This document shows, in pieces, positions 1 to 64,000 of a stretch of 64,000 bases of DNA. Source of the stretch: Leptospiraceae bacterium (GTDB lineage: Bacteria; Spirochaetota; Leptospiria; Leptospirales; Leptospiraceae); NCBI GenBank assembly GCA_022402465.1, contig JAKRSH010000022.1:62001-126000 (forward strand), read 5' to 3'. The notes beneath the pieces were generated by a model. The model saw only the letters and a list, made by a program, of their open reading frames with translations. It did not search any database and was not told the origin of the DNA. Position 1 is the first letter of the stretch, and every line of letters starts with the position of its first letter. Made by a program: the position numbers and the translations under genes.

Positions 1-17
1 TTTTGAAAATCTAAAAT

Positions 18-911
18 TCAATGAAATACTTTAAGATACTTCCATTCAGAGTCAGGAAATTTTTCACACAAGGCTAGAATTTGTTTTGCTTGGTTTACCA
101 TATAAAACTTCCCTATTTCCAAATTTTCTAGACCAAAACCTTGGATTTTTCTCCCATGAAATACTGAATTTTGATCCACCTCATCCAGAAGACATTCTGG
201 ATAGGGAAAACATTCCTGAATTCCTAAAGCATCGCTCCAATTCAATTCCTCAGCAAATTTCCCATTTTTTAGCAAATATTTCCCAACCGAGTTTCGAATT
301 AGTCTCTTCAAACTTATGGGAAATGCTAAAATCTGGCTTAAATCGATGGCAATTTGGCGAATATAGGTTCCTGAACTAACATGAACTTCAAAAGAAAAAT
401 CTTCCCAGGAATTTGAAATTATCCTACTTGAAAAGACTTGGATCTCTCGTTTTTTTTGAGGTGTTTCCTGACCCTGTCTAGTTAGTTCCGAGTAACGCAT
501 TCCATGGTGCTTCAGAGCTGAAATCTTGGGAGCATCTTGCATTTTCCATTGAACAAGATTTTCAATTTGTTCGATTAATACCTGTCCGTTCTTCCATTCA
601 TTTTGCCAGATATTGGTTACTTCTGAAGGAGAGGCTTGGCCCAAAATCTCGGATTCTGGATCACCTGACAAAGTAGCTTTGCCAATTTCCAAAGTTGCGG
701 TATATGATTTACTCAGCTTCAGAAAGTCTTGACTGAAAAATGTTGCTCGTCCAGCTGGTAGTATAAGCAATCCCTCAGCAAATCTATCAAGAGTTCCTGT
801 ATGTCCTAGTTTGGGAATATTAAGTTGCTTACGAAGTTTCTGAACGAGTTGCGATGAAGTAATTCCAGCTTCTTTGTTTACTAGAAAGAATCCATCCTTA
901 TTTTTGTTCAT
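18..911 (-). CDS. truB: tRNA pseudouridine(55) synthase TruB
   Basis: Makes pseudouridine 55 in the T-loop of tRNAs. The N-terminal third carries the family signature GHTGTLDRFAEGLL at residues 36-49, and Asp42 is the expected catalytic aspartate. The later SGTYIRQIAIDLS stretch is also typical of TruB. At 297 residues it is of normal length. The start overlaps the end of rbfA by 14 bases, so the two are probably translated together as the last genes of the rimP-nusA-infB-rbfA-truB cluster. Only 17 bases of the window lie downstream, so whether another gene follows is unknown. Confidence 0.96.
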   Translation of the reverse strand: MNKNKDGFFLVNKEAGITSSQLVQKLRKQLNIPKLGHTGTLDRFAEGLLILPAGRATFFSQDFLKLSKSYTATLEIGKATLSGDPESEILGQASPSEVTNIWQNEWKNGQVLIEQIENLVQWKMQDAPKISALKHHGMRYSELTRQGQETPQKKREIQVFSSRIISNSWEDFSFEVHVSSGTYIRQIAIDLSQILAFPISLKRLIRNSVGKYLLKNGKFAEELNWSDALGIQECFPYPECLLDEVDQNSVFHGRKIQGFGLENLEIGKFYMVNQAKQILALCEKFPDSEWKYLKVFH

Positions 912-1332
912 CTTTATCTACAGATGCTATCTCAGAATTTATTTCCTCTGATCGCATCGGCTTTTCTTCTTGCCATTCGATAGTTTGTTTGGGGGCTAGA
1001 TCGTCTATCAATTGATTGATCTCAATACTCTTTATATAATCTTTATCCCAGATAAAATTCAACCTTGGCGTGTAGCGCAAGTTCAATTTTTTTCCTATCA
1101 TAGCTTGCATAAAACCAGTTGCAGACTTAAGTCCCTGGGCAAGTTTCTTTCTTTCATTATTGTTGCAGTAGGCTGTGTAATAAATTGTAGCAACTGACAT
1201 ATCAGGAGCCAGTTCCACTCTATGAATAGTGGTCATAGAGATTCTGGGATCTTTTACTTTTTCACCAACGATTAAGCTAGCAATTGTTCTTTGGATTTCT
1301 CTTTCGATTTTTTTCTGGCGAATTTCGTTCAA
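898..1332 (-). CDS. rbfA: 30S ribosome-binding factor RbfA
   Basis: Assembly and cold-adaptation factor for the small ribosomal subunit; a small KH-like protein that binds near the 5' helix of 16S rRNA. The sequence shows the typical order: a basic N-terminal helix (RQKKIEREIQRTIASLI), then KDPRISMTTIHRVELAPDMSVATIYYT, then LNLRYTPRLNFIWD near residue 90. The 144 residues are a little longer than the usual 110-130 because of an acidic tail after residue 115. It sits 26 bases after infB and overlaps truB by 14 bases, the conserved position in this cluster. Confidence 0.95.
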   Translation of the reverse strand: MNEIRQKKIEREIQRTIASLIVGEKVKDPRISMTTIHRVELAPDMSVATIYYTAYCNNNERKKLAQGLKSATGFMQAMIGKKLNLRYTPRLNFIWDKDYIKSIEINQLIDDLAPKQTIEWQEEKPMRSEEINSEIASVDKDEQK

Positions 1333-1358
1333 AAAGAGAAGTCCTTAGTTATTATCAG

Positions 1359-3899
1359 TTAAAGCTTCTTAGCTATTTCGTTGATTTCGTATACTTCAAT
1401 CGTATCTTCTAGAGAAAATTCATTGAATCCATCTAGTAAGATACCACACTCGAAACCGTTAGCAACTTCAGAAACTTCATCCTTCATACGTTTCAAGCTC
1501 TTGATTTTTCCTTCAAAGATAATCTCACCTTTTTCTTTGGAAATAACTCGAACACTTGCAGCCTTGGTAACCTTACCAGAGGTAACCATACAACCTGCAA
1601 TATTTCCAATTCTTGTAATCTTGAAGATATCACGGATTTCTACAGTTCCAATAATGTTTTCAATTTTTTCAGGATCCAGTAGGCCTTCCATAGCTGCTCG
1701 AATTTCATTTACCACATCATAAATAATGCTGTAGTATTTGATTTGGACCTTTTCTTTCTCAGAAAGAGCCACAGTCTTAGGATTCGCTCTTGTATGGAAA
1801 CCAATCACAAAAGCATTGGAAGCAGATGCTAACATAATATCTGTATCAACAATAGCACCTGTTCCAGCATGAATAACTGTTAAGCGAACATCATTGGTAG
1901 ATAATTTTTCTAAGGCTTCTTTCACTGCTTCCGCAGAACCTCTAACGTCAGCCTTTATGATAACTTTAAGTTCTTTGAGACCACCCTGCATGATAATGTC
2001 ATTCATGGTATCTAGAGTAACTCGAGTCTGTTTACCTGCCTGACCCACTCTTTCATATTCTTTTCTAGACTGAGAAATAATACGTGCTTCTTTCTCATCT
2101 TTTACAACATCAAAAGGAGCTCCAGCATCTGGAACTGCTTCTAATCCTGTAACCAATACTGGAGTAGCTGGACCTGCAATTTCAATATTTTGACCTAGGT
2201 CATTGAACATGGCCCTAACTCTACCGGAATGAGTTCCGGCGACAAAAGGATCCCCTATGCGTATAGTTCCGGTTTGTATAAGTACTGTAGCAACAGAACC
2301 GCGACCTGGATCCAGTTTCGCTTCTATGATAGTTCCTTTTGCTCGGCGTCCTGGATTTGCTTTCAAGTCCATTAGATCCGATTGAAGGATGATCATATCA
2401 AGTAAATGATCTATACCTATGTTATTCTTTGCAGATATTTCACAGCAAATTGTTGTTCCACCCCAATCTTCTGCCTGAAGTCCTAGGCTTGCAAGATCTT
2501 GCTTCACCTTTTCGACATTAGCACTTGGTAGATCTATTTTATTGATTGCAACTATGATAGGAACCTCAGCCTCTTTTGCATGGCTGATTGCTTCTATAGT
2601 TTGTGGTTTGACACTATCATCAGCAGCAACTACTAAGATTACGATATCAGTGATACTGGCACCACGAGCCCTCATAGAAGTGAATGCCTCGTGACCTGGA
2701 GTATCTAAAAATGTTACAACACCTTTAGAATGAGCAACTTGGTAGGCTCCAATATGTTGGGTAATTCCACCTGATTCAGATTCAGCAACTCTACTGGATC
2801 TGATAGTATCTAATAATTTTGTCTTACCGTGGTCAACGTGACCCATGATAGTAACTACAGGAGGACGCTTAATTTGGTCATCTGCTTGGTCTTCTTCTTC
2901 ATCAATTACAGTTTCTTCATACAAGGAAACAATAACTACCTTGCAACCATATTCATCCGCGAGTAAAGAAGCCGTTTCCGCATCAATAACATTATTGATT
3001 GTAACCATCATGCCCATTTTCATGAGTTTACCGATTACATCACCTGGTTTGAGATTTAGTTTTTTTGCAAGTTCCCCAACTTGGATATTCTCCATAATGG
3101 AAATCTCTTTAGGAACTGAGGTTGCTGTTACAGATTGCTGTTTAGACTTTCGAAAATTCTGCTTGAAGAACTTAGCATTTTCAGAACCAACTTGTTCTCT
3201 TTTCTTGTCCTTATCAAAACCTGTTTTCTTTTTATTTCCACCTGATCCTGTAGATCCAGGAGGGGGAATTAAATCGCCACCAACTTGGATAGGCCTTGCT
3301 CCACCTCCAACTGGCTTAGAACCAGGACCACCAGTTGGTCGACCCCCTGGTCCACCTTGTCTTGGATTGTTGCCTTGGTAGCCTCTGCTTGGACTAGTTC
3401 CTGTAGATCCACCTCTGTTATCCCTAATGGTTTCAGGCTTTTTAACAGCTCGAGAGATGATAGGATTGCGACCCTCTCTGGTTGCAAATGGAGAAATCGG
3501 AGTAGCTCCAGTTGCCTTTTTGACTGCTTCTTTTTCTAGTGGAGCTTCGGATACCGAAGACTGTTCAACTGGAGTAGCTTCTTCAGCAATGATTTCTTCA
3601 TTTATAACCTTGTTTGCAGAAGGCTTAATTACTCTTGGCTTTTGAGGTTCTGGTATAGGTTGAGAGGAAAAATTTTGCTTTTTCTTTTCTTCTTGGTATA
3701 GTTCAGAAAGATCTTTTTTCGGAGCTTGCGAGGAAGCTTCCGATGACTGAGGAACCTTCGTTGGTTTAACGGAAGGAGATGCCGAGGAAGTCGGTTTCGT
3801 TCCAGATGAAGATTCTTTTTTCTTAATCTTTATCTTTCCCTTTTTGAGATCGACTCCATCTTTTTTAAGGGTTTCTTTTATTGATTTCTGATCTTCCAT
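1359..3899 (-). CDS. infB: Translation initiation factor IF-2
   Basis: GTPase that places initiator tRNA on the 30S subunit and promotes subunit joining. The first 260 residues are low-complexity: charged, then Pro/Ser/Gly-rich with repeated GG. An IF2-N module follows at about 270-320 ([20 protein letters not shown]). The G domain starts near residue 350 with [16 protein letters not shown] and NKIDL (G1, G3, G4 motifs), followed by domains II-IV. The length of 846 is normal. The start lies 18 bases after nusA. The G1 motif continues with Lys where E. coli has Ser; this lies outside the nucleotide-binding core. Confidence 0.98.
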
Positions 3900-3917
3900 A
3901 CTCTGACGAAAACTCTC

Positions 3918-5291
3918 CTATTCCTCGACCCATTCTACGGACTCTTGAAGTAGTCTTAGAATATGCTCTGCGGTAGTGGGTCCGATTCCAGGAATTGCCG
4001 CTAAATCCTCTGGACTAATTTCGATTAATGTTTCTACGTCTTGGATACCACCAGTCTCTAAAAGACTAGCGACCCTCGGTGTTAAGCCAGGTATTTCGGA
4101 AAGTGGAGTTAAATCATCGTCTTCCTCTTCTTCCTCTGACTCTGCTTGGGCTTGTGCGTTGAAAAGTCTGTCTAATTTTTCTCTAGCTTCCGGTGAAGCT
4201 AGTTCTTGGTTGTATTGACTAACAGTTTTGATATCAATTTTAAAACCACTCAACTGTGAAGCTAATTTTACATTGGAACCATTGATTCCAATCGCAAGGG
4301 ATAGAGATTCTTCTGGAACAATGACTAGTGCATCTCCTCTTTTCTTGTCTGCATGAACCTCTATAGGTTTTGCAGGTGATATTGCATTCATGATAAAAGT
4401 GGAAGGATCATCAGAATACTGTACTATATCGACTCTTTCATTTCCTAGTTCTCTTACAATACTTTGGATACGTACACCTTTCATTCCAACACAAGCACCA
4501 ACTGGATCAATATCCGATTTGTTTGTGTGAACAACAACCTTGGTTCGAATGGAAGGAATTCTCGCAACATCACGGATCTCAACAATACCATCGTAGATTT
4601 CAGGAATTTCCATTTCAAATAATTTCTTAACAAAATCACCAGAAGCTCTAGAAAGAGTGATAACTGGGATAGGCTCTTTGGGTCTTAGTTCAACTCGCGA
4701 AATAATTGCTTTGAGGCGGTCACCCTGTCTGTATTTTTCACCAGGATTTTGCTCGCGCTTCGGCATTATCCCTTCAATTTTACCAAGATCTACTAACATG
4801 AGATCTTTCTTCCATCTTTGAAAGTAACCATGCGTCAATTCGCCTTCTTTACCCTTGTATTCTTCGTAAAGATTTTCCTTTTCCATATCACGTAAGCGTT
4901 GGAATACCATTTGCTTAGCTTGGCTGGAAATAATCCGAGAAAGATCCATAGGCTTTTCTCTTACGAGAATTTTATCCCCTACTTTAGAGGATGGTTCCAA
5001 TTTTTCCGCATCCTTAAGGGATATGGCTAATGGATCAGGTTGCAGAAGATTTTCTGTTTCTACTACCAGTTTTTCTACAGTTATGTATACATCTCCCGAT
5101 TTTTCTAAAGAAAACTCTACATGGATAGAGTTATCCTTCTCAGGATCTAATCCTAATTTTTTACGATATGCAATGATTAATGACTCGCGAATGATATTCA
5201 TCACCGCGTCTTTATCTAATGATTTATCTTGACAGAATTGTTGTACTGCCTCAATTAAACCGATTTCTTTGTTAGCTAGTTTTGTTGCCAT
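3918..5291 (-). CDS. nusA: Transcription termination/antitermination factor NusA
   Basis: RNA polymerase accessory factor acting in pausing, termination and antitermination. Domain order is visible: N-terminal polymerase-binding domain (to about residue 130), S1 domain (ELTHGYFQRWKKDLMLVDLG, about 150-200), two KH modules including DPVGACVGMKGVRIQSIVRELG near 265-285, a short acidic linker (SEEEEEDDD), and a C-terminal helix-hairpin-helix region (IPGLTPRVASLLETGG and IPGIGPTTAEHI). The 457 residues match NusA with one C-terminal repeat region. It lies 5 bases after rimP and 18 before infB, so a single transcript is likely. Confidence 0.97.
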   Translation of the reverse strand: MATKLANKEIGLIEAVQQFCQDKSLDKDAVMNIIRESLIIAYRKKLGLDPEKDNSIHVEFSLEKSGDVYITVEKLVVETENLLQPDPLAISLKDAEKLEPSSKVGDKILVREKPMDLSRIISSQAKQMVFQRLRDMEKENLYEEYKGKEGELTHGYFQRWKKDLMLVDLGKIEGIMPKREQNPGEKYRQGDRLKAIISRVELRPKEPIPVITLSRASGDFVKKLFEMEIPEIYDGIVEIRDVARIPSIRTKVVVHTNKSDIDPVGACVGMKGVRIQSIVRELGNERVDIVQYSDDPSTFIMNAISPAKPIEVHADKKRGDALVIVPEESLSLAIGINGSNVKLASQLSGFKIDIKTVSQYNQELASPEAREKLDRLFNAQAQAESEEEEEDDDLTPLSEIPGLTPRVASLLETGGIQDVETLIEISPEDLAAIPGIGPTTAEHILRLLQESVEWVEE

Positions 5292-5296
5292 AATAC

Positions 5297-5797
5297 CTAG
5301 ATATGAATATAAAGGTTCCCTTTCTTAACTTTCTGAAGTTCAGTAACCACAATAATGGAAGACTTTTTCTTCTTACCATTCCCATGAAACGGTTCTAGCC
5401 GAATCTTGTCATCCTTAACTTCAAGGATTTTGTAGACGGATTGAGTGGTTTTACCACCATCAGCTACAACTTCCAACTGAGCTAAAAGCCCCTGGAACCG
5501 AACCAGGTCCTCAGGTAGTCTTAATTTTCTCTCAGCACCAGCAGATTGAACCTTCAATTGAAAATTTCCATCTGGGTCCAAAGCATCTAATTTCTCAGAA
5601 AGTACTCTGGATACCATCTCACAATCTTGTAAGCTTGCAGATCCAGTGGGGTGAACCATTTGATCCAAAACAACTTCCAAGATCACTGAAGATAAAGTTG
5701 ACTTTTTAATCTTGAGAGAAAATAAAGCTAGTGGATATACTAAAACTTCTTTGAGAATATCCTTGATTTGATCTTCGCTGATAGCCAAAAATACCAT
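5297..5797 (-). CDS. rimP: Ribosome maturation factor RimP
   Basis: Needed for 30S subunit maturation, and first gene of the rimP-nusA-infB-rbfA-truB cluster. The 166 residues include the family core DCEMVSRVLSEKLDALDP and LKVQSAGAERKLR (usually SPG..R.L). The start is uncertain. The ORF-track ATG at 5797 sits directly against a 7-bp perfect hairpin (5799-5815) and has no properly spaced Shine-Dalgarno. A TTG three codons later (5788) lies about 9 bases after AGGG, which may be the real ribosome-binding site. The identity rests on synteny as much as on motif. Confidence 0.9.
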   Translation of the reverse strand: MVFLAISEDQIKDILKEVLVYPLALFSLKIKKSTLSSVILEVVLDQMVHPTGSASLQDCEMVSRVLSEKLDALDPDGNFQLKVQSAGAERKLRLPEDLVRFQGLLAQLEVVADGGKTTQSVYKILEVKDDKIRLEPFHGNGKKKKSSIIVVTELQKVKKGNLYIHI

Positions 5798-5798
5798 C

Positions 5799-5815
5799 CC
5801 TGAAAGTTTTTCAGG
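5799..5815 (-). promoter_or_regulatory. Hairpin covering the rimP translation start
   Basis: CCTGAAA-GTT-TTTCAGG is a perfect 7-bp stem with a 3-nt loop ending two bases before the annotated rimP ATG. On the minus strand the distal arm contains the AGG that is the only Shine-Dalgarno candidate. No T-tract follows, so it is unlikely to be a terminator. A role in translational control of the operon is inference only. Confidence 0.45.
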
Positions 5816-5882
5816 ACTTGTTTTACATCATGGGAAAACTTGGTTGTCCTGTAAAGTAAAAAATAGGGAATATACTCCAAGA

Positions 5883-7001
5883 ATGAAATTCCATTTACCC
5901 TACCTGCTACTAAGCGTTTCTATCTTATCTTCTTGTATCCAATTTAAGGTTGATGTATTGAAACCTGATATTATTACAAAGATTCAGATCGGAAGCGCAC
6001 CCTCTCACATACAAGCTGAGCTTGTAAATAATGTTTTAACCAATGTACCTTTGACGATTCCATACCAATCAGGAACTTCCTATTTGGTAGATACAAGTAA
6101 TTCTCTTATTAAAGCATTCGACAACCAGGGGGAATTAGAATATATCTTAGGAAATCCCGACTATCCATCAAATCCTGAAATAAGCCATTACAAATATAAA
6201 TTTGGAACTATAGGAAACATAACTATTGATTCTGGACAGAATTTATACATTCAAAATCGAATTGGATCTAAAAATAGTTTAGATAGCAATAACGACCAAG
6301 AATCATTATTTAAAAAATACAGCGGAAGCTTTGACACCTCAGCAACCTCACCTCTTCCTAGCTTTGTATTAAAAATGTCATCTAAAGGAATTGTCACAAG
6401 TATCCTAGGTGCAACAGGAAAAAATACTGAACCATTTCGATTTATTGAATATATGCTTTCCCCTGATGAAGATGAAATTTTCATCTACCACAAATTTGCA
6501 GAAGAAATGCGCTTAACATACTTTAAAGAAGAGAAAGTAATTGGTGAAATCCGAGAAAGCAATTTAGATGTCTACAAATCACCCGATAATTCTGAATACA
6601 AAATTCAATTGGATAAAATGTATCCCGTTGAATCGGGAGAATATGCTTTGGTATCTCTAAGCTATTATTCAAAAGGTGAAACAAGATTTAAATTTAGAAG
6701 AATCTATAAAGTAAATTTTAGTGAACCAACTAAAACTTTTCTATTGAAAGAGATCCAAGATCCAAATGAGATTTTATTTTCTGTTCGAGACAATAATGAA
6801 TTCTATATTTGGGAAACCGAAGATAAGGGAGATTCTGTTCGTCTGCAAGTCCATGATAAAGATGGCAATCACATAAATAATAAAAGATTAGAATTCAATG
6901 CACCCAGAGGTCAATGGAGGGAAACCTTCACCGATTCTGAAGATAATATTTATTCCATTCGGATCCGAGCTGGTTATTTAGAATTGTATAGATGGCGTTA
7001 G
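5883..7001 (+). CDS. Putative propeller-like lipoprotein of unknown function
   Basis: The track opens this frame at a TTG (5844), but the ATG at 5883 begins a clear lipoprotein signal (KFHLPYLLLSVSILSSC) with Cys at residue 17, so I take 5883. The mature protein, about 355 residues, has repeated strand patterns with aspartate turns (SLIKAFDNQGELEYILG, GNITIDSGQNLYIQNRIG, TFTDSEDNIYSIRI). These resemble NHL or six-bladed propeller repeats. I do not recognise a specific family. It is divergent from rimP and ends 11 bases before the NAD(P)HX repair gene, so those two probably share a transcript. Confidence 0.8.
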   Translation: MKFHLPYLLLSVSILSSCIQFKVDVLKPDIITKIQIGSAPSHIQAELVNNVLTNVPLTIPYQSGTSYLVDTSNSLIKAFDNQGELEYILGNPDYPSNPEISHYKYKFGTIGNITIDSGQNLYIQNRIGSKNSLDSNNDQESLFKKYSGSFDTSATSPLPSFVLKMSSKGIVTSILGATGKNTEPFRFIEYMLSPDEDEIFIYHKFAEEMRLTYFKEEKVIGEIRESNLDVYKSPDNSEYKIQLDKMYPVESGEYALVSLSYYSKGETRFKFRRIYKVNFSEPTKTFLLKEIQDPNEILFSVRDNNEFYIWETEDKGDSVRLQVHDKDGNHINNKRLEFNAPRGQWRETFTDSEDNIYSIRIRAGYLELYRWR

Positions 7002-7012
7002 TATAATAAGTC

Positions 7013-8554
7013 ATGTCTTCTTATAGAAAACAAATATTCTCTTTCGAAGACGCTAAAAATTTAGATACCTACGCCCAAGAATTCACGAAAATAAATGGAA
7101 TTCAGTGGATGGGATGGGCAGCGATCTCTATCTTTCAAGTTTGTAGGGATTTATTCTTTAAATACCAAGAAATTATAATTCTTTGTGGATCTGGTAACAA
7201 TGGTGGTGATGGTTATGCCTTAGCATATTTCCTGCAGAGTGAAGGACAAAATGTACGAATCTTCTATGCAGAATCTCCTAGAACAAAGGAATCTATTTAC
7301 TATTATAATTTACTAAAAGTAACCAAAGTTTCTCTGGCTGAATTGGTAGACCTAGAAAACCATTTGAGACATTTCGCAAATTCCTTTCTTATTATAGATT
7401 GCCTTTATGGAATTGGTGCAAGATTGCCGCCTCCAGATGCTGTCGCAAAAATTATAAAAGACTTAAATATTTGGAAACAAAATAAAACTCAAGATGATTG
7501 TCATTTTCTTTCTATAGATGCGATCGCTGGGCGAGAAGCCTGGATGGAATGGATTTCAAACCAAGATCAAAAAAAGAAAATTACATCTTTTCCAGCGGAT
7601 ACCTTAGTAGAAATTGCATCTTCTAAATGGGAAAATTTTGGATTTTCTGATGAAAATAAAATTTTAATTCCTATTGGATTCCCAAGGAAAGAATTTATTG
7701 AAGAAAGAAAGCTTAAACATAATATTCAAAAATTAGAAATATTGCCTAAGGATAACATATTAAAATCCTTACGTAAACCAATAAGTTCCCACAAATACAA
7801 TGCCGGATCTTGTTTATTTGTAGGGGCTGAAAAGGGTATGGAAGGTGCTATATTGCTTTCACTTTCCTCCTTCCATGGAATTGGTGGTGGAATCTCTAAA
7901 GTAAATTCTCTCTCAAAAGAAATCTGGAACCACAAAGAAGCGATTAATCCTAGTTATATGATAGATACTGATCCAGTCCATTTCTGGCAGGATCCTTTTT
8001 TTAGAAAAGCAAGTGGATTGGTATGGGGACCAGGGACCCTAGTTCCCGCTCTCGAAAATAATGAAGTTTTGAATGACTGGGATCAAATTAAAAATTTTCC
8101 AGAAAAGTATTTCATTCTAGATGCCGGAAGAATTCCAAGTTTCAATATATTCAATATAATTACCGACTTAAGCTTTCACCCCAATTGCATTCTGACTGCT
8201 CATTTCGGTGAATTTAATCGATTAACGAACTGCGGTAATTTAAACTGGGAAGATAGAATCAGTTCAGGTTTGCAATTTTCTAAAAAATTGAATGCCTATA
8301 TTCTTTTAAAAGAAAGTTACTCTTTACTTTTCTCGCCAAATGGAGAAATATTTATATGGAATGAACCCAATTCAAAACTCGCTACTATGGGAACTGGAGA
8401 TTTGCTAACAGGAATTTTAGCCCTGTATTTGAGTCGCAGCTTTTCCATGATAGATGCTGTACATTTTGCACTTAATACCATAAATTTATGCAAAGAAATG
8501 GAAGTTCGTTCCCCTACTTCATGGGAAATATTGGAATATTTAAAGAAGGTTTAG
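7013..8554 (+). CDS. nnrD: Bifunctional NAD(P)HX epimerase / ADP-dependent dehydratase
   Basis: Repairs hydrated NADH and NADPH. The N-terminal half is a YjeF-N epimerase with the signature LCGSGNNGGDGYALAYFL near residues 58-75 and DCLYGIGARL. The C-terminal half, after about residue 250, is the ribokinase-like dehydratase with GPGTL, LTAHFGEFNRL and the catalytic-region motif MGTGDLLTGILALYLS. The fusion and 513-residue length match E. coli NnrD/YjeF. The next gene starts one base after its stop, so translational coupling is likely. Confidence 0.94.
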   Translation: MSSYRKQIFSFEDAKNLDTYAQEFTKINGIQWMGWAAISIFQVCRDLFFKYQEIIILCGSGNNGGDGYALAYFLQSEGQNVRIFYAESPRTKESIYYYNLLKVTKVSLAELVDLENHLRHFANSFLIIDCLYGIGARLPPPDAVAKIIKDLNIWKQNKTQDDCHFLSIDAIAGREAWMEWISNQDQKKKITSFPADTLVEIASSKWENFGFSDENKILIPIGFPRKEFIEERKLKHNIQKLEILPKDNILKSLRKPISSHKYNAGSCLFVGAEKGMEGAILLSLSSFHGIGGGISKVNSLSKEIWNHKEAINPSYMIDTDPVHFWQDPFFRKASGLVWGPGTLVPALENNEVLNDWDQIKNFPEKYFILDAGRIPSFNIFNIITDLSFHPNCILTAHFGEFNRLTNCGNLNWEDRISSGLQFSKKLNAYILLKESYSLLFSPNGEIFIWNEPNSKLATMGTGDLLTGILALYLSRSFSMIDAVHFALNTINLCKEMEVRSPTSWEILEYLKKV

Positions 8555-8555
8555 A

Positions 8556-9170
8556 ATGGCAAAAGGCTACCATAGTAGATCACCAGAAGAATTCAAAGAA
8601 TATTTGCAAAATCTTCAAAATACAAAGAGGAAGAAGAATTGGAAACAAATAGTAATTTTTATTGACATCATCTTATTGATGTTAATTTTTTATTTTGTAT
8701 ACCAAAATATAAATCCAGGTATTTTAAATTCCTCAACACGATCCGACTTTGTGACTTGGAATCAGGCTAAGCTTAGCTTAAGTGTGTCTCAATACAATAC
8801 TTCTGCTAATACTTTAACCTATCTACTAGTAGAAAATCCTACGAATACTTCATTTGAATTCCCTGAACCCAATCTTGAGTATTCGTATTATTGGAAAACT
8901 GAAAAAAGAGAAACCTGTAAATTTTCCCAATACAAAATAGAAATAACAAAAAGAAATATCCCAGCTCATACTTCCACTGTTATCGAAATTCCAATTCCTT
9001 CACCCGAATCAAACTCTAAGATTCCAGAATGCAATAAAGAATATCTGGCTAAAAAATCTAAATTTGGGATAGGAGCATTAAAAAGTAAAATATTGCTACT
9101 TGGCTTTATTATAAAAGATCCCAAGGAACAAGAAATTGTTTTAGAAATCCCTTGGAACCCTTATAGATAA
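8556..9170 (+). CDS. Single-pass membrane protein, unknown function
   Basis: This 204-residue protein has a basic cytoplasmic N-terminus (KRKKNWK) and one transmembrane segment (IVIFIDIILLMLIFYFVY, about residues 32-50). A strand-rich outer domain follows, with LTYLLVENPTNTSFEFPEP resembling an Ig-like or LEA-type fold. Two or more cysteines (ETCKF, IPECN) might form a disulfide. It starts one base after the nnrD stop and its end is three bases from the convergent ppk2 gene. I do not recognise a named family. Confidence 0.78.
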   Translation: MAKGYHSRSPEEFKEYLQNLQNTKRKKNWKQIVIFIDIILLMLIFYFVYQNINPGILNSSTRSDFVTWNQAKLSLSVSQYNTSANTLTYLLVENPTNTSFEFPEPNLEYSYYWKTEKRETCKFSQYKIEITKRNIPAHTSTVIEIPIPSPESNSKIPECNKEYLAKKSKFGIGALKSKILLLGFIIKDPKEQEIVLEIPWNPYR

Positions 9171-9173
9171 TTT

Positions 9174-9884
9174 CTACTTGCAGTGTTTAATGAAATTTTC
9201 AAGAACTTGTATCCTTGCTAAATATTTATCATTGCCATTGATAATTACCCATGGCGCAAATTTAAAGTTAGTTCTTAAAAGCATTTCTTCAATTGCAGTT
9301 TCATATAAAGTCCACTTGTCTCGGTTTCTCCAGTCTTCTTCAGTTAGTTTCCATCTCTTTAGTGGATCATCTGCCCTAGCCTCAAAGCGTTCTTTTTGAA
9401 CAGTAGGATCTACATGAAGAAAAAATTTTACGATTTTGATTTGAGAATTGTAGAGATCTTCTTCGAACCATTGAATCTCCCTATAAGCTCTGCTCCATTC
9501 TTCCTCCTTAGCAAATCCTTCTACTCTCTCTACCATTATACGCCCGTACCAAGATCGATCAAAGATTCCCATAACACCTTTTTCTGGAATTCTTCTCCAG
9601 AATCTCCAAAGGTAGTTACGGGTTCTTTCCGTTGAATCTGGGGCTGCGATGTTATGTATTTCATAAAGACGAGGGTCCATCAAGCCCGTTAATCTTCGAA
9701 TAGCACCGCCTTTCCCAGCTGCATCCCAACCTTCAAAAACAACAATTATAGATTGCTTCTTTGATTGGCATTTATGCGTTATTAAGCGAGCTTTCTCTTG
9801 CAGGATTTTAAGTTTCTTTTTATATTCATCTATAGCAAGTTTTTCATCCAAATTTACACTTTTTAAGCTTAGTTGAGAATTCAT
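9174..9884 (-). CDS. PPK2-family polyphosphate kinase, catalytic
   Basis: Family members transfer phosphate between polyphosphate and nucleotides. Visible motifs are a Walker A-like loop EGWDAAGKGG (residues 51-60), the lid-region MDPRLYEIHNIAAPDSTERTRNYLWRFWRRIP, and the Walker B-like FDRSWYGR with Asp109. All are intact, so activity is expected. The 236 residues are a single domain. The start ATG overlaps the stop of the upstream degenerate PPK2 (ATGA), so the two are translationally coupled. Whether it acts on AMP, ADP or GDP cannot be told from motifs alone. Confidence 0.93.
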   Translation of the reverse strand: MNSQLSLKSVNLDEKLAIDEYKKKLKILQEKARLITHKCQSKKQSIIVVFEGWDAAGKGGAIRRLTGLMDPRLYEIHNIAAPDSTERTRNYLWRFWRRIPEKGVMGIFDRSWYGRIMVERVEGFAKEEEWSRAYREIQWFEEDLYNSQIKIVKFFLHVDPTVQKERFEARADDPLKRWKLTEEDWRNRDKWTLYETAIEEMLLRTNFKFAPWVIINGNDKYLARIQVLENFIKHCK

Positions 9885-10630
9885 TCTGTGGACTCCGTAT
9901 TTTGTAATTTTACTAGAAGTTCTTCTGAATTCACTTTTAAAACTCGCTCTAATTCATGAACTAAGATTAACATTACTTTGAGTTTTGCTTTACTACTATC
10001 TTCGGCTGCGACTGTAATCCAAGGAGCATATGGCTGGTCTGTCAATACTCTGTATGATTTAAAAATTGATTCATACTTCTTATAATTCTTAACCTGATCT
10101 TTATCTTCTTTAGTAACTTCCCAGGTCTTACCTTGTTTTTCTGCAGATTTTAATCTTTTCTCTAATTCCTTTTTTTTAAGGTCTAAAAAAAATTTAATAA
10201 ACACAACTCCATCATCGGAAAGAGTTTTTTCTAAATTTAAGATGGAGGTTTGCGCTTCGAGAAGTTTTTCTTTATTGAATTTTTTATCACGAAAGCCCTT
10301 AGTAATTCTATGGTAATAGGACTTTAATAAAAAGAGAGCATGGCCTTTTGCAGGAAAATGTTGCCAGTATTTATAAAGAAAAGGATAATGATCATCAAAA
10401 TAATCCGTGTCAATGGGAGAATAAACCTTATAGCGTTTAGGATCCATTCTATATGTGATAGATTTTAAAATTTGTCCCTTACCTGTTTGAGCCCAACCTT
10501 CTAAAATTACATAAAAAGAAATACTCTGTAAATTAGCCTCATTCTGAAGCAAGTACAATCTCTCCTGGAGATTTTCTTCTGAGATATCTATATTATTCAT
10601 ATAATTTAAAATAGGCGATAAATATACCAC
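9881..10630 (-). CDS. PPK2-like protein with degenerate catalytic motifs
   Basis: The protein clearly aligns with PPK2: VILEGWAQTGKG (residues 41-52) in place of GWDAAGKG, RMDPKRYKVYSP, YWQHFPAKGHALFLLKSYYHRI in place of FWRRIPEKGVMGIFDRSWYGRI. The Walker A Asp is Ala, and the Walker B Asp-Arg is Leu-Lys, so catalysis is unlikely. It precedes the intact PPK2 and overlaps it by 4 bases, in the same order as the two domains of fused PPK2 enzymes. The start may be GTG at 10630, with GGGAGG three bases upstream inside the previous gene, or ATG at 10600. Confidence 0.88.
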   Translation of the reverse strand: MVYLSPILNYMNNIDISEENLQERLYLLQNEANLQSISFYVILEGWAQTGKGQILKSITYRMDPKRYKVYSPIDTDYFDDHYPFLYKYWQHFPAKGHALFLLKSYYHRITKGFRDKKFNKEKLLEAQTSILNLEKTLSDDGVVFIKFFLDLKKKELEKRLKSAEKQGKTWEVTKEDKDQVKNYKKYESIFKSYRVLTDQPYAPWITVAAEDSSKAKLKVMLILVHELERVLKVNSEELLVKLQNTESTE

Positions 10631-11157
10631 CTACCTCCCTGTTTTCTAAAAATTGGATTTGCTAAATCACCTTCTAATTCTTGGTTAGCTTCAAAGAGTA
10701 TATCAAGTTCACATTCATCTTTCGAATCAAAATAATAATCAATACGTATTCCTTTAGAAAGAATTAAAATGTCTCTAACGGACCATGAGGAATCATTTTT
10801 CTTTTTTTGTCTTAGCTTGGTGGTTGAATAAAAATAAATTTCAAAGTAATTGTCAACTTCTCCAAAGCTATTTACAAATTCTTCCTTAGTCCACTGTGCT
10901 TTAAGATCTACCCAGATTCCTTGCTTAGGATGAATATCATTTGAAATTTCTAATAAATTTTTATTAAGGACAGCTTGCACCATTTTTTGAAAAAGGGCCT
11001 CGATTTCCTGCTTATCAGTTTCTTGAGCCTTCCCGTAGACAGTTCCTTTCGAAACATTCAAGGGACCATCCAACTCAGGTAAAGTTTGGCAGGTAAAAAT
11101 AATTAAAAGAAATAAGCTTCCTAAGAAGATAGTAAAATAGGTTCGTTTTGGCTGCAT
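10606..11157 (-). CDS. Small lipoprotein, NTF2-like fold suspected
   Basis: The 183-residue protein opens with a lipoprotein signal (TYFTIFLGSLFLLIIFTC) and a probable lipidated Cys at residue 23. The mature part (EIEALFQKMVQAVLNKNLLEISNDIHPKQGIWVDL ... YFEIYFYST ... GGRWYIYRLF) has the helix-then-curved-sheet pattern of NTF2/SnoaL-like domains; that fold is my guess. Its 3' end overlaps the degenerate PPK2 by 25 bases if the GTG start is used. It follows the TPR gene after 9 bases, so all four genes are probably one operon. Confidence 0.75.
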   Translation of the reverse strand: MQPKRTYFTIFLGSLFLLIIFTCQTLPELDGPLNVSKGTVYGKAQETDKQEIEALFQKMVQAVLNKNLLEISNDIHPKQGIWVDLKAQWTKEEFVNSFGEVDNYFEIYFYSTTKLRQKKKNDSSWSVRDILILSKGIRIDYYFDSKDECELDILFEANQELEGDLANPIFRKQGGRWYIYRLF

Positions 11158-11166
11158 GCTAAGATG

Positions 11167-12714
11167 CTATTCTAGAATTTTAGAGAGCATAGTGTCAAAT
11201 TCATTGCCGTTTATAAATACAAATTTTTCAGAATGTTGGCTAGCAAATTTTCTTCCACCTTCTGTAAGTTCAAAATTACCAATCAAGTATCCAACATTGG
11301 CGGAGGCTTTTTCCATTTCATTGATCATTTCGCGCAGAAAAACATCAGAAATTTTGGAATCTCGCCATTTTCTAAAACGAAATAAAGCTCTGAGTTCTTT
11401 GTTTTCCTTACTCAAGCCTGTGTAATTGACTCCATCCCCTTCTGGATTTGGTAATTCTCTGGATACGCGGAAATTAAGTCCAAGTATCATTCTGACACAG
11501 GCGTTCTTATAATTGGTTCCCTGTAAGGAAAGATATTTCTCGAATCTGTCAACTCCTACTTGGTCCAATTTTTTGATTATTTTATTGCCCCCCTCATCAA
11601 CCATACCACGTATATTAAAGGGAGCAGATGTTCTCATTCCTGATAATTCAAAATAACGAGTATTGGGAAATAATGCATGATATAATTTATTTACTTCGGC
11701 TTCTATATCATACTCGTCTTTTAATGATTCAATAGTTCCTTGTTTATTTTCTAATTTATATTTAAGATTTGCCAAACTTATTACTTCAATTTCGTTAGGA
11801 CGAAAGCTTTCCGCTTCAATTAAATATTCGGAAGCTTCTTCATATTTTCCTTCATGAACACAAAGTAATGAAAAATGAATATCAGATTCTATCGTTTCTG
11901 ATGGCCAATCATTTAGCTTAGCCATTTCCATGCAGAGTCGAGCATACTTGATCGCCTCAGAATAATTTTTCACTTTTACATTAACAGCCATTACAAATTG
12001 AAAAAGTGTAAATCTGAGATATTCATCATCAAGTTTATCAATTACTTCATCTGCAATTTTCAATGCTGCATCAAATTTTGCATCGTTTGCAAGGGAGATA
12101 GCATAAAGAAATCCAGCCACAGTTGTATTTTCCATCTTATAGGCTTTTTCAAAAAGAAATCTTTCACCATTCTTTTCTAAGGTTCCTTCAACTACTCCCT
12201 TTGCAGTAAAAAAAGAAGGAAATTGAATATTCTTAGCATTCAATCTAGAAAAAAATTGATCTGCGATTTTAAATTCTTTCTGCCCTAGTGCCATGAAGCC
12301 AAGACGAATGCATGCAGTTGGATTATTTGGTTCAATTTCTAAGGTACTTAAATATTGAAAGAAAGCTTCTTCACTCATGTCTTTATCGTAGTAGATATCC
12401 GCAACTCGATTGGAAATCTGTACTGGGTTCATATCTTTTTCAAATCTTCCGATTTGAAGAATTTTTTCTAAATGAACCGCTTCATTTAAAAAATCTCCTT
12501 CTAAGGAATAAATTTTAGCAAGTACTAAGTGCCCGCGGCTATCTCCTGGTGATAGATCCAAGCGGTCTCGTATCATAGCTCGCGCGTCCAGAAAATTACC
12601 ACTGGCTGCTAAGGATAAAGCTTTACCGTAGATATCCCTTTGGTTTTGGATAAGAAAACTTCCTACCAATCCTAAGATGATAACCCCAGTTCCTATAAGT
12701 ATGATGAACATCAT
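11167..12714 (-). CDS. Membrane-anchored TPR protein with Mrr-like C-terminal domain
   Basis: It has an N-terminal transmembrane anchor (MMFIILIGTGVIILGLVGSFLI), then helical repeats of TPR type from about 30 to 320 (FLDARAMIRDRLDLSPGDSRGHLVLAKIYSLEGDF; NNPTACIRLGFMALGQKEFKIADQFF). The last 130 residues resemble the Mrr_cat restriction-endonuclease-like fold: ALFRFRKWRDSKISDVFLREMINEMEKA, then VGYLIGNFELTEGGRKFASQHSEKFVFINGNEF. The usual QxK catalytic motif reads RFR here, so nuclease activity is doubtful. It leads the operon with the NTF2-like lipoprotein and the two PPK2 genes. Confidence 0.78.
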   Translation of the reverse strand: MMFIILIGTGVIILGLVGSFLIQNQRDIYGKALSLAASGNFLDARAMIRDRLDLSPGDSRGHLVLAKIYSLEGDFLNEAVHLEKILQIGRFEKDMNPVQISNRVADIYYDKDMSEEAFFQYLSTLEIEPNNPTACIRLGFMALGQKEFKIADQFFSRLNAKNIQFPSFFTAKGVVEGTLEKNGERFLFEKAYKMENTTVAGFLYAISLANDAKFDAALKIADEVIDKLDDEYLRFTLFQFVMAVNVKVKNYSEAIKYARLCMEMAKLNDWPSETIESDIHFSLLCVHEGKYEEASEYLIEAESFRPNEIEVISLANLKYKLENKQGTIESLKDEYDIEAEVNKLYHALFPNTRYFELSGMRTSAPFNIRGMVDEGGNKIIKKLDQVGVDRFEKYLSLQGTNYKNACVRMILGLNFRVSRELPNPEGDGVNYTGLSKENKELRALFRFRKWRDSKISDVFLREMINEMEKASANVGYLIGNFELTEGGRKFASQHSEKFVFINGNEFDTMLSKILE

Positions 12715-12764
12715 GATTTAATCATTTGATTTAATCCCCTCCCATTTTAATCTGACTTCAGATT

Positions 12765-13301
12765 ATGGGCAGCATTAACGCATTTTCATACGCCTATCGC
12801 TTCTGGAAGCGGGATAGTTTCTATTCCCTTTTTACTGGACTATTTTCTACCGGGATCTTTTTCTTTCTGATCCATTCTCTCAGAATCCAAATCAATGCCT
12901 CTGGCGTCATATCCTTTTCTAGTATCGAAGGATTAAGGAATTCTCCCCATCTCCTTTTTTATGCAACCATCTTTTCTCTCTCTTTCTTATCTTTAGGAGC
13001 CATCTTTCCAAGAATCGCTGATTTCGGAGTAATGATGGCTGTGGGAGGCAATTCTTGGGTTTGCGTTCAGATTCACGTTCTACTTTTAGTACTGCTTATC
13101 ACACCAGGATTCGTATTCGGAAATATCTTGCAGTTCCTACTTATTTCAGATTCAATTGCTCCTCTGAGCTATTATAATTTAGTGGCAATAGAGATTACTG
13201 CTATTCTCTCTGGAATCTCTTGCATTCTCTTGTTTGGAGTTCCAAGCGCACTTCTTACCACACTCAGAGATCCTTACTCAAGCATCCGGAGAATGAAATA
13301 A
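12765..13301 (+). CDS. Minimal FtsX-like ABC transporter permease
   Basis: This 178-residue protein has four predicted membrane spans (about 20-40, 62-82, 100-130, 145-168). The segment [32 protein letters not shown] matches the loop in FtsX/MacB permeases (usually lR.eigilrAlGas) that contacts the ATPase, and [10 protein letters not shown] matches the usual end. The large extracytoplasmic domain between span 1 and span 2 is reduced to about 20 residues. Its stop overlaps the ATPase start (TAATG), so the pair forms one transporter. The substrate is unknown. Confidence 0.8.
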
Positions 13302-13969
13302 TGATGCTCAAGGTAAATAATCTGACTAAGCAGTATAAAGATTTCAAAGCAGTCAATTCTATTAGCTTCGATGTCAATGCAGGAGATTATGTTGCTATCA
13401 TAGGACCAAGTGGTTCTGGTAAGACAACACTATTGTCGCTTTTAACAGGACTCATTTCTCCAAGCAGTGGGGAGATTCTCTATGATAATAAGAAACTCTC
13501 TCATTTATCAAGATCAGCTCTCGCAAAATTAAGAGCCAGAGATCTGGGAATGATATTTCAATTTAGTGAACTTGTTCCCAATCTTACCATAGAAGAAAAT
13601 ATCCTTTTGCCAGTCATCTTTACTCGTAAATTTTCGGAAGAGGAATACCACAGAAAATGCGAATTCCTTTTAGAAAGATTGGATATGAAAGATATCCGTC
13701 ACGCTCTTCCCCGTGAACTTTCGGGTGGTCAAATTCAAAAAGCTGCCATTGCAAGATCCCTAATCAATGATCCACCTATCCTTGTTGCGGATGAACCTTC
13801 CGGTGATTTAGATCCTGAGAATAGCAATCTTGTGCAGATGCTTTTTATGGATTATAATAAAATGGGATTAACAATTCTCTTGGTAACCCATGATATGAAT
13901 TTGGCCTTTGATGCAAAAACTATTTATGAAATGAAGAATGGATCTTTTAACCAAGTGATTAAATCTTAG
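13301..13969 (+). CDS. ABC transporter ATP-binding protein (LolD/MacB type)
   Basis: The track opens at 13220, but the true start is the ATG at 13301 (or 13304), which overlaps the permease stop as TAATG. The resulting protein has about 222 residues. Motifs are complete: Walker [12 protein letters not shown]-loop [11 protein letters not shown], signature [15 protein letters not shown], Walker [13 protein letters not shown], and switch HD. The short core and the partner permease place it in the LolD/MacB/FtsE-like group that drives lipoprotein release or mechanotransmission rather than import. Confidence 0.93.
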
Positions 13970-13974
13970 TAAAT

Positions 13975-14874
13975 ATGAAGTTTTTAGGTTTAGATATAGG
14001 CGCAGGTTCCATTAAAGCAGGTATCGTAGATGAGTTTGGATTTGTAGAAGATGAATCTATTAAGATTACTCATTCCAGAATGGAGAACTCTGATTTCCAA
14101 GAAGCATTAAAGACAATCATAACACCCTATCTATCCAAGTATGAATTATCTGGAATAGGCCTTGGTTCACCAGGTCCTATAGATATTGCAAATGGAATTA
14201 TTTTTTCATCTGCAAATCTTCCCAAGGTTGATAAGTTTCAGATCAAACGAATTTTAAATGATTTTACTAAAATGGAAATCGAATTCAATAATGATGCCAA
14301 CTGTGCCTCATTAGGTGAATACTATTTCGGTGAAGGCAAAGGCTCTTCCAACCTCTTCGTTTTTACTCTTGGAACAGGACTAGGAGGCGGATGGGTATGG
14401 AATGGCAAATTGTTCAATGGCTTTGAAGGCAATGGAATGGAAGTTGGACATACAACCATTATACGTGGAGGTGCCTTGTGTGGCTGTGGCAATCTGGGTT
14501 GTGCAGAAAGCTATTTCAGTTCAAAGGGATTACTTGCAAGATACAAAGATGCTTCACTTAGCAGTCTTCCAACTGTCAAAGATTTCTTTGAACAGGTGAG
14601 AATTGGAGATGAAAATGCCAAAGAGATCCTAAACTTTGGGGTTGAAGTTCTTGCTGAGGCCACAAGAAATATTGTGAATCTTTTAAATGTAGACACAGTC
14701 GTTTATGTTGGCGGACTTTCCCAATCTTGGGATTTGTTTGGTGATAATTTGGAGAAAAGCATACGTGCAAAAGTTTTTCCAGTTTTGCGGGATCGTCTTC
14801 AAATCAAAAAAGGTAAGAACCAAGCAATTTTAGGAGCTGTGAGTTTAATTTTGGAGAAAAGGAATCATGGATGA
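13975..14874 (+). CDS. ROK-family sugar kinase (glucokinase-like)
   Basis: Phosphorylates a sugar, likely glucose. Visible are the N-terminal ATP-binding motif LGLDIGAGSIKAGIVD, GIGLGSPGPID, the catalytic-region NNDANCASLGEY, GTGLGGGWVWNGKLFNG, and the ROK zinc site GHTTIIRGGALCGCGNLGCAESYFS with three close cysteines. The length of 299 is standard. It starts 5 bases after the ABC ATPase and its end overlaps the HIT gene by 8 bases. It is a kinase, not a ROK repressor, because there is no N-terminal helix-turn-helix. The exact substrate cannot be read from motifs. Confidence 0.92.
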   Translation: MKFLGLDIGAGSIKAGIVDEFGFVEDESIKITHSRMENSDFQEALKTIITPYLSKYELSGIGLGSPGPIDIANGIIFSSANLPKVDKFQIKRILNDFTKMEIEFNNDANCASLGEYYFGEGKGSSNLFVFTLGTGLGGGWVWNGKLFNGFEGNGMEVGHTTIIRGGALCGCGNLGCAESYFSSKGLLARYKDASLSSLPTVKDFFEQVRIGDENAKEILNFGVEVLAEATRNIVNLLNVDTVVYVGGLSQSWDLFGDNLEKSIRAKVFPVLRDRLQIKKGKNQAILGAVSLILEKRNHG

Positions 14875-15211
14875 TTGTTTATTCTGTAAGATAGCTAATA
14901 AAAAAATTCCTGCTAAAATAGAATACGAAGATGAGGAAATCCTGGGTTTTCATGATATTGATCCCCAAGCCCCTGTGCATTTGATCTTCATTCCCAAAAA
15001 ACATATTGTTTCCTTGGACCAAGTTCAAATTTCTGATACCAATTTAATTGGGAAGTTACTTTTTCAAATGGCGGAAACAGCAAGAAAACTAAAAATCAGT
15101 GAGGCTGGTTATCGTGTTGTCAACAATATAGGCACTGATGGTGGACAGACAGTATTTCATATTCATTTTCATTTACTTGCAGGTAGAAAACTAAAATGGC
15201 CCCCAGGATAG
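14867..15211 (+). CDS. HIT-family nucleotide hydrolase (Hint-like)
   Basis: A small histidine-triad protein of 114 residues. It begins with the typical CLFCKIANKKIPAKIEYEDEEILGFHDIDPQAPVHLIFIPKKHI and ends with the triad HIHFHLLAGRKLKWPPG (His-x-His-x-His). Hint proteins act as purine-nucleoside phosphoramidases; the physiological substrate is usually unknown. The CxxC at residues 5-8 is often zinc-binding in bacterial members. It overlaps the ROK gene by 8 bases and precedes the UPF0104 protein by 9, so all belong to one transcript. Confidence 0.95.
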   Translation: MDDCLFCKIANKKIPAKIEYEDEEILGFHDIDPQAPVHLIFIPKKHIVSLDQVQISDTNLIGKLLFQMAETARKLKISEAGYRVVNNIGTDGGQTVFHIHFHLLAGRKLKWPPG

Positions 15212-15220
15212 AACTATAAT

Positions 15221-16198
15221 ATGAAAAATAAAAAATTACTCTTATCTCTTTTTATCTCAGCGATTGCTATAGGATTTTTATTATTTAAATTTGATCTCAA
15301 TGAATTTGCAAAAGTCCAAGAACGTTGGAATCCTCTTTTTCTGATACCAGTGCTTATTTGGAATATTTTAGCAATGATTCCATTCTCACTAAGATGGTAC
15401 TACCTTCTTGATAGAAAGTTAGAAATTAAGAAGTCTATGCTATCTGCATTTCTAGGTGTGGGAGCGAATATGGTTCTTCCTGCTCGCGGTGGGGATATTC
15501 TTAGGCTTTACTATTGCAAGAACAATTCTGATATTCACTATGCAACATTAGTTTCTCAATTATTTATTGAAAAAGTTTTAGATTTGATTATTGTACTTTT
15601 GATAGGAGCAGGTAGTTTTCTACTACTCGGTTTAGGAGATGGCAATTCGAGTCCTACAGGAATTTTTATCTCTGGATTAGTAGTTCTAGGTGTGCTCTTC
15701 CTTTTAGTTTTGATACGGTTCGCCAATTCCTTTTTAATTCGAATGGGAAGAATGGTATTTTCATGGATAGGTAAAGAAGAGATATTTATAAAAAGTCTAG
15801 AGCCGCACCTAGAAGCATTGAAGAATTTTCTAACCTTACGCAAGTTATTGATACCTGTGGCAATAACAGTCCCTACCTGGCTCGCTGGTTATGCAGTAAC
15901 ATATATGTTTGAATCGTATTTGATCGGCATTCCATTAGAATACACCAGTATCTTATTTATCGTTTTTTGTGGAGCTATGGGAGTTGCTGTTCCCTCTGCA
16001 CCTTCTGGCCTAGGCGTCTTCCATGCATCCATAGTATCTGGTTTTGTTTTGCTAGGTCTGAGAAGTGAGGATGGTTTTGTCTTCGCAACAGCAGTTCACT
16101 TGTTGCAATTTATTATCTTATCTTTACTTGGGTACTTGGCTTATTTAATTTGGATGGTTGAAAAAAAGGGAGAATCAAAAGAAAAGAACCGGAGTTGA
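15221..16198 (+). CDS. UPF0104/LPG-synthase-TM-like integral membrane protein
   Basis: A 325-residue polytopic protein with about eight membrane spans, of the AglD/MprF-transmembrane family. Typical motifs are FLGVGANMVLPARGGDILRLYYCK and GAMGVAVPSAPSGLGVFHASIVSGFVLLG. Members are flippase-like lipid transporters or TM domains of aminoacyl-PG synthases; the soluble synthase half is absent here, so a stand-alone membrane role is expected. Its last codons run into the convergent tRNA-Asp gene: the TGA stop at 16196-16198 lies within the tRNA acceptor stem. Confidence 0.9.
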   Translation: MKNKKLLLSLFISAIAIGFLLFKFDLNEFAKVQERWNPLFLIPVLIWNILAMIPFSLRWYYLLDRKLEIKKSMLSAFLGVGANMVLPARGGDILRLYYCKNNSDIHYATLVSQLFIEKVLDLIIVLLIGAGSFLLLGLGDGNSSPTGIFISGLVVLGVLFLLVLIRFANSFLIRMGRMVFSWIGKEEIFIKSLEPHLEALKNFLTLRKLLIPVAITVPTWLAGYAVTYMFESYLIGIPLEYTSILFIVFCGAMGVAVPSAPSGLGVFHASIVSGFVLLGLRSEDGFVFATAVHLLQFIILSLLGYLAYLIWMVEKKGESKEKNRS

Positions 16199-16263
16199 CG
16201 GGGTTCGAACCCGCGACATTCTGCGTGACAGGCAGATACTCTAACCAGCTGAGCTACAACTCC
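16190..16263 (-). tRNA. tRNA-Asp (anticodon GTC)
   Basis: The reverse complement folds into a standard cloverleaf. The acceptor stem is GGAGTTG/CAACTCC, the D arm starts GCTC AGCTGGTTA, the anticodon stem-loop is TCTGC CTGTCAC GCAGA with anticodon GTC, and the T arm is GCGGG TTCGAAC CCCGT. The discriminator is G, as expected for aspartate. The CCA end is not encoded (the next bases are GTT). It overlaps the 3' end of the plus-strand membrane protein gene by 9 bases. Confidence 0.97.
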
Positions 16264-16276
16264 TTGTTCTTTAGCT

Positions 16277-16304
16277 ACGATAATTTTGGAGCCTGCTCTG
16301 TCAA
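16277..16304 (-). promoter_or_regulatory. Probable promoter of tRNA-Asp
   Basis: On the minus strand TTGACA (16304-16299) is followed after 16 bases by TATCGT (16282-16277). The tRNA begins 13 bases further on at 16263. The spacing and the perfect -35 fit a housekeeping sigma-70 promoter; the -10 has 4 of 6 consensus bases. Confidence 0.5.
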
Positions 16305-16374
16305 AGAAATTTTATAATTTTTGTAGAGAAGCTTGCATTTCTAAAGAAATAAGATAAAATGAAAATATAGATCG

Positions 16375-17049
16375 ATGATTGTTCAAGAAAAAAAAGCAAA
16401 AGACCTTATACAAGAAAGGATCTTCACACTATCCAATTTCATTTCACTATCGCGTGTTGCCTTGGTGCCACCATTTTTAATTTATTCTAAAGAATACGCA
16501 AGCAATCCTAGTTTTGATTCCTTTTTCTATCCTGCTTTAATCAGTGTTATAGCAGTCCTAACCGATTATCTTGATGGTAAGATTGCAAGAATTCTGAATC
16601 AAGAAACTGTATTGGGCAGATATCTAGATCCTATCTGTGATAAGATAGTTACTATCTCAGCACTTGGAATCTGTGTTGTTTATTTTTATTTTCCTATTTG
16701 GATTTTGATTCTGTATAGCATAAGAGAATTCCTAGGTCTTTGGTTTGGAGGCTACCTCTATTTCAAACGAGGTTTGCAAGGTAAACCAAATTATTGGGGG
16801 AAGCTGGGAGTTGGGATTGTTGCAGTCTCCGTTATTTGGTATATGTCTATTCCCATATTGGTAACAATTCCCAAGCTTCCTATGTTCTTTTTTCACCCAG
16901 AATGGAGCGCATATAGTTTACTAGTTGTATTGGCCTTGGGTGTGCTTGGTTATTTCAGAAGATATTGGACTATAGTTTTTCACCCAGAAAAATTAGTCAT
17001 TGATCCCAATGACCAATTTCAAAAGAAAAAGTATGAAATAATCGAATAA
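16375..17049 (+). CDS. CDP-alcohol phosphatidyltransferase (PgsA-like)
   Basis: A membrane enzyme of phospholipid synthesis, 224 residues. The family motif DG..AR....G..D...D is seen as DYLDGKIARILNQETVLGRYLDPICDK near residues 62-88. Several hydrophobic spans flank it. The most common product in this family is phosphatidylglycerol phosphate, but the alcohol substrate cannot be read from the motif. It stands alone between the tRNA (opposite strand) and a convergent lipoprotein, and no strong Shine-Dalgarno is seen before the ATG. Confidence 0.9.
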   Translation: MIVQEKKAKDLIQERIFTLSNFISLSRVALVPPFLIYSKEYASNPSFDSFFYPALISVIAVLTDYLDGKIARILNQETVLGRYLDPICDKIVTISALGICVVYFYFPIWILILYSIREFLGLWFGGYLYFKRGLQGKPNYWGKLGVGIVAVSVIWYMSIPILVTIPKLPMFFFHPEWSAYSLLVVLALGVLGYFRRYWTIVFHPEKLVIDPNDQFQKKKYEIIE

Positions 17050-17062
17050 TGAATGCCTTCTA

Positions 17063-17707
17063 TTATTTTTTCTTTTTAAAATATTTCTCTTTGATTTCTT
17101 CTCTAGTTAATGTCTTACTCAAATGAATTTGATAAAATACTTTTAATTTGGTTATAATAGGTTTTTCCTCAGAGGACTCATGTTTAAATTTCCAACGAGT
17201 TAAATCATTTTGTATGATCTTTGCTATGTCGTTGATACGAGGAACTCTTCTATCAAAATTTATAACTTCAATAGACCCTGTATTTGAATTTAAAGTTATA
17301 TATAATATTCCCTCATCCTCTAAATTTACTAAATCATAGCCATGGATCTCTTCACGAGTGAGATCATCTGCACCTGGATCTGGAATTCTTCTTATGAATT
17401 TTGAGCCACGAATTTGTCGAACTAAGTATTGGTTGGCAGAAAGTATTACTCGAAAGTATTCTAAACTATCTTTGGAAGCTAGCTGAAAAAAAACGGGCTG
17501 TAACTTTGAGTTCTGGATTTCTTCTCCATTTTCATCGAGAACTTTTTCTCCATCCACAGGTGGTGGTAAAATCTCATCCTCAGTCGGATTAGGAATCGTA
17601 TTTTGTGAATTTAGATCGGATTGAGGTTCACCTGATGGAAGAGTTTTACAATCAATAGAAAAGCTAAGAACTGCAATCGATAGGATGACTTGGATAATTT
17701 TTACCAT
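17063..17707 (-). CDS. Lipoprotein with TonB-C-like C-terminal region
   Basis: The ORF is listed from 17755, but the ATG at 17707 opens the signal KIIQVILSIAVLSFSIDC, with a likely lipidated Cys at residue 18. A Pro/Glu-rich linker follows. The C-terminal 100 residues (LYITLNSNTGSIEVINFDRRVPRINDIAKIIQNDLTRWKFKH ... ITKLKVFYQIHLS) follow the strand-helix-strand pattern of TonB-C/AgmX domains. That assignment is weak and by eye. It is convergent with the phosphatidyltransferase. The mgtE gene ends 10 bases before the track start, so it may be read from the mgtE transcript. Confidence 0.72.
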   Translation of the reverse strand: MVKIIQVILSIAVLSFSIDCKTLPSGEPQSDLNSQNTIPNPTEDEILPPPVDGEKVLDENGEEIQNSKLQPVFFQLASKDSLEYFRVILSANQYLVRQIRGSKFIRRIPDPGADDLTREEIHGYDLVNLEDEGILYITLNSNTGSIEVINFDRRVPRINDIAKIIQNDLTRWKFKHESSEEKPIITKLKVFYQIHLSKTLTREEIKEKYFKKKK

Positions 17708-17765
17708 ACATTCCAATCTTTGAGACTCTAAGCATACTTTCAAGAAAGAATTCAAACTAGGAATC

Positions 17766-19163
17766 TCAATTCAAGTAAGATAAAAAATATTGAGCGAGAC
17801 CTAAGAAAAAGAAAAATCCACAAATATCAGTAAATGTCGTAACAAAAATAGAAGAAGCAATTGCCGGATCTATTCTAAGTATCTTTAATAATAAGGGAAT
17901 ACAAGAACCTATAGTTCCTGCGATAAAAAGATTCACAAACATAGCAGATCCAATGACAAAAGAAAGTACAAGATTTCCTTTAAAGATATATACCATGGTT
18001 GAGGTCAAGATTCCGAGAAATAAACCGTTCAGAATGCCTATAGAAATTTCTTTACGAACAGCTTCCCACCAAGTGTTCAGAGTTAATTCACCGGTTGCTA
18101 GATTTCGAACAACAACTGTTATAGACTGAGTTCCCGCATTCCCACCCATTCCCGCGACAATTGGCATAAGAGTAGCTAAGACTACAACCTTTTGGATGGT
18201 CTCCTCAAAAAGTGATACAACTGAGGCTGCGAGTACGGCAGTAGCGAGATTCACAACTAGCCAAAGGATTCTTTTTCGCAGAGACTCAAATACTGGAGTA
18301 TTCAGTTTCTCATCCTCAGAAAGACCTCCCATACGATAGATATCTTCTGAGGCTTCCTCTTGCACAATATCAAGAACGTCATCTACAGTGATGCGTCCTA
18401 TCATCACATCCTTATCATCCACAACAGCTATAGAAACTAAATCGTATTTACGAAACATACGAGCGACTTCTTCTTGGTCTGTGTTAAAATGTACGCTGAG
18501 AGGAGATCCTATCATTATTTTATTGATTTTATTGGAAGGATTGGTTAGTAATAATTCCTTCAAACGAAGATACCCCATCAATCTGCCATCTTGGTCTATT
18601 ACATACACCGTATAGATATCATCAACTACCTTCGCAATTTTGCGAATCTTAGATACAGCCTTACGAATGGTATCTGTCCCATACACTGCCGCAAAGTCAC
18701 TACTCATGATTCTACCAGCAGAATTTTCAATAAATTCCATCTGAACTCGAATCTGTTGGGAATCTTCTCTATCTAAAATTTTAAGAATTTCTTCAGCCTT
18801 GGAGGGAGAAACAGATGCTAAAATAAATGTTATATCATCCGATTCTAGTAATTCAAAAATTGCGGAAATTTCCTTGGGTTGTAACCTCTCCATGAATTCC
18901 GATTGGTAATCTTCATCCAATTCAACCAAGACCTCACTTTGTCGTTCGGCTTGGAAAAGTCTAAAAACGTAGAAGGCCTCATCGTATTCTAACTCATGCA
19001 AAACTTCCGCAAAATCCGCATAATGGGAACCAGATAATTGCTGAACAATTTCCTCATCCCGACCTGATCGAACTAAATGAGTAAATTCTTCAAACCAATC
19101 TTCGAATTCATCAGTTTCAATCTCAGGGACTTTGGATGGCTCTTGGCTTGTATTTGCTTCCAT
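17766..19163 (-). CDS. mgtE: Magnesium transporter MgtE
   Basis: Mg2+-gated Mg2+ channel. Visible are an N-terminal MgtE-N helical superhelix (residues about 20-120), two CBS domains (about 130-250, RLMGYLRLKELLLT and VMIGRITVDDVLDIV), and a five-span membrane domain with GGNAGTQSITVVVRNLATGEL, the family signature. The track begins at a TTG (19202). I prefer the ATG at 19163, preceded by GAAGGAG, giving 465 residues, the usual size; the short spacing of two bases leaves some doubt. It is divergent from the CDF exporter. Confidence 0.95.
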   Translation of the reverse strand: MEANTSQEPSKVPEIETDEFEDWFEEFTHLVRSGRDEEIVQQLSGSHYADFAEVLHELEYDEAFYVFRLFQAERQSEVLVELDEDYQSEFMERLQPKEISAIFELLESDDITFILASVSPSKAEEILKILDREDSQQIRVQMEFIENSAGRIMSSDFAAVYGTDTIRKAVSKIRKIAKVVDDIYTVYVIDQDGRLMGYLRLKELLLTNPSNKINKIMIGSPLSVHFNTDQEEVARMFRKYDLVSIAVVDDKDVMIGRITVDDVLDIVQEEASEDIYRMGGLSEDEKLNTPVFESLRKRILWLVVNLATAVLAASVVSLFEETIQKVVVLATLMPIVAGMGGNAGTQSITVVVRNLATGELTLNTWWEAVRKEISIGILNGLFLGILTSTMVYIFKGNLVLSFVIGSAMFVNLFIAGTIGSCIPLLLKILRIDPAIASSIFVTTFTDICGFFFFLGLAQYFLSYLN

Positions 19164-19254
19164 TACTCCTTCTATTGAAAAAAAATAATCTGGAGATTTC
19201 AACCGAATTTATAGTTGCGAATTGACTTTTTTCTTAAAATCTGGACGGAAACCA

Positions 19255-20223
19255 ATGATTCATGATATAGACGCTTCCCATTTACACTTTTTGTCCCAAG
19301 AAGAATCAAAAAATTCTAAAAAATCCTTACTTATTTCCATGGGAATTTCTATTCTTATTTTCATTGTAGAAATCTATGGTGCCTATAAGAGCAATTCATT
19401 ATCCTTGCTTACAGATGCTTTTCATATCGTTACTGATATTCTCGCACACACGATAAGTCTAATCGCCGTTAATGTATCTTTGCGCAATCGAACTATGAAA
19501 TATACCTTTGGATTTTTGAGAATTGAAATCATTGCTGCCTTTATCAATGCACTTTTATTAGTTTTCTTGTGTGGTTTTTTACTTTTTGAAACATTCGAAA
19601 GAATTATGGAACAACATACTGTTCATGCCCGAGAAATGTTAATTTATAGTTTGATAGGTTTATTTTTCAATTCTCTTTCTGCATTGGTCTTATTCAATGT
19701 TTCTAAAACTAGTATTAATTTAAAATCGGCTTATGTTCATGTTATTGGCGATTTACTCGGAACAGTATCTGTAGTACTGGGTGCAATTATCATTCAAATT
19801 TTTGATATCCAATGGATAGATACTCTTTTTAGCTTTTTCATTATTCTAGTCATTGGAAAAGCAACATATGGTTTAATAAATGATTCTATCAAAAGTTTAA
19901 TGGAATCCTCACCAGACACACATAAATTAGAACATATACTATCAGATGTGAAAGCTAACAATAAGGTTAGCAAAATTGTATCCTTCCACCATTGGAGTCT
20001 TACGAATGGAGTGGAATGCATTAACTTAAGATTAATGCTTAAAGAAAAGTCTTCTTGGGAAGTTGTAGTAACTGCTACGCATAAACTTCTAAAAGAAAAA
20101 TATGGAATTACTCATGTAAATGTTGAGACCACTACTAAAGAATCTGAAGCCTTGATCAAATCCATAAAAATCAATAGAGATGCCATTCACATACACGGTG
20201 GGCATGGACATCACCATCATTAA
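19255..20223 (+). CDS. Cation diffusion facilitator metal exporter
   Basis: A CDF-family (CzcD/ZitB type) efflux protein for Zn2+, Co2+ or related ions. It shows six membrane spans with metal-site residues in SLSLLTDAFHIVTDILAHTISLIAV and SAYVHVIGDLLGTVSV (the H/DxxxD pairs), then a cytoplasmic domain ending in the His-rich IHIHGGHGHHHH tail. The ATG at 19255 is preceded by a weak GACGGAA and is preferred over the TTG at 19222. The length from there is 322. It lies divergent from mgtE, so the local theme is divalent-cation balance. Confidence 0.93.
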   Translation: MIHDIDASHLHFLSQEESKNSKKSLLISMGISILIFIVEIYGAYKSNSLSLLTDAFHIVTDILAHTISLIAVNVSLRNRTMKYTFGFLRIEIIAAFINALLLVFLCGFLLFETFERIMEQHTVHAREMLIYSLIGLFFNSLSALVLFNVSKTSINLKSAYVHVIGDLLGTVSVVLGAIIIQIFDIQWIDTLFSFFIILVIGKATYGLINDSIKSLMESSPDTHKLEHILSDVKANNKVSKIVSFHHWSLTNGVECINLRLMLKEKSSWEVVVTATHKLLKEKYGITHVNVETTTKESEALIKSIKINRDAIHIHGGHGHHHH

Positions 20224-20226
20224 AAA

Positions 20227-21156
20227 TTACTCTTCTTTCGGTAAAAGAATTTTAAAAAGTTCCCACTCAGAATAATTCTTAATTTCAGGTAAATGGTTCT
20301 GCAGAGTTTCAACTACAGTGGAGCCCCATTTTAAATCTTTAGAGTTTAACGTAAACCTGGATTGATTCTTTAATCTATCAATGATAGCTTGAATTTCATT
20401 TTCAAAATTTACAATAGTCTGTTTAAGTTCAATAGTCATAGATTTTTCATTTCGTATTCTATCTATGAATCCTAGCAAAATAAATTGAAATGAAAACATT
20501 TCAAGAATACGTAGAGTTTTCGCGTATTCATTGTATTGCATATCTAACTTTATTAATTTTGATTCAGGAATTTGATGGAAGTGAATTTCTGCATGAGTTG
20601 CCTCTCGTGCATAATTTAAATCAAATGGATTGATCTCTAAACCGACTGTATTAAAAGGAAGTAAATACGCTTCATAAGTTAATTGAATCTTAGCTAGGAT
20701 CAAATAATAATCAGGGTTTCTACCATTTGTTGCAAATCCTTTGGAGCCGACTAATACTCTTTCGGTATTATTCTCCAAGAAGGTTGTTTTCATATTTTTG
20801 AGTCTTCCCTTCCATCCTTTTTCAGAAACAGCCATGGAGATGATTTTTCTTCCGTCACACAATTGATTTAAGATTTCTACTTTATTCGAAATTACTAATA
20901 TATTTCCACAAAGATTAACTTCTGGCATTGCAGAGAGTGCTAGGCCTAATCCAGTTGGATGCATTGCGAGTGCTCTGATTTGATTTAAGAAATCAATATA
21001 ATCTAAGGATTCGTTAGTCTTTAAATGTTGGAAGAAATTTCTTTCGGCTAATATTGGAGAAAATTCTTTAAAAATAGAATAAACATTTTTATTTTCAAAG
21101 GATTTTAACTTTGTACGATAAAATTCACGATGTTCTACAAGAGAAATTGAAGTCAT
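20227..21156 (-). CDS. Degenerate acyl-CoA-dehydrogenase-like protein
   Basis: Not a named family that I can confirm, but the middle part follows acyl-CoA dehydrogenase architecture. HPTGLGLALSAMPEVNLCGN and KIISMAVSEKGWKGRLKNMKTTFLE match the flavin-domain start, and VLVGSKGFATNGRNPDYYLILAK matches the G.K.fitng motif. A helical C-terminal part follows. At 309 residues it is shorter than usual (about 380), and the usual catalytic Glu is not evident. Its ATG overlaps the uvrA stop (ATGA), so it is translationally coupled to uvrA. Confidence 0.72.
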   Translation of the reverse strand: MTSISLVEHREFYRTKLKSFENKNVYSIFKEFSPILAERNFFQHLKTNESLDYIDFLNQIRALAMHPTGLGLALSAMPEVNLCGNILVISNKVEILNQLCDGRKIISMAVSEKGWKGRLKNMKTTFLENNTERVLVGSKGFATNGRNPDYYLILAKIQLTYEAYLLPFNTVGLEINPFDLNYAREATHAEIHFHQIPESKLIKLDMQYNEYAKTLRILEMFSFQFILLGFIDRIRNEKSMTIELKQTIVNFENEIQAIIDRLKNQSRFTLNSKDLKWGSTVVETLQNHLPEIKNYSEWELFKILLPKEE

Positions 21157-24023
21157 GACTTCTTCTTTGCTACTTTTTTAACAGAATTAAGACTATTACC
21201 TTCAGATTCTAGAATCGTTTTTAAATAGATTCCAGTGAAAGAATTCTTGACTTGGGCTATTTCTTCGGGTGTTCCCGTTGCGAGAACCTCACCTCCACCA
21301 TCTCCACCTTCAGGTCCAATGTCAATAATATGATCAGCAGATTTTATTACATCTAAATTGTGTTCTATGATTACCATAGAGTTTCCCTTGTCCACTAATG
21401 AGTGAAGTACGTTCATTAGTTTTTGGATATCATCAAAATGAAGACCTGTTGTAGGCTCATCTAAAATATAAAGAGTCTTACCAGTTGGTCTTTTCGCTAG
21501 TTCAGTAGAAAGTTTGATACGCTGTGCTTCTCCACCTGAAAAAGTTGTTGCAGGTTGTCCTAAGGTGATATAACCCAAACCTACTTCCATTAGTGTTTCT
21601 AACTTTCGTCTAGCAGAAGGAATATTTTCAAAAAAAACAACAGCATCTTCTACAGTCATTTCTAAAATTTCATTGATATTTTTACCTTTAAACTTCACTT
21701 CTAAGGTTTCTCTATTGTATCTCTTTCCCTTGCAGACATCACAGGTAACATATACATCAGGAAGAAAGTGCATTTCAATTTTCAATATACCATCTCCCTG
21801 GCATTTCTCACAACGACCGCCTGCCACATTGAAGCTAAATCTTCCAGGATCATAACCTCTTAGTTTTGCCTCTTCTAAATTAGAAAAAAGTTCTCGGATA
21901 GGTGTAAAAAGACCTGTGTATGTTGCTGGGTTAGAACGAGGTGTCCGACCTATAGGGGACTGGTCTATATTAATAATTTTGTCAATATTTTCTATACCGG
22001 TAATTTTCTTATGTTTACCAGGTATAGTCTTAGTTCTCATGATGTCATGAGCTAGTTTATTATAAAGTATTTCATTTACTAAGGTAGACTTTCCCGATCC
22101 AGAAACACCTGTTACAACAACCATCATTCCCAAGGGAAATTCAACATCTAGATTCTTTAAATTATTGTGTGTAGCCGACCAAATTTTTAAACTAGTACCG
22201 TTACCTTCTCTTCTTATCTCAGGTCTTGAAATAAACTTCTCACCCTTAAGGTAAGCTCCTGTTGTGGAACGAGGATTCTTTTTTATTTCCGCTGGCGTAC
22301 CAAATGCAACAATAGAGCCTCCATGCACTCCTGCTCCTGGACCCATATCTAAAATAAAATCTGCCTCTTCCATAGTCTCTTTATCATGTTCAACAACTAT
22401 AACTGTATTGCCTAAATTCTTGAGATTCTTTAAAGTATTGATCAACTTAGTATTATCTCTTTGGTGCAAACCAATAGAAGGTTCATCCAGAACATACATA
22501 ACGCCCATAAGTTGAGAACCAATTTGGGATGCTAGTCGAATACGCTGCATCTCACCACCAGATAAAGTTGAGGCAGATCTCGAAACATTTAAATAACCAA
22601 CACCTACATCCTTTAAAAATGTTAATCTCTGGTTTATTTCCTTTAGAATGGGTTCTGAGATAGGAATATTGGAACCTTCAAATACTAAATTTTTGGAAAA
22701 TTGCAATGCCTTTTCAATAGACATCTCGGTAAATCCATCTATTCCAAGATTGTTTATTTTAACAGCAAGAGCGCCAGGGCTGAGTCGCTTACCATTGCAC
22801 TCAGGACATACATGGTTGGTCATGAAGCCTTCATACCATTGTCTCATGCTATCAGATTTGGTTTCTTTGTATCTACGGGAAAGATTAGGAATCACTCCTT
22901 CAAAATTTCTAGAGAATTCAAAATGCGAATTTTCTTTGCGAAAATCATAATCAATCTTGATAGATTCATCTCCATAAAGTATCACTTCTTGAATTTTACG
23001 ACTCAGTTTATTCCATGGAGTGGTAGGATTGAATTTTAATTTTTTGGATAATGCTTCAAGAGTTGCCATAAACCAATAGCTATTTGATTTTGCACCGCCC
23101 CAGGCTTCAATTGCTCCTTCAACTAAACTTAAATTTTCATCAGAAATAATAAGGTTTTCATCAAACTCTAGTAAGCTGCCAAGCCCATCACAATTCTTAC
23201 AAGCACCATGAGGGGAATTGAAAGAAAATAAACGAGGGCTTAATTCTGGAAGTGTCACATCATCACACTTGGGACAGGCTAGCTTTTGCGAATATACATG
23301 ATCCGTTTTTTCATCATATATAACAACTACTCCATCGGATTGCTTTAATGCCGTTTCCACTGAATCAGATAATCTAGAGTCAATACCCTCTTTGACAAGA
23401 ACTCGGTCTACTATGATATCTAAATCAGTTTTAAAGGTTTTCTTAAGAATAATTTCTTCATCTAGCGTTTTGATTTCTCCATTGATTCTTACTCTTTGAA
23501 AACCATCTTTTCTTGCTTTGTCAAGAATATCCTTGTGTTCACCTTTCTTCTGCCTTAGAATAGGAGCTAAAACTTGAAGCTTAGAACCTATAGGAAATAA
23601 TTTGATTCTATCTAAAATTTGATCAACAGATAGAGTAGAAATTTTCGTTCCACACTTAGGACAATGAGGAATCCCAACCCTCGCATAAAGTAAACGCAAG
23701 TAATCGTATACTTCTGTTACAGTTCCAACTGTTGACCTTGGATTTCTAGCAGTAGTTTTTTGTTCTATAGAGATAGCTGGACTTAGGCCTTCTATCAGAT
23801 CTACATCTGGCTTTTCCATTTGACCAAGAAATTGACGAGCATAACTTGAAAGACTCTCTACATATCGCCTTTGACCTTCCGCATAAATCGTATCAAAGGC
23901 TAATGAGGATTTACCTGAACCAGAGAGACCAGTAATGACGACCATTTTGTCTCTTGGAATATCGATATCGATATTTTTTAAATTGTGCTCTCTAGCTCCG
24001 CGTATTTTTAAAAATCCTGCCAC
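21153..24023 (-). CDS. uvrA: Excinuclease ABC subunit A
   Basis: Damage-sensing ATPase of nucleotide excision repair. At 956 residues it is complete. It has two ABC modules: [20 protein letters not shown] near 35-55 and [16 protein letters not shown] near 640, with signature motifs [12 protein letters not shown] and [12 protein letters not shown]. Zinc-finger cysteines are visible as CPKC...CDDV and CEKCQGDG...CDVCKGKRY. Walker B motifs [14 protein letters not shown] and [14 protein letters not shown] are intact. It is the first gene of a two-gene unit with the acyl-CoA-dehydrogenase-like protein and is divergent from sppA. Confidence 0.98.
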
Positions 24024-24104
24024 AATCTTTTCCTCTTATTCCAATCTGTTTTACAGTAGCTTTCTGGAAACCTTTTTCGCAAGCTATCCGAAGAGGTTTT
24101 AGTC

Positions 24105-25871
24105 TTGAGATATTTTTTTTCCCTTATCTTACTTCCCATTCGTTTAATCATTCTATTTTATTATTATCTAAGAAGTGCTCTAGCTAAAGGAAATCATGTA
24201 TATCTTGAAATTCCTTCTTCCTTCACTGATTCACAGAAAAGTTACCTAATTCGTAAAATTCAAGGAGAAGCTGATCTTCCTTTTTTTACTGAATTCATTT
24301 CTAATTTAACTTTGATTCGCAAGGAATCTAGAGTGAAATATCTTAGTCTTCTTATTCCCAAAATGGAATTAGGATTCTCTGAAATTCAAACTATTTATAA
24401 TGAATTAGAAAGAATCAAGAAAAATGGTGTCAGTCTAATTGGATTTAGTGAGGAGGGTGATCTTAAATCCTTGTTCTTACTTTCAATATGTGACAAAAGA
24501 TACAGCTCTGCAACTTCAGAATTTACCTCCATTCTCCCCACTATTGATTCTATGTTCTTTGGAGAACTTGCTAAAAAATGGAATGTTAAAATAGACGTCT
24601 ATAAATCTGGAGCTTATAAATCTTTTGGTGAGATCTTTACCAGAAAGAACTTTTCTAAGGAAGCTAAATCAAATCTTAAAAATCTCATCGATGATTTGAA
24701 AAATGAAATCATTTCTCCTATCCGAAATAACTCTGGTTTAAATGAAAAAATTCTACAAAGACCAATATTAAATTCTGAATATCTCTATGAACTAAAGTTC
24801 TTCAATGGATTATTAGAATATGATGATTTTAAATTAAATTATCATTTTACAAATTTAGATAAACTATTAAAACTAAATGATAATAATTTAGAAAAACTAC
24901 AAGACGACAAACAATCAAAACCGAATTCTAAAACCTTAAGTCTCCATTCTATAGAGATTCGTGACAAAATTAAAAATTTCAAATTTATCATAGTTAAAAA
25001 ATCTATTATTGCTATTCTTCCTATGAAAGGAGAAATATCAGAGGGCGATAAAACTGATTCAGAGTTAAAATCAGGTGTCATAGAAAGACATTCTACAATT
25101 AAAATACTGAATGAATTAAAAGAAAATAAAAATATCAAAGCATTAGTTTTACATATGGACTCACCTGGAGGATCTGCAATAGATTCAGAAAAAATCTATT
25201 TGGCATTAAAATCCTTTGATAGAAAAATTCCTGTTTATACCTATATTTCAAATACTTGTGCCTCTGGAGGTTATTATATAGCTTGTAGCTCTAGAAAAAT
25301 TTATTCTAACTCAATTGGTATTGTTGGAAGTATAGGAACAATCATGATGAGATTTGATTTAGAGGGTCTTTACAAAAAATTTGGAATCTTTAAAGATAGG
25401 ATAGGATTTTATCCGCAAAGAGAGATTTTTACAGATTCTGGTAGTTTATCTAAAGAATCCCAAAACTTTTTAATGCAAGAAATTCAAAGAGTTGAAAATT
25501 TATTTATAAAAAGAGTCTCTGAGGCTAGAAAATTAGATAAGTCCATTTTTGAAAAAATGGGAGGTGGTCGTGTATTTTCTCCTAAAAAATTCATTGATCA
25601 GAAATTTATTGACAAAGAATTATCTTTAACTGAATGTTTAGATGAAATAAAAGAAGACTTATCTCTGAAATATACTAAAATAAATTATCTAGCACCTAAC
25701 TTTAATTTAAAGATAGCATTCAAGAAATCTATTCCATTCCTGAAATTGCTTGTAGATTTTGAGTTTAGATCTCTATTTAAGAAATTGACTGAATTGAATA
25801 ATAAGAATACCAAAATTAAAATATATTTCATGAATCCTATCATTACAAGTATTCAAAACTTTATAAAATAA
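24105..25871 (+). CDS. sppA: Signal peptide peptidase SppA-like protease
   Basis: A membrane-bound serine protease that cleaves leftover signal peptides. The N-terminal segment MRYFFSLILLPIRLIILFYYYL is a membrane anchor. Two S49-type halves are seen: a degenerate first (about residues 60-200) and a catalytic second (about 300-500). The second half has LVLHMDSPGGSAIDSEKIY and, downstream, the nucleophile region YTYISNTCASGGYYIACSSRKIYSNSIGIVGSIG. The likely Lys is in the first half (KSGAYKSFGEIF), as in double-domain SppA. The start is TTG, supported by AGAGG 8 bases upstream. Codon use is very AT-rich. Confidence 0.9.
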   Translation: MRYFFSLILLPIRLIILFYYYLRSALAKGNHVYLEIPSSFTDSQKSYLIRKIQGEADLPFFTEFISNLTLIRKESRVKYLSLLIPKMELGFSEIQTIYNELERIKKNGVSLIGFSEEGDLKSLFLLSICDKRYSSATSEFTSILPTIDSMFFGELAKKWNVKIDVYKSGAYKSFGEIFTRKNFSKEAKSNLKNLIDDLKNEIISPIRNNSGLNEKILQRPILNSEYLYELKFFNGLLEYDDFKLNYHFTNLDKLLKLNDNNLEKLQDDKQSKPNSKTLSLHSIEIRDKIKNFKFIIVKKSIIAILPMKGEISEGDKTDSELKSGVIERHSTIKILNELKENKNIKALVLHMDSPGGSAIDSEKIYLALKSFDRKIPVYTYISNTCASGGYYIACSSRKIYSNSIGIVGSIGTIMMRFDLEGLYKKFGIFKDRIGFYPQREIFTDSGSLSKESQNFLMQEIQRVENLFIKRVSEARKLDKSIFEKMGGGRVFSPKKFIDQKFIDKELSLTECLDEIKEDLSLKYTKINYLAPNFNLKIAFKKSIPFLKLLVDFEFRSLFKKLTELNNKNTKIKIYFMNPIITSIQNFIK

Positions 25872-25940
25872 TTATTTCATTCTTCTTGAAAAATATATCC
25901 ACCTTTTAAAAATTGATAAATAAGAATGAATGAAATAATT
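25870..25940. other. Spaced inverted repeat between sppA and hybrid kinase
   Basis: AATTATTTCATTC (25870-25882) has an exact 13-base reverse complement, GAATGAAATAATT (25928-25940), separated by 45 bases. The left arm starts at the sppA stop codon and the right arm is 20 bases before the kinase ATG. The loop is too large for a classic terminator; it may be an operator pair, an RNA fold around the start, or chance in AT-rich DNA. Confidence 0.4.
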
Positions 25941-25960
25941 TATTTCTTATAATCTTCAAT

Positions 25961-28825
25961 ATGAGTATTAAAAAATTTCGTCTATTTAAACGGAGCTTAT
26001 GGATTTTATTCATTTTAGCGATTCTAGCTTTTTTTTCTTTTTCTTTTTATATATGGTTTGATAATCATACTAAGGATCTCACTAATAAGAGATTAAAATC
26101 TTTAGATCTAGCCAATGAAATCGTAGCAACGAGTGATGAGCTAACTAGACTCTCTAGAAATTATATTGCTACAAACGAAAAGTTATTTAAAGAAGATTAT
26201 TTATCTATCCTCTCAATTAAAAATGGTGAGAAACCTCGACCACTCGACTACCATGTTTCACATTGGAATTTTAGAGATACAGATAGCCTTCCGATTGATT
26301 CAAAATTAATTTCATTCGAAGAAAGAATTCAAACTGCTGATTTTACAAGAAGTGAATTACAAATTATACATAGGATATCTTTAATAGCAAAGGATATCCA
26401 AGATATCGAAATAAAAAGTTTCACCATCCTTGAAGGAAATAGCCTAAAGAGGGAGGTAGCGCTAAATTTACTTTTTGATGTAAAGTATAGAAACCTTAGA
26501 AGTAATCTGATGATTCTTGCTCAAAATTTATGCAGAAGTATAGAGAATAGGACTAAACCAAATATCGAATATTGGAAGAATATTACAAATGCATCGAGGA
26601 TTTTGTTCTTAATCTTTAGCTTAGGTCTTTTTACTATTATGTTACTGTCATATTTTGATTTAAGGTCCATTTTAGGAGGAGATCCTAACTTAGTTTATAA
26701 CACAATAGAAAGTATTGGTAATGGAAATTTTAATACAGAGATACAATTAAAAGAAGGAATAAATTTTAGTATACTTAAATGGCTTTCTGTAATGCAAGAG
26801 AAACTTTCACTAGCAAATTCAGAAAGAACTGAATTTGAAAAAACCTTAATTAATAAAGAAAAATTTATAAGATGGGTTACTGATGTTTTTCCAGGTATGA
26901 TAGGCTATTGGAATAAAGATTTAATTTGTATTTATGCAAACTCGAATTATCTTGAATGGTTTGGCAAAAGTAGTCAAGTAGTGGTTGGTTCTCATATTAA
27001 AGATGTTCTTTCAGAGGAAATATATAATTTAAATTTAGAATATATCAAGGATGTATTGAAAGGTAAAAACATTCAATTTGAAAGGAAATTAAAAAAAATG
27101 GATGGGTCTATTGGCTATACCTTAGCTCATTATATCCCAGATATTGATGATAAAGGAAATGTAGAAGGTTTCTTGGCGGTAGTAACTGATATAACAAAGA
27201 TTAAAGATTTTGAATTAACTCTAGAAAGAAATAAGAAGCATTTAGAATATGTATTAGATAATTTAATTACGGGAATAGTTCAAATTAATACTAATGGAGA
27301 AATAATTTACGCAAATCATGCTTCTGAAAATATACTTAATCTTACAAAAAATTCCATCAATAGCTTATATTATGACAGTAAAGATTGGAAACAAATAGAT
27401 GAATTCAATAATCCTTATCCACCTGATAAACTTCCATTAGCTATAGCTTTAAAAGAAAATAGAATTGTATCAAATATTGAACACGGAATAATTGATGAGA
27501 ATGGAAATTGGAAATGGTTGATTGTTAATGCATATCCAATTTATGATTCATATTCAAATTTATCAGGCGCTATAGCAAATTTTATTGATATTACAAAAAG
27601 AAAATTAGATGAGAGATCATTAATACGGGCTAAAGAAATAGCTGATTCTGCAAGCAATGCTAAATCAGAATTTCTTGCTAATATGAGCCATGAAATTCGA
27701 ACTCCCCTAAATGGAATTATAGGTTTTTCGGATCTTTTAGCTGATACAAAATTAAATGAAGAACAAAGTTTATATGTAAACTTGATAAAACAGTCATCTA
27801 TCACTCTAAGAAATTTAATCAACAATATATTAGATTTCTCTAAAATAGAGGCAGGAAAGTATGAATTAGATATCCAAAAGATCGATTTAAAAAGATTCAT
27901 AAATCAAACGATAAATTTAATTCGATACCAAATTATAGAAAAAAACTTAAATTTCATCCTAGATATTAATCTTGGAGAAGATATTTATTATCATACTGAT
28001 GAATTAAAATTAAGACAAGTTTTATTAAATTTAATTAGTAATTCAATTAAATTTACTGAAAAAGGTTATATTAAATTAATAATTAATGAAGAATTTATAG
28101 AGAATACAAAAAAAGAAAAAATGTTAATATTCATTATTGAAGACTCTGGAATTGGAATTCCCAAGGATAAACATAAAGAAATATTTGAAGCATTTACTCA
28201 GGCTGACTCATCTACAACAAGAAAATATGGTGGAACTGGTTTAGGATTATCAATATGCAATAAAATACTAAAAATATTTAACTCCAAATTAGAAATAATC
28301 AGTGAGGAAAATCTAGGTAGTAAATTTACATTTAAAATTAAAGCTAAAATTGAAAATCAAAATGTAGAAAATATTAATGAAGATTTTTTGCTTTCTAATG
28401 AAGAAAATCTTAATACAAAAGAATTTCAAATCACAGAAAACGAACTTGATTTAAACAAAAAATTCAAAATATTAATAGCTGAAGACAATTTAATTAATAT
28501 GCTATTAGCAAAATCTATCATTCAAAAAACGCTTCCCTTAGCTATAATTTTTGAAGCGGAAAATGGTAAAATAGCTTTAGATATCTACAAACGAGAAAAA
28601 CCAGATTTAATTTTTATGGATTTACAAATGCCTGAAATGAATGGTTACGAAGTCACGAATGCAATACGTAAAGCAGCAAATGATAACATAACACCTATAA
28701 TAGCATTGACGGCGGATAATTTTTCATCTGATAAAGAGAAATGTTTGGAAATTGGTATGAATGATTTTATTGGCAAACCAATAGAAACAAACGTCTTAGA
28801 AATTTCCCTAAAGAAATGGCTCTAG
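25961..28825 (+). CDS. Hybrid sensor histidine kinase (sensor-HAMP-PAS-PAS-HK-REC)
   Basis: A 954-residue membrane sensor kinase. It has two membrane spans (about 12-32 and 212-231) enclosing a helical periplasmic sensor domain, a HAMP-like stretch, two PAS domains (about 300-420 and 430-550), a HisKA phosphoacceptor in FLANMSHEIRTPLNGIIGFS, and an HATPase with ISNSIKFTEKGYI, EDSGIGIPKDKHKEIF and YGGTGLGLSI. The C-terminal receiver domain has LIFMDLQMPEMNG with the phospho-Asp, and FIGKP. There is no output domain and no adjacent regulator, so it probably signals via a separate partner. GC content is strikingly low (two lines counted: 10% and 15%). Confidence 0.95.
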   Translation: MSIKKFRLFKRSLWILFILAILAFFSFSFYIWFDNHTKDLTNKRLKSLDLANEIVATSDELTRLSRNYIATNEKLFKEDYLSILSIKNGEKPRPLDYHVSHWNFRDTDSLPIDSKLISFEERIQTADFTRSELQIIHRISLIAKDIQDIEIKSFTILEGNSLKREVALNLLFDVKYRNLRSNLMILAQNLCRSIENRTKPNIEYWKNITNASRILFLIFSLGLFTIMLLSYFDLRSILGGDPNLVYNTIESIGNGNFNTEIQLKEGINFSILKWLSVMQEKLSLANSERTEFEKTLINKEKFIRWVTDVFPGMIGYWNKDLICIYANSNYLEWFGKSSQVVVGSHIKDVLSEEIYNLNLEYIKDVLKGKNIQFERKLKKMDGSIGYTLAHYIPDIDDKGNVEGFLAVVTDITKIKDFELTLERNKKHLEYVLDNLITGIVQINTNGEIIYANHASENILNLTKNSINSLYYDSKDWKQIDEFNNPYPPDKLPLAIALKENRIVSNIEHGIIDENGNWKWLIVNAYPIYDSYSNLSGAIANFIDITKRKLDERSLIRAKEIADSASNAKSEFLANMSHEIRTPLNGIIGFSDLLADTKLNEEQSLYVNLIKQSSITLRNLINNILDFSKIEAGKYELDIQKIDLKRFINQTINLIRYQIIEKNLNFILDINLGEDIYYHTDELKLRQVLLNLISNSIKFTEKGYIKLIINEEFIENTKKEKMLIFIIEDSGIGIPKDKHKEIFEAFTQADSSTTRKYGGTGLGLSICNKILKIFNSKLEIISEENLGSKFTFKIKAKIENQNVENINEDFLLSNEENLNTKEFQITENELDLNKKFKILIAEDNLINMLLAKSIIQKTLPLAIIFEAENGKIALDIYKREKPDLIFMDLQMPEMNGYEVTNAIRKAANDNITPIIALTADNFSSDKEKCLEIGMNDFIGKPIETNVLEISLKKWL

Positions 28826-28853
28826 AAACAGAAAAATTGGATTTCATCGATTA

Positions 28854-31016
28854 TTATTTTCCTAATCTGGTAAATACACCATCCCATCCTTGCTTAGGTG
28901 GTTGTTGGTAATAAATTTTGCATCGATTTATTAATAAATCACAAGCCTTATTCTCGCTTTCATTCAATGCAAAAGCTTTTTCAAACAGAGAAATAGCTTT
29001 TCCCCAATTCATCTTAAGGTATTCATTAAATGCATCTTCATAAGTTTGTATAAATTCTAATTCTTGGTCGGAGCTTGAACCTTTATGATTATTAAGCGAA
29101 TAAATTGATAAAGGATTCTCTCTTCCTTTAACCCTTATAGAATCCAATTTCCAAAAATCGAATCTATCTTTGCACTTATTAAAAATATTTTCAGAAACAA
29201 GAATAGGAACACCGTAATCTTTTGCAGCTGCTTCTAGTCTTGCTGCAATATTTACAGTATCTCCCATCATAGTATAAGATGCCAGGCTTTCAGTTCCCAT
29301 AAATCCAACCTTTGCTAGCCCACAATTCAAGCCAATACGAAACTGCATCTTTTGAGCCCGTATCGTATAACTATTTTCAGTAGACCATTTATGGTTAAGT
29401 TCCTTCATTTTGGATAGCATAGCTAAGGCAGTATTGCAAGCATCTATTGGGTGAGATTCATTTTTTATAGGAGCACCAAAAATTCCAACAATAGAATCAC
29501 CAATATATTTATCTAAGGTTCCTAAATTTTTCTTTAATTCATCTGTCATAGAACTCAAATATTCATTAAGCAATTTTGCTAATTCGGTAGCAGTTAGTTC
29601 TTCTGATATTTCTGAAAAAGAAACCACATCAGAGAAAAAGGCTGTAATTTCCCATTCACCACCTTGTTTTAATGCTTCTATATCGTGCAGGGCTAAAGAT
29701 ACTACAGATGGATCAATTAAATTTCGGAGAACTGAGTTATATTTTCTTTTTTCAAAACCTTCCTTATATGTAACATACGCATAACCTAGAATAAATGACA
29801 ATGGCAATGTAATTAAGAATGGCGCTATAGGTAATAAAATATCATTTTCATAAAGTAAAAAGCTTGAAACTCCAATTAAAATAAACAAGCCAAAAGGAAC
29901 CATAATTCTAAGAAAGTTGTTATCTGAAATTAATAAGAAGTAAGAAATTAAAAATAAAAATATTAAAGAAAAAATATTCCCCCAATAGATGGGGATCTCA
30001 AATAAACTATGGTTTTCTATTAAGTTCGAAACAAAATTAGCCTGAACTATGACACCTGGAAATAATCCTAAAGGAGTTACAACATCATCATGAGTTCCAG
30101 GTGCAGTTGTTCCAAGTATAACTATTTTATCTTTAAAATACTCTAAAGGAATCAATAATTGAGATTCATCTTCTACGCGTCCATCGATGATTCTCGAATA
30201 TGTTTCGAGAACATCGCTTGCAGAATACCTAGGAATGTTTTGAAGAGTATTAGAAGAGTAATAATATGATCTAATGAAACCTCTTTTATTGATTGGATAA
30301 TTATTTGACTTTCCATCTTTTGTTAAAACTAATTCATTATTTTTAAATGTAAAATCTATAGTCTGATTCTCAAAGAAAGCTACCAAAGAAAGAGTTGGAA
30401 ACATAGTTCCTACTAAAGTTACAATAGGTGCAAATCTTCTTAATATTCCATCTTTGTCAGGCATAACATTTACAATATGAATATGAGGAGCTGTTTCACC
30501 AATCTTACCATTAGGAAAGGAGGCTGAATCAAATTTAGCTAATTGCCTGGAAGCATCCTTACCTAAACTAAATCGTTTATATAAATTAATATAATTTTGG
30601 TTTAACTTAAATTCATCAGCTCTAAATGCTGCTGAATGGGATATATTTGGAAAAATTGAATTCGCTAATGCAAGAGTTTCATCGTCTTGGGAATATTCCG
30701 TAAACAGAATATCATTTACAATAAATTTAGCTTCAGCCATGTTCAGAAAAGCATAAATTGATGGATAAATAGATCTCCTCCAAGGCCATCTTCCAACCTC
30801 GGGGTGGTTTGCATAATGCGCTAAACTATGTTCATCGATGTCTAGTATAACTATATCTTTCGAAAATTTATGATGTTCTGGAAATAAATAAATTGGAACA
30901 TCCGATAATTTTTTATTCCAAACATCCAGAACTCCAAAAGTATCAAAAGAGAATAAGAGAATCAACGGGAATATAATTGTTAAAAAATATGGAGTGATCT
31001 TATCTCGAAATTTCAT
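28854..31016 (-). CDS. CHASE2-domain adenylate/guanylate cyclase
   Basis: A 720-residue class III nucleotide cyclase. There is a signal/TM segment at the N-terminus and an extracytoplasmic CHASE2 domain to about residue 330 (FSKDIVILDIDEHSLAHYANHP ... DGRVEDESQLLIPLEYFKDKIVILGTTAPGTHD). Three membrane spans (about 345-420) follow, then the cyclase domain (about 450-640). Metal-binding aspartates are visible in ITAFFSDVVSFSEISEEL and LDKYIGDSIVGIFGAP. The start overlaps the M48 protease stop by 4 bases. Product choice between cAMP and cGMP cannot be decided by eye. Confidence 0.94.
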   Translation of the reverse strand: MKFRDKITPYFLTIIFPLILLFSFDTFGVLDVWNKKLSDVPIYLFPEHHKFSKDIVILDIDEHSLAHYANHPEVGRWPWRRSIYPSIYAFLNMAEAKFIVNDILFTEYSQDDETLALANSIFPNISHSAAFRADEFKLNQNYINLYKRFSLGKDASRQLAKFDSASFPNGKIGETAPHIHIVNVMPDKDGILRRFAPIVTLVGTMFPTLSLVAFFENQTIDFTFKNNELVLTKDGKSNNYPINKRGFIRSYYYSSNTLQNIPRYSASDVLETYSRIIDGRVEDESQLLIPLEYFKDKIVILGTTAPGTHDDVVTPLGLFPGVIVQANFVSNLIENHSLFEIPIYWGNIFSLIFLFLISYFLLISDNNFLRIMVPFGLFILIGVSSFLLYENDILLPIAPFLITLPLSFILGYAYVTYKEGFEKRKYNSVLRNLIDPSVVSLALHDIEALKQGGEWEITAFFSDVVSFSEISEELTATELAKLLNEYLSSMTDELKKNLGTLDKYIGDSIVGIFGAPIKNESHPIDACNTALAMLSKMKELNHKWSTENSYTIRAQKMQFRIGLNCGLAKVGFMGTESLASYTMMGDTVNIAARLEAAAKDYGVPILVSENIFNKCKDRFDFWKLDSIRVKGRENPLSIYSLNNHKGSSSDQELEFIQTYEDAFNEYLKMNWGKAISLFEKAFALNESENKACDLLINRCKIYYQQPPKQGWDGVFTRLGK

Positions 31017-32263
31017 AGACTCTTTTTCGCTTTTTCAAACTCTTCATTAGAATTTTTTAATTCAGGAATTGGATTCATTGTATTTATTAGGTTTTCTATT
31101 TTCTTTGTACGTAGTACGGTATTGGGATGAGTTTTTAAAATAGTATTATTATTTGCAAATTTAGAAATATGATTTAAATAATTAACATAACTGTGAGGCA
31201 AATAACCCAGTTGAATCATTAGTTGAACGGCAGATTCATCTGCTTCATATTCTGTATCTTTGTCGCGCCCTTTCTCATAAAATTCTTCATTATAAGCTTC
31301 TATAGCAATTGCTGTAGTGGATGAAACTATTTCAATTGAAGGAGTTGCAAGCAAAGAAGATATGATTTCTAAAACGATATTATCATGAGGGACTGCTTCA
31401 TGGTGATTTAAAACTACATGAGATATTTCATGAGATAATATTCCAACTAATTCAGATTCGATTTGGGTTTGCTCAAAAGCAGCTTTAGTAATAAAAATAA
31501 ATCCACCTGGACAAGCAAAAGCATTGATTTCATTAGAATCCAAGATTCCGAAACGAAAAGAAAGATCTTGCCTAGAAGTAATTTCTGCTATAGATTGCCC
31601 AAGATTGTTTAAGTATATAGTTAAGTTTTCATTTTTAATTAAACCATATTTCTTGATTAGCTTAGCAGATAAAATTCTACCCATTTTAACTTCTGCCTTA
31701 GTCTCTGCTGGGAGAGAATCATTAGCAAAACTAAGCAAAAAAGTATTATTCTTATTTTCAGTTACAATTTCATAAGTCTTAGTATTTTCTCTGGATGATT
31801 GACCAATATTTTCAAGCCACCTAACGGACTCAAAATCAAAATCTTCACTAGAACCTCTTACACGTAATTTTTCTGTTTCAGAAAGTCCCCTAGCAGCTGC
31901 TGTTTTCGTAAAGTCAGATGCTCTTTGCCTACCCAAGGCTTGTTCATTGGATGAATTTGTAGAACCCAGTTTTATTTGTTTGCCTGGAGGGAATGCTGAA
32001 ATAAATAATTTCGAAACATAGCCTGTTTTTTCACCATATCGAACCTGGTAAAATAGACCAGACTCTGACATTTTCTTAAGACTAGACCCAATACTTAAGA
32101 CTGTTCCATCAGAATTTAATTTTGGACTAGCTAATAATTTAGCTTTGGGGCTTTGAACATAATAAATTTCGTTGGAGAAAAGATTAGATGTGTTAAATAA
32201 AATGCAAATTGCTGAAAAATAAAATAGAATTAAGCTGATATTTTTAGAATTATTGTAAGGCAT
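31013..32263 (-). CDS. M48-family metalloprotease with bacterial SH3 domain
   Basis: A zinc protease, probably periplasmic. The track start at 32287 is TTG; the ATG at 32263 is preferred and gives 416 residues. A signal segment (SLILFYFSAICILFNTSNLFSNE) is followed by an SH3b domain (YYVQSPKAKLLASPKLNSDGTVLSIGSSLKKM), then the peptidase with zinc-binding HExxH in VGILSHEISHVVLNH and the downstream EADESA. Members of M48 such as BepA or LoiP act on outer-membrane protein quality. It overlaps the CHASE2 cyclase by 4 bases, which implies coupled expression. Confidence 0.93.
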   Translation of the reverse strand: MPYNNSKNISLILFYFSAICILFNTSNLFSNEIYYVQSPKAKLLASPKLNSDGTVLSIGSSLKKMSESGLFYQVRYGEKTGYVSKLFISAFPPGKQIKLGSTNSSNEQALGRQRASDFTKTAAARGLSETEKLRVRGSSEDFDFESVRWLENIGQSSRENTKTYEIVTENKNNTFLLSFANDSLPAETKAEVKMGRILSAKLIKKYGLIKNENLTIYLNNLGQSIAEITSRQDLSFRFGILDSNEINAFACPGGFIFITKAAFEQTQIESELVGILSHEISHVVLNHHEAVPHDNIVLEIISSLLATPSIEIVSSTTAIAIEAYNEEFYEKGRDKDTEYEADESAVQLMIQLGYLPHSYVNYLNHISKFANNNTILKTHPNTVLRTKKIENLINTMNPIPELKNSNEEFEKAKKSL

Positions 32264-32391
32264 ATTGAGATAATGATATTCGTACAATATGCACAGGAAA
32301 ATTCAATTTATTTCTTCTTTCTACAAGAAATTTTGAAGCCTAGTAAATTCAACATTGACAGATTCCAACGCTATACCAGTCATATCCTATT

Positions 32392-33909
32392 ATGAATCAA
32401 AAGTTAGTAATTTTTTTATTGATTTTTATATCTTTTTTCCAATGCAAACTTGGTAAAGATAAAAGCAATGATCCTCTAGAATTACTAGCCAGACTTTTGG
32501 TTCGCTTAAGCCTGAATGGCTCTGCCATTAATTCTGAATTACCAAGCAATGTTTCCGTTCCAGTTCCCCGTTCCATAAGAAAGGCTGATGCTGGATTGGC
32601 TTTATCAACCAAACAATTCAATACAAAAGACTTTAATAATCTTCTTTCAACCAATAATACAGGAATTGGTATATTGCAGGATGGTTCTTCTGTTATTTCG
32701 AAAATTTTACAAGATTCAAAAAGAGACCTAGTTCTCATTTCACCCGTATATGGCATAGCCAAAGACTCACCTGGAGTATGTATTCCTGGAGGTAGAGCGA
32801 GGACTGAGATTGGTCAGGCAGCTATAGATGAAATCTTAGACGGATTAATGAGATTAGGATTATCAAAAGAGGAAGCAGAAACTGAATTGATCTCTTTACA
32901 AGGACAAGGAATTCTTCCTCGCATTGGACAAAGCATTCCGACACCTGCTATTGTTTATAGGGTATCCTCCGAAAGATCTTACAACCATGAAGTTAGTTTT
33001 AGCTTTAGTGATAGTATCACAGTTCCTAAGACCTGCCCTAGCAATATAAATTCTAAAACGGCATTTGACAAAACCATTCGGTGGAATAATGATAAAAGCC
33101 AAATTTTTAGTTTTATTCAGAAAAGTATCAAGGTTTTAAATATAGATATTACAATCAATGCCTCGGTTACTTATTTTACTTCTGCTGAAAAGAAAGATAG
33201 ATCCGTATTGCAGACCAAATTAACAACTAAGCAAGGATCCAATAACGCTAGCGAAGTTTCTAAAACCTTAACAGTTGAAGAATGCAATTTAGAAACAGAT
33301 GAAAATACGAATAATTGTGTATCTTTAAATTTTAAATCTAAAGAAAAGAAATCTTCAACTATTACAGTCGATACCAATATCAATGGTAGAACAGACAATG
33401 AAGGTGGAAGAGCTATAACAAGCATCCAAGAAAGTGGAACCGGAGCTTCGGGAACTGATATAGAAATATATGAAAGTTTTGATCCAAATGGAAATATTAC
33501 ATGGATTGAATATTATGAAAATGGTGTTTATACTGATGGTTTTGGAACAGATGATGGAGATTATACCTTTGATGAGAACAATCTTTTCGATGGATTTATT
33601 GAACTTACCTTAGATTTAGGATGCGTTCCAGGTAATTGTATTGGAGATACTACTTTTGATGAATACGATGTATTCGTTATAGTTTATACTGGGGATGATC
33701 CAACAATTGATGAAAATGTAATTGGATATGGAATATTTGAAGATGATGGTGGAATGGATGGTTATACAATCTTAGATGAAACTTTCATAGTATATTACGG
33801 AGATGATATTGATAATCCAGCGACTGAGTTAACAGTTTGGCGCATTGAAATAGATGGTAATGACGACATTATCTACACCGAAATGGATGATACTCTTTCT
33901 TTTTTATAA
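32392..33909 (+). CDS. Acidic lipoprotein with Asp-rich repeats
   Basis: A 505-residue protein of unknown function. It has a lipoprotein signal (KLVIFLLIFISFFQC, Cys at 18). The N-terminal half contains repeated Ser/Thr-rich strands. The last 170 residues are extraordinarily rich in Asp, Glu, Gly and Tyr (ESFDPNGNITWIEYYENGVYTDGFGTDDGDYTFDENNLF), in a pattern that recalls Ca2+-binding loops. It starts in the gap divergent from the M48 protease. It is followed after 9 bases by the FadL-like porin, so the two may be co-expressed, perhaps as an outer-membrane pair. Confidence 0.75.
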   Translation: MNQKLVIFLLIFISFFQCKLGKDKSNDPLELLARLLVRLSLNGSAINSELPSNVSVPVPRSIRKADAGLALSTKQFNTKDFNNLLSTNNTGIGILQDGSSVISKILQDSKRDLVLISPVYGIAKDSPGVCIPGGRARTEIGQAAIDEILDGLMRLGLSKEEAETELISLQGQGILPRIGQSIPTPAIVYRVSSERSYNHEVSFSFSDSITVPKTCPSNINSKTAFDKTIRWNNDKSQIFSFIQKSIKVLNIDITINASVTYFTSAEKKDRSVLQTKLTTKQGSNNASEVSKTLTVEECNLETDENTNNCVSLNFKSKEKKSSTITVDTNINGRTDNEGGRAITSIQESGTGASGTDIEIYESFDPNGNITWIEYYENGVYTDGFGTDDGDYTFDENNLFDGFIELTLDLGCVPGNCIGDTTFDEYDVFVIVYTGDDPTIDENVIGYGIFEDDGGMDGYTILDETFIVYYGDDIDNPATELTVWRIEIDGNDDIIYTEMDDTLSFL

Positions 33910-33918
33910 TTCAAGACA

Positions 33919-35388
33919 ATGAAAAAAATAAAATTTACAACTCGTATCAATTACAAATTAGCCATTTTGTTTCTAACATTCAGTTCGACTTTAACTGCTT
34001 CGGAACCTTATAATAATATAACAGGATTTTATGGAGAGCGCTCTCCAGGACTTGCTGGAGCATTTACTGCTCTTTCGGATGATCCATCTGGGGCTTATTA
34101 CAATCCTGCTGGACTTGCCTTCTCTTATAGAGATGGCTTTTCAATTTCCGCAAGTAATTTTAAAAACTCCCAACGTAAGTACATTAATATCGATACACCT
34201 GGTCAAGTATACCAGCAAACACAGCAAAGCTTTGATCCTAATTTTGTGGGAATATTAAAATCAATAGATAACTGGAAATTTGGTTTCTCCATAGTGAATG
34301 CCTATACACTCAACTATGATAGAACAGATCAGGTTAATCTACCTCTTATTTCTCCTACTATCAATCAGACAAGAAATACCATTAAAGAAAACAGTTCTCA
34401 AATGTTAATAGGTCCTAGTGGATCTTATCTTATTACTGATAGATTATCTTTTGGATTTACTTTGTATTACTTGCAAGATGTAAAGAATTCATCTAAAACA
34501 CAATTCCAACAATTCTCCAATTCTTCTTATGTTATGCGGTCCTTAATTGATAATCGTATGACAACAGGACTTTTACCTATTATTGGATTCCAATATATGG
34601 CAACAGATAAGCTTTCATTGGGATTAAGCATGCGAAGAATTCTAGTTACAGGTGGCAATAGACTGTATAACGAAATTTATACAGATTCTCTGCGTGCTAG
34701 TGGCGCAAATGCAGTAGATTTTATTGAAGGAACCAACAATCAATTTAATTCTGTTGAATCTGGTGTAATAACAAATAGACCCAAACTAAATGCAGCCATT
34801 CCGGAGACTTCTGAAATAAGACTGGGAACTGCGATCTTTCCAAGTTCAAAGTTCTTAGCGTCCTTTGATATTATTTATACAACTGGATTCAAATCATTCA
34901 AAAACCAAGATGAAATTCAAATTTTTGGCAACCGAACAAATTATATCATTAATGACAAAGAAGTTAGAGAATTAACAAGGGTTTCCACTTTGAATTTTGC
35001 CACTGGAGCAGAATATTATATTGCTGATACATTTGCTATCTCTGGTGGAATTTTCACAAACCAAGCAAATACAAGGCCTATTTCTTGGACTGAATCAGCC
35101 ATAGATTTAGGTTTGCAAAGTAATATAGGTAACCAATTGCAATTTCGAAATGGAAACAATTCATTAACTTATAAGATACCAAGAAGTGGCACCAATCCAA
35201 GATCTGAACACTCTGACAATAGAGGTATCAGTTTAGGTGTTTCCTGGGTTACATCAAAGTCTTCCATTTCACTAACTTACATTCGAGAGTTTGGTCGAGG
35301 AAATTCCAGGATTGATCCCAATTCTTTGTCCCAGACATTTGAATACAAATCAGAAATTCTTTATATTATGATTAGTTCAAGGAATTAA
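33919..35388 (+). CDS. OMPP1/FadL-family outer membrane transporter
   Basis: A 489-residue beta-barrel. It has a cleavable signal (INYKLAILFLTFSSTLTAS) and then the FadL-type opening GFYGERSPGLAGAFTALSDDPSGAYYNPAGLAF. Alternating hydrophobic/polar strands follow, and the C-terminal residues end in a hydrophobic strand (EYKSEILYIMISSRN). FadL members let fatty acids or other hydrophobic compounds cross the outer membrane. It follows the acidic lipoprotein by 9 bases and is convergent with the t6A synthase. The substrate cannot be deduced. Confidence 0.88.
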   Translation: MKKIKFTTRINYKLAILFLTFSSTLTASEPYNNITGFYGERSPGLAGAFTALSDDPSGAYYNPAGLAFSYRDGFSISASNFKNSQRKYINIDTPGQVYQQTQQSFDPNFVGILKSIDNWKFGFSIVNAYTLNYDRTDQVNLPLISPTINQTRNTIKENSSQMLIGPSGSYLITDRLSFGFTLYYLQDVKNSSKTQFQQFSNSSYVMRSLIDNRMTTGLLPIIGFQYMATDKLSLGLSMRRILVTGGNRLYNEIYTDSLRASGANAVDFIEGTNNQFNSVESGVITNRPKLNAAIPETSEIRLGTAIFPSSKFLASFDIIYTTGFKSFKNQDEIQIFGNRTNYIINDKEVRELTRVSTLNFATGAEYYIADTFAISGGIFTNQANTRPISWTESAIDLGLQSNIGNQLQFRNGNNSLTYKIPRSGTNPRSEHSDNRGISLGVSWVTSKSSISLTYIREFGRGNSRIDPNSLSQTFEYKSEILYIMISSRN

Positions 35389-35407
35389 AATAATCTTATA
35401 AACCCTA

Positions 35408-36376
35408 TCAAGCAGAACTGGCTTTCCTTAGTCTATCCCAGATAGTATCTGCATGTTCTCCATCTTTAGGCTCTTGGCAATAGATAATTTCAATATTAGC
35501 TTTATCACAATCTAACAAAAATTTATACAAAGACTTCATATACTCTAAATTATGGAATACAATTTTATCAAAATTAGAAATATCACTCATAGTAAATCCT
35601 ATTCTAGCTATTTTAGGAATGGATTTATCCATAGAATTTTCAAGATGATTAGAAACAATGTAATGTTTGGATTGAATTGCTTGAACAGAAGGCAAAATTT
35701 TAGAAATAAATATTTTCCCATTAGGTGCATAGTGACGGTATTTCATACCTGGACTGATAATTTCTGAAGACTCATGGACTTTAACCTGAATACCAAGCCT
35801 TGTTTCTATCATTCTTCGGTCAATACTACCAGTCCTAAGTAAGCTTACTTTTCCTTGGCTCAGATCCAAAACGGTAGATTCCATACTATAGCTTGGCTCA
35901 GTAGCTTTCAAAAATCCATCAACCTTTCCAGAAAATTCTTCCAAGACGTCCTCCATTTTTGTATAGGAAGGCTTACCAGATGGATTAGCAGAAGGCGCAG
36001 CGATGGGACCAGATAGGGAAATTAATTTCCTAGCTTCAGCATGATCAGGTATTCTTACAGCAACAGTGCTTAGCCCACAGCTAAACAAAGAATCACTCTT
36101 TTTCTTTAAGACAAGAGTGAGCGGTCCTGGAGAAAATTCATCTAATAAGACTTTTGCGATAGCTGAAACTTCACAGTATTTTTCTATTTCTGATTTATCT
36201 GCAAAATGAACAATCAAAGGATTATCGGACGGTCGATTTTTAATGGAGTAGATTTTTAAACAAGCATCCGTATTGGTTGCCAAAGCTCCAATTCCATAAA
36301 CTGTCTCAGTAGGAAAAATAACAATGCCCCCATTTTTGAGAATGGAGGCAAGTTTTTCGACAGATTCAGTAAACAA
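35408..36376 (-). CDS. L-threonylcarbamoyladenylate synthase (Sua5-type)
   Basis: Makes threonylcarbamoyl-AMP for the t6A37 modification of ANN-decoding tRNAs. The N-terminal YrdC domain is clear: GGIVIFPTETVYGIGALATN, KIYSIKNRPSDNPLIVHF, and GPIAAPSANPSGKPS, which covers the nucleotide site. A C-terminal Sua5 domain follows (about 200-322), distinguishing it from the shorter TsaC. The 322-residue length is typical of Sua5. It lies 10 bases after the GH18 gene on the same strand. No regulatory signal is seen. Confidence 0.94.
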   Translation of the reverse strand: MFTESVEKLASILKNGGIVIFPTETVYGIGALATNTDACLKIYSIKNRPSDNPLIVHFADKSEIEKYCEVSAIAKVLLDEFSPGPLTLVLKKKSDSLFSCGLSTVAVRIPDHAEARKLISLSGPIAAPSANPSGKPSYTKMEDVLEEFSGKVDGFLKATEPSYSMESTVLDLSQGKVSLLRTGSIDRRMIETRLGIQVKVHESSEIISPGMKYRHYAPNGKIFISKILPSVQAIQSKHYIVSNHLENSMDKSIPKIARIGFTMSDISNFDKIVFHNLEYMKSLYKFLLDCDKANIEIIYCQEPKDGEHADTIWDRLRKASSA

Positions 36377-36386
36377 GGATGATTAA

Positions 36387-38324
36387 TTATTCGTAAATAA
36401 TATCTTCTTTCAATGGTTTAACACTAGGAACTTCTTGGGGTTTTGAAGTTGGAAGTTCGTTTACTGGAACAAGTTTGGAATTAGAATCCTTTGTCTCTTT
36501 TTTAACTTGAGGTAAAATTTTCTCCCCATCAATTGTAGAATCTGAGGGTAGTGTTTTATTTTTATCTAAATCTTTAGAAGGAGTCTCTGTTGCTTTAGCA
36601 ATGGGTGCAACAGATTCCCGATTCGTAGAAAGATTGTTTTTAGTAGGCACACTCTTAACAGTCGTTAAAGTATTTAAAGGTATTTTCTTGGACTCTACTT
36701 GCTTTTCTATTTTTGAAGAAGATGAAAGATTGGTCTTTGAAACTTTTGGTTCTTTGTCCTTACTCGCTGCTGCATCCGCAATCACTGTTGGTTTTTCATC
36801 AGCGTATAAATCGGTAGCAAGAGGAACAGCTGGAAGTTTATTCGTTGCTAGCAATTCAAGATAATCATTGATTTCTGGATCATTATCTGAAATCAATTGC
36901 CAGAAAGAAAAACCTGCTAATCCATACTTTCGAAGTAGAGTCATCTTTTGTTCAAAGGCTTTACGATTCATGTAAAATGCAACACGATCACATCCAGCAG
37001 ATTGGTACCAAAGAGTTGGATCTTCGTAGATTTTATTTTCATGAACCCATGAGAATTTACTTAGATTAGTCCAATTCGCTGTGCGATTGCCTTGGCTAAG
37101 TATGCTAGTAATGTCTGTTGGTTGGTGGATGATTGGATTCATAGCCTTAATTCTTTTGACATCAGAATAGTAAACTGACTTAGCAGAAACATTGCAATTC
37201 AAAGCCCAATCATAACCGTAGGTTGGTATCGCCATGTATAACTTTTCAGAAGGAACTCTTTTCTTAGCATATTTAATAATATCTTTCAACCAAACATTGG
37301 GAGCTTGAGGTCCAGGTCCTGGATTTCTATACTTTCTTGGATGAAGTTCATAAGCCATTACTTTCAAACGATCCACATGCTTGCCAAGAAATTCATAATC
37401 ATGAGTCATAGGTCCACGCCAGTTTTCCTTGAAATCCACAAGAATATCATTTTTCAAACCCTTACATTTCGTAAGCTTCCCTTTAGGATTCGGAGTTTTT
37501 GGGTGAACAGCAACAGAAAGAAGTTTGTTTTTTTTCTTGAGTTCTTTAGAAAGCAGAACTATAAACTCTTCAAACTTTTCTTTCTTATCGCAACTCATTC
37601 CTTCATAGTCGATATCAATTCCATCGTAATCATAAGTCATTACTTCATTCACTATGATTTGAATATGCTTATCACGGATATCGCTACGCCCGTTCATTCC
37701 AATATTTTCTGAAATTTTCTCTTTAGGATTTTCCCAACGAAAAATTGTCGGTATAATTTTGACTTTAGGGTTTAAGCTTCGAAGCTCAGCAACTCTTTCT
37801 AGTTTTGACTTTGAACTCCACGAATGAGCAAGTTCTCCGTTGTTGGTCAAACCACCCTTCATAGAGTAGATAAAAGGATGAATTTCATCATAAAGATGTA
37901 CAACCTTTTTCATTGCCTCGTAGTCAGAGAACCAAGTTGAAGATCGAATCCCACTTGCCTTGGAATCCTTGGATGAATCAGAATTAGAAGATTCCCCTTT
38001 GGGATCGCTAGAAAATAATTCTTCCAATACACTCTTAAAAGCAAATTTATCGGATTCTTCTTCCTTTGCAAGGGAAGTATCCGTTTCTGAATCACTCACG
38101 AGCTTGTTTTCTTCTTGGAATGCCTTAACAACACCATCTCCCATGGAAGCATGGTAGACTTGTTTGGGATTAGATTCTGCTTCTTCCCAATGGATAAGTC
38201 CTATACCCAAGTAAAAGGAAAGAAGACATAAAAATAACCATGAGCTAAAAATGAAATAGTACTTCCAAGAAACTTTTTCCTTAGAATTGGAATATTTGCC
38301 TTCCATTGGATTTTCTTCTGACAT
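36387..38324 (-). CDS. Membrane-anchored GH18-family glycoside hydrolase
   Basis: A 645-residue protein. The N-terminus has one membrane span (YYFIFSSWLFLCLLSFYLGIGLIHW), then a low-complexity acidic/Ser linker. A GH18 domain follows at about 130-480 with the catalytic signature YDGIDIDYEGMSCD (DxxDxDxE complete). Its overall layout resembles YaaH/SpoVR-like peptidoglycan glucosidases rather than secreted chitinases, but LysM domains are absent. The C-terminal 150 residues are Ser/Thr/Lys/Pro-rich. It lies upstream of the t6A gene and is divergent from yhhQ. Confidence 0.9.
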   Translation of the reverse strand: MSEENPMEGKYSNSKEKVSWKYYFIFSSWLFLCLLSFYLGIGLIHWEEAESNPKQVYHASMGDGVVKAFQEENKLVSDSETDTSLAKEEESDKFAFKSVLEELFSSDPKGESSNSDSSKDSKASGIRSSTWFSDYEAMKKVVHLYDEIHPFIYSMKGGLTNNGELAHSWSSKSKLERVAELRSLNPKVKIIPTIFRWENPKEKISENIGMNGRSDIRDKHIQIIVNEVMTYDYDGIDIDYEGMSCDKKEKFEEFIVLLSKELKKKNKLLSVAVHPKTPNPKGKLTKCKGLKNDILVDFKENWRGPMTHDYEFLGKHVDRLKVMAYELHPRKYRNPGPGPQAPNVWLKDIIKYAKKRVPSEKLYMAIPTYGYDWALNCNVSAKSVYYSDVKRIKAMNPIIHQPTDITSILSQGNRTANWTNLSKFSWVHENKIYEDPTLWYQSAGCDRVAFYMNRKAFEQKMTLLRKYGLAGFSFWQLISDNDPEINDYLELLATNKLPAVPLATDLYADEKPTVIADAAASKDKEPKVSKTNLSSSSKIEKQVESKKIPLNTLTTVKSVPTKNNLSTNRESVAPIAKATETPSKDLDKNKTLPSDSTIDGEKILPQVKKETKDSNSKLVPVNELPTSKPQEVPSVKPLKEDIIYE

Positions 38325-38447
38325 AAACCGTGCCTAATAATATCTTTTTATAAGTATCGAAAGATTTGTCTTAATTGAATAAAATAAAATCTGATTCTTT
38401 GATTTTTCTAGTTTTAATAATCGATCCGCCAGATAAAGTAAAAAATC

Positions 38448-39152
38448 ATGCATCTCACCAAACCATATAAACTTTTCCTGATATTGAATAGTATCTTCCT
38501 TACTTTTCTCTTAATGGCAGAAGTAATTGGAAGTAAATTATTTACTTTTCTTGGATTTACTATGACCTTAGGTGTTATACCATTTCCTGTCACTTTTATA
38601 ATCACAGATTTGTTAAATGAATACTTTGGAAGAAAAGGCGTTCGTCTAACCACTATCCTTGGAATGCTAATGGTTATAGTTGCCTACTTTCTTATACTTA
38701 TAGGAATAGCAATCCCTGCCATGCCTGATTCTCCTGTTAACGACCAGGCTTTTGAAATGGTTTTTTTTAATTCTAGCTTAGTGATAATTGGATCAATAAC
38801 CGCCTATGTTATTGGGCAAATGATAGATATTCAAGTTTTTCACTACCTGAGAATCAAAACCCAAGGGAAAAAGATCTGGCTGAGAGCTACAGGCTCAACT
38901 ATTATTTCGCAACTTGTAGATTCCTTTGTGGTTATCTTTATTGCATTTGGTCAATATCTTGCTCTTGAAAAATTATTGAATATTTCCATGACGAATTTTG
39001 TATACAAGCTAGGTGTTGCAATTTTAATCACACCATTACTTTACTTGGCTCACAATTGGCTGGATACTTATTTAGGTGAGGAAGCTGATAATCTGAAGCG
39101 CAATGCAATGGACGGGAAGGAAAATTATGGCAACACCATCGAAGCTGGATGA
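38448..39152 (+). CDS. yhhQ: Queuosine precursor transporter (YhhQ/VUT family)
   Basis: A polytopic membrane protein of 234 residues that imports a queuosine precursor (preQ0 or preQ1) in characterised members. Family features are visible: LLMAEVIGSKLFTFLGFTMTLGVIPFPVTFIITDLLNEYFGRKGVR and GSTIISQLVDSFVVIFIAFG. I looked for a preQ1 riboswitch in the 123-base divergent leader and saw none. The end overlaps the glycerophosphodiesterase gene by 26 bases with its ATG at 39127, so the two are probably co-translated. Confidence 0.9.
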   Translation: MHLTKPYKLFLILNSIFLTFLLMAEVIGSKLFTFLGFTMTLGVIPFPVTFIITDLLNEYFGRKGVRLTTILGMLMVIVAYFLILIGIAIPAMPDSPVNDQAFEMVFFNSSLVIIGSITAYVIGQMIDIQVFHYLRIKTQGKKIWLRATGSTIISQLVDSFVVIFIAFGQYLALEKLLNISMTNFVYKLGVAILITPLLYLAHNWLDTYLGEEADNLKRNAMDGKENYGNTIEAG

Positions 39153-40059
39153 AGACTTAGTATTTCCTCTCCCATTTTGGTTTCAAATTCATTGTCTTTG
39201 GAAATATATTATTGCTTTATTCAGTAATTCAAATTCCAAACAAAGTATTCGATATACTAAATCCATTTCAAATGATCCTATGGAAATGAACCAGACTACT
39301 CTTATCCTAGGTCACAGGGGCAGTAAAGGAACTCTACCTGAAAATTCCCTACAGGGCTTTAGAGAAGCAAGCACCAAATCCGATGGCTTTGAGCTAGACA
39401 CGCAATTATGTAAATCGGGTGAGCTCATAGTTCTCCATGATTCTACTCTAGATCGAACAAGCACAGGCTCAGGTTTGGTATCTCAGTTTCGGTTAGAAGA
39501 ACTTCTTAGGTTTACTTTGGATAATGGAGAAAGGATTCCCACCTTACTTGAAGTGATAGGTAATTTTTCAGGTAAAACACTCATTAATATTGAAATTAAG
39601 AAAGAATCTTCTCTCACCAAGACAAAAGCATCAGCACTTGCCTTGGCAGAATTGCTGAAAAATCAAGATTCTAATTCTATAATTATATCTTCATTCTCTC
39701 CACTTGCCCTTTATTTTGTCAAAAATTTCTTACCAAATATGAAAATTGCTCAGTTAATAGCTGATCCCCGAACCAGTAAATTAAAAGGACTTAAAGGTAA
39801 ATTATTAGGATCCTATTTTTATGCAAAAGCTTTGCAAACAGACGGAATTGTTTGGGAAAAATCTTATTTACTAGATTTTCACAAGGACATTTACCAATTG
39901 AAAGCAAAAGGATACTCCGTTTTCATTTACACTTCCAATGAAGAAAAAGAATGGGAGTTCTTCTTAACTCATAAGATCAATGGAATCATTACTGACTTTC
40001 CTCAGAAAGCTAAAGAATTTATTGAGACTTACTATGACTCATCCAAGAATTCAAGGTAG
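39127..40059 (+). CDS. Glycerophosphodiester phosphodiesterase
   Basis: Hydrolyses deacylated phospholipids to glycerol-3-phosphate and an alcohol. The GDPD signature is LGHRGSKGTLPENSLQGF, with GFELDTQL and the second His in LIVLHDSTLDRTSTG. The N-terminal 50 residues are variable, and a basic/hydrophobic stretch (FWFQIHCLWKYIIALF) may anchor it. ATG 39127 is chosen because GGAAGGA lies just before it; the track start at 39103 has no such site. Its 3' end overlaps the convergent POT gene by 41 bases. Confidence 0.92.
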   Translation: MATPSKLDEDLVFPLPFWFQIHCLWKYIIALFSNSNSKQSIRYTKSISNDPMEMNQTTLILGHRGSKGTLPENSLQGFREASTKSDGFELDTQLCKSGELIVLHDSTLDRTSTGSGLVSQFRLEELLRFTLDNGERIPTLLEVIGNFSGKTLINIEIKKESSLTKTKASALALAELLKNQDSNSIIISSFSPLALYFVKNFLPNMKIAQLIADPRTSKLKGLKGKLLGSYFYAKALQTDGIVWEKSYLLDFHKDIYQLKAKGYSVFIYTSNEEKEWEFFLTHKINGIITDFPQKAKEFIETYYDSSKNSR

Positions 40060-41299
40060 GCCGTATCAATAGTAGAATGAGTGCTGAACTTATTGCAAAA
40101 CCGATAAATACACCAAAGAAGACTGTTAAAGGTATTTCTGAAACCATCCCTGAGAATACCCCACCTAAATAATGTGCAATAGCATTGGAGAGAAACCAAA
40201 TTCCCATCATCATTGATGTTAGATGAGTTGGTGCAAGCTCTGAAACCATAGATAAACCTACAGGTGAAAGACAGAGTTCTCCGAGCGTATTGAAAAGATA
40301 AGCCAATAATAAATAATGCATTCCAGCAAATCCGACAAGTGCGATTTGCCTTGCACCTAGTACCAAACAGGCGAAACCTAGACTTAGAAGAACTAATCCC
40401 AAGGCAAATTTAATGGGTTTATCGGGCTCCCTATTTCTTCGAGCAAGACTAGTCCACATTTTCGCAAATATAGGCGCAAAAATTAAGATAAATATAGGAT
40501 TCACTGATTGAAACACAGAAGCAGGAATCATCCATTCACCTATGGATCTGTCTACATATCGATCAGCAAAAAGATTCATGGAAGAACCTGCCTGTTCGAA
40601 GGCTGCCCAAAAAAATATAGAGAAAAAAGAAAGAACAAGAATGGTCTTGATTCTGTTCCTTTCAATGGAACTTAATTTTATTCCAGAGATATCGGAAATA
40701 ATTTTTTTCTCAGGTTTTATTCCTATATGACTTGGTAATAATTTCTGACCAAAGTAAAATACTAAAACTCCAATTCCCATGCCTATTCCAGCTGCACCAA
40801 AGCCGTAATGCCAATCCATTTTCTCACCTAAGCTACCACAGATGATGGGACCTAAAAATCCTCCTAGATTGATTCCCATATAAAAAATAGTATATCCGCT
40901 ATCACGCATACTTTCATTTTTTTCGTAAAGAGAACCAACTAAACTGGACATATTGGGCTTAAAGAATCCATTTCCAACTACAAGAAGAAACAAGCCGAAG
41001 AAGAAGAATTCTATTTCTTCAAAGGCAAGGCTTAGATGACCAAAGCCCATCAGAACACCACCTATCAAAATAGATCTTCTGAGTCCTAAAAATCTATCAG
41101 ATAGCCAGCCACCGATAATGGGCGTTAAATAAACAAGACCAGTGTAAGCGCCGTAAAGTTGACCTGCAGATCGATCACTAAATCCAAGAAACTTAACTGC
41201 ATATAGAACCAGTAAGGCTCTCATACCATAGTAACTAAATCTTTCCCACATTTCTGTTAGGAAAAGAATTGGTAAGGCTTTTGGGTGAGAAGTATTCAT
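40019..41299 (-). CDS. POT-family proton-dependent oligopeptide transporter
   Basis: An MFS-fold importer of di- and tripeptides. It begins with the family motif LTEMWERFSYYGMRALLVLYAVKFLGF, followed by GAYTGLVYLTPIIGGWLSDRFLG. The middle stretch YTIFYMGINLGGFLGPIICGSLGE is the second POT signature. The 426 residues are slightly short for a POT protein but contain about 12 spans. Its ATG overlaps the adenosyltransferase stop by 4 bases, although no metabolic link is obvious. Its 3' end overlaps the convergent GDPD. Confidence 0.93.
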   Translation of the reverse strand: MNTSHPKALPILFLTEMWERFSYYGMRALLVLYAVKFLGFSDRSAGQLYGAYTGLVYLTPIIGGWLSDRFLGLRRSILIGGVLMGFGHLSLAFEEIEFFFFGLFLLVVGNGFFKPNMSSLVGSLYEKNESMRDSGYTIFYMGINLGGFLGPIICGSLGEKMDWHYGFGAAGIGMGIGVLVFYFGQKLLPSHIGIKPEKKIISDISGIKLSSIERNRIKTILVLSFFSIFFWAAFEQAGSSMNLFADRYVDRSIGEWMIPASVFQSVNPIFILIFAPIFAKMWTSLARRNREPDKPIKFALGLVLLSLGFACLVLGARQIALVGFAGMHYLLLAYLFNTLGELCLSPVGLSMVSELAPTHLTSMMMGIWFLSNAIAHYLGGVFSGMVSEIPLTVFFGVFIGFAISSALILLLIRPTLNSWMSHSKSQ

Positions 41300-41865
41300 T
41301 TTCCTTTAACTCGAGAAATCCAAATAGGTTCTTTGACCTTGTCTTCCAGATTTGCAAAGCGAGAAGCAACAAAAAGAAAATCACTCAATCGATTTATAAA
41401 TATAATAGAACGAGCAGGAATGGATACATGTTCTTTTGCTTCAAAAACCATTCGTCTTTCTAATCTTCTACATACAGTTCTTGCTTGGTGGAGAAAACTA
41501 GCCGATTTACTTCCACCGGGAAGTACAAAATGTTTCAATGGTTCTAATTCATTTGTCCATTCATCCATTTTTCCTTCTAGGAAGCTAATGTCCGCTTCTT
41601 GAATGATGGGGATTAATTCCCCTGCATCATCAAGTTTGTGATAACCAGCGAGTTCAGAACCTAATTCAAATAAGAGATTCTGAACAAAAACAAGACTGTC
41701 ACGCAAGGCTGATGCTGTATCCAAAAAGCTTATCGAAATACCAAGAACTGAATTCAGTTCGTCGGTCGTTCCATACAACTCAACTCTTGGATCGAATTTC
41801 TGAACTCTGCCGCCCATAGCCAAGGATGTTTCACCCGTATCACCAGTTTTAGTGTAAATTTTCAT
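41296..41865 (-). CDS. PduO-type cob(I)alamin adenosyltransferase
   Basis: Converts cobalamin to adenosylcobalamin. The 189 residues start with KIYTKTGDTGETSLAMGGRVQKFDPRVELYGTTDELNSVLG, the PduO-type hallmark, and include ARTVCRRLERRMVFEA and INRLSDFLFVASRFAN. B12 pathways are prominent in spirochaetes such as Leptospira. I looked for a cobalamin riboswitch in the 167-base gap to the flagellin gene and saw no B12 box. The stop overlaps the POT gene start by 4 bases, so the two are co-translated. Confidence 0.96.
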   Translation of the reverse strand: MKIYTKTGDTGETSLAMGGRVQKFDPRVELYGTTDELNSVLGISISFLDTASALRDSLVFVQNLLFELGSELAGYHKLDDAGELIPIIQEADISFLEGKMDEWTNELEPLKHFVLPGGSKSASFLHQARTVCRRLERRMVFEAKEHVSIPARSIIFINRLSDFLFVASRFANLEDKVKEPIWISRVKGK

Positions 41866-42032
41866 AATTTCTCAGATTTTATTGTATTTTGTAGTTGCCA
41901 AATTCTTTTTTTGCACTATTTATGAAAGCAGTAGGTCTTCCCATATCGATTATCGAAATCTGTAGGGACTGACTTTAATCTCATTTTACTTTTTTTTTGG
42001 ACGGATCCAAAATTTTTACAAGGAAGTCGCTT

Positions 42033-42884
42033 ATGAAAATCAACCATAATATTTCTGCACTCAGTGCCAATAGAGTTCTCAAAGAAACAAACAATGCTAT
42101 GGACAAATCCTTGGAGAAACTCTCCACTGGGATGCGTATCAATAGACCAGGTGATGATGCTCCTAGTTTTGCAGTATCAGAAAGACTTAGGACTCAAATA
42201 CGTGGTCTAGCCCAAGCAGAAAGAAATACCCAAGATGGACTTTCTTTCTTGCAAGTTACAGAAGGATCCCTAGACCAAGTTAATGGAATCCTTCAAAGGC
42301 TTAGAGAACTTTCTGTTCAGACAGCCAATGGTATTTATTCGTCGGAAGATCGTCAACTGGTTCAATTGGAAGTCTCGCAATTGATTGAAGAGGTCGATCG
42401 TATAGGTAAGACATCTGAATTCAATAGAATACGCCCTCTTGATGGAAGATTCTCTCGATCACTCAGTAGCCCCATGCTTCTACATGTAGGAGCAAACCAA
42501 GATGAGAAACTCTCGCTTTATATAGGAACTATGAATGCATCCTCACTCAAATTGATTGACGGTGCGAATAAATCGTCTCTCTCCACTCCAGATAAGGCAA
42601 ATGCTTTAATTAGCTTAATTGATGATGCAATTGGGAGAGTTAACAAACAAAGAGCAGACCTAGGAGCTTATTACAATCGTTTAGAGTTAACTATAAATTC
42701 TCTATCAAACAACTATGTGAATATGGTTGCCTCGGAATCCAGAATCAGGGATGCTGATATGGCAGAAGAAGTTGTTGAATTTGTTCGAAACCAAGTTTTA
42801 ACAAAATCGGGAACCGCGATGATAGCCCAAGCCAATAGTAGACCAGATCAAGTAGTTAAATTACTATCGGATCGATTTGGCTAG
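42033..42884 (+). CDS. Core flagellin (FlaB-like)
   Basis: Filament protein of the periplasmic flagellum. The track start at 41997 is replaced by ATG 42033, which follows AAGGAAG at a good distance and opens with KINHNISALSANRVL, giving 283 residues. N- and C-terminal D0/D1 helices are complete: LSTGMRINRPGDDAPSFAVSERLRTQIRGLAQA and SESRIRDADMAEEVVEFVRNQVLTKSGTAMIAQAN. The short central variable region fits spirochaete core flagellins. The DNA before it has no clear sigma-28 site by eye. It stands alone, away from other motility genes in the window. Confidence 0.95.
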   Translation: MKINHNISALSANRVLKETNNAMDKSLEKLSTGMRINRPGDDAPSFAVSERLRTQIRGLAQAERNTQDGLSFLQVTEGSLDQVNGILQRLRELSVQTANGIYSSEDRQLVQLEVSQLIEEVDRIGKTSEFNRIRPLDGRFSRSLSSPMLLHVGANQDEKLSLYIGTMNASSLKLIDGANKSSLSTPDKANALISLIDDAIGRVNKQRADLGAYYNRLELTINSLSNNYVNMVASESRIRDADMAEEVVEFVRNQVLTKSGTAMIAQANSRPDQVVKLLSDRFG

Positions 42885-42927
42885 AGGGCATGTCTTCATT
42901 TTATAAAATTTTTACAGGAGAAGAAAA

Positions 42928-43644
42928 TTGAAGAAAATTACATTAAGTTTATTATTAGCTGGTATGCTTGTTAGTAGCTGTTCAGAAAATGCAAAGAGAT
43001 TATTGATTGCGACTGGTATAGGTTGTGGAACTGGTCTTGCTTTTGGTGCAGTTTATGATGAAATGCAAAGAGCTAAAGATGGAAAAGAAAGAAAAAAACT
43101 TGAAAACCAAGTGTTCAATGTTTTTAAAAAGAAAAAAGCACAAAACAACGGTAAGATCGTTGGTTTAGCTGCTGGTTGTGCAGCTGGTCTTGGAACTGGT
43201 CTTTATCTTAATATGATGAAAGAAGATATCAAACAAAACTTTGGTAAAGATGGAATTGAACTTGAGGACGTGAAAGACAGAAATGGTGATATTACCGCTC
43301 TTAAAGTTAAAATGGACGGTGACATTGCTTTCGAAAATGGTAAATCAGATCTTAAAGGAACAGGAAAGGCGAACATAGACAAACTATCTGAAGCTTTACT
43401 TGCTTACCCAGATACTAATCTTGCTGTAACTGGTCATGCCAACAAAACTGGATCTGAATCAGTAAACTTAAAACTTTCTGAATCAAGAGCCAAAGAAGTT
43501 GTTTCTATTATGTCTGACAATGGCGTAGAAAAAGCTAGAGTAACTTCCGTTAGAGGACTTGGTTCTGACCAACCACTTCCTGGTAAGTCTCCTGCTGATG
43601 GTGCGAACCGAAGAGTAGAAGTAGAAATTCTTCCAAAATCTTAA
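42928..43644 (+). CDS. OmpA-family lipoprotein
   Basis: A 238-residue lipoprotein with signal KKITLSLLLAGMLVSSC (Cys at 18). A Gly-rich membrane-like stretch (LLIATGIGCGTGLAFGAVYDEM and GLAAGCAAGLGTGLYLN) precedes a C-terminal OmpA domain from about 120. The domain has LAVTGHANKTGSESVNLKLSESRAKEVVSIM and GSDQPLPGKSPADGANRRVEVEI, the peptidoglycan-binding motif. It starts with TTG, supported by AGGAG ending 6 bases upstream. It follows flagellin by 43 bases and is closed by a strong hairpin. It resembles the glycine-zipper OmpA lipoproteins of Leptospira. Confidence 0.92.
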   Translation: MKKITLSLLLAGMLVSSCSENAKRLLIATGIGCGTGLAFGAVYDEMQRAKDGKERKKLENQVFNVFKKKKAQNNGKIVGLAAGCAAGLGTGLYLNMMKEDIKQNFGKDGIELEDVKDRNGDITALKVKMDGDIAFENGKSDLKGTGKANIDKLSEALLAYPDTNLAVTGHANKTGSESVNLKLSESRAKEVVSIMSDNGVEKARVTSVRGLGSDQPLPGKSPADGANRRVEVEILPKS

Positions 43645-43649
43645 TAAAA

Positions 43650-43684
43650 AAAAGAGATAGATGCTTAAAGCGTCTATCTCTTTT
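43650..43684 (+). terminator. Strong bidirectional rho-independent terminator
   Basis: AAAAGAGATAGATGC and GCGTCTATCTCTTTT form a 15-bp stem with one G.U pair and a 5-base loop (TTAAA). T-rich sequence follows on the plus strand, and the A-tract before the stem gives a T-tract on the minus strand. It ends the ompA-like gene and can also stop transcription coming from ybaB. Confidence 0.9.
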
Positions 43685-43769
43685 CTTCAAATTTTAACAA
43701 TGTTATTTCAAAAAGATTTAACAATCTAATCTAAAAGAATCAGTTATCTAGAGTAAATTAAATTCTAAA

Positions 43770-44087
43770 TTAAAAACCTAGATTTTGCAATCCACCCATT
43801 TCTTGGATCTTATCAGCTGAGCCTTTTTGAGCGGCTGTTAAAGCCTTAGAAACTGCTTCTGCTACATATTTTTCAATATTTTTCTTATCTTTTGATGAAA
43901 TAAGAGTTTCTGAAATATCTAATTTCTTAATATTAAATTTACCATCCATAGTGCAGGTAACCTGCCCGCCTTTGGACTCACCATTAAAATCAACCAAGAG
44001 TAGTTCTTTCTCAAGATTCTTTACTTGAGAACGCATTCTTTTCATTTTTTTTAGATTTTCAAATTTTTCTTTGGCATTATTAAACAT
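43770..44087 (-). CDS. ebfC: Nucleoid-associated protein YbaB/EbfC
   Basis: A 105-residue DNA-binding protein of the YbaB/EbfC family, in which the Borrelia homologue EbfC binds DNA. The core is KENLKKMKRMRSQVKNLEKELLLVDFNGESKGGQVTCTMDGKFNIKKLDISETLIS and the Ala-rich end AEAVSKALTAAQKGSADKIQEMGG, typical of the family. In many genomes it lies between dnaX and recR; here it does not. It is monocistronic, with the terminator hairpin beyond its 3' end. Confidence 0.93.
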   Translation of the reverse strand: MFNNAKEKFENLKKMKRMRSQVKNLEKELLLVDFNGESKGGQVTCTMDGKFNIKKLDISETLISSKDKKNIEKYVAEAVSKALTAAQKGSADKIQEMGGLQNLGF

Positions 44088-44162
44088 AAGTTCCTCTCAA
44101 ATCCAATTTCAGATTTGCAAGTTAACTGTCAATCGAACCAATTAAAGCTAGGTTTTCGTTTA

Positions 44163-45122
44163 TTAGAAAAATAATTCGTTTTCAAGAAATTTTGCCAACT
44201 CTATGTCACGCGTAGGGCAAGAATCCAATAAGATTCCATAATGATTTTTATCTGGAATTGAAATTGATTTAGAGAATGGAATCTTTCTTAGCATGGTTGT
44301 TAAACTTTTATCACTCACCAAGGGTTTTGTTCCCTTAAGAGTTGGTTTAAGTGCACGCATAATAAGAGTCTCTGCTAGAATATCCTGGTAAGGTAGATTC
44401 TTATTTTTCTTAATAATAGATAACCACTTAGAAAAATGAAAAAATATTTGCCTCAATAATCCTCTATTTGTGATGGAACCACCTAAACTTTGTAATTCGC
44501 TCTCTGCTACAAATTCTGGAATATTGCAATACCAGGAGTTACCTCTCTTAACAAGTTCATAGCTAAGAAGGTTTTCCAGATCTTTGGTCCACTGCTCCAC
44601 AAGCTTGGACTCTTTAGCATGTTTCAAATAATCTTCTGGTGAGGTAAAACTTTTGCCTATTCTTTCTAAAGAAGCTCTTACCATTTGCAAGTTAGTCCAT
44701 TTATTTTGCAAATCTGTAATTCCTGCTCCATCAATTAAGACTAATTTGTTGACAAGCCAGGGGAAATCCTTGGCAAAATACAAACCTATCCAAGCTCCTA
44801 GTGAATGACCTATTATTTGGAATTTATTTTCAGAGAATTTCTGCAAGGCTTTCTTTAAATCAAGAGAATGAGATTCAGCAGAATATGGGATCTCTTCTTT
44901 GCTGCTTCCACCCCGTCCTCGCAGATCATAAGTATATACCTTATGACCACGCTCTGCTAAAAATCTTGCTACTCTTTCGAAAGATAATAAATTCCCCGTT
45001 AGACCATGAATACAAATTATTGGAATCGGAAATAAAATATTTTTAGGACAAAATGATTTGAAGAAAAGCTTTCCATTATCTAGTTCAAGGGAAAACTTTT
45101 CTATTCGAATCTCATTCATCAT
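44163..45122 (-). CDS. Alpha/beta hydrolase
   Basis: A 319-residue alpha/beta-hydrolase-fold enzyme. It shows PIICIHGLTGNLLSFERVARFLAERGHKVYTYDLRGRG, then the nucleophile elbow GHSLGAWIGLYFAKD, and a C-terminal DKNHYGILLD for the His. The substrate is unknown; ester or lipase-type activity is likely. The start overlaps the AGPS-like gene's stop by 4 bases (ATGA), so hydrolase and flavoprotein are made together, which suggests a lipid substrate. Confidence 0.88.
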   Translation of the reverse strand: MMNEIRIEKFSLELDNGKLFFKSFCPKNILFPIPIICIHGLTGNLLSFERVARFLAERGHKVYTYDLRGRGGSSKEEIPYSAESHSLDLKKALQKFSENKFQIIGHSLGAWIGLYFAKDFPWLVNKLVLIDGAGITDLQNKWTNLQMVRASLERIGKSFTSPEDYLKHAKESKLVEQWTKDLENLLSYELVKRGNSWYCNIPEFVAESELQSLGGSITNRGLLRQIFFHFSKWLSIIKKNKNLPYQDILAETLIMRALKPTLKGTKPLVSDKSLTTMLRKIPFSKSISIPDKNHYGILLDSCPTRDIELAKFLENELFF

Positions 45123-46816
45123 CCATGAAACACTTTCTTAGGATTCATAATACTCTTTTTGTCAACAATAGATTTCATAGCTTGGAGTGCAGTAATACTT
45201 AACTTACCAAATTCTTTGGCATACCATTCTTTATGGTCCGTACCAATCCCATGGTGGTGGCTTGCGGCAGCTCCATGTTTAAAGAAAATATCTGATGCTA
45301 ATTTCTTTAATCTAAACCATTGTTCTATAGGTTTCTTAGCATCCAGAGCGAAAATTACAGTGAAATAAAGAGAGGCTCCGTTCTCATAGGAATGCGATAT
45401 ATGACAAAGTGATTTTGCCTTTTTAAATTGACTTCTTACTTTAGTATGGAATTCGTCACGAATTTGCTCTAGCTTATCATAAGGCGCAGATGTTTCCATA
45501 GTATCAACACCAAATCCGTATTCCATAATATGATTTCTTAGAAAAGGCATATTGAATCGGTTTTTAATCCAATTCTTCCCTATAGAAGTTCCTGCATGAA
45601 AGCCCTTATGATTCGAGATAATTCCACGTAATTTTATCAACCTATGTTCTAGATCGGACTGCTCACCTTCCAAACCCAAAATTAAAACTGCTTTTTTATC
45701 TCTAAGTCCGTAGACATTCAAGACGAAATCTTGTATAGAATGTTTGATTCTTGAAAGTATTCCCTTAGATCCCAAGGTTCCAAGAGTTCCAAACAACCTT
45801 GCCTCTTCTTCATCCGAAAGACGTAGCATAGAGGTTGAAATACCTGATTGCTTAATCTCACGTATGCATTCTTTTCCTGCATGGAAATTCGGAAATAAGA
45901 AACCAGTATAATATCTCTTTTCGGGGATTTCATGAATACGAATTGTAACCTCTGAAATAATTCCGAGTAAACCCTCCGAACCAGATATAATTCTGTTCCA
46001 ATCAGGTCCTGAAGAAGAAGAAGGATAATTTCCTGTTTGGATGATACCCGACGGAGTAATCAATTTAGCGGAGACTAAAAGATCTTCAATCTTCCCATAA
46101 CGATTGGATTGCTGCCCTGCTGATCTTGCAGCAATCCAACCACCTAAGGTAGAATAAACAAAAGACTGAGGAAAATGCCCAAGAGTATAACCTTCTTTAT
46201 TCAAAATCTTTTCTAAATGCGGGCCATAAATACCGGCTTGAAAAGTAGCGGTTCTATTGTTAGTATTTAGATCAATCAACTTTGAGTAACGTGTTAGGTC
46301 TAAGCTTAGAACCTTGGATTGACCTGCTGCCTTGGTAACTTCAAGACCACCAACAACCGAGGAACCTCCACCAAAAGGAATCACAACAATATTATTCTTA
46401 TTACAATATTCTAAAACCTTGGTGATTTGTTTCTCTGAAACAGGATATGCAACTGCATCGACAAAACTTTTTAACAAATTAAAATTTAATCGAATTGTAT
46501 CATAATAACTCCTACCTGCTGAATGGAGAATTCTTTGTCTATCAGAAGTCTGCAATAGATCTTCATCAAGAATCGATTCCAAAGTTGATATTTCCCTTGG
46601 ACTGAGCTTCGATTTGGGAAGTGAAATTGCAGGCAGAGGGACTGAGGGAGTATACACATCTTTTCCAACATCCATTTCCTCTCTGAGAAAATGAATGATT
46701 TCTGGCATGAGATGGCTAGCATAAAAATCCTCCTGGTAGGAACCCCAACCATTCCAGCGTAGCTTGTCGCGAGAATAATCTAATTCGGAATTGAATTCAT
46801 AGTATAGTTTTAACAT
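45119..46816 (-). CDS. FAD-linked oxidase, alkyldihydroxyacetonephosphate synthase-like
   Basis: A 565-residue VAO-type flavoprotein that resembles alkyl-DHAP synthase (AGPS), the ether-lipid enzyme. Near residue 20 it has LRWNGWGSYQEDF as in AGPS. The FAD domain (130-300) shows VIPFGGGSSVVGGLE, HFPQSFVYSTLGGWIAARSAGQQSNRYGKIEDLLV and ISGSEGLLGIISEVTIRI. The C-terminal HHHGIGTDHKEW contains the three-His motif that helps AGPS catalysis. The alternative is a generic FAD-linked oxidase such as a glycolate or D-lactate dehydrogenase. It overlaps both neighbours. Confidence 0.85.
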   Translation of the reverse strand: MLKLYYEFNSELDYSRDKLRWNGWGSYQEDFYASHLMPEIIHFLREEMDVGKDVYTPSVPLPAISLPKSKLSPREISTLESILDEDLLQTSDRQRILHSAGRSYYDTIRLNFNLLKSFVDAVAYPVSEKQITKVLEYCNKNNIVVIPFGGGSSVVGGLEVTKAAGQSKVLSLDLTRYSKLIDLNTNNRTATFQAGIYGPHLEKILNKEGYTLGHFPQSFVYSTLGGWIAARSAGQQSNRYGKIEDLLVSAKLITPSGIIQTGNYPSSSSGPDWNRIISGSEGLLGIISEVTIRIHEIPEKRYYTGFLFPNFHAGKECIREIKQSGISTSMLRLSDEEEARLFGTLGTLGSKGILSRIKHSIQDFVLNVYGLRDKKAVLILGLEGEQSDLEHRLIKLRGIISNHKGFHAGTSIGKNWIKNRFNMPFLRNHIMEYGFGVDTMETSAPYDKLEQIRDEFHTKVRSQFKKAKSLCHISHSYENGASLYFTVIFALDAKKPIEQWFRLKKLASDIFFKHGAAASHHHGIGTDHKEWYAKEFGKLSITALQAMKSIVDKKSIMNPKKVFHG

Positions 46817-47550
46817 TATAATGCGATAACCTCATTTGCTAGCTGGTCGAATGCTTCCCAAGGAACGGATTTCAATTGTAATTTTGCTCTTTTTTCAGAT
46901 TTGGTTTTGATACTTTCACTTTTCGGTATGGGTGAAAGAGTTTTAAAGTCTTCTAAGGATCTTATGCGATTCAGCAAATCTGTATGTTTAATGGATTTGC
47001 CAAACATAGATGGTACAAAACAAACCTTATGTTCCTTATTTGTAATCTCTCTTGAATTCTTAATCTCATCTAACAAGAGATTCACAGCTCGGATCGCCCA
47101 TTTACTTGGTGTTACTGGAACTAAAATTATATCGCAAGCAACTAAAGAGACAGTTAGCTCTGATCTCGCAGAACCTGGAGTATCAATTACAACGAAATCA
47201 TAATCTTTATTTTCATTGAGTATAGTTCTGAGTTTTTTTAAAATAGAAAAATTTTGAAATACTCGTGTTGTTAGGTAAGCTAAATCTATTGTTCCAGGAA
47301 TAATATCTGCAAATTTTCCTTTGTGTATTGAACTTGCAAAATCTGATTCTCCTGTTAGGAGTTTAAATATATTTCCTTTGTCAATATCTTCGGGGCTTGA
47401 ATCTGGCAAAAAATAATCTGTCAAATCTGCTTGCATATCTAAATCTATGACAAGAGTTCTTCCCTTTCGGGATAGTGCTTCTGTAAGAAAGATAGAAGTT
47501 GTGGTTTTGGCAGATCCACCTTTGATATTAGATACTGTAATAATTTTCAT
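46816..47550 (-). CDS. Orphan ParA-family ATPase
   Basis: A 244-residue Walker-type partition ATPase with deviant Walker A KGGSAKTTTSIFL near the start, DLDMQADLTDYFLP and FVVIDTPGSARSELTVSLVACDIILVPVTPS as the Walker B region. There is no ParB gene beside it. Instead it is the first gene of a unit with the AGPS-like flavoprotein; its stop overlaps that gene's start by one base. It is likely a positioning ATPase rather than the main chromosome partition protein; this is an inference from context. Confidence 0.9.
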   Translation of the reverse strand: MKIITVSNIKGGSAKTTTSIFLTEALSRKGRTLVIDLDMQADLTDYFLPDSSPEDIDKGNIFKLLTGESDFASSIHKGKFADIIPGTIDLAYLTTRVFQNFSILKKLRTILNENKDYDFVVIDTPGSARSELTVSLVACDIILVPVTPSKWAIRAVNLLLDEIKNSREITNKEHKVCFVPSMFGKSIKHTDLLNRIRSLEDFKTLSPIPKSESIKTKSEKRAKLQLKSVPWEAFDQLANEVIAL

Positions 47551-47647
47551 GGCTTACTATCCCTAGATTTAGGATTGTAGAACGATTGTCAATTTTCTTT
47601 GTTTTTTTCTTGAATCAGTAATTAAGTCTCATTTATTGGAGTTTACA

Positions 47648-48037
47648 ATGGCATTTGAAATCAAGTTTCGGATTTGGGACAAAACACAAAAGGAATTTAT
47701 TTCCAAAGGCATAACAGTTACTCAACACGGCAAACTACTGAAATTCAACCAAGAAGTTACAAATCCTGAAAATTATAAACTTCTTGCATCCACGAATATG
47801 TTGGATAAATATGATAAAGAGATTTTCGAAGAAGATATTCTTGAACACACGGTAGCTCAAGCTGGAACTATCTCCCAATCAGTAGGTATCGTTCGATATG
47901 ATGCGAAGAGAGCAGTTTTTTATTTAGATGATGCTAAGAAGCTACCACTTGCAGAACTTTTTTCCTTACGAAAATTGGGAAATCCATATGAGAATTCTGT
48001 TCTTTATGATCTTTATGTCAAAAAGCAAAGTTCCTAA
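47648..48037 (+). CDS. YopX-like protein
   Basis: A 129-residue protein. ATG 47648 is preceded by GGAG and is preferred over the TTG at 47636. It opens with MAFEIKFRIWDKTQKEFIS, and the middle STNMLDKYDKEIFEEDILEHTV matches YopX proteins of phages (usually tGLkDknGkeIyEGDiv). YopX is of unknown function in most cases. No phage gene lies around it. The next gene's start follows by 6 bases, so they may be linked. It is divergent from parA. Confidence 0.75.
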   Translation: MAFEIKFRIWDKTQKEFISKGITVTQHGKLLKFNQEVTNPENYKLLASTNMLDKYDKEIFEEDILEHTVAQAGTISQSVGIVRYDAKRAVFYLDDAKKLPLAELFSLRKLGNPYENSVLYDLYVKKQSS

Positions 48038-48043
48038 AACTAT

Positions 48044-49486
48044 TTGTTTATTCGTTTATTTCAAATAATTCTAATCTTCATAGTATTATCCTCAAGATTG
48101 GAAGCTATGCCCAATGAGCAATTATGGAAGTATTTAAATCTAACGGAAGAAAAATTTCTCAATAAGAATTTTGGACTCTTTTACTCTAACCAACCTATAG
48201 ATTTCCACCAAGAAACTATAGCATACAGATTGCACTCCTTTTGTTATTATTTTATCAATCTAAAGTTTCCTAATTATATACAAGCCAATCATAGAAATGG
48301 AATGGAATCTTTAATTTGGAATCACTATTATTCCCAAGCTTATACTCTTAGAACGCAGAAACCTGAGTTCCATTGCATTTCTTCGGAATTCTTAAATAAA
48401 GATCGAATTCAAATTAGCTTTCAATTAAACGCAGACCAAGGTTTTGAAGCATACAAATGGGTAAGCTATTCAGACGGAAAAATTATTTCAGTGGGTATAG
48501 ATGAATACCAAACAGGAAAACCAACAAGTATTGTAAAATATCATCCTAGTATACAAAATTGCATTCAATCCAAAACTAGAGATACAAATCGAAATGGAAT
48601 ACCTGACATATGGTATACTTACGAAAACTGTACACTAATCAGCCATAAAGAAGATTTTAATGAAAATGGAAATATAGAAAGAAAATGCAATTATGACCAA
48701 AATGGGAACATTACTTTTTGCGAGGGAATTGGTGAAAAGAATTTACAACTTGCCAAACAGTACGAAGAACAAGAAGACTGGATTGAGTCGATAAGATATT
48801 ACTATCGATTGATAGAAGATTACAACTCTGAGTTTAAAGTAAAAAGTCGACACATCTGTGAACCAAATTATAAGATTTTGCAATTTCAGTACAATCTTTT
48901 AAATTATGCAGTTCTAGATGAACAGTACAATGAATTGAAATCAAATCCGTATTGTAAGAATGAACTAAAAAAATCACAAATTTTTATAGGAATTATCAAT
49001 TTATATTCTTTAGGAAAATTATCCCTAGGAGTAGATCAACTAGAAGATGCAAATAAAAGTTATAAAGAAGAGAGAGGCTGGGATTCTATCGAAATTAATT
49101 TAGCTCTAAGTTACGGGTACTTAAATTTGAAACAATACCCTTCCTGCTTATCATCCTTGCAAAAGATTGCAGGTAGACCTTTTAATCAAAAAGGAAGGTT
49201 CTTCTACAATTATTATTTTGGTTCTTGCAAATTAGGAAATAAGCAATTCCAAGAAGCATTGCCTTCCTTTCGAATTGCCTTAGATTCTTCTAAAGATTCG
49301 AAAGAAAAAAGTATTGTCCTGTATAAATTAGGTCTTTTGTATCTCTCCTCGCCTAGCCACTATGATAAAATTTTAAGTGAAAAATACTTCCAGTCAGCCT
49401 TAAAATTAAATCCAGAATTACTTCCTGCTATAGAAAATTCACAAAAAGAACACAGGGATCTCCAAGAATTCTCAAATAAACCATAG
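48044..49486 (+). CDS. Secreted TPR-containing protein
   Basis: A 480-residue protein of unknown function. It has an N-terminal hydrophobic signal (FIRLFQIILIFIVLSSRLEA) read from a TTG start with no clear Shine-Dalgarno; the next ATG lies after the signal and would remove it. A middle segment includes DTNRNGIPDIWYTYEN and EDFNENGNIERKCNYDQNGN, which recalls Ca-binding or MORN-type repeats. The C-terminal half holds TPR-like repeats (WIESIRYYYRLIEDYNSEF ... FQEALPSFRIALDSSKDSKEKSIVLYKLGLLYL). It lies 6 bases after the YopX-like gene. Confidence 0.75.
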   Translation: MFIRLFQIILIFIVLSSRLEAMPNEQLWKYLNLTEEKFLNKNFGLFYSNQPIDFHQETIAYRLHSFCYYFINLKFPNYIQANHRNGMESLIWNHYYSQAYTLRTQKPEFHCISSEFLNKDRIQISFQLNADQGFEAYKWVSYSDGKIISVGIDEYQTGKPTSIVKYHPSIQNCIQSKTRDTNRNGIPDIWYTYENCTLISHKEDFNENGNIERKCNYDQNGNITFCEGIGEKNLQLAKQYEEQEDWIESIRYYYRLIEDYNSEFKVKSRHICEPNYKILQFQYNLLNYAVLDEQYNELKSNPYCKNELKKSQIFIGIINLYSLGKLSLGVDQLEDANKSYKEERGWDSIEINLALSYGYLNLKQYPSCLSSLQKIAGRPFNQKGRFFYNYYFGSCKLGNKQFQEALPSFRIALDSSKDSKEKSIVLYKLGLLYLSSPSHYDKILSEKYFQSALKLNPELLPAIENSQKEHRDLQEFSNKP

Positions 49487-49530
49487 AAATTACTTGTCAT
49501 AAGGAATGGTTTGCATAGAATTTACAAACA

Positions 49531-51405
49531 ATGAAACCATATACAACAATCAACCAAGCAATACAAAATTCCTTAGAACATTTTAAAAATACAAAATTAT
49601 TCTTCGCTAAAACTTCGAATAAAGAATTCCAAGGTTCTACCTTAGGTGAAGTGTATACAAAAGCTGAGAATCTCGGATTAGCATTGATGGAACTCGGACT
49701 TCAGCCTCAGGATAAAGTGGGACTCATGGCAGATAATAGAGTTGAGTGGGCCATAGCTGATATGTCAGTTCTTATCAATGGAGCTGTGGATGTTCCTCGA
49801 GGTTCCGATTCAACAGCCCAAGAAATCCAATACATCTTAGAACACAGTGAGAGTAAGATTTGCTTCGTAGAACATGAAAAACTATTTCAATCCCTAAGTT
49901 CCATACGATCCAAGACTCAAGTCACAACATGGATCATCCTAGATCCAAGCTATAAACCAAAGGAAGAGAATGTTTTTAATATTAGCGACTTAATTTTAAA
50001 AGGCGAGTCTCTTAGAAAAGAAAATCTTTCTAAATTGCATTCGAGAATGAATTCAACTAAACCTGATGATTTATTTACCATCATCTATACTTCTGGAACA
50101 ACTGGACTACCTAAAGGTGTAATGCTTACCCACCAAAACATGGTTTATAATATGACTGAGGTTCCTGGAATGGTAGGTCTAAAAGAAAAAGACCGAGCGC
50201 TCTCCATACTTCCTGTATGGCATATTTTTGAAAGAGCGATTGATTATTCTATGATGGTTGCAGGTTGTGCAATTTATTATACAAATATTCGAGATCTCAG
50301 AGACGACTTCCAGAAAGTTAAACCTACCTTCATGGCATCTGCACCAAGACTTTGGGAAAATCTCTATATGGGTATCAAGCAAAAAGTAGATAAATCTTCC
50401 GATATTCAGAAAAAGATTTTTGAGACAGCATATGAAATTTGTAAAGCCTGGAAAGATGGTGTAGATTATTTAGCAGGCAATAGACTCTTGCAAGTGGAAG
50501 AAGATCTTATTTCTAAAGGTAAGAACACCGCGATATCTTTGGCAAATTCAATCAATTTATTTATCCCTTCCCAAATTGCTGATAAGATAGTTTTTAAAAA
50601 AATCCGAGACGTACTAGGCGGTGAATTGCGAGGAACCATCTCAGGAGGAGGAGCACTTCCTTCTCATGTTGATGAATTTTTTAATGTTATAGGAATTCCG
50701 GTTTATGAAGGCTATGGTATGACAGAATGCGCACCTATTATTGCAGTAAGAACTGTAGGAAGAGTAATCCAAGGCTCTGTAGGTTTTCCACCTAAAGGAA
50801 CTGATGTTCAGATCTTAGATGACAAGGGCAATTCTGTTTCCAAAGGTAAGATGGGAGTCATCCATGCAAGAGGCCCTCAAGTTATGAAGGGTTACTACAA
50901 AAATCCAGAGGCAACTTCTAAGGCATTGAATAATGGTTGGATGAATACCGGAGATTTAGGCTTTTTCTCAACCAATGGAACACTTTCCGTTCGAGGAAGA
51001 GTAAAGGATACCATTGTTCTGCTAGGTGGTGAAAACATTGAACCAGTTCCTATCGAAAATATTATCACTGAACACCCATACATCAATCAGATAATCGTTG
51101 TTGGACAAGACCAAAAGAATTTAACAGCTCTTATCTGGCCTGATTATGCAAGAATGATAGAAGCCGGTCTCAAAGTAAAAGAAGGAGAAGATTTGAATTC
51201 CAATAAAGAACTTAGAACAGAATTCATGAATATAATCAAGAAATCGGTTTCTTCTGAAAATGGTTTTAAATCTTTTGAGAAAATAGCTGACTTCCGATTC
51301 CTACCTAAGGCATTAGAAGTGGGAGATGAACTTACAAATTTATTCAAGATGAAAAGAAACGTAATCATGGATAAATATGATAAACTCATCAAATCTATGT
51401 ATTGA
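49531..51405 (+). CDS. Long-chain acyl-CoA synthetase (AMP-forming)
   Basis: A 624-residue enzyme that activates fatty acids to acyl-CoA. Motifs are IIYTSGTTGLPKGVMLTHQNM (AMP binding, P-loop type), EGYGMTECAPIIAVRT, and GWMNTGDLGFFSTNGTLSVRGRVKDTIVLLGGENIEPVPIENI. A linker insertion after the P-loop fits the long-chain FadD/AAE15-like subgroup. It begins after 44 bases and is followed by a hairpin. The acyl chain length cannot be told from sequence. It may supply the fatty-acyl pool needed in Leptospira, which grow on long-chain fatty acids. Confidence 0.94.
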   Translation: MKPYTTINQAIQNSLEHFKNTKLFFAKTSNKEFQGSTLGEVYTKAENLGLALMELGLQPQDKVGLMADNRVEWAIADMSVLINGAVDVPRGSDSTAQEIQYILEHSESKICFVEHEKLFQSLSSIRSKTQVTTWIILDPSYKPKEENVFNISDLILKGESLRKENLSKLHSRMNSTKPDDLFTIIYTSGTTGLPKGVMLTHQNMVYNMTEVPGMVGLKEKDRALSILPVWHIFERAIDYSMMVAGCAIYYTNIRDLRDDFQKVKPTFMASAPRLWENLYMGIKQKVDKSSDIQKKIFETAYEICKAWKDGVDYLAGNRLLQVEEDLISKGKNTAISLANSINLFIPSQIADKIVFKKIRDVLGGELRGTISGGGALPSHVDEFFNVIGIPVYEGYGMTECAPIIAVRTVGRVIQGSVGFPPKGTDVQILDDKGNSVSKGKMGVIHARGPQVMKGYYKNPEATSKALNNGWMNTGDLGFFSTNGTLSVRGRVKDTIVLLGGENIEPVPIENIITEHPYINQIIVVGQDQKNLTALIWPDYARMIEAGLKVKEGEDLNSNKELRTEFMNIIKKSVSSENGFKSFEKIADFRFLPKALEVGDELTNLFKMKRNVIMDKYDKLIKSMY

Positions 51406-51433
51406 TTTTTTATTGAACAGAATTTAGTCAGTA

Positions 51434-51470
51434 TTTATAGCATTTAGAAAATTTCCCTAGATGCTATAAA
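51434..51470 (+). terminator. Hairpin downstream of the acyl-CoA synthetase
   Basis: TTTATAGCATTTAG / CTAGATGCTATAAA form a 14-bp stem (one G.U pair) with a 9-base loop (AAAATTTCC), 28 bases after the stop. The following bases AATCATCATAATTT are not a T-tract, so it may be a weak or Rho-assisted terminator. Confidence 0.5.
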
Positions 51471-51515
51471 AATCATCATAATTTGATTCAGATAACAAAG
51501 ATAATGGGTAAATGA

Positions 51516-52121
51516 TTGAATAAATTATTCAATACATCTATATTGTATTTATTTATAAATCTATTTTTATCTTCATGTTTGACATTAACTTTAAATTATG
51601 AAACATATCCTAAAGAAATAAAAGCTATATTCTCTTTAAATGAAATTAGCAGAATTGATAAAATACGTGCAAAAAATATATCCGCATATTATACAAATAT
51701 AAATGAAACAGAAGAAGTATTTCATTTAACGTTCGATAGCAAAGATTCTAATTTTATTTATGCGGACTGTCTTTCATATAAAGATAGAAATCTTGTCTAC
51801 TGCGATCCGATTGATGACTCTACTGAAAATATACATTTCATTAAGGATGAAGATTTTTATATTTTAAAGAAAAAAGGTTTTGTTTTCTTCAATCAAAAAA
51901 TAGCATTCATAAATGATTCAATAAAACAAAATTCTATTTATTTTGATGATAGATTACCAAAATCTATAAGTGTCTCTTCTGACGGACTTTCTAGATTAAT
52001 AACATATCATAAAGCTAGAGCAGACTTAAATGATATTTGTTATTATCAAAAGTATAATTCAGAAAGGAATATTTTTTTTCCTATTGGAGATTGCAATAAA
52101 GCACCGAAATCAATTAAATAA
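51516..52121 (+). CDS. Putative lipoprotein, unknown family, possibly C-terminally frameshifted
   Basis: A 201-residue AT-rich protein starting with TTG. The N-terminus NKLFNTSILYLFINLFLSSC has the look of a lipoprotein signal with Cys at residue 21. No recognised domain. The frame stops at TAA 52119-52121, but the frame one base back stays open from 52118 to 52249 and encodes a hydrophobic tail (LLYILYPPAVLIDIITFPIQIFIF). That suggests a natural gene that continued, or a sequencing error, so the end as given may be wrong. Confidence 0.6.
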   Translation: MNKLFNTSILYLFINLFLSSCLTLTLNYETYPKEIKAIFSLNEISRIDKIRAKNISAYYTNINETEEVFHLTFDSKDSNFIYADCLSYKDRNLVYCDPIDDSTENIHFIKDEDFYILKKKGFVFFNQKIAFINDSIKQNSIYFDDRLPKSISVSSDGLSRLITYHKARADLNDICYYQKYNSERNIFFPIGDCNKAPKSIK

Positions 52122-52249
52122 ACGGACGTAAAATTGAAAAACCAAATCCTCTTCTATATATTCTTTATCCTCCAGCTGTATTAATAGACATTATAACTTT
52201 TCCAATTCAAATATTTATTTTCAATTTTGGTAAAACAGCCTTAGGCTAA
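52118..52249 (+). pseudogene. Out-of-frame hydrophobic continuation of preceding lipoprotein
   Basis: The minus-one frame relative to the upstream ORF stays open for 43 codons with no ATG start. It reads ...EKPNPLLYILYPPAVLIDIITFPIQIFIFNFGKTALG and ends at TAA 52247-52249. The hydrophobic run resembles the tail of a small lipoprotein or membrane protein. It fits a C-terminal part separated by a frameshift near AATTAAATAAAC. Chance is also possible in AT-rich DNA. Confidence 0.35.
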
Positions 52250-52335
52250 AATAATATTAGTATATTAATATATAAATATAGTCGCTTTTATCGATATAAC
52301 TGATAGAACTAATTTTGACGAATTTTTTTTAAGGT

Positions 52336-53535
52336 TTAATTTTTATCTAATTTGTCGTTTAAGACTTCTGAAACAGTTACAAATTGGTAACCCTTTTTCT
52401 GCATGGTTTCGATAAACTCTGGAAGTATATCTATGAGTTTATCAAATTTCCTAGGACTTCCTAAGTGCATAAGTAAGATTGCACCATTCATGCCATTTTT
52501 ATCTCGGTTCTCCCATTTATATAAAAAGTCTAAGGTTTCCCTTCCCGTTTTATACAATGGATTTTTTACTACTTGTGGCTTTCCTTTTTCATTATAGCGA
52601 GTTAGAAATTGTTTATAAATATAATCTGGTAGATCTAAGGAACCAACAGCATTCTTAGACCACATAATATGATTTTCATATCCAATTGAAGCATGTGAAT
52701 TCAGAATTAATGAGTTAACAGCTCCATAGGGAAGTCTGTAAAATTTTTTTAATTTTTTATTTGTGAGATCTTCAAATTTTAATTCTACTCGAAATAACTC
52801 TTCCGCCATTCTCTCTAAAGTCAATACATCTTTAGAAAGATATTCCAATACACGCCTCTTCTTATAAGAAGTTTCATGTATACTTCTTACATAATTGTAA
52901 TGACTCCAGGTATGGTTTCCAAATTCAACATTTTCTGATTTCGCCATAGATTTTATGAATTTTAAGTTGGAACTTAAGAAAAAGGATCCCGAAGCATCTT
53001 GAGCCCTTTCATTAGAAAGAAAGATAGTTACCCGAATTCCGTATTTTTTTATTAGATTCTCTACATTTTTTAATTCGTCACCAGAAGCCAAATCAAAGGT
53101 CAAAGCTATTTCTGGAAAATTTTCATTTCCTCTAGAAATATTTTTACCCTTATAATCCTTGGATGCTGCTTCCATGATTTTTAAATTTTTAAGAACCTTA
53201 CGATCCAGTGAATCCGTAAAAACATTTTCGGAATCATCTAAACTTTCACGGATTTTTAATGATTCTTCTTCTCTTAACTGTTCCGCATACATAAGCGAGT
53301 TTAAACTAGATTCTAAGTCATCGATTGTATTTTGCTTTAGAGCTAAGTCTTCTTCCACTTTATTCAGAGAAAATTTTAAATACAATAAATAGATTCCTAT
53401 ACTTAAGAGAAAGATTACAACTGCAGCGATAGTGATTCTAAGAACTAAAGTTTTTATTTTGTCTCGAAGCTGAGCATCCCTAGAAATATCTTTCGAAAGT
53501 TCATTGACGATGTCTTGGACTTCTTGCTCTTCCAA
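52336..53535 (-). CDS. Membrane-anchored polysaccharide deacetylase-like protein
   Basis: A 399-residue NodB-fold protein. It has a single membrane span (ITIAAVVIFLLSIGIYLLYL) at about 33-52, a coiled coil (EEDLALKQNTIDDLESSLNSL), then the deacetylase domain from about 140. Motif 1 is EIALTFDLASGDE, in which the usual second Asp of TFDDG is Leu. Motif 2 is FGNHTWSHYN with the His-x3-His pair. It lies 11 bases after tyrS, so it ends the rpsU-dnaG-rpoD operon. Activity is uncertain because of the motif 1 change. Confidence 0.85.
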   Translation of the reverse strand: MEEQEVQDIVNELSKDISRDAQLRDKIKTLVLRITIAAVVIFLLSIGIYLLYLKFSLNKVEEDLALKQNTIDDLESSLNSLMYAEQLREEESLKIRESLDDSENVFTDSLDRKVLKNLKIMEAASKDYKGKNISRGNENFPEIALTFDLASGDELKNVENLIKKYGIRVTIFLSNERAQDASGSFFLSSNLKFIKSMAKSENVEFGNHTWSHYNYVRSIHETSYKKRRVLEYLSKDVLTLERMAEELFRVELKFEDLTNKKLKKFYRLPYGAVNSLILNSHASIGYENHIMWSKNAVGSLDLPDYIYKQFLTRYNEKGKPQVVKNPLYKTGRETLDFLYKWENRDKNGMNGAILLMHLGSPRKFDKLIDILPEFIETMQKKGYQFVTVSEVLNDKLDKN

Positions 53536-53546
53536 AGGAACCTCAG

Positions 53547-54767
53547 TTAAGTTACAAGTTTAATAAACTTGCCTTTCTTTCCTTGCCGAATCGTATATTC
53601 ATTTCCTTTTTCTAAAGAAAATGCCTCATCAGATATTTTTTCATCATTCACGTAGATTCCACCATTTTTAATTAAACGTCTTCCTTCAGAGACAGAAGCG
53701 GTGAATTCAAATTTGTTTAAGAGAAAGGCAAGTTGTGGATTCTTTTCTGCAAAATACTCTGGTCCGACTTGAACTTTCTGAATATCATCAGGAATAGATC
53801 TATTTTTGGGATCATGGATTCGATTCCATTCATCAATTGCACTGCGATTTTCCTCTTTAGGATGAAGTTGATCCATGATTGCAAGAGCCATTTCCGTTTT
53901 TACAATTTTTGGATGAATGTTACCTGATTTCATACCAGATTTCCAGGATTCAATTTGGGTCATGGCTACATCTGTCAATAACTCAAAATAATTCCACATC
54001 AAGTCATCGCTGATAGACATTAACTTTCCATACATATCAATTGGTGATTCGGATATTCCTACATAATTACCAAGGGATTTGGACATCTTCTTCTCACCAT
54101 CTAGTCCAACTAACAAAGGTAATGTAATTACACATTGGGCTTCCTTGCCGTAATCTCGTTGTAATTCACGACCCACAAGAAGATTGAATTTCTGGTCGGT
54201 TCCACCAATTTCTACATCTGATTCCATTACTACAGAATCATAGCCTTGGAAAAGTGGATACATGAACTCAACCAATGAAATGGGATTACCTGATTTGTAT
54301 CTCTTACTAAAATCGTCTCTTTCCAAAAGTCTTGCAACAGTGTATTTTGCAGTTAAGCCTAACACTTCTTCTACCTTCATAGGTAGACACCACTCTGAGT
54401 TAAATACGATCTTTGTTTTTTTAGAATCTAGGATTTTGAAGACTTGATCTTGGTAGGTCTTAGAGTTCTCTAAGACTTCTTCTTTGGTAAGTTGTTTTCT
54501 TGTTTCAGATTTACCAGTTGGATCACCTATCATACCAGTAAAATCACCTAACAAAAAATGGATACTGTGACCAAGATCCTGAAAATGCTTGAGCTTTCGC
54601 AAAAGTACGAAATGACCCAAATGTAAATCTGGAGCTGTTGGATCAAATCCAGCTTTTATGTTTAATACTTTCTTCTTTGTTAACTTCGAAGTGAGCTCAG
54701 CCTCGCTAATAAGGTCGACTGTTCCCCTCCGAATGATTTCAAGTTGGGATGCAATTTCTTCTGTCAC
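53547..54767 (-). CDS. tyrS: Tyrosyl-tRNA synthetase
   Basis: Charges tRNA-Tyr. Class I signatures are HLGH in [21 protein letters not shown] and KMSKS in [15 protein letters not shown]. The C-terminal S4 RNA-binding domain is seen as [35 protein letters not shown]. The 406 residues are normal. It sits 2 bases after rpoD (stop at 54770) and 11 before the deacetylase, so it is part of the operon. No T-box is expected since the gene is internal. Confidence 0.97.
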
Positions 54768-54769
54768 TA

Positions 54770-56587
54770 TTAATCAATATAATCCTTAAGTCGTTTTGAC
54801 CTAGATGGATGTCTAAGTCTTCTAAGCGCTTTAGCTTCAATTTGTCGAATTCGTTCTCTTGTAACTTTGAATTGGTAACCAACTTCTTCTAGGGTCTGAG
54901 CATATCCATCATCCAAGCCAAATCTCATACGGATTACTTTCTGTTCTCTAGCAGGAAGAGTCTGAAGAACTTGTCGAATTTGTTCTGCAAGGATTTTGGA
55001 AGCTGCATGATTAACAGGAGTCTGAACATCTTTGTCTTCTATGAAATCTCCCAGTTCAGAGTCTTCTTCTGAACCAACTGGAATTTCTAAGGAGATTGGT
55101 TCTCTGGCAACATTTTTCACAGCCTTAACTTTTGCAACAGGCCAGCCAAGTCTTTCAGCTATTTCATCATTCGATGGATCTCTACCAAATTCTTGTACAA
55201 AAAGTCTAGTTTCCCGAATGACTTTGTTTACTTGTTCTATCATGTGAACAGGAACTCGAATGGTTCTAGCTTGATCTGAGATAGCACGAGTTATAGCTTG
55301 TCTTATCCACCAAGTAGCATAAGTTGAAAACTTGTATCCCTTCTTATACTCAAATTTATCTACAGCCTTGATCAGTCCTATATTCCCTTCTTGGATCAAA
55401 TCAAAGAAATGCATTCCACGGTTTGCATAACGCTTAGCTATAGAAACTACAAGCCTTAGGTTCGCACGAACCAATTCTTTTTTGGCTTGTGAGATTTCCC
55501 TCTCACCCTTGATGATCTTCTCGCCCCATTCCTTGATTTCGAATACTGGCGATCCAGCTTCTTGTTCCATACGGCGAAGCTTTCTTTCATTATTTCGGAT
55601 GTCTTTGATTACTTCACGAACTTCATCAATATCAACACCCATCATCTTTTCAATTTCATCAAGATTTTCATTCTTCTCTATGAAACGATTGAAGGCTTTG
55701 ATTTCTTTGACATCATGTCCGTATTTCGCTTTAATTTTTAAGAAATGTTTCTCAATTTCCTTGATACGAAATACCATAGATTTAATCTTTTGAGAAATTT
55801 TTTGGATTTCTTTTTGTGATACACCAATATTCCGGATTGCTTCATCAATTTTATTGGATGAATTATCAATTTTTTCTTTTAACTCACGATATTTCTTACT
55901 ATTTTCAGAGTATTTGCGAATTCGATTCGTTGCTTCATTGAATACTTTCTCATCTTGTTGGATGATATCCATATTATCAAAGAAGTTTTTCTCAAGCTTT
56001 TCAGCCTCATCTTGATTAAGTGCATACAATTTGTCCACTTTAACCAATTCATAGACACGAATTTTTTTGCTTTTGATTTTAGGAATAAGTTTAGCAAAGT
56101 TTTGGCGAAGAATGCTAGAACTAAGAATAGTTTCTTCAATGATCTTCTCGCCTTTTTCAATTCTCTTAGCAAGAAATACTTCAGTCTCACCAGAAATAAG
56201 ACTCACCTTACCAATTTCTTTCAGGTAAAGTCGGATAGGATCTTCAGATCCTCCGCCAGCTGCATCTTTTTTCTTTTTAGCAGCTTTTTCTTCTTTTTCC
56301 TTTTTATCTTCTTTATCTTTAACTTTTATTTCTTTAAGCTTTTCAGGTTTTTCTATCTTCTCAGGTCGTGCAAGTTGTACAGCTTCTTCAACAGCTTCCT
56401 TAGTATAATCTTCGACTACCTCGATTCCGAGTTCATGTAACAATGTAAAGACGTCATCTATCTTTTCCGAATTAAGGATCTTGTCAGGTAAGATTTCATT
56501 AATCTCATCATAACTTACTTCTCGATTAGCCTTGCCTAAAGCGATAATTTTCTGAACTTCAGGCATTTCTTGTAAATTTTCTATCAT
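54770..56587 (-). CDS. rpoD: RNA polymerase primary sigma factor RpoD
   Basis: Housekeeping sigma-70. The 605 residues include region 1.1 and a Lys/Glu-rich linker near 75-110, then [28 protein letters not shown] (region 1.2). An unusual long helical non-conserved region follows. Region 2 is [71 protein letters not shown], and region 4 contains [26 protein letters not shown]. It lies 30 bases after dnaG and 2 before tyrS. Identity is certain. Confidence 0.99.
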
Positions 56588-56617
56588 TCCAAATCCTCTT
56601 TGTCTATAACATCTAAT

Positions 56618-58441
56618 CTAACGAGCAACCTTCACACCTTTTCGTTGTGAAGCATTGATTTGTTCGATCTTATCCTTATGAAATTTAATCCAAGATATGC
56701 GATCGAATTCATCCTTGGATGCTGTCTTATCCAGCAAATAGCGATCTAATTCTGATTGGTGGTAGTATCTTTTCTGATACTGCAACAACCCTTCGAAAAC
56801 TTCAAATTGGTCATCCAATCCACCTACTTCTTCTTGCATGAGAAAAGGTGCATACATTTCGCGAATTTCTTCAGGGATAGAATCCGTTGAAAGAAATTCT
56901 GCAGGAACTATAGTCTCGCCCATATGAAACTGAGTATAAAGCCATTCCCAAACAACAACTGAGGAATCCTCCAAGAACTCTAATCCATCTACCTCATCCG
57001 AGTATCGAAATAAATCAGGATGAGAAACTAACTTGGCAAGCAAGGTCCTTTCACACTCAATCGCACCCTTGGTAATTGGACGATTGACAACTACCTTACG
57101 AATTGCCTTATCTTTATTATCGGAAATTTGAACTGCAAACTGTTCTGTGTTGGCTGTAAAATCTTTCCATAAAGCAGAAACAGAAAGCCCTAATTTCTTG
57201 GCTGCCTCGCCTATGAATAACTGTTGGTCTGTAACTTTTTCCCATTTTTTGACAAAAACAAACAAGGATTCTATAGCTGCCTTCTTTTCTTCGGGGCTTG
57301 AGCTTTGTGTCTTACCCAGAATTGCATCTTCTATTAGAAAAAGCCAAGCGCTTAATGATTCGTCTAAGCTTGTCCTAAGTTCGGATCGATTCACTTTTCG
57401 GGAAAAGTCAAAAGGATCCTCTCCTGGCTTCATAGTCACTACCGAAGCAGAACATCCTTCCTTAAGTAATATTTCTGAGGCACGTAAGGCACCCTTGGTT
57501 CCAGCCCCATCTCCATCCATGACAAGGGTTATGGAATCAGCTAAATTCTTTAGGATCTTAGCTTGGTTTTCTGTAAAACTAGTGCCCAGAGGAGCGATGA
57601 CATTTCTGACACCTCTAGTATAAAGACCTATAGCATCCATCACACCTTCAACAATAAATACTTTTCTCGTATTTCGGATTTCTTCTTGGGCAAGGAAAAG
57701 ATTATAAATCTGACGACCTTTGTCATAAACAAGTGAATTGGGGCTATTGATGTACTTTGCTTCTTGAAAATCAGAATCTGTAGCAAGTGTTCTTCCTGAG
57801 TAACCAACGATTCGACCAGAGGCATCTTTGATGGGAAACATAACACGGTTTCTATAGAAGTCGTATACATTGCCCTTCTCATTCTTCTTTAGAATTCCAA
57901 GTTCTATGGCAAGTTCTTCTTCGTAAGCAGAATGCAAGAGGTTCGTTTTCAAATTTTGAAAACCATCGGGTGCAAAACCAATATCAAACAATTCAATTTC
58001 TTCAGGACTAAGACCTCTGCCCTCTAGATAATTTCGTGCATTTTGTCCAATTGCATCCTTAAGACATTTCTTAAAGTACTCAGTTACTTTCTGATTCAGA
58101 CGATAGGCTTCATCTTTACGTTTAGCCTTTTCTGTGTCTTGAGCAGATTTACCTAAATGAAGTGGAATTCCTGAAAATTCAGAGAGAATCTCCATGGATC
58201 TAACAAAATCTACACGATGGTAATCCATGACAAATTTGAAAAGGTCGCCTGATGCCTTGCATCCGAAACAATGGTAGTAGCCACCTTGCGGATGAACATG
58301 AAAGGAAGGAGTTTTTTCTTTATGAAAGGGGCATAGACCAGTAAAACTCTTACCAGCCTTCTTCAAAGGAACGAAGCGTGTTATATAAGATTCGATGGGT
58401 ATTTCCCTTCGAACTTTATCCTTAAACTCAGTTCCTGACAT
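56618..58441 (-). CDS. dnaG: DNA primase
   Basis: Makes RNA primers at replication forks. The 607 residues start with the CHC2 zinc ribbon (CPFHKEKTPSFHVHPQGGYYHCFGC), continue with the primase core, and show a TOPRIM domain (VFIVEGVMDAIGLYTRGVRNVIAPLGTSFTENQAKIL and LVMDGDGAGTKGALRA). The C-terminal part (from about 430) is the helicase-binding region. It is 2 bases after yqeY. The order rpsU-(yqeY)-dnaG-rpoD is the classical macromolecular-synthesis operon. Confidence 0.98.
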   Translation of the reverse strand: MSGTEFKDKVRREIPIESYITRFVPLKKAGKSFTGLCPFHKEKTPSFHVHPQGGYYHCFGCKASGDLFKFVMDYHRVDFVRSMEILSEFSGIPLHLGKSAQDTEKAKRKDEAYRLNQKVTEYFKKCLKDAIGQNARNYLEGRGLSPEEIELFDIGFAPDGFQNLKTNLLHSAYEEELAIELGILKKNEKGNVYDFYRNRVMFPIKDASGRIVGYSGRTLATDSDFQEAKYINSPNSLVYDKGRQIYNLFLAQEEIRNTRKVFIVEGVMDAIGLYTRGVRNVIAPLGTSFTENQAKILKNLADSITLVMDGDGAGTKGALRASEILLKEGCSASVVTMKPGEDPFDFSRKVNRSELRTSLDESLSAWLFLIEDAILGKTQSSSPEEKKAAIESLFVFVKKWEKVTDQQLFIGEAAKKLGLSVSALWKDFTANTEQFAVQISDNKDKAIRKVVVNRPITKGAIECERTLLAKLVSHPDLFRYSDEVDGLEFLEDSSVVVWEWLYTQFHMGETIVPAEFLSTDSIPEEIREMYAPFLMQEEVGGLDDQFEVFEGLLQYQKRYYHQSELDRYLLDKTASKDEFDRISWIKFHKDKIEQINASQRKGVKVAR

Positions 58442-58443
58442 TA

Positions 58444-58905
58444 TTAACCTAATGCCTGTAAAGCTTTCTTGACAGCTTCCGATACTTTGGAGCCGTCGAT
58501 ATTTTGTCCTTTAAAATTTTGCATAACCTTCCCCATCACCTTACCAGCGTCAGAAGGTCCCTGAGCAGAAAGTATTTTTATAGCGTCTTGGATAGCGGCT
58601 TCTATTGTTTCAATAGCAACTTCGTTGGGAAGATACAATTCTATGATTGTAGCTTCTTCTAGTTCTTTGCGGGCCAGATCTTCTCTACCCGCTCTCTTGT
58701 ATTCTGAGGCTGATTCCTTTCTTTGGGAAAGATTTTTCTTGAGCAGTTGGATCATAATTGGATCTGAGAGTTCCTTGGCTCCACTTTTCGTAAGCTCGTA
58801 TTGGATTTCAGATTTTAATAGTCTAAGCGTAGAAAGATTAGGCTCTTTTTTGGATTTAAAAGCCTCTTTCATATCGTTGTAGATGGTTTCCTGGATCGTT
58901 GGCAT
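58444..58905 (-). CDS. yqeY: GatB/YqeY domain protein
   Basis: A 153-residue protein of the GatB/YqeY family, which shares the tail domain of the amidotransferase GatB. Visible are IYNDMKEAFKSKKEPNLSTLRLLKSEIQYELTKSG and PSDAGKVMGKVMQNFKGQNIDGSKVSEAVKKAL. It is thought to bind tRNA; a defined role is lacking. It lies between rpsU and dnaG, a common position in many bacteria. Confidence 0.93.
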   Translation of the reverse strand: MPTIQETIYNDMKEAFKSKKEPNLSTLRLLKSEIQYELTKSGAKELSDPIMIQLLKKNLSQRKESASEYKRAGREDLARKELEEATIIELYLPNEVAIETIEAAIQDAIKILSAQGPSDAGKVMGKVMQNFKGQNIDGSKVSEAVKKALQALG

Positions 58906-58961
58906 GGTGTTGTAAGGCCGTCTCCTGGAAGGAACGTTAGTTTTTCGTTAGATTCGCGGAA

Positions 58962-59171
58962 TTAGGCTTTGTCTTTTTTAGCGAAGAGTCTTCTTTTTTT
59001 GTCTCTTTTTCTTTTCGCTGCTTCAATCGCTTTTTTCTTGATAACGCTAGGTTTTTCGAAGTATTCTCGTCTTTTGATTTCACTCATAATACCAGCATTG
59101 GCACAATCTCTCTTAAATCTTCTTAAAGCTGCCTCAATAGACTCGCCTTCTTTAATTACTATTCCTACCAT
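58962..59171 (-). CDS. rpsU: 30S ribosomal protein S21
   Basis: The 69-residue S21 begins VGIVIKEGESIEAALRRFKRDCANAGIMSEIKRREYFEKPSVIKKK and ends with a basic tail (KRKRDKKRRLFAKKD). It is the first gene of the operon rpsU-yqeY-dnaG-rpoD-tyrS-deacetylase. A Shine-Dalgarno (TAGGAGATAGG) precedes the ATG, and a probable promoter lies about 40 bases upstream. Confidence 0.98.
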   Translation of the reverse strand: MVGIVIKEGESIEAALRRFKRDCANAGIMSEIKRREYFEKPSVIKKKAIEAAKRKRDKKRRLFAKKDKA

Positions 59172-59205
59172 AAATGGGGACCTATCTCCTAAATTCCGTG
59201 AATAA

Positions 59206-59236
59206 CCTATATTTTTAGGTCAAGTTTATTTGTCAA
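59206..59236 (-). promoter_or_regulatory. Candidate promoter of the rpsU-dnaG-rpoD operon
   Basis: On the minus strand a perfect -35 TTGACA (59236-59231) is followed, after 19 bases, by TATAGG (59211-59206). This is slightly wider than ideal, and a second weak TTGACC lies between. It is 35 bases before the rpsU start, so a short leader is likely. Confidence 0.45.
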
Positions 59237-59259
59237 GTAAGCCGAAAACTTCGCCAAGC

Positions 59260-60141
59260 TCAATTTCTATCAAGAACGAGCTCAGTCCAAACTTGCTTAA
59301 GATCACTTTCGGAGGTCACTTCTCGAAAACGCATGCGATAATCGATGATAAGATGATGAACTTGGATAAAAACATCCTCGAAACGCTCCAATACGATCTG
59401 AGAAGTGCAGCGCGGGGAAAAAGTAAAAATCGACCTAGAACTTACATGAATAAAAGAATCATCTTTCTTAAGATGGGATTGAAGGAGAGTATGAACTGAT
59501 TTTAGGATTTCAAAGGACTTTTGCATACCCATGCTCTCGAAGTATTTATTTAAATCTTGGATATAAAAATGTGTAAGTACACCAGTCCCTGATTCAATCA
59601 ATTCATTCTGAACATGTCGCAAAAAACGCTCTGATATATCCGTAAACAATGGCTCATATATATTCTTCTTACCACCAAGAGAAAATCCTAGACTTTCTAT
59701 CAATTGAACCATCTCTTTCCATTTCTCGTCGGGGATTTCAGCACCTTGGGCAATTACAAAAATAAAAATAAGCTTAGAATTGTGTACAGTATGTAGAGAA
59801 GAAAATATTTCAAATTTCTTGCCAGCTGCTTCAAAGCTACCTGTTGGAATTCTCTTGAATGGGGTATATTCTCGGAATGCCTTATGTTTCCATTTCTCTA
59901 GTTTAGCATTGATTTTGGAGGGGTTTAGGAGTCTGTAGCCTGATTCATAAAGTATGCTATCTTGGTAGAGTATAGATTGAAAGATACCTAATTCCGCTGC
60001 CTTAATTGCAATGGCTTTCCCAAAGAAATCCCAACTTTCATTATCCCAAGCTTCCACAACTTTAAAATGAGGATCCAATTGTCCCATTTCTTGAGTCAAT
60101 TCATCGCAGATGTCTAAGAATTCCTTTTTCAATTGAAGCAT
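59260..60141 (-). CDS. Protein of unknown function with degenerate GGDEF-like C-terminus
   Basis: A 293-residue soluble protein. The N-terminal 180 residues have no clear relative but could be a GAF or PAS-like sensor fold. The last 100 (LTHFYIQDLNKYFESMGMQKSFEILKSVHTLLQSHLKKDDSFIHVSSRSIFTFSP) follow the spacing of diguanylate cyclase domains, where a GGDEF loop would be SSRSI. If so, the active site is lost. It lies upstream of rpsU with an 88-base gap, and divergent from fbp. Confidence in the fold is modest. Confidence 0.62.
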   Translation of the reverse strand: MLQLKKEFLDICDELTQEMGQLDPHFKVVEAWDNESWDFFGKAIAIKAAELGIFQSILYQDSILYESGYRLLNPSKINAKLEKWKHKAFREYTPFKRIPTGSFEAAGKKFEIFSSLHTVHNSKLIFIFVIAQGAEIPDEKWKEMVQLIESLGFSLGGKKNIYEPLFTDISERFLRHVQNELIESGTGVLTHFYIQDLNKYFESMGMQKSFEILKSVHTLLQSHLKKDDSFIHVSSRSIFTFSPRCTSQIVLERFEDVFIQVHHLIIDYRMRFREVTSESDLKQVWTELVLDRN

Positions 60142-60201
60142 ACTTGTTTTAAGATTTTCCTTTACCGAGAAGGTTTTTTCATTATTTTGGTATTACGTTC
60201 T

Positions 60202-61224
60202 ATGATGCAAGTAAAACCCCAAGACAACCTTATTTCTTTATCGCAATTTCTGATTGAAGAGCAGCTTAAACTTCCTTATGCCACAGGAGGCTTTACTGCA
60301 CTTATGAGTCATTTGGTCTATGCTGCCAAAGTTGTTACTCGAGAAGTTAGAAAAGCTGGACTCTTAGATAACATTCTCGGTAGCAATAGCACACAAAATG
60401 TACAAGGCGAGACCCAGATGAAGCTGGATGAATATGCAGATCGTATTTTCACAAATGCACTTTCTATCTGTGGACATCTTTGTGTGATGGCTTCTGAGGA
60501 ACAAGAAGACCTGATTCATATACCCGAAGGTTATAAATGTGGTAAGTATACCATAGCTATAGATCCTTTAGATGGCTCATCCAATATTGATTCCAATGTT
60601 TCTATAGGAACGATTTTTTCTATTCACCGCCGCCAGGATATTGAAGCAAAAACTCCAGGTACCAAGGAAGACCTTTTGCAACCAGGACACAAACAAAGAT
60701 GTGCAGGTTACATTATATACGGATCTTCAACCATGTTAGTTCTCTCGACTGGCAATGGTGTTGTTGGATTTACCTTAGATCCTTCTTGTGGAGAATTCCT
60801 TCTTTCTCATCCGAATATGAAGATGCCTGAATCAGGCAGTATTTATTCTGTTAATGAAGGGAATTACAACTACTGGTCCCCTGAATTCCAAAACTATATC
60901 AAACATATCAAATCCATAGAAGATGATAAGCCAAGATCTGCTCGCTATATCGGCTCTCTAGTCGCAGACTTCCACCGCAACCTCTTGAAAGGCGGAATCT
61001 TCCTTTACCCAAATGACACAAAGTCGAATAAATTCCCCAATGGAAAATTGCGACTGCTTTATGAATCTGCTCCTATGGCATTTATAGCTGAACAAGCAGG
61101 GGGAATGGCAGTCACTATCAAAGGAGAACGCATCCTAGATCTTCATCCTAAGGAATTGCATGAACGATCTACCTTGATTGTTGGCTCTAAGAAAGATGTG
61201 GAGCAATTTTTAAATTTCATTTAG
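60202..61224 (+). CDS. fbp: Fructose-1,6-bisphosphatase class I
   Basis: Gluconeogenic enzyme hydrolysing fructose-1,6-bisphosphate. The active-site signature is YTIAIDPLDGSSNIDSNVSIGTIFSI, with GKLRLLYESAPMAFIAEQAGGMAV near the end. The track start at 60133 overlaps the divergent upstream gene; ATG 60202 (or 60205) gives 340 residues, the usual size. Gluconeogenesis fits an organism that grows on fatty acids. A terminator-like hairpin follows at 61251. Confidence 0.96.
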   Translation: MMQVKPQDNLISLSQFLIEEQLKLPYATGGFTALMSHLVYAAKVVTREVRKAGLLDNILGSNSTQNVQGETQMKLDEYADRIFTNALSICGHLCVMASEEQEDLIHIPEGYKCGKYTIAIDPLDGSSNIDSNVSIGTIFSIHRRQDIEAKTPGTKEDLLQPGHKQRCAGYIIYGSSTMLVLSTGNGVVGFTLDPSCGEFLLSHPNMKMPESGSIYSVNEGNYNYWSPEFQNYIKHIKSIEDDKPRSARYIGSLVADFHRNLLKGGIFLYPNDTKSNKFPNGKLRLLYESAPMAFIAEQAGGMAVTIKGERILDLHPKELHERSTLIVGSKKDVEQFLNFI

Positions 61225-61250
61225 CGTACGATTTCAATTCAAAATTTAAT

Positions 61251-61285
61251 AGAAAGAATCGCGTATAAGATGCACGGTTCTTTCT
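61251..61285 (+). terminator. Probable terminator of fbp
   Basis: AGAAAGAATCG pairs with CGGTTCTTTCT (11 bp with one U.G pair) around a 13-base loop, 27 bases after the fbp stop, followed by CTGTTGTTTTG which is T-rich. It lies within the 288-base gap before the large lipoprotein gene; the rest of that gap is AT-rich with no gene. Confidence 0.5.
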
Positions 61286-61512
61286 CTGTTGTTTTGCAGA
61301 TGAAGCACAAGCAAATTTGATTTTCTTTTGACGATAAATCTTTAAGAATTTCCAACAAACATTTTCTTCTTTTTTCTAATAAATTTTTTATTTATGGATA
61401 CAAAGTTTAGAAATAAAAACTTTCCGTATCTTAATAAAAGCCAATTTCTATTGACAAAAATCTACTTTTTGCGAAAAAACAGTTAATAACGATTATTGCC
61501 CGAGGTCTTTCG

Positions 61513-64000
61513 ATGTACATCTCATATATGGTTAAAGAATTCAAGAATTTATTTACTGTTCTAATCGTTTCAATTTTAATCCTCCAATGCAATGCAGCCA
61601 ACGAAGCAGCGGACAGATTGTTGTTTGGAGTCACAGAGGCATTTGGCGGAACTCGGGAGGAAATTTCAGCCTCTACTACTTCAAGTTGTTCAACTTCAAT
61701 TACTGTTTCTACGAAAGAAGTAAGCATTCTAGAAGATGGAGATGTAAACTCAGTATTCAATGCAGCCTCTGATAATTTTTTAACAGATACTGACGTAGAT
61801 AATTCTGGAATCTATGCTGGCGCAGCTTGGGGCTATCGATCTTTCCAAAGTTGCATCTATCTTCCTACCGCATTTACGGGAAGTGTTGAAATTCCAGTGG
61901 CACTTACCAATCCTTATGATACAAGGATGACTATTTCCCATATTCCATACATTGCAAATGTTGCTCAAGTTGCTTCTTCTCCATTTCCTACTCTCCTTAC
62001 TTTCACAGCATCAGGGACCAACAGTCGACAATGCTTTACATTTACTAGAGTCATTGATGCTATTCGTAATCCTGTAGTTAGCCCAGCCACTATCAAATTT
62101 GACAAAGCAATCATGAAGAATGCTTCCAATGAAACTGTAACAGGCGCTTATACAGGAGAAGATCCTTGTGATATAACTGCAACTTTGGAAGATGACGAAG
62201 GTCCTGGGATTCGGGTATCGAATATAAACCAAATCATGGAAGAACCAGGAATAGCTACACCTAACAGCGGGACATTTCGAGTTGTACTTAGAACTGCTCC
62301 AACATCGAACGTAACCATAGGACTCAATGATACCTTCGATCCTATCAATGCAAATAACCGTGAAGGAAATGCCACACCCACATCCTTAACATTTACAACA
62401 GCCAATTGGAATACATTTCAAACTGTAACTGTTAACTCGAATGATGATCTGGAAGTGGATGGGCTGAAGATCTATGCAATAAGAACGAATCCTGCTGTAA
62501 GTAGCGATCCTGATTACAATGGACTAAAGCCGAGGGATGTGGTAATCTACAACCGGGACCAAAGTGTTCCAGGTTATGCCTATGAACGATTCGATGCAAC
62601 CACAGGAACTACAGCAGCGGCGGGTGGAACGATAACAGGATTTGCAACAGATGAATCCAATCGTATGGTATCCACTTACGCAACCTATAGGTTGAAGCTT
62701 CGATCCAAACCTACTGGCAATGTTACTCTTAATTTAAGTACTAACTGTGGAACAAAATGCCAATTGGTTACCACAAGTCTAACATTTACTCCATCCGATT
62801 GGAATACCTACCAAGAAATTCGGGTCGAAGGTCGAAGTGATGGTGCTAACACAGGAAATGTAGATTACAACGTCACCTTTACCGTAACATCCACAGATAC
62901 TACGTACAGCACAACAGTTGCTAGACCTGTTTTCTCTATACGATCTTGTGACAATGATGTAGCTAGATTGATTCAGCCTTGTAATTTTTCTGGTTCTCCC
63001 TTGGGAACCAGTGGAAGTAGACTATCTGGCGCTGAACCATCTGCGAATACCCAAATCTGGATGATCTCACAGAATAGCCCAGCAAGCACAACAACTGTAG
63101 GTTTATCAAGCTCAGATACAACCGAAGGGACAGTTCCTGGAAATGTAACAATTGACAACACGAATTACAATCGAATGGATACGGCAGGTTCCAATAGAAT
63201 AGTTCTTTCACATGCGGATGATGCTATCGTGGATGGTACAGTTGATTGGACAGTGATCACAGCTACATCTTCTGGGGGAATATCCTATGATCCTATTGAT
63301 GTTTTTGCAGCAACTACGGACAATGAAAATTACTATTATGTAAGAGTTACTGGAAATACCAGTGAAGATACAACAACCACCGCTACGATTGATGTATGCC
63401 TTGGTGCTAACAACCCTTCCAATCCAGTCACTCTGAATCTGGCTTGTACAGTAGCAGGTGATGAGTGTGGAAACCTCTCCACGGCAAGTATAGTATTTCC
63501 TGTAAATAGCCAAGTTGATATTGCAAATGCAAGCAATACAGGTTGCTCTAGTGACGCCAAGAAACAATCCTTTACTGTAACAGGTGCGGATGATACCTTC
63601 GCCGATGGAACCCAGATATTTACCGTTACTATGACCAAATCTACAACAGAACCTAACTATGCCGCTGCACCAGCCACAGTTTCTTCTGGAAACATTAACA
63701 ATTTAGACAATGAACCTGCAGGAAAGAGAGTATTTGTAACCTCAACTTCTTTCAATGGAGAAATGACAGCTCAAGGAGTATTAGGAGCAGACAGCAATTG
63801 CAATAGCAATAAGCCTGGTGGAGTGACAGGAACATATAAGGCTTTAATTGTAAGTAATGGAACAAATCCCGACGTATTAAACAATAGACCGTCTGTTACA
63901 GGATCGGTAGTAATCCAGCCGAATCTTCATTACTACCGATGCACGGGATCCACTTATGCAAATTGCAGTGATGAAAACGGAAGACTCTTTATAGCAGATG
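61513..64000 (+). CDS. Large surface lipoprotein with DUF1554-like C-terminus (truncated at window edge)
   Basis: This gene is missing from the ORF track because it runs past the window end; I found it by reading the plus strand. ATG 61513 follows GAGG by 7 bases and gives a signal (MYISYMVKEFKNLFTVLIVSILILQC, Cys at 26). At least 829 codons are open with no stop. Repeated strand units share SLTFTxxxWNTxQ: SLTFTTANWNTFQTVTV and SLTFTPSDWNTYQEIRV, like Calx-beta-type or Ig-like repeats. From about residue 735, RVFVTSTSFNGEMTAQGVLGADSNCN resembles DUF1554. All track ORFs from 61431 to 63638 on the minus strand are shadows. Confidence 0.88.
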   Translation, partial: MYISYMVKEFKNLFTVLIVSILILQCNAANEAADRLLFGVTEAFGGTREEISASTTSSCSTSITVSTKEVSILEDGDVNSVFNAASDNFLTDTDVDNSGIYAGAAWGYRSFQSCIYLPTAFTGSVEIPVALTNPYDTRMTISHIPYIANVAQVASSPFPTLLTFTASGTNSRQCFTFTRVIDAIRNPVVSPATIKFDKAIMKNASNETVTGAYTGEDPCDITATLEDDEGPGIRVSNINQIMEEPGIATPNSGTFRVVLRTAPTSNVTIGLNDTFDPINANNREGNATPTSLTFTTANWNTFQTVTVNSNDDLEVDGLKIYAIRTNPAVSSDPDYNGLKPRDVVIYNRDQSVPGYAYERFDATTGTTAAAGGTITGFATDESNRMVSTYATYRLKLRSKPTGNVTLNLSTNCGTKCQLVTTSLTFTPSDWNTYQEIRVEGRSDGANTGNVDYNVTFTVTSTDTTYSTTVARPVFSIRSCDNDVARLIQPCNFSGSPLGTSGSRLSGAEPSANTQIWMISQNSPASTTTVGLSSSDTTEGTVPGNVTIDNTNYNRMDTAGSNRIVLSHADDAIVDGTVDWTVITATSSGGISYDPIDVFAATTDNENYYYVRVTGNTSEDTTTTATIDVCLGANNPSNPVTLNLACTVAGDECGNLSTASIVFPVNSQVDIANASNTGCSSDAKKQSFTVTGADDTFADGTQIFTVTMTKSTTEPNYAAAPATVSSGNINNLDNEPAGKRVFVTSTSFNGEMTAQGVLGADSNCNSNKPGGVTGTYKALIVSNGTNPDVLNNRPSVTGSVVIQPNLHYYRCTGSTYANCSDENGRLFIAD

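Follow-up and report, generated by a model that had tools for sequence, protein, structure and literature searches.

A class II PPK2 encoded by two overlapping genes, with a degenerate N-terminal-type chain retained across a bacterial order

The two PPK2 genes at positions 9174 to 10630 of the window, the 64,000-nucleotide stretch of DNA analyzed here, raise the question of why a chain that has lost catalytic residues is encoded directly before one that has kept them. The initial annotation described the pair as a degenerate PPK2 overlapping an intact one, and the locus bears this out: two minus-strand open reading frames occupy the interval and overlap as ATGA, the upstream chain is PPK2-like yet lacks the Walker A Asp and the Walker B Asp-Arg when compared residue by residue with its neighbor, and the downstream chain has both GWDAAGKG and DRSWYGR. 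The upstream gene (the N chain; 9881-10630, minus strand) has an ambiguous start, encoding 249 residues from a GTG at 10630, which gives a 25-base overlap with the preceding gene, or 239 residues from an ATG at 10600, just past the stop of that gene. The downstream gene (the C chain; 9174-9884, minus strand) encodes 236 residues. In the Walker A motif of N, GWAQTGKG (10475-10498, minus strand), the catalytic Asp is replaced and the Lys is kept, as is MDPKRY. Its Walker B region reads LLKSYYHR (10307-10330, minus strand) against FDRSWYGR in C, so that in the aligned stretch FLLKSYYHR stands opposite IFDRSWYGR and both the Asp and the Arg are gone. The corresponding motifs of C, GWDAAGKG (9708-9731, minus strand) and DRSWYGR (9540-9560, minus strand), are intact. 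The residue that follows Walker B is Asn in class I, Gly in class II, and Glu in class III PPK2 (PMC8776046); it is Gly in the C chain and His in the N chain, and the single-domain sequences that we compared have Asn when class I-like and Glu when class III-like. By motif, then, catalytic residues have been lost from N only.

Both chains match the PPK2 family PF03976 in Pfam, at 115 bits for N and 277 bits for C. Against TIGR03708, the 493-position NCBIfam model of the two-domain polyphosphate:AMP phosphotransferase, N aligns to positions 19-239 and C to positions 258-487, one PPK2 domain for each half of the model. Both chains fall short of the whole-protein cut-off of 547.65 bits (N, 147.9; C, 345.8), and where PA3455/PAP-type enzymes are a single polypeptide of about 490 to 540 residues, this locus has two reading frames of 236 and 249 codons. 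By sequence, the closest relative with a solved structure is one such enzyme, the two-domain Pseudomonas aeruginosa PA3455 (3CZP), which the N chain matches with an E value of 5.6e-39. Modeled with AlphaFold2, the N chain has the PPK2 fold (mean pLDDT 76, pTM 0.78), and its best structural matches are class II PPK2 structures; the sole aligned partner in this prediction was the C chain, so the fold is not independent of the similarity between N and C. That fused two-domain PPK2 enzymes exist, as the initial annotation stated, is documented for PA3455, in which domains spanning residues 1-238 and 259-495 are joined by a flexible linker (PMC3163519) and the N domain is inactive and the C domain active (PMC8776046).

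The arrangement is widespread among relatives. A PF03976 search of 296 genomes of the phylum, after which the PPK2 loci were read, found 21 split pairs, all of them adjacent, on one strand, and with N before C. Seven of the eight genomes of the window's family have such a pair, and the remaining one has single-domain PPK2s only. A second family of the order has a complete pair in 12 genomes and fused genes in a few others, and it also includes G055 and G179, whose altered N parts are described below; another family of the class is divided between split (2) and fused (5); and the two-domain enzymes detected in other parts of the phylum are fused, barring a few cases at contig ends or with frameshifts. 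A sequencing error as the cause of the split is ruled out by its presence in 21 genomes, and this recurrence, together with the match of N to 3CZP, rules out chance as well. Around the window's pair, a lipoprotein-like protein with no Pfam match (10606-11157, minus strand) is encoded directly upstream of N, a TPR protein (11167-12714, minus strand) lies upstream of it, and a convergent gene (8556-9170, plus strand) faces the pair from the other side. Toward its C terminus, the TPR protein weakly resembles the Mrr catalytic domain (PF04471), scoring 19.7 bits where the cut-off is 21. Twelve genes near the pair had no match in 28 related loci, indicating that N and C are themselves the conserved unit and ruling out that their linkage reflects a conserved operon. 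The pair is retained in fixed order across a bacterial order while those neighboring genes of the window that were searched for do not recur, and because adjacent, same-order pairs occur in 21 genomes of the class without recurrence of the searched neighbors, the split of this class II PPK2 appears to be old. A search of the window's genome found no PPK2 besides this pair, and PPK1 and a Ppx/GppA protein were present in all 22 genomes checked. Outside these genomes, the only match to the N chain in a collection of genome contigs was a distant single-domain PPK2 from Flavobacteriaceae, and plasmid records gave distant PPK2 matches only, all below 60% identity and at most 32% among the matches listed.

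The ATGA at 9881-9884 (minus strand), in which the start of C overlaps the stop of N, suggests that the two genes are translationally coupled. The start of C is at -1 or +2 from the stop of N in 14 of the 21 split pairs (as ATGA, GTGA, TAATG, or TGATG, with ATGA and TAATG the usual forms), and coupling is not universal, since in three pairs the nearest C start lies at least 26 bases beyond that stop. An overlap of this kind could also hide a ribosomal frameshift that still yields a fused protein, making the split only apparent. The window does contain a TTTAAAA heptamer (9935-9941, minus strand) in the right frame, within a 70-nucleotide stretch upstream of the N stop in which the C frame is open. 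However, a slippery heptamer is found in just two of the 21 pairs, the C frame upstream of the N stop is open for 10 nucleotides or fewer, or not at all, in at least eight pairs, and most pairs provide a separate start for C at the junction. The heptamer is probably a chance occurrence in an AT-rich genome, and we reject the frameshifted product as extremely unlikely.

How the two chains arose was addressed with trees of 115 and then, more carefully, 66 domains, in which class I sequences served as the outgroup and the root was not inferred. In the 66-domain tree, split N chains cluster with the N domains of fused enzymes (86/98) and split C chains with their C domains (85/48; the tree includes just two single-domain PPK2-II sequences). 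The alignment with fused PPK2 proteins proposed in the initial annotation thus places the degenerate chain with N-terminal domains in both trees, and the outcome named there as refuting, that this chain is a recent duplicate of a single-domain PPK2, does not survive. A recent or lineage-specific duplication unrelated to fused N domains would account for two PPK2 chains in tandem, but an approximately unbiased (AU) test, under the model used, rejects a clade of the window's N and C (p 2.2e-6), ruling out recent duplication, and rejects a clade of all split N and all split C chains (p 4e-4), ruling out a duplication within the class; we give this origin next to no credence. The data do not reject one common origin for all the split N chains (p 0.28). 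The N and C chains are, by these comparisons, homologues of the N and C domains of the fused enzyme. Fission of a fused ancestor would be the simpler reading of the split, given that PA3455 and enzymes elsewhere in the phylum are fused; the alternative is an ancestor with separate genes.

Fused PPK2s also occur inside the class (L053, L056, L069, L070, L072, L074, and L075), and these cluster with PA3455 and not with the split pairs; the genes of genomes G137, G164, and G048 are among them. This suggests that they are a separate lineage, possibly acquired by horizontal transfer. Five fused two-domain PPK2s from other families of the phylum (L082, 1737-3158; L083, 2343-3929; L087, 2529-4028; L088, 2544-4055; L089, 2497-3999) have complete GWDAAGKG and DRSWYGR motifs in both domains, and because of such proteins the activity of N seems to have been lost more than once. 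A third fate of the N domain is seen in G055, whose fused PPK2 of 436 residues (L050, 2506-3813) has a shrunken N part without the Walker A Lys, and in its relative G179 (L059, 2477-3097), in which the N part is broken. The C parts of these two are an exception in the tree, clustering with fused C domains from other families.

The N chain is diverging faster than C and is nonetheless under purifying selection. Its pairwise identity is below that of C in 207 of 210 comparisons (means of 35% and 56%), and in close pairs with finite dS its dN/dS is about 0.045 (G095-G176) and 0.035 (G133-G184), comparable to C, although dS is near saturation and these values are rough. N might be the decaying remnant of a fused enzyme whose C part works alone, a reading in keeping with its rapid divergence and repeated motif loss and with the shrunken and broken N parts of G055 and G179. 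Selection in the close pairs, frames that stay open in 21 genomes, and invariant residues within an otherwise diverging chain all argue against decay, and we regard it as quite improbable.

The invariant residues include a C-terminal tail. Among the 20 split N chains of the order, 19 alignment columns are identical in 19 or more of the chains, and every one of these chains ends in a motif, LExxLxx[DN]S, that is absent from fused proteins. In the window, its core lies within ELERVLKVNS (9926-9949, minus strand; E218-S225 in the numbering from ATG 10600), in a predicted terminal helix that the AlphaFold2 model extends over residues 202-235. E218, L221, and S225 belong to the 19 columns and are present in all 20 chains, and S225 in only one of 21 fused N domains. 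Conservation of a ribosome-binding site for the downstream gene would not explain the tail, since the motif ends about 40 nucleotides before the stop of N. The two split N chains from the other family of the class lack the tail, so the fission in that family may have been independent.

A further constraint comes from a second lineage of the order (L051, L052, L054, L057, L060, L061, L062, L063, and L064), in which the P-loop of N is wholly lost (GTGLAGLVH and similar sequences) and the chain is nonetheless kept, together with LDPR and the Trp of the APW region. The Asp-Pro-Arg motif that follows Walker A is eroded in the C chains of the same lineage, all nine of which have lost its Arg and eight its Asp (e.g., PMPPVLYRV); in all nine genomes the N partner keeps Asp-Pro-Arg. 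One could imagine from this reciprocal pattern a composite enzyme in which N contributes residues to C in trans, a possibility to which we give a low probability; if true, the pseudoenzyme would supply a function shed by the catalytic chain. Since one lineage does without the P-loop, nucleotide binding is unlikely to be the function common to all N chains. The same observation weighs on the idea that N is a regulatory or sensory protein, binding polyphosphate or a nucleotide, for example, and acting partly or wholly apart from C, with adjacency serving co-regulation. With its P-loop Lys and its lid residues retained, N of the window's lineage could bind polyphosphate, and its much faster evolution than that of C would suit such a role. 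However, a whole lineage without the P-loop still has N, all 21 pairs preserve its position directly before C, and the same domain is covalently joined to C in fused forms; we consider an independent regulator unlikely.

The reading that we think probable is a heteromeric class II PPK2 made from overlapping genes, with C as the catalytic chain and N as an obligate pseudoenzyme subunit. It is favored by the match of each chain to one half of TIGR03708, the placement of both in the trees, and the rejection of duplication; by 21 adjacent N-then-C pairs without shared flanking genes found; by the purifying selection on N, its invariant split-specific tail, and its retention after loss of the P-loop; and by the PPK2 fold of the N model, the precedent of PA3455 with an inactive N and an active C domain, and the lack of any other PPK2 in the genome. 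Counted against it are the three pairs without a close C start, the two other-family pairs without the tail, and the roughness of the dN/dS values. Moreover, C might work alone, since single-domain class II PPK2s need no degenerate partner (PMC8776046). From the conservation of N, we infer that it is the partner of C. In the mechanism that we propose, the overlapping genes, probably coupled in translation, would give two proteins in place of the usual single two-domain chain, and these would assemble as a heterodimer, or a dimer of heterodimers, much as the two domains of PA3455 do. C would bind polyphosphate and AMP and yield ADP, and N, itself non-catalytic, would hold, stabilize, or regulate it. 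We speculate that the helical C-terminal tail of N serves as a docking element in place of the covalent linker.

An inactive N domain in a class II PPK2 is already known from fused PA3455; what is new here is its upkeep as a separate, diverging chain. In the accessible literature searched, we found neither a description of a split or two-gene class II PPK2 nor a stated purpose for the dead N domain of the fused enzymes. Because the dead domain is its own chain here, it can be deleted, restored, or exchanged across species with no need for truncated constructs, and what it does to assembly, chain-length preference, or regulation is directly measurable. The locus appears to be a clean example of gene fission yielding a pseudoenzyme subunit. 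PPK2-II enzymes serve in ATP regeneration, so a separable subunit, if it stabilizes or tunes the enzyme, would also be of practical use.

Set beside known systems, the pair shares the PPK2 fold and Walker motifs with single-domain enzymes of classes I and III and differs from them in the Gly that C has at the signature position, where class I has Asn and class III Glu. Single-domain class II PPK2s such as those of Bacillus cereus (9GIA) and Lysinibacillus fusiformis (9H8J) resemble C more closely, as catalytic chains that are about 240 residues long and contain GxDAAGKGG and DRSWYG. A stand-alone gene with no degenerate PPK2 beside it would mark that type; a degenerate partner adjoins C in 21 of 21 split loci, and none is described for 9GIA or 9H8J in the literature examined; the split C chains also fall with fused C domains and not with single-domain class II enzymes of this type, at weak support. 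The nearest likeness is to the fused two-domain class II enzymes described by TIGR03708, P. aeruginosa PPK2C/PA3455 (3CZP) and Acinetobacter johnsonii PAP. Like these, the pair combines an N and a C PPK2 domain, in matching order and of similar sizes, with descent from the N and C domains indicated by the trees and AU tests, an N domain that is inactive (here judged by motif), and a C domain that is intact and has the class II Gly following Walker B. Unlike them, it is made as two chains from two genes, its N domain is more degenerate, and N ends in a split-specific C-terminal tail where the fused forms have a linker.
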